From an uncultured Flavobacteriales bacterium (lineage in GTDB: Bacteria; Bacteroidota; Bacteroidia; Flavobacteriales; CALTNV01): a stretch of DNA of 6,432 bases. The position numbers and the translations under genes were made by a program. Position 1 is the stretch's first letter; every line of letters begins with the position of its first letter. The stretch covers positions 1 through 6,432 of the forward strand of contig CALTNV010000123.1 of NCBI GenBank assembly GCA_943845485.1, in the 5' to 3' direction. The notes under the pieces were generated by a model that saw only the letters and a list, made by a program, of their open reading frames with translations, did not search any database and was not told where the DNA came from. Positions 1 through 6,432 of the stretch are shown piece after piece.

Positions 1-825
1 GTTTTTTTTGCCAAAAACATACTAGAATCTTGGGGGTTAATTGTTAAAATTGGTGATTATGCTTTTAACAAGAATACTTTATATGCCGGTTCTGACTCTC
101 AACGGTTAAATGATTTTCAAATAGCTATTAATGATGTAGAAGCTAAAGCTATTTTTTGTGCAAGAGGAGGGTATGGTTCTATAAGAATTGTTGATGATCT
201 AAATTGGGATTTATTTAAATTATACCCTAAGTGGATTGTAGGATTTAGTGATATTACTGTTTTTCATTCTTATGTTTCTAATTGTTTAAATATAACCTCT
301 CTTCATGCAAGTATGCCTTTAAATTTTGCTGATAATTCAATAAGTTCTATGGATAGGTTAAGATCTAACTTGTTTGGACAATTAACTTCTTATTGTTTTT
401 CAGATGTTAGTGATTATAATGTTAATGGGTTAGGTAGTGGTGTTTTAGTTGGAGGTAATCTATCTGTATATTTTAGTTTGATGGGAACTTTTATGCAAAA
501 TACTTTTTCTAATGTCATATTGTTTATAGAGGATTTATCAGAAATGAAATATCATATTGATAGAATGCTATACAGTATTGAATATAGTAGTTTTTATAAG
601 TCCTTAAAGGGGGTTGTTGTTGGTAGTTTTACTAGTATTGTTGACGGTTCAGTTCCTTTTGGTTTATCTATAGAAGAAATCCTTTTATCCCATTTTTCGT
701 CTTTAAAGATACCTGTTTTGTTTGATTTTCCTGCTGGGCATATTAATAATAATAACCCTTTAGTTTTAGGTTGTGAAGTTACCTTAGAGGTTCAACAAAA
801 TAAGGCTACTTTAGTTTATGGGTAA
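1..825 (+). CDS. LD-carboxypeptidase (peptidase family S66), 5'-truncated by the window edge
   Basis: The reading frame is open from base 1 to the TAA at 823-825, giving 274 visible residues. S66 enzymes are usually about 300 residues, so roughly the first 25-30 residues lie outside the window. The family trims the terminal D-alanine from murein tetrapeptides in the cytoplasm during peptidoglycan recycling. All three parts of the Ser-Glu-His triad are visible. The nucleophile is Ser in GFSDIT (codon 247-249), following the conserved CARGGYGS segment. The Glu is in LFIEDLSE (codon 529-531), and the His is in FPAGH (codon 739-741). The internal ATG at 313 is not the start, because the CARGGYGS and GFSD motifs lie before it in the same frame. 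The stop overlaps the start of yraN by 8 bases, suggesting translational coupling. The family is clear; exact substrate (murein peptide or a microcin-like peptide, as in MccF) is inferred. Confidence 0.93.
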   Translation, partial: VFFAKNILESWGLIVKIGDYAFNKNTLYAGSDSQRLNDFQIAINDVEAKAIFCARGGYGSIRIVDDLNWDLFKLYPKWIVGFSDITVFHSYVSNCLNITSLHASMPLNFADNSISSMDRLRSNLFGQLTSYCFSDVSDYNVNGLGSGVLVGGNLSVYFSLMGTFMQNTFSNVILFIEDLSEMKYHIDRMLYSIEYSSFYKSLKGVVVGSFTSIVDGSVPFGLSIEEILLSHFSSLKIPVLFDFPAGHINNNNPLVLGCEVTLEVQQNKATLVYG

Positions 826-1168
826 TTATAAAATAAAACTAGGGAAAGAAGGGGAAGTAGTTGCTAAAGGCTTTTTATTAAAAAAAGGGTATGTTTTTTT
901 AGCTGAAAATTATAGGTATAAGAGGTCAGAGGTTGATTTGATTTTTAAAGATGGTAATGATATTGTTTTTGTTGAAGTGAAGACAAGGAGTAGTGTTGAA
1001 AATATTGATTTCAACACTATTGTAAGTTTAGCTCAGCAAAATAAGATAAAATATGGAGCATCGGCTTTCTTAGATACCTTTTTGTTTGATTTCAATGAGG
1101 TTCGATTTGATCTCCTTATAGTCTCATCCAATGGTGTTCCGGTTGATTATATTTTAAATGCTTTTTAA
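818..1168 (+). CDS. yraN: YraN/UPF0102 family protein, predicted endonuclease-like fold
   Basis: This 116-residue protein has the usual UPF0102 length and layout. An N-terminal GKEGE..A..FL..KGY segment spans residues 9-25, followed by AENYR (29-33), EVDLI (38-42) and FVEVKTR (51-57). Asp40, Glu53 and Lys55 form the D...ExK pattern of restriction-endonuclease-like (PD-(D/E)XK) nucleases, and Glu13 is the usual upstream acidic residue. The family resembles Holliday-junction resolvases, but its cellular role is not settled, so nuclease activity is inferred from the motif. The ATG at 818 lies inside the last codons of the LD-carboxypeptidase gene, an 8-base overlap that points to co-transcription. 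An 11-bp hairpin lies inside the gene at 991-1019. No signal peptide or membrane segment is seen, so the protein is presumably cytoplasmic. Confidence 0.93.
   Translation: MGNYKIKLGKEGEVVAKGFLLKKGYVFLAENYRYKRSEVDLIFKDGNDIVFVEVKTRSSVENIDFNTIVSLAQQNKIKYGASAFLDTFLFDFNEVRFDLLIVSSNGVPVDYILNAF
991..1019 (+). repeat. Intragenic inverted repeat in yraN, 11-bp perfect arms
   Basis: The left arm (991-1001, beginning TAGTGTTG) pairs perfectly with the right arm (1009-1019, ending CAACACTA) around a 7-base A+T loop at 1002-1008. The next outward pair (990/1020) would be a G-U wobble in RNA. It sits between the FVEVKTR motif and the C-terminal half of yraN. No T-run follows, so it does not look like a terminator. 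It could be a chance structure in A+T-rich DNA or an RNA-processing or pausing site. Confidence 0.6.
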
Positions 1169-1205
1169 TCTGTTTTAAATAATGGAAAGTGTTATATTTT
1201 TTAGG

Positions 1206-1213
1206 TATTTTTG
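1206..1213 (+). promoter_or_regulatory. Possible Bacteroidota -7 promoter box before the pseudouridine synthase gene
   Basis: TATTTTTG matches the Bacteroidota consensus TAnnTTTG exactly and lies 18 bases before the ATG at 1232. No convincing TTG/TTTG -33 element is visible about 20 bases upstream. The area is T-rich, so a chance match is quite possible. If real, it would give the synthase gene its own short-leader transcript. Confidence 0.3.
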
Positions 1214-1231
1214 TTTTTCGAAATAGAAGTT

Positions 1232-2113
1232 ATGAGAAATAATAAATCATCATCAAGAAATAATAAACATAATAAAAATACTAAAGGTTCAAATGCTAGT
1301 TCTAAAAGCAAAAAATCTTCTGATTATTTTAATAAAATAGACTCTAAAAAATCATCGAAAAAAGTTAAAGTCGCTCTGCCTAAATTTGATGGTTTAACAA
1401 GGTTAAACAAGTATATAGCTAATGCTGGTGTGTGTTCAAGAAGAGATGCTGATGTGTTAATAAATTCTGGAATTATATCTGTTAATGGTAATATAGTTAC
1501 TGAATTAGGTTTTAAAGTTAAAGAAGGAGATGTTGTTCGTTATGGAGATCAGAAATTGAGTCATGAAAAGAAAGTTTATTTTGTTTTAAACAAGCCTAAA
1601 AACTTTAATTCTGTTTTTACAGATGATAAAACTGAAAAAACGGTTATGAATTTAATTAAAGATGCTAGTAAATATCAAGTTTATCCTGTTGGCAAGCTTG
1701 ATAAAATGTCTACAGGTATTTTATTATTTACTAATGATTCGGATTTATCTTTAAAATTAAGTCATCCTAAATTTAAAGTTCATAAGGTTTATCATCTCCA
1801 TTTAGATAAAAAAGTAGCCAAAGAAGATTTAGAGTCTTTAGCTGATGGTGTTACAATGGAGGAGGGGTTTTTTAAGGTTGATAAAATATCTTACGTTGGT
1901 AAAAATGAGGATGATGTTGATAAAAAACAAATTGGAATAGAGCTTACTTCGGGAAAAACTAATAACATAAAGAGAGCTTTTGCTCATTTAGGTTATGATG
2001 TAATTAAGTTAGATAGAATTTCATTTGGAGCAATTACAAAAAAGAATTTACCTAGAGGACAATGGAGAGCATTGTCAGACTCTGAAGTAGATTTTTTAAA
2101 AATGCTAAAATAA
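1232..2113 (+). CDS. RsuA/RluB/RluF-type rRNA pseudouridine synthase with S4 domain
   Basis: The protein (293 residues from ATG 1232) isomerises a uridine in rRNA to pseudouridine in the cytoplasm. Residues 1-50 are a low-complexity Ser/Asn/Lys-rich basic tail, as often seen in Bacteroidota members. An S4 RNA-binding domain follows at about 54-110, with LNKYIANAGVCSRR and the VNG turn. The catalytic domain starts at YFVLNKPKNF (117-126). Catalytic Asp157 lies in VGKLDKMSTG, followed by LLFTNDSDL. KVYHLHLD (185-192) and KLDRISFGAI (259-268) are also family landmarks. The usual GRNRxVRR-like motif is altered to GKTNNIKR (241-248). ATG 1232 is preferred to the in-frame TTG at 1211, which would overlap a possible -7 promoter box and add seven residues of no recognised motif. 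The family is clear, but which rRNA position is modified cannot be told from sequence. Confidence 0.92.
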   Translation: MRNNKSSSRNNKHNKNTKGSNASSKSKKSSDYFNKIDSKKSSKKVKVALPKFDGLTRLNKYIANAGVCSRRDADVLINSGIISVNGNIVTELGFKVKEGDVVRYGDQKLSHEKKVYFVLNKPKNFNSVFTDDKTEKTVMNLIKDASKYQVYPVGKLDKMSTGILLFTNDSDLSLKLSHPKFKVHKVYHLHLDKKVAKEDLESLADGVTMEEGFFKVDKISYVGKNEDDVDKKQIGIELTSGKTNNIKRAFAHLGYDVIKLDRISFGAITKKNLPRGQWRALSDSEVDFLKMLK

Positions 2114-2178
2114 TATATGTAGTATTGTGGTTATAATTTATAAGATACTTAAATTTAAGTCATTAAATTATAATACAA

Positions 2179-4812
2179 ATGAGTACAGTTATTAAAGAAC
2201 AAAAGATATATAACAACCAAAATAGATTTAAGAAGGTTCTTAAATCTATTTTGGTTGTTTTTTTATGCATAAGTGTTTTTCTAGTTGTTACTTCATTAGT
2301 AATTTCAAAAGTTTATAAATCAGAAATAAAAAGCTTTGTAATTACACAAGTTGAAGAGCTTATAAAAGCTGATATAGATGTTGATAAAATAGAATTGTCC
2401 CTTTTTGAAAAATTTCCAAAAGTTTCCTTATCCTTTAGTAATTTTGATGTTGTTTCTTCATATTACAAAAAGAAAGATACTTTATTAATAGGTCGAAAAT
2501 TATTTTTTGAATTTGATATGATTGATGTTTTACAACATAATTATCAAATTAACAGTTTAGCTTTTGAAGATGCATTTATCAATTTTAAAATCAACCAACA
2601 AGGTGTTTCAAATTTTGACATCTTTAAAACTAAACTCAAATCAGACTCATCAAGTTCAATTCTATTGTCATTAGATAATGTTCAGTTTAAAAATATTGAT
2701 ATTGTTTACAAAGATGATAAACAAGGTGTTTTCTTTAATACAACTTTAAAGGAGGCTAAATTCAAAGGGGATTTCAATAAATTAGATTTAGATGTAAAAG
2801 TTTATAATGACTTTTATATTCATAATTTAACTTTTAATGACTTTGTTCTAGAAGAAAAAAATCTAGTTTTTGATGGTGTTTTTCATCTTGATAAAATAAA
2901 TAAAGTTCTTAGTCTTTCAGATAATAGTTTATCAATTTCAGATTTTAATTTTTTAGTAAATGGAGAGGTCGATTATTCTTATGAAGATAAATTTAACTTG
3001 AATATATCTTGTACTACATCCAATGTTAATATTTCTTCTGTAGAGATGATTGACAAAGAGTTTTATGATGAATACCTAAAGCTTTATAAGCTTAATGGAA
3101 CTGTAGATTTAGATGCTACTATTGTTGGTTTTATGTCTCGGTCTGAGTTTCCAACTCTAAATTTAGGATTTAATGTGTATGATGCAGGTTTTCAATTGTT
3201 GGAATTACCTTTTAACGATGTTGGAATAAAAGGTATTCTTCAGTTAGATGAAAACATTAATCAATTAAAAGTTTTATCATCATCATTAAGTTTATATGAT
3301 GATGATATTGTTTTAAATGGTGTATATTCATTTAAGGATGAAAATAACGTAAAATTTAATCTTCAATCTGGTCTTTCAAAATTTTCATCTTCCGAAATCT
3401 TAAAATTACTAAGTACTGATTCATTGAATATGACTTTTAATGGAAATACTGATCTAGATATTCAAGGGGTTGTTGATTTTGAGGCTGACAAAATCTTTCT
3501 TAAATCATTAATTGGTTATGTACAAACACGAGATGGTATTCTTAATATTGGAAGTAATAATCGTTTAGAGTTAGAGAAAATTCAGGTTGATTTCAATCAA
3601 AATGGTAGTTTGCATTTTAATCTAACTTCACTGTATAACAATGAAAATTGTAGTGCTAATGTTTTAGTGCAAAATTTTAAGGATTATTTTAATGGTAAGT
3701 CATCTTTTATTTATTCTAAAGGAAAAATATTTTTAGATAAATTTTTGATTCCAGTTAATGATAATTCAAGTTCAAAACATGATGGTCTTATTATTCCTGA
3801 TTTTCTGAATGCAGATGTTGATTTAAAGATTAATGAAGTTTTATTTTCCTCTGTTACTTTGAGCAATTTTAAATTACAAGGAAAAATTTCCCCTAATAAT
3901 ATTAATATTTCTGATTATCGATTTAATATTTTTGATGGATTAGTAGTTGGAAATGCAAAGGTGAATCAATCAAATGTTTTTGTTCATACAGATATTTCTG
4001 ATGTGGATTTTCAAACGTTATTTAAAGCTTTTGATAATTTTGATCAACAAAATATAACAAGTGAACATATAACTGGTGTTTGTGATTTAGTGTTTGATAC
4101 TAAAATGCCTTTTAATTCTTCTGATATGAAGTCTGAAGTGATTGTTGTTGGTGATTTTAAAATTAAGAACGGTCAGTTGCTCCAAGTTCCCATTATAGAT
4201 GATATAGTCAGGTATTTAGATAAGAATATGATTACTAAAAGTGTACTTGATATGAAGCATTTGAAAGCTGTTTCTAAAGAAATTTATTTTGATGAGATAA
4301 AAAACACATTTTTGATTAAAAATGGAGGGTTACTTATTCCTGATTTTACTATTAAAAGCTCTGTTTTAGATGTTAACTTAGAAGGTGAACAAAAATTATC
4401 TGGTTATTTTAATTACAAAATGAATTTTAGACTAGCAGAAATAGTTGGTGATTCTCAAGATGATGATAACGAGTTTGGGGTAGTAGAAGATGATGGTACA
4501 GGGATGAGAGTTTTTATGAAGGTTTTTGGTACACCAGATAGTGTCACTTTTGAAATGGATAAGAAAACTAAGAAAAGTTATTCAAAAAATAATAATAAAA
4601 CAGAAAAGAAGATTTTGTCTGATATAATAAAATCTGAATTGCCATTTTTAAATAAAAGTAAAAAGAAAAATGATGCTGATAAAGATGGGGTTATTAATAG
4701 AAGTTCATCTGAAAAAGTCGAGTTTCAATTTGAAGAAGAGAGAGATGAAGTAATTATTAAGGAAGAAAAAATATCAAATGATGCAGAGTTTCAGTTTGAA
4801 ATAGAAGAGTAG
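2179..4812 (+). CDS. AsmA/TamB-like inner-membrane-anchored envelope protein
   Basis: This 877-residue protein begins with a short basic cytoplasmic segment and one membrane anchor (about residues 21-45), so the bulk should be periplasmic. Residues 47-95 (beginning YKSEIKSFV and including ELSLFEKFPKVSLSFSNF) resemble the AsmA N-terminus. The middle is a long stretch of alternating beta-type sequence. An AsmA-like C-terminal domain (about 575-795) includes FNIFDGLVVGNAKV, GDFKIKNGQLLQVP and a closing VFGTPDSVTFEMD. Family members are linked to outer-membrane biogenesis and possibly bridge-like lipid transport; applying that here is inference. Residues 795-877 form a charged tail, lysine-rich then acidic, with a DADKDGV segment (832-838) and two EFQFE copies (848-852, 870-874). 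Codons 12-27 form a terminator-like palindrome. The gene lies 65 bases after the synthase gene, with no clear promoter between. ATG 2179 is the only ATG that includes the anchor. Confidence 0.85.
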   Translation: MSTVIKEQKIYNNQNRFKKVLKSILVVFLCISVFLVVTSLVISKVYKSEIKSFVITQVEELIKADIDVDKIELSLFEKFPKVSLSFSNFDVVSSYYKKKDTLLIGRKLFFEFDMIDVLQHNYQINSLAFEDAFINFKINQQGVSNFDIFKTKLKSDSSSSILLSLDNVQFKNIDIVYKDDKQGVFFNTTLKEAKFKGDFNKLDLDVKVYNDFYIHNLTFNDFVLEEKNLVFDGVFHLDKINKVLSLSDNSLSISDFNFLVNGEVDYSYEDKFNLNISCTTSNVNISSVEMIDKEFYDEYLKLYKLNGTVDLDATIVGFMSRSEFPTLNLGFNVYDAGFQLLELPFNDVGIKGILQLDENINQLKVLSSSLSLYDDDIVLNGVYSFKDENNVKFNLQSGLSKFSSSEILKLLSTDSLNMTFNGNTDLDIQGVVDFEADKIFLKSLIGYVQTRDGILNIGSNNRLELEKIQVDFNQNGSLHFNLTSLYNNENCSANVLVQNFKDYFNGKSSFIYSKGKIFLDKFLIPVNDNSSSKHDGLIIPDFLNADVDLKINEVLFSSVTLSNFKLQGKISPNNINISDYRFNIFDGLVVGNAKVNQSNVFVHTDISDVDFQTLFKAFDNFDQQNITSEHITGVCDLVFDTKMPFNSSDMKSEVIVVGDFKIKNGQLLQVPIIDDIVRYLDKNMITKSVLDMKHLKAVSKEIYFDEIKNTFLIKNGGLLIPDFTIKSSVLDVNLEGEQKLSGYFNYKMNFRLAEIVGDSQDDDNEFGVVEDDGTGMRVFMKVFGTPDSVTFEMDKKTKKSYSKNNNKTEKKILSDIIKSELPFLNKSKKKNDADKDGVINRSSSEKVEFQFEEERDEVIIKEEKISNDAEFQFEIEE
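2212..2264 (+). terminator. Terminator-shaped 48-bp near-perfect palindrome plus T7, inside the AsmA-like gene
   Basis: Arms at 2212-2234 and 2237-2259 pair at all 23 positions around a central GG (2235-2236), checked base by base. The run of T at 2258-2264 follows directly, giving the hairpin-plus-T-tract shape of an intrinsic terminator on the plus strand. On the minus strand the hairpin would be followed by ATATAT, so it is one-sided. Each arm has only 5 G/C of 23, but the length compensates. It lies 33 bases after the AsmA-like ATG and 98 bases after the synthase stop. It is therefore in coding sequence (codons 12-27), where it could act as an attenuator or a leaky end for the upstream transcript. 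The structure is certain; termination function is inferred. Confidence 0.6.
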
Positions 4813-4823
4813 TTATTAATTAA

Positions 4824-4866
4824 GCACAAAAAAACCGAGATGTTTATATCTCGGTTTTTTTTGTGC
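4824..4866. terminator. Bidirectional intrinsic terminator between convergent genes
   Basis: A 7-bp stem (CCGAGAT 4835-4841 with ATCTCGG 4848-4854) closes a 6-base loop. It is flanked by A7 on the left (4828-4834) and T8 on the right (4855-4862), so each strand reads a G/C-containing hairpin followed by a T-run. The outer GCAC (4824-4827) and GTGC (4863-4866) extend the pairing further. It sits 11 bases after the AsmA-like stop and 14 bases after the facing lipoprotein stop, ideally placed to end both transcripts. Confidence 0.93.
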
Positions 4867-4880
4867 ACTAAATTTATTTT

Positions 4881-5162
4881 TTAGTGAGCTTCGTGTCCTT
4901 CATGAGTTTCGTGAGCTGCTTCAGTATGAAGAGTATCAACAGTCTCAGTTACAACAACAGTAGAGTCAGCCATTTCAGTAACAGTTACATCGTCAACAAC
5001 AACTGTAGAGTCATTAATTTCTTCAACAGTTACAACTTCTTCAGCAACAACAACTTCGTTAGCTAAATCAGCAGCTTCATTAGTAGTTTCATTTTTAGCA
5101 TCACCACAAGCTACTAACCCTAATGTAGCAGCAGCAAATAAAGATAAAGTTAATTTTTTCAT
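4881..5162 (-). CDS. Small acidic, His-tailed lipoprotein of unknown function
   Basis: This 93-residue protein starts with MKK and a hydrophobic segment ending in the lipobox LVAC, predicting cleavage before lipidated Cys19 and export to the envelope. The mature part (75 residues) is very acidic and rich in Val, Thr, Glu and Ala, with almost no basic residues besides His. Two 15-residue units (44-58 and 59-73) share 10 positions, each with DSTVVV; the DNA repeats with a 45-bp period. The tail has five His (79, 84, 87, 90, 93), mostly three residues apart, which could bind metal. Codons favour GTT, ACT, GCT and GAA over the more varied neighbours, suggesting high expression. It is transcribed alone, with a shared terminator at its end. 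I recognise only the general class of small acidic Bacteroidota lipoproteins, not a named family. Confidence 0.85.
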   Translation of the reverse strand: MKKLTLSLFAAATLGLVACGDAKNETTNEAADLANEVVVAEEVVTVEEINDSTVVVDDVTVTEMADSTVVVTETVDTLHTEAAHETHEGHEAH

Positions 5163-5199
5163 TTCTTTAAATTTTAAATATCAGTTTAACAATTATGTG

Positions 5200-5232
5200 C
5201 AAAATACAAAAAAATCTTACTTAATTAACAAA
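5200..5232 (-). promoter_or_regulatory. Possible promoter of the small lipoprotein gene
   Basis: Read on the minus strand, TTTG (5232-5229) is followed after 22 bases by TATTTTG (5206-5200), close to the Bacteroidota pattern TTTG...TAnnTTTG but one base short in the -7 box. Initiation would fall about 30 bases before the lipoprotein ATG at 5162. The match is imperfect in A+T-rich DNA. Confidence 0.35.
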
Positions 5233-5287
5233 TTTTAGTATTTTTTTTAATCTTTATGTTTTTAATAATTGCTTCCCTTGTGTGAAA

Positions 5288-5321
5288 TAGTAGTCTACTA
5301 ATTTAGTAGTCTACTAAATTA
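5288..5321. promoter_or_regulatory. Tandem palindromic operator-like repeats before the sulfate operon
   Basis: The 13-mer TAGTAGTCTACTA occurs twice, at 5288-5300 and 5304-5316 (16-bp period). Each copy is a palindrome apart from its central T. The second extends to 11-bp perfect arms (5299-5309 with 5311-5321). A third symmetry axis at 5302 pairs CTACTAA with TTAGTAG (5295-5301, 5303-5309). The repeats end 6 bases before the perfect -7 box at 5327 and cover where a -33 element would be. This is the expected position of a dimeric transcription factor site controlling DUF2061-cysH-cysD. The regulator is not in the window; an Rrf2-type cysteine or sulfur regulator is only a guess. Confidence 0.65.
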
Positions 5322-5326
5322 TTATC

Positions 5327-5334
5327 TATATTTG
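5327..5334 (+). promoter_or_regulatory. Bacteroidota -7 promoter box of the DUF2061-cysH-cysD operon
   Basis: TATATTTG matches TAnnTTTG exactly and lies 19 bases before the DUF2061 ATG at 5354, so the transcript leader would be only about a dozen bases. The usual TTG/TTTG -33 element is absent; that place is occupied by the tandem palindromes, which suggests a regulated promoter. Confidence 0.6.
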
Positions 5335-5353
5335 CCTAAAATCTATTTTTGAT

Positions 5354-5584
5354 ATGCTATTAGATGTAATTTTTAAATCAAAAACCTCTTCAGGTGATAG
5401 TGGCAAAAAAAGTTTTGCAAAAGCAATCTCTTGGAGGTTGTTAGGGACTATAGATACGATTATTATCTCTTATGTAATTACTGGAGAAATAAAGTCAGCT
5501 ATATCTATAGGTAGTATAGAGGTGTTTACTAAAATTGTACTTTATTATTTACATGAAAGAGCATGGAATAAATTTAAATTTTAA
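5354..5584 (+). CDS. DUF2061 family small membrane protein, first gene of sulfate-assimilation operon
   Basis: This 76-residue protein shows the DUF2061 layout: a basic lead ending KSFAKAISWRLLG (19-31), a hydrophobic segment TIDTIIISYVITG (32-44), a second hydrophobic segment with GSIEVFTKIVLYY (53-65), and the closing HERAW (67-71). Two short membrane segments (about 30-45 and 48-66) with both ends probably in the cytoplasm are likely. The molecular role of DUF2061 is unknown. Its position 6 bases before cysH, directly after the operon promoter, suggests a job tied to sulfate uptake or reduction, for example helping a transporter or sensing; that is inference from context. ATG 5354 is the first in-frame ATG and sits properly behind the -7 box. 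The first 18 residues, rich in Lys, Ser and Gly, precede the conserved domain. Confidence 0.85.
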   Translation: MLLDVIFKSKTSSGDSGKKSFAKAISWRLLGTIDTIIISYVITGEIKSAISIGSIEVFTKIVLYYLHERAWNKFKF

Positions 5585-5590
5585 AAGCTT

Positions 5591-6289
5591 ATGGAAAATA
5601 TTTTCGATAATTTAAAAAATCAAATTAAGGAAAAAAGCTCCTTAGAAGCTTTGCAGTTATTTTATGAATTATTCAAAGAAGAAGTTGTTTTTAGCTCTTC
5701 TTTCGGTATGGAAGATCAAGTAATCACTCATCTTTTATCAGAAAAAAACATTCCTATATCTATCTTTACTTTGGATACTGGTAGAAATTTTGAGGAAACT
5801 TATGAAGTATGGCAAAGGACAAATAAAAAGTATAGTTTAAATATTAAATCTTACGCTCCAGATACTAATGACGTTGAAAAACTAGTAACTGATAAAGGGC
5901 CATTTAGTTTTTATAATTCTGTTGATGATAGAAAAGAATGCTGTAAGATTCGTAAAATAACTCCTTTAAAACAAGCTTTAAAAGGTAAAAAGATTTGGAT
6001 TACAGGATTGAGGTCTGAACAGTCTGATTTTAGACAAAATATGAATAGGCTTGAGTATGATGCTCATTTTAATATTATCAAATTTCATCCTATTCTTGAT
6101 TGGTCTTTAGAACAGTTAGAATCATTTGTTGATCAGTATAATATACCAGTTAATAGTTTACATAAAAAAGGTTTTCCAAGTATTGGATGTGCTCCTTGTA
6201 CAAGAGCTGTTGCTCCAGGTGAGGATTTTAGAGCAGGTAGATGGTCATGGGAATCAAGTCATAAAGAATGTGGTTTACACGCAAAATAA
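5591..6289 (+). CDS. cysH: Assimilatory adenylylsulfate (APS) reductase, CysH family with iron-sulfur motif
   Basis: This 232-residue cytoplasmic enzyme reduces an activated sulfate nucleotide to sulfite using thioredoxin-type reductant. Nucleotide-binding landmarks are FSSSFGMEDQV (34-44) and TLDTGRNFEETYE (60-72), followed by ITGLRSEQS (137-145). Cys117-Cys118 in KECCKIRKITPL and Cys200/Cys203 in GCAPCTR form the CC...CxxC motif that binds a [4Fe-4S] cluster. In this family that motif marks enzymes that reduce APS, whereas cluster-less enzymes need PAPS. Catalytic Cys227 lies in the C-terminal KECGLH. All key residues are intact and the length is normal. It is 6 bases after DUF2061 and 6 bases before cysD, so the three are almost certainly co-transcribed. 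APS preference is inferred from the cysteines; some cluster-containing enzymes also take PAPS. Confidence 0.95.
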   Translation: MENIFDNLKNQIKEKSSLEALQLFYELFKEEVVFSSSFGMEDQVITHLLSEKNIPISIFTLDTGRNFEETYEVWQRTNKKYSLNIKSYAPDTNDVEKLVTDKGPFSFYNSVDDRKECCKIRKITPLKQALKGKKIWITGLRSEQSDFRQNMNRLEYDAHFNIIKFHPILDWSLEQLESFVDQYNIPVNSLHKKGFPSIGCAPCTRAVAPGEDFRAGRWSWESSHKECGLHAK

Positions 6290-6295
6290 TACATT

Positions 6296-6432
6296 ATGAA
6301 TTATTTAAAAGAATTAGAAGACGAAGCAATTTATATTATGAGAGAAGTTGCTGCGCAATTTGAAAAGCCAGTATTACTTTTTTCAGGAGGTAAAGACTCC
6401 ATTGTCTTAGCTCATTTAGCTAAAAAAGCTTT
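6296..6432 (+). CDS. cysD: Sulfate adenylyltransferase subunit 2 (CysD), 3'-truncated by the window edge
   Basis: The first 45 codons are visible from ATG 6296, running off the end in frame ([20 protein letters not shown]...). The opening [19 protein letters not shown] is the typical CysD N-terminus. [19 protein letters not shown] (27-45) holds the SGGKDS pyrophosphatase-type ATP loop (30-35) of the N-type ATP pyrophosphatase superfamily. With the GTPase subunit CysN, CysD adenylylates sulfate to APS, which the CysH encoded just before it can reduce. CysN should follow downstream but is not in the window. The start lies 6 bases after the cysH stop, marking an operon. Many proteobacterial CysD proteins have SIGKDS here; the SGG form is the standard PP-loop version. 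Confidence 0.95.

Follow-up and report, generated by a model that had tools for sequence, protein, structure and literature searches.

A perfect coding-region palindrome of probable template-switch origin at the start of an AsmA-like gene in a Flavobacteriales bacterium

Results

Gene content and anatomy of the locus

The stretch of DNA analysed here, hereafter the window, comprises 6,432 nucleotides from an uncultured Flavobacteriales bacterium and has a G+C content of 27%. It carries genes for an LD-carboxypeptidase, a UPF0102 protein (which we take to be YraN), a pseudouridine synthase (1232–2113, + strand), an 877-aa AsmA-like protein (2179–4812, + strand), a small opposite-strand ORF whose product is presumably lipoprotein-like, a DUF2061 protein and a PAPS reductase. 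The AsmA label comes from an NCBIfam match that is weak, scoring 21 bits where the cut-off is 412, and from the PF05170/PF05359 families that Pfam assigns to several distant homologues; a Pfam search with the 877-aa protein itself gave no match. Among PAPS reductase loci, the best 80 of 218 are 55–64% identical and come mostly from Flavobacterium, which suggests a flavobacterium-like source. One contig with a flavobacterial-type PAPS reductase (L030) lies in a metagenome-assembled genome record titled Klebsiella pneumoniae, probably a mislabelled or mixed bin.

Within the 5′ coding region of the AsmA-like gene lies a perfect inverted repeat (2212–2234 and 2237–2259, + strand) in which 23 of 23 arm positions form Watson–Crick pairs around a GG spacer (2235–2236) that is unpaired in the DNA palindrome. 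The 48 bp correspond exactly to codons 12–27 of the ORF, the axis falling where codon 19 meets codon 20; both the full pairing and the 16-codon span had been read correctly in an earlier note on this DNA. The left arm spans codons 12–18 and runs two bases into codon 19 (NNQNRFK K). The right arm includes two bases from codon 20 and then codons 21–27 in full (V LKSILVV), where the membrane anchor starts. The same note placed a run of seven T directly after the palindrome. The seven are present (2258–2264, + strand), but the first two belong to the right arm and five lie outside it. The corresponding U-run extends to nt 86 of the gene. Such a run is unremarkable by itself, as the + strand of the window has five runs of at least seven T.

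Two further inverted repeats flank the AsmA-like gene. The gap preceding it contains a perfect 14-bp palindrome (ACTTAAATTTAAGT, 2147–2160), which is chance-sized for this composition and is the best, though weak, pairing partner of the left arm. Between the gene and the converging small ORF lies a terminator-like hairpin with an arm of 14 (4828–4861), with good terminator d-scores on both strands (+25 and +18 at the best trimming).

The palindrome is far from chance

In 40 windows generated from a first-order Markov model, the best arm measured 7–14 and none exceeded 14; an independent-base estimate gives about 5e-8 expected arms of at least 23 per window. Since a coding sequence is constrained by its protein, we also resampled positions 2179–2301 under the codon usage of the window itself, leaving the protein unchanged. 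The longest arm in 2000 such trials was 16. The minimum free energy of the native sequence, −36.3 kcal/mol, lies below all of 1000 codon-preserving recodings (mean −15.7, sd 4.0, lowest −30.9 kcal/mol), and folding of the 122-nt start region gave z = −6.2. Given the 16 residues and the window's codon usage, the probability of perfect pairing is 1.8e-6, so the residues alone are insufficient to explain the palindrome. Together, the Markov windows and the codon-preserving resampling rule out a chance origin, in agreement with the earlier note, which had judged one very unlikely and had suggested folding against recoded controls as a check.

For comparison we surveyed perfect repeats with spacers of up to 10 in 173 fetched loci (2.83 Mb), a non-random sample in which many loci represent the same neighbourhood in different Flavobacterium. 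Arms of at least 14 occurred 78 times, 76 of them outside and two inside ORFs of at least 100 aa. These two have arms of 19 (L032) and 15 (in the pth gene of L122), and a coding-region arm of 23 therefore exceeds the range found in this survey. The former (L032:20090–20128) is a perfect palindrome in a Flavobacterium succinicans ORF with repeated QLPTAEL-like motifs, and looks like an in-frame palindromic repeat element.

Longer perfect repeats, with arms of 24–29, were found in intergenic positions (L024:17459–17511, L039:18271–18329, L035:17936–17992, L042:18196–18250, L027:18268–18320 and L018:18998–19048). They start with CTTTTT and are spaced much alike from the PAPS reductase gene. Their flanks resemble one another, with CTATAT preceding the repeat and GATRCCG or a close variant following it, and their cores differ. 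Perhaps they represent one site at which both arms change together.

The nearest orthologues cannot encode the pairing

A protein search yielded 29 matches among the 7992 candidates sharing most words with the AsmA-like protein. One of them (P0001) is nearly identical, differing by a single residue (V782I) and keeping, at the protein level, all 16 palindrome residues. This record bears on whether the repeat is an assembly or amplification artefact. Palindromes can arise as amplification chimeras; here, the reading frame is continuous across both sides, and it is on the strength of the separate record with its full set of palindrome residues that we reject an artefact, which we regard as very improbable.

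The nearest orthologues, P0002 and P0003, are 56–57% identical to the AsmA-like protein. From their protein sequences we computed, over all synonymous codings of the first 60 codons, the longest possible arm of perfect pairs with a spacer of at most 6. This bound is 11 bp for both, as against 23 in the window, which indicates that the palindrome is not ancestral. For five more distant homologues the same bound is 11–17 bp. These bounds place the origin of the repeat within this lineage and show that residues changed along with it: judged from proteins, it is an inverted repeat improved in one lineage and less perfect in its relatives. The earlier note had proposed comparing orthologues for kept arm pairing, and in the two nearest ones that pairing cannot even be encoded.

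At the DNA level, more distant loci have a best arm of 4–10 in the first 150 nt. This figure covers the 24 of 33 loci with an ORF of more than 500 aa (the other nine were dropped), taking the longest ORF in each with orthology unchecked; the start in L098 looks internal. A protein scan of genome contigs with the AsmA-like protein found no close DNA relative. Alignment searches of four genomes, of 395 same-order genomes and of the families of G008 (one genome), G228 and G057 (52 genomes, common to these last two) returned distant homologues only, and viral contigs contained neither an AsmA relative nor an identical copy of a 20-base segment of the arm.

The transcript carries a terminator-like hairpin

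As RNA, the palindrome folds into 22 pairs with a free energy of −27.3 kcal/mol, and this stable hairpin is followed directly by the U-run, as in an intrinsic terminator. On the + strand, the d-score at four trimmings was +12, +21, +28 and −0.3, and on the − strand −38 and −12 at two trimmings; the result depends on trimming. A looser pattern scan flagged the palindrome on both strands and did not list the hairpin at 4828–4861. No other terminator-like site appeared in a pattern scan from the synthase stop (2113) to the palindrome. A known Rfam family can be rejected: Rfam 15 gave nine matches with E up to 1 in 2000–2400, none near its gathering score.

These features raise the possibility of a selected intrinsic terminator or attenuator, which would either end the transcript of the upstream genes or pass only transcripts whose first codons are quickly translated. 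Its anatomy speaks for it, with a hairpin and U-run in the sense orientation, no other terminator-like site after the upstream stop, and codons that fit the hairpin beyond what the residues require (the 1.8e-6 above). Its position does so as well. Intrinsic (Rho-independent) terminators are described within coding regions (PMC4824070), and the palindrome shares with them a hairpin and U-run no more than 100 nt from the start codon, the interval in which the E. coli terminator of that study kept most of its efficiency. It differs in that its stem consists of 22 mostly A-U pairs and is a predicted terminator only.

Against selection stands the absence of the pairing at 56–57% identity and in the 24 more distant loci, as well as the fact that residues changed along with codons. 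Translational gating fares no better. In E. coli, translation cost a terminator placed 30 bp after the start codon only about 10% of its efficiency (PMC4824070), so the simple expectation for the palindrome, by analogy, is partial and largely ungated termination. A translation-dependent attenuator would also have a mutually exclusive alternative hairpin, and we found no competing antiterminator: the strongest pairing between the left arm and upstream sequence reaches −7.7 kcal/mol as against −27.3 kcal/mol for the hairpin. Nor do the orthologue proteins or the 24 distant loci reveal conservation or covariation. In leader-peptide attenuators of the trp/pyrBI type, the hairpin overlaps translated codons, and the palindrome resembles them in this respect; it differs in lacking a detectable antiterminator and a short leader ORF, and in that both of its arms encode the protein itself.

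Measured against these results, the attenuator or terminator proposed in the earlier note keeps its anatomy, including a d-score that is positive on the + strand only, and loses the conservation and the antiterminator that a selected device would be expected to have. The idea that translation holds the hairpin open is weakened by the small loss in the E. coli construct (PMC4824070). That the palindrome serves as the functional end of the upstream synthase transcript agrees with the hairpin, the U-run and its standing as the sole terminator-like site after the stop, and disagrees with the lack of conserved pairing. Partial transcript loss at the palindrome is nevertheless plausible from this analysis, and the palindrome, which looks like an intrinsic terminator, may partly act as one.

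The long perfect RNA duplex might instead be cut by RNase III, separating or destabilising the downstream mRNA. Its length fits substrates of this enzyme. Nothing else about the site is specific to such cleavage, for which the U-run would be superfluous, and the duplex is absent in the orthologues; we regard this role as improbable.

Hairpins of this kind do not appear to be a general device at gene starts. In 2089 ORFs, the first 150 nt contained three terminator-like hairpins in sense orientation (one being the pth hairpin described below) and three antisense, and the remainder of the ORFs six sense and 14 antisense, giving sense rates of 9.6 per Mb in the first 150 nt and 3.5 per Mb in the rest. 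Because sense and antisense counts at gene starts are equal, we see no sign of general hairpin use there, and a general excess is unsupported.

A covarying hairpin within the pth coding sequence of related flavobacteria

A hairpin of 13–16 pairs lies about 73 nt into the pth (peptidyl-tRNA hydrolase) genes of a flavobacterial genome group. It was first seen at L122:5067–5102, in a genuine pth gene (TIGR00447 above cut-off) preceded by two ORFs that we presume to be prs and rplY. We collected 34 further loci (L174–L207) as best matches from the 355 of 395 genomes with a match; the hairpin lies at L174:1574–1609 (+ strand) and at homologous places in other loci of L175–L207. Two loci (L188, L189) were not found by motif and one (L205) was read out of register, leaving 31 for counts of retention and d-score.

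All but at most three pairs are kept in 27 of the 31 loci; the hairpin is absent or weak in L185, L187, L195 and L202. Covariation was assessed in 30 loci (28 distinct rows), also leaving out L186, which has a 6-base deletion, and keeping the hairpin-less L185, L187 and L202. Across the 28 rows, 90.2% of cells are paired as against 83.1% (sd 0.9) in shuffles, and 33 cells are changed on both sides as against 11.6 (sd 3.0). The covariation score is 0.332, compared with 0.213 for shuffled and at most 0.127 for slid alignments, with the caveat that related rows can exceed shuffles without structure. Two other measures are hardly or not above shuffles: eight pairs with double changes, which 13 of 500 shuffles equalled or exceeded, and 23 further pair types, for which 164 of 500 did so. 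Around the stem end, at least seven T occur in 10 nt in 23 of the 31 loci. Trimming the stem gives a positive d-score in 13 of 31 loci, and the full stem does so in 2 of 31. No Rfam family reached its gathering score over the hairpin in the four loci searched.

As the pth hairpin is kept with covariation, coding hairpins can last in this order, held over long times by selection or by repeated homogenisation of the arms. That related flavobacteria can keep such a structure in a 5′ coding region lends the selected terminator or attenuator a further argument. The palindrome of the window shows no such history of upkeep. A selected device fails the tests applied here, and we consider it rather unlikely.

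A probable template switch at an older quasi-palindrome

A mutational origin was not among the options of the earlier note, and the comparison of orthologous proteins favours it. We propose that the palindrome is the lineage-specific product of a DNA polymerase template switch, now present in the transcript as a −27 kcal/mol hairpin with a U-run; we hold this to be the probable reading, with some reserve. Judging from the orthologue proteins, the ancestor would have carried an FK-(R/K)-(I/V)-(F/L)K motif where the basic lead meets the membrane anchor, and in A+T-rich codons this motif would form a short inverted repeat of about 6–8 bp. A replicating polymerase would have stalled at this seed, taken one arm as template and added the reverse complement of about 15–17 more bases, with the anchor likelier than the lead to have been the source, with NNQNR tolerated in the lead and the frame left open. 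The transcript thereby gains the hairpin of 22 pairs that folding displays, followed by the U-run. Some of the transcripts entering the gene may then end there, lowering AsmA-like expression, an outcome to which we give slightly less than even credence. The stalling and copying concern origin and the transcript loss concerns function, and the two are mutually compatible.

The presumed seed comprises codons 17–22 (FKKVLK; 2227–2244, + strand), which align without gaps in MAFFT to FKRIFK in both orthologues. FKRIFK was recoded 5000 times per orthologue with the window's usage. An arm of at least 6 arose exactly at the homologous axis in 62% of codings for one and 67% for the other, compared with 0.2% of 3000 control axes of the window's protein. 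Because this axis ranks first of 320 for repeat-proneness in each of P0002 and P0003, the result points to arm copying at an older quasi-palindrome. The ancestor thus probably had, as predicted from proteins, a short inverted repeat at the present axis.

Which arm was copied is less clear. Both have diverged from the orthologues at 56–57% identity, and codon usage hints at the left one: among 8-codon stretches, the left half (codons 12–19) lies at the 6th percentile of codon preference and the right half at the 47th, the left containing unusual codons (AAC AAC, AAG AAG) and the right ordinary ones, with raw codon likelihoods only 0.9 nats apart. The left arm also lacks the basic residues found there in the orthologues. 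On account of its odder codons and missing basic residues, the left arm is weakly indicated as the copy.

An alternative source of an in-frame palindrome is insertion of a mobile element, for which Rickettsia palindromic elements provide the model. The palindrome indeed lies in frame in a coding region, and in the MAFFT alignment one or two residues have no partner directly ahead of the left arm, where there may have been a very small insertion. The N-terminus, on the other hand, is no longer than in the orthologues (the KVY motif ends at residue 46 here and at 50 and 51 there), no second copy was seen in the window among 20 of 47 direct repeat families listed, and the viral contigs lacked an exact match to the 20-base arm stretch. 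An inserted element therefore seems improbable, about as much so as an RNase III site.

Template switching has precedents in other systems. It is known from E. coli (PMC7202029), has been proposed for RNA-gene hairpins (PMC8794818), and has been held responsible for a small surplus of short repeats in the coding sequences of prokaryotes (Ladoukakis and Eyre-Walker, cited in PMC4060949). In yeast, it lengthens coding repeats from short seeds with changes in neighbouring residues, as in UTP5, where the repeat grew from 4 to 11 bp (PMC8604942). The palindrome shares with quasipalindrome template-switch mutations (the Ripley model, with the thyA hotspot of E. coli and the yeast coding genes of PMC8604942) an inferred central seed, perfect arms in a coding region and neighbouring residue changes. 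It differs in that its arm of 23 is longer than the 7–16 tabulated there, and in that the ancestor is reconstructed here from proteins. Nematomorph mitochondrial genes likewise contain perfect repeats with both arms translated within the gene, for which template switching is among the mechanisms proposed (PMC6649704). Those palindromes are numerous, measure as much as 284 bp and tend to be centred on the same points in different species, whereas the present case is a single 48-bp repeat in a bacterium.

Against a single switch, copying 15–17 bases gives an arm beyond every yeast case tabulated (7–16 bp, PMC8604942), and at 56–57% identity several successive changes, or selection, could also have built the repeat.

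Discussion

The palindrome at the start of this AsmA-like gene is real, far from chance and lineage-specific. If it arose as proposed, it cautions that a strong hairpin in a coding region need not be a selected regulator.

A broader scenario can be drawn, which we offer as quite unlikely speculation: that Flavobacteriales repeatedly place terminator-like hairpins in the first 100–120 coding nucleotides of a downstream gene, setting its expression relative to the preceding gene. The pth hairpin would then be an old, covarying example and the palindrome a newborn one from a single template switch, with A-rich basic leads and T-rich anchors supplying the pairing and the U-run.

If the template-switch origin proposed here is true, a single slip of the replication machinery is enough to place a transcription-stop hairpin in a functioning gene while leaving its protein intact, which would explain a possible proneness of membrane-protein gene starts in A+T-rich genomes. 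With the pth hairpin as a structure upheld by selection or repeated arm homogenisation, the origin and the upkeep of coding hairpins would become testable within one order.
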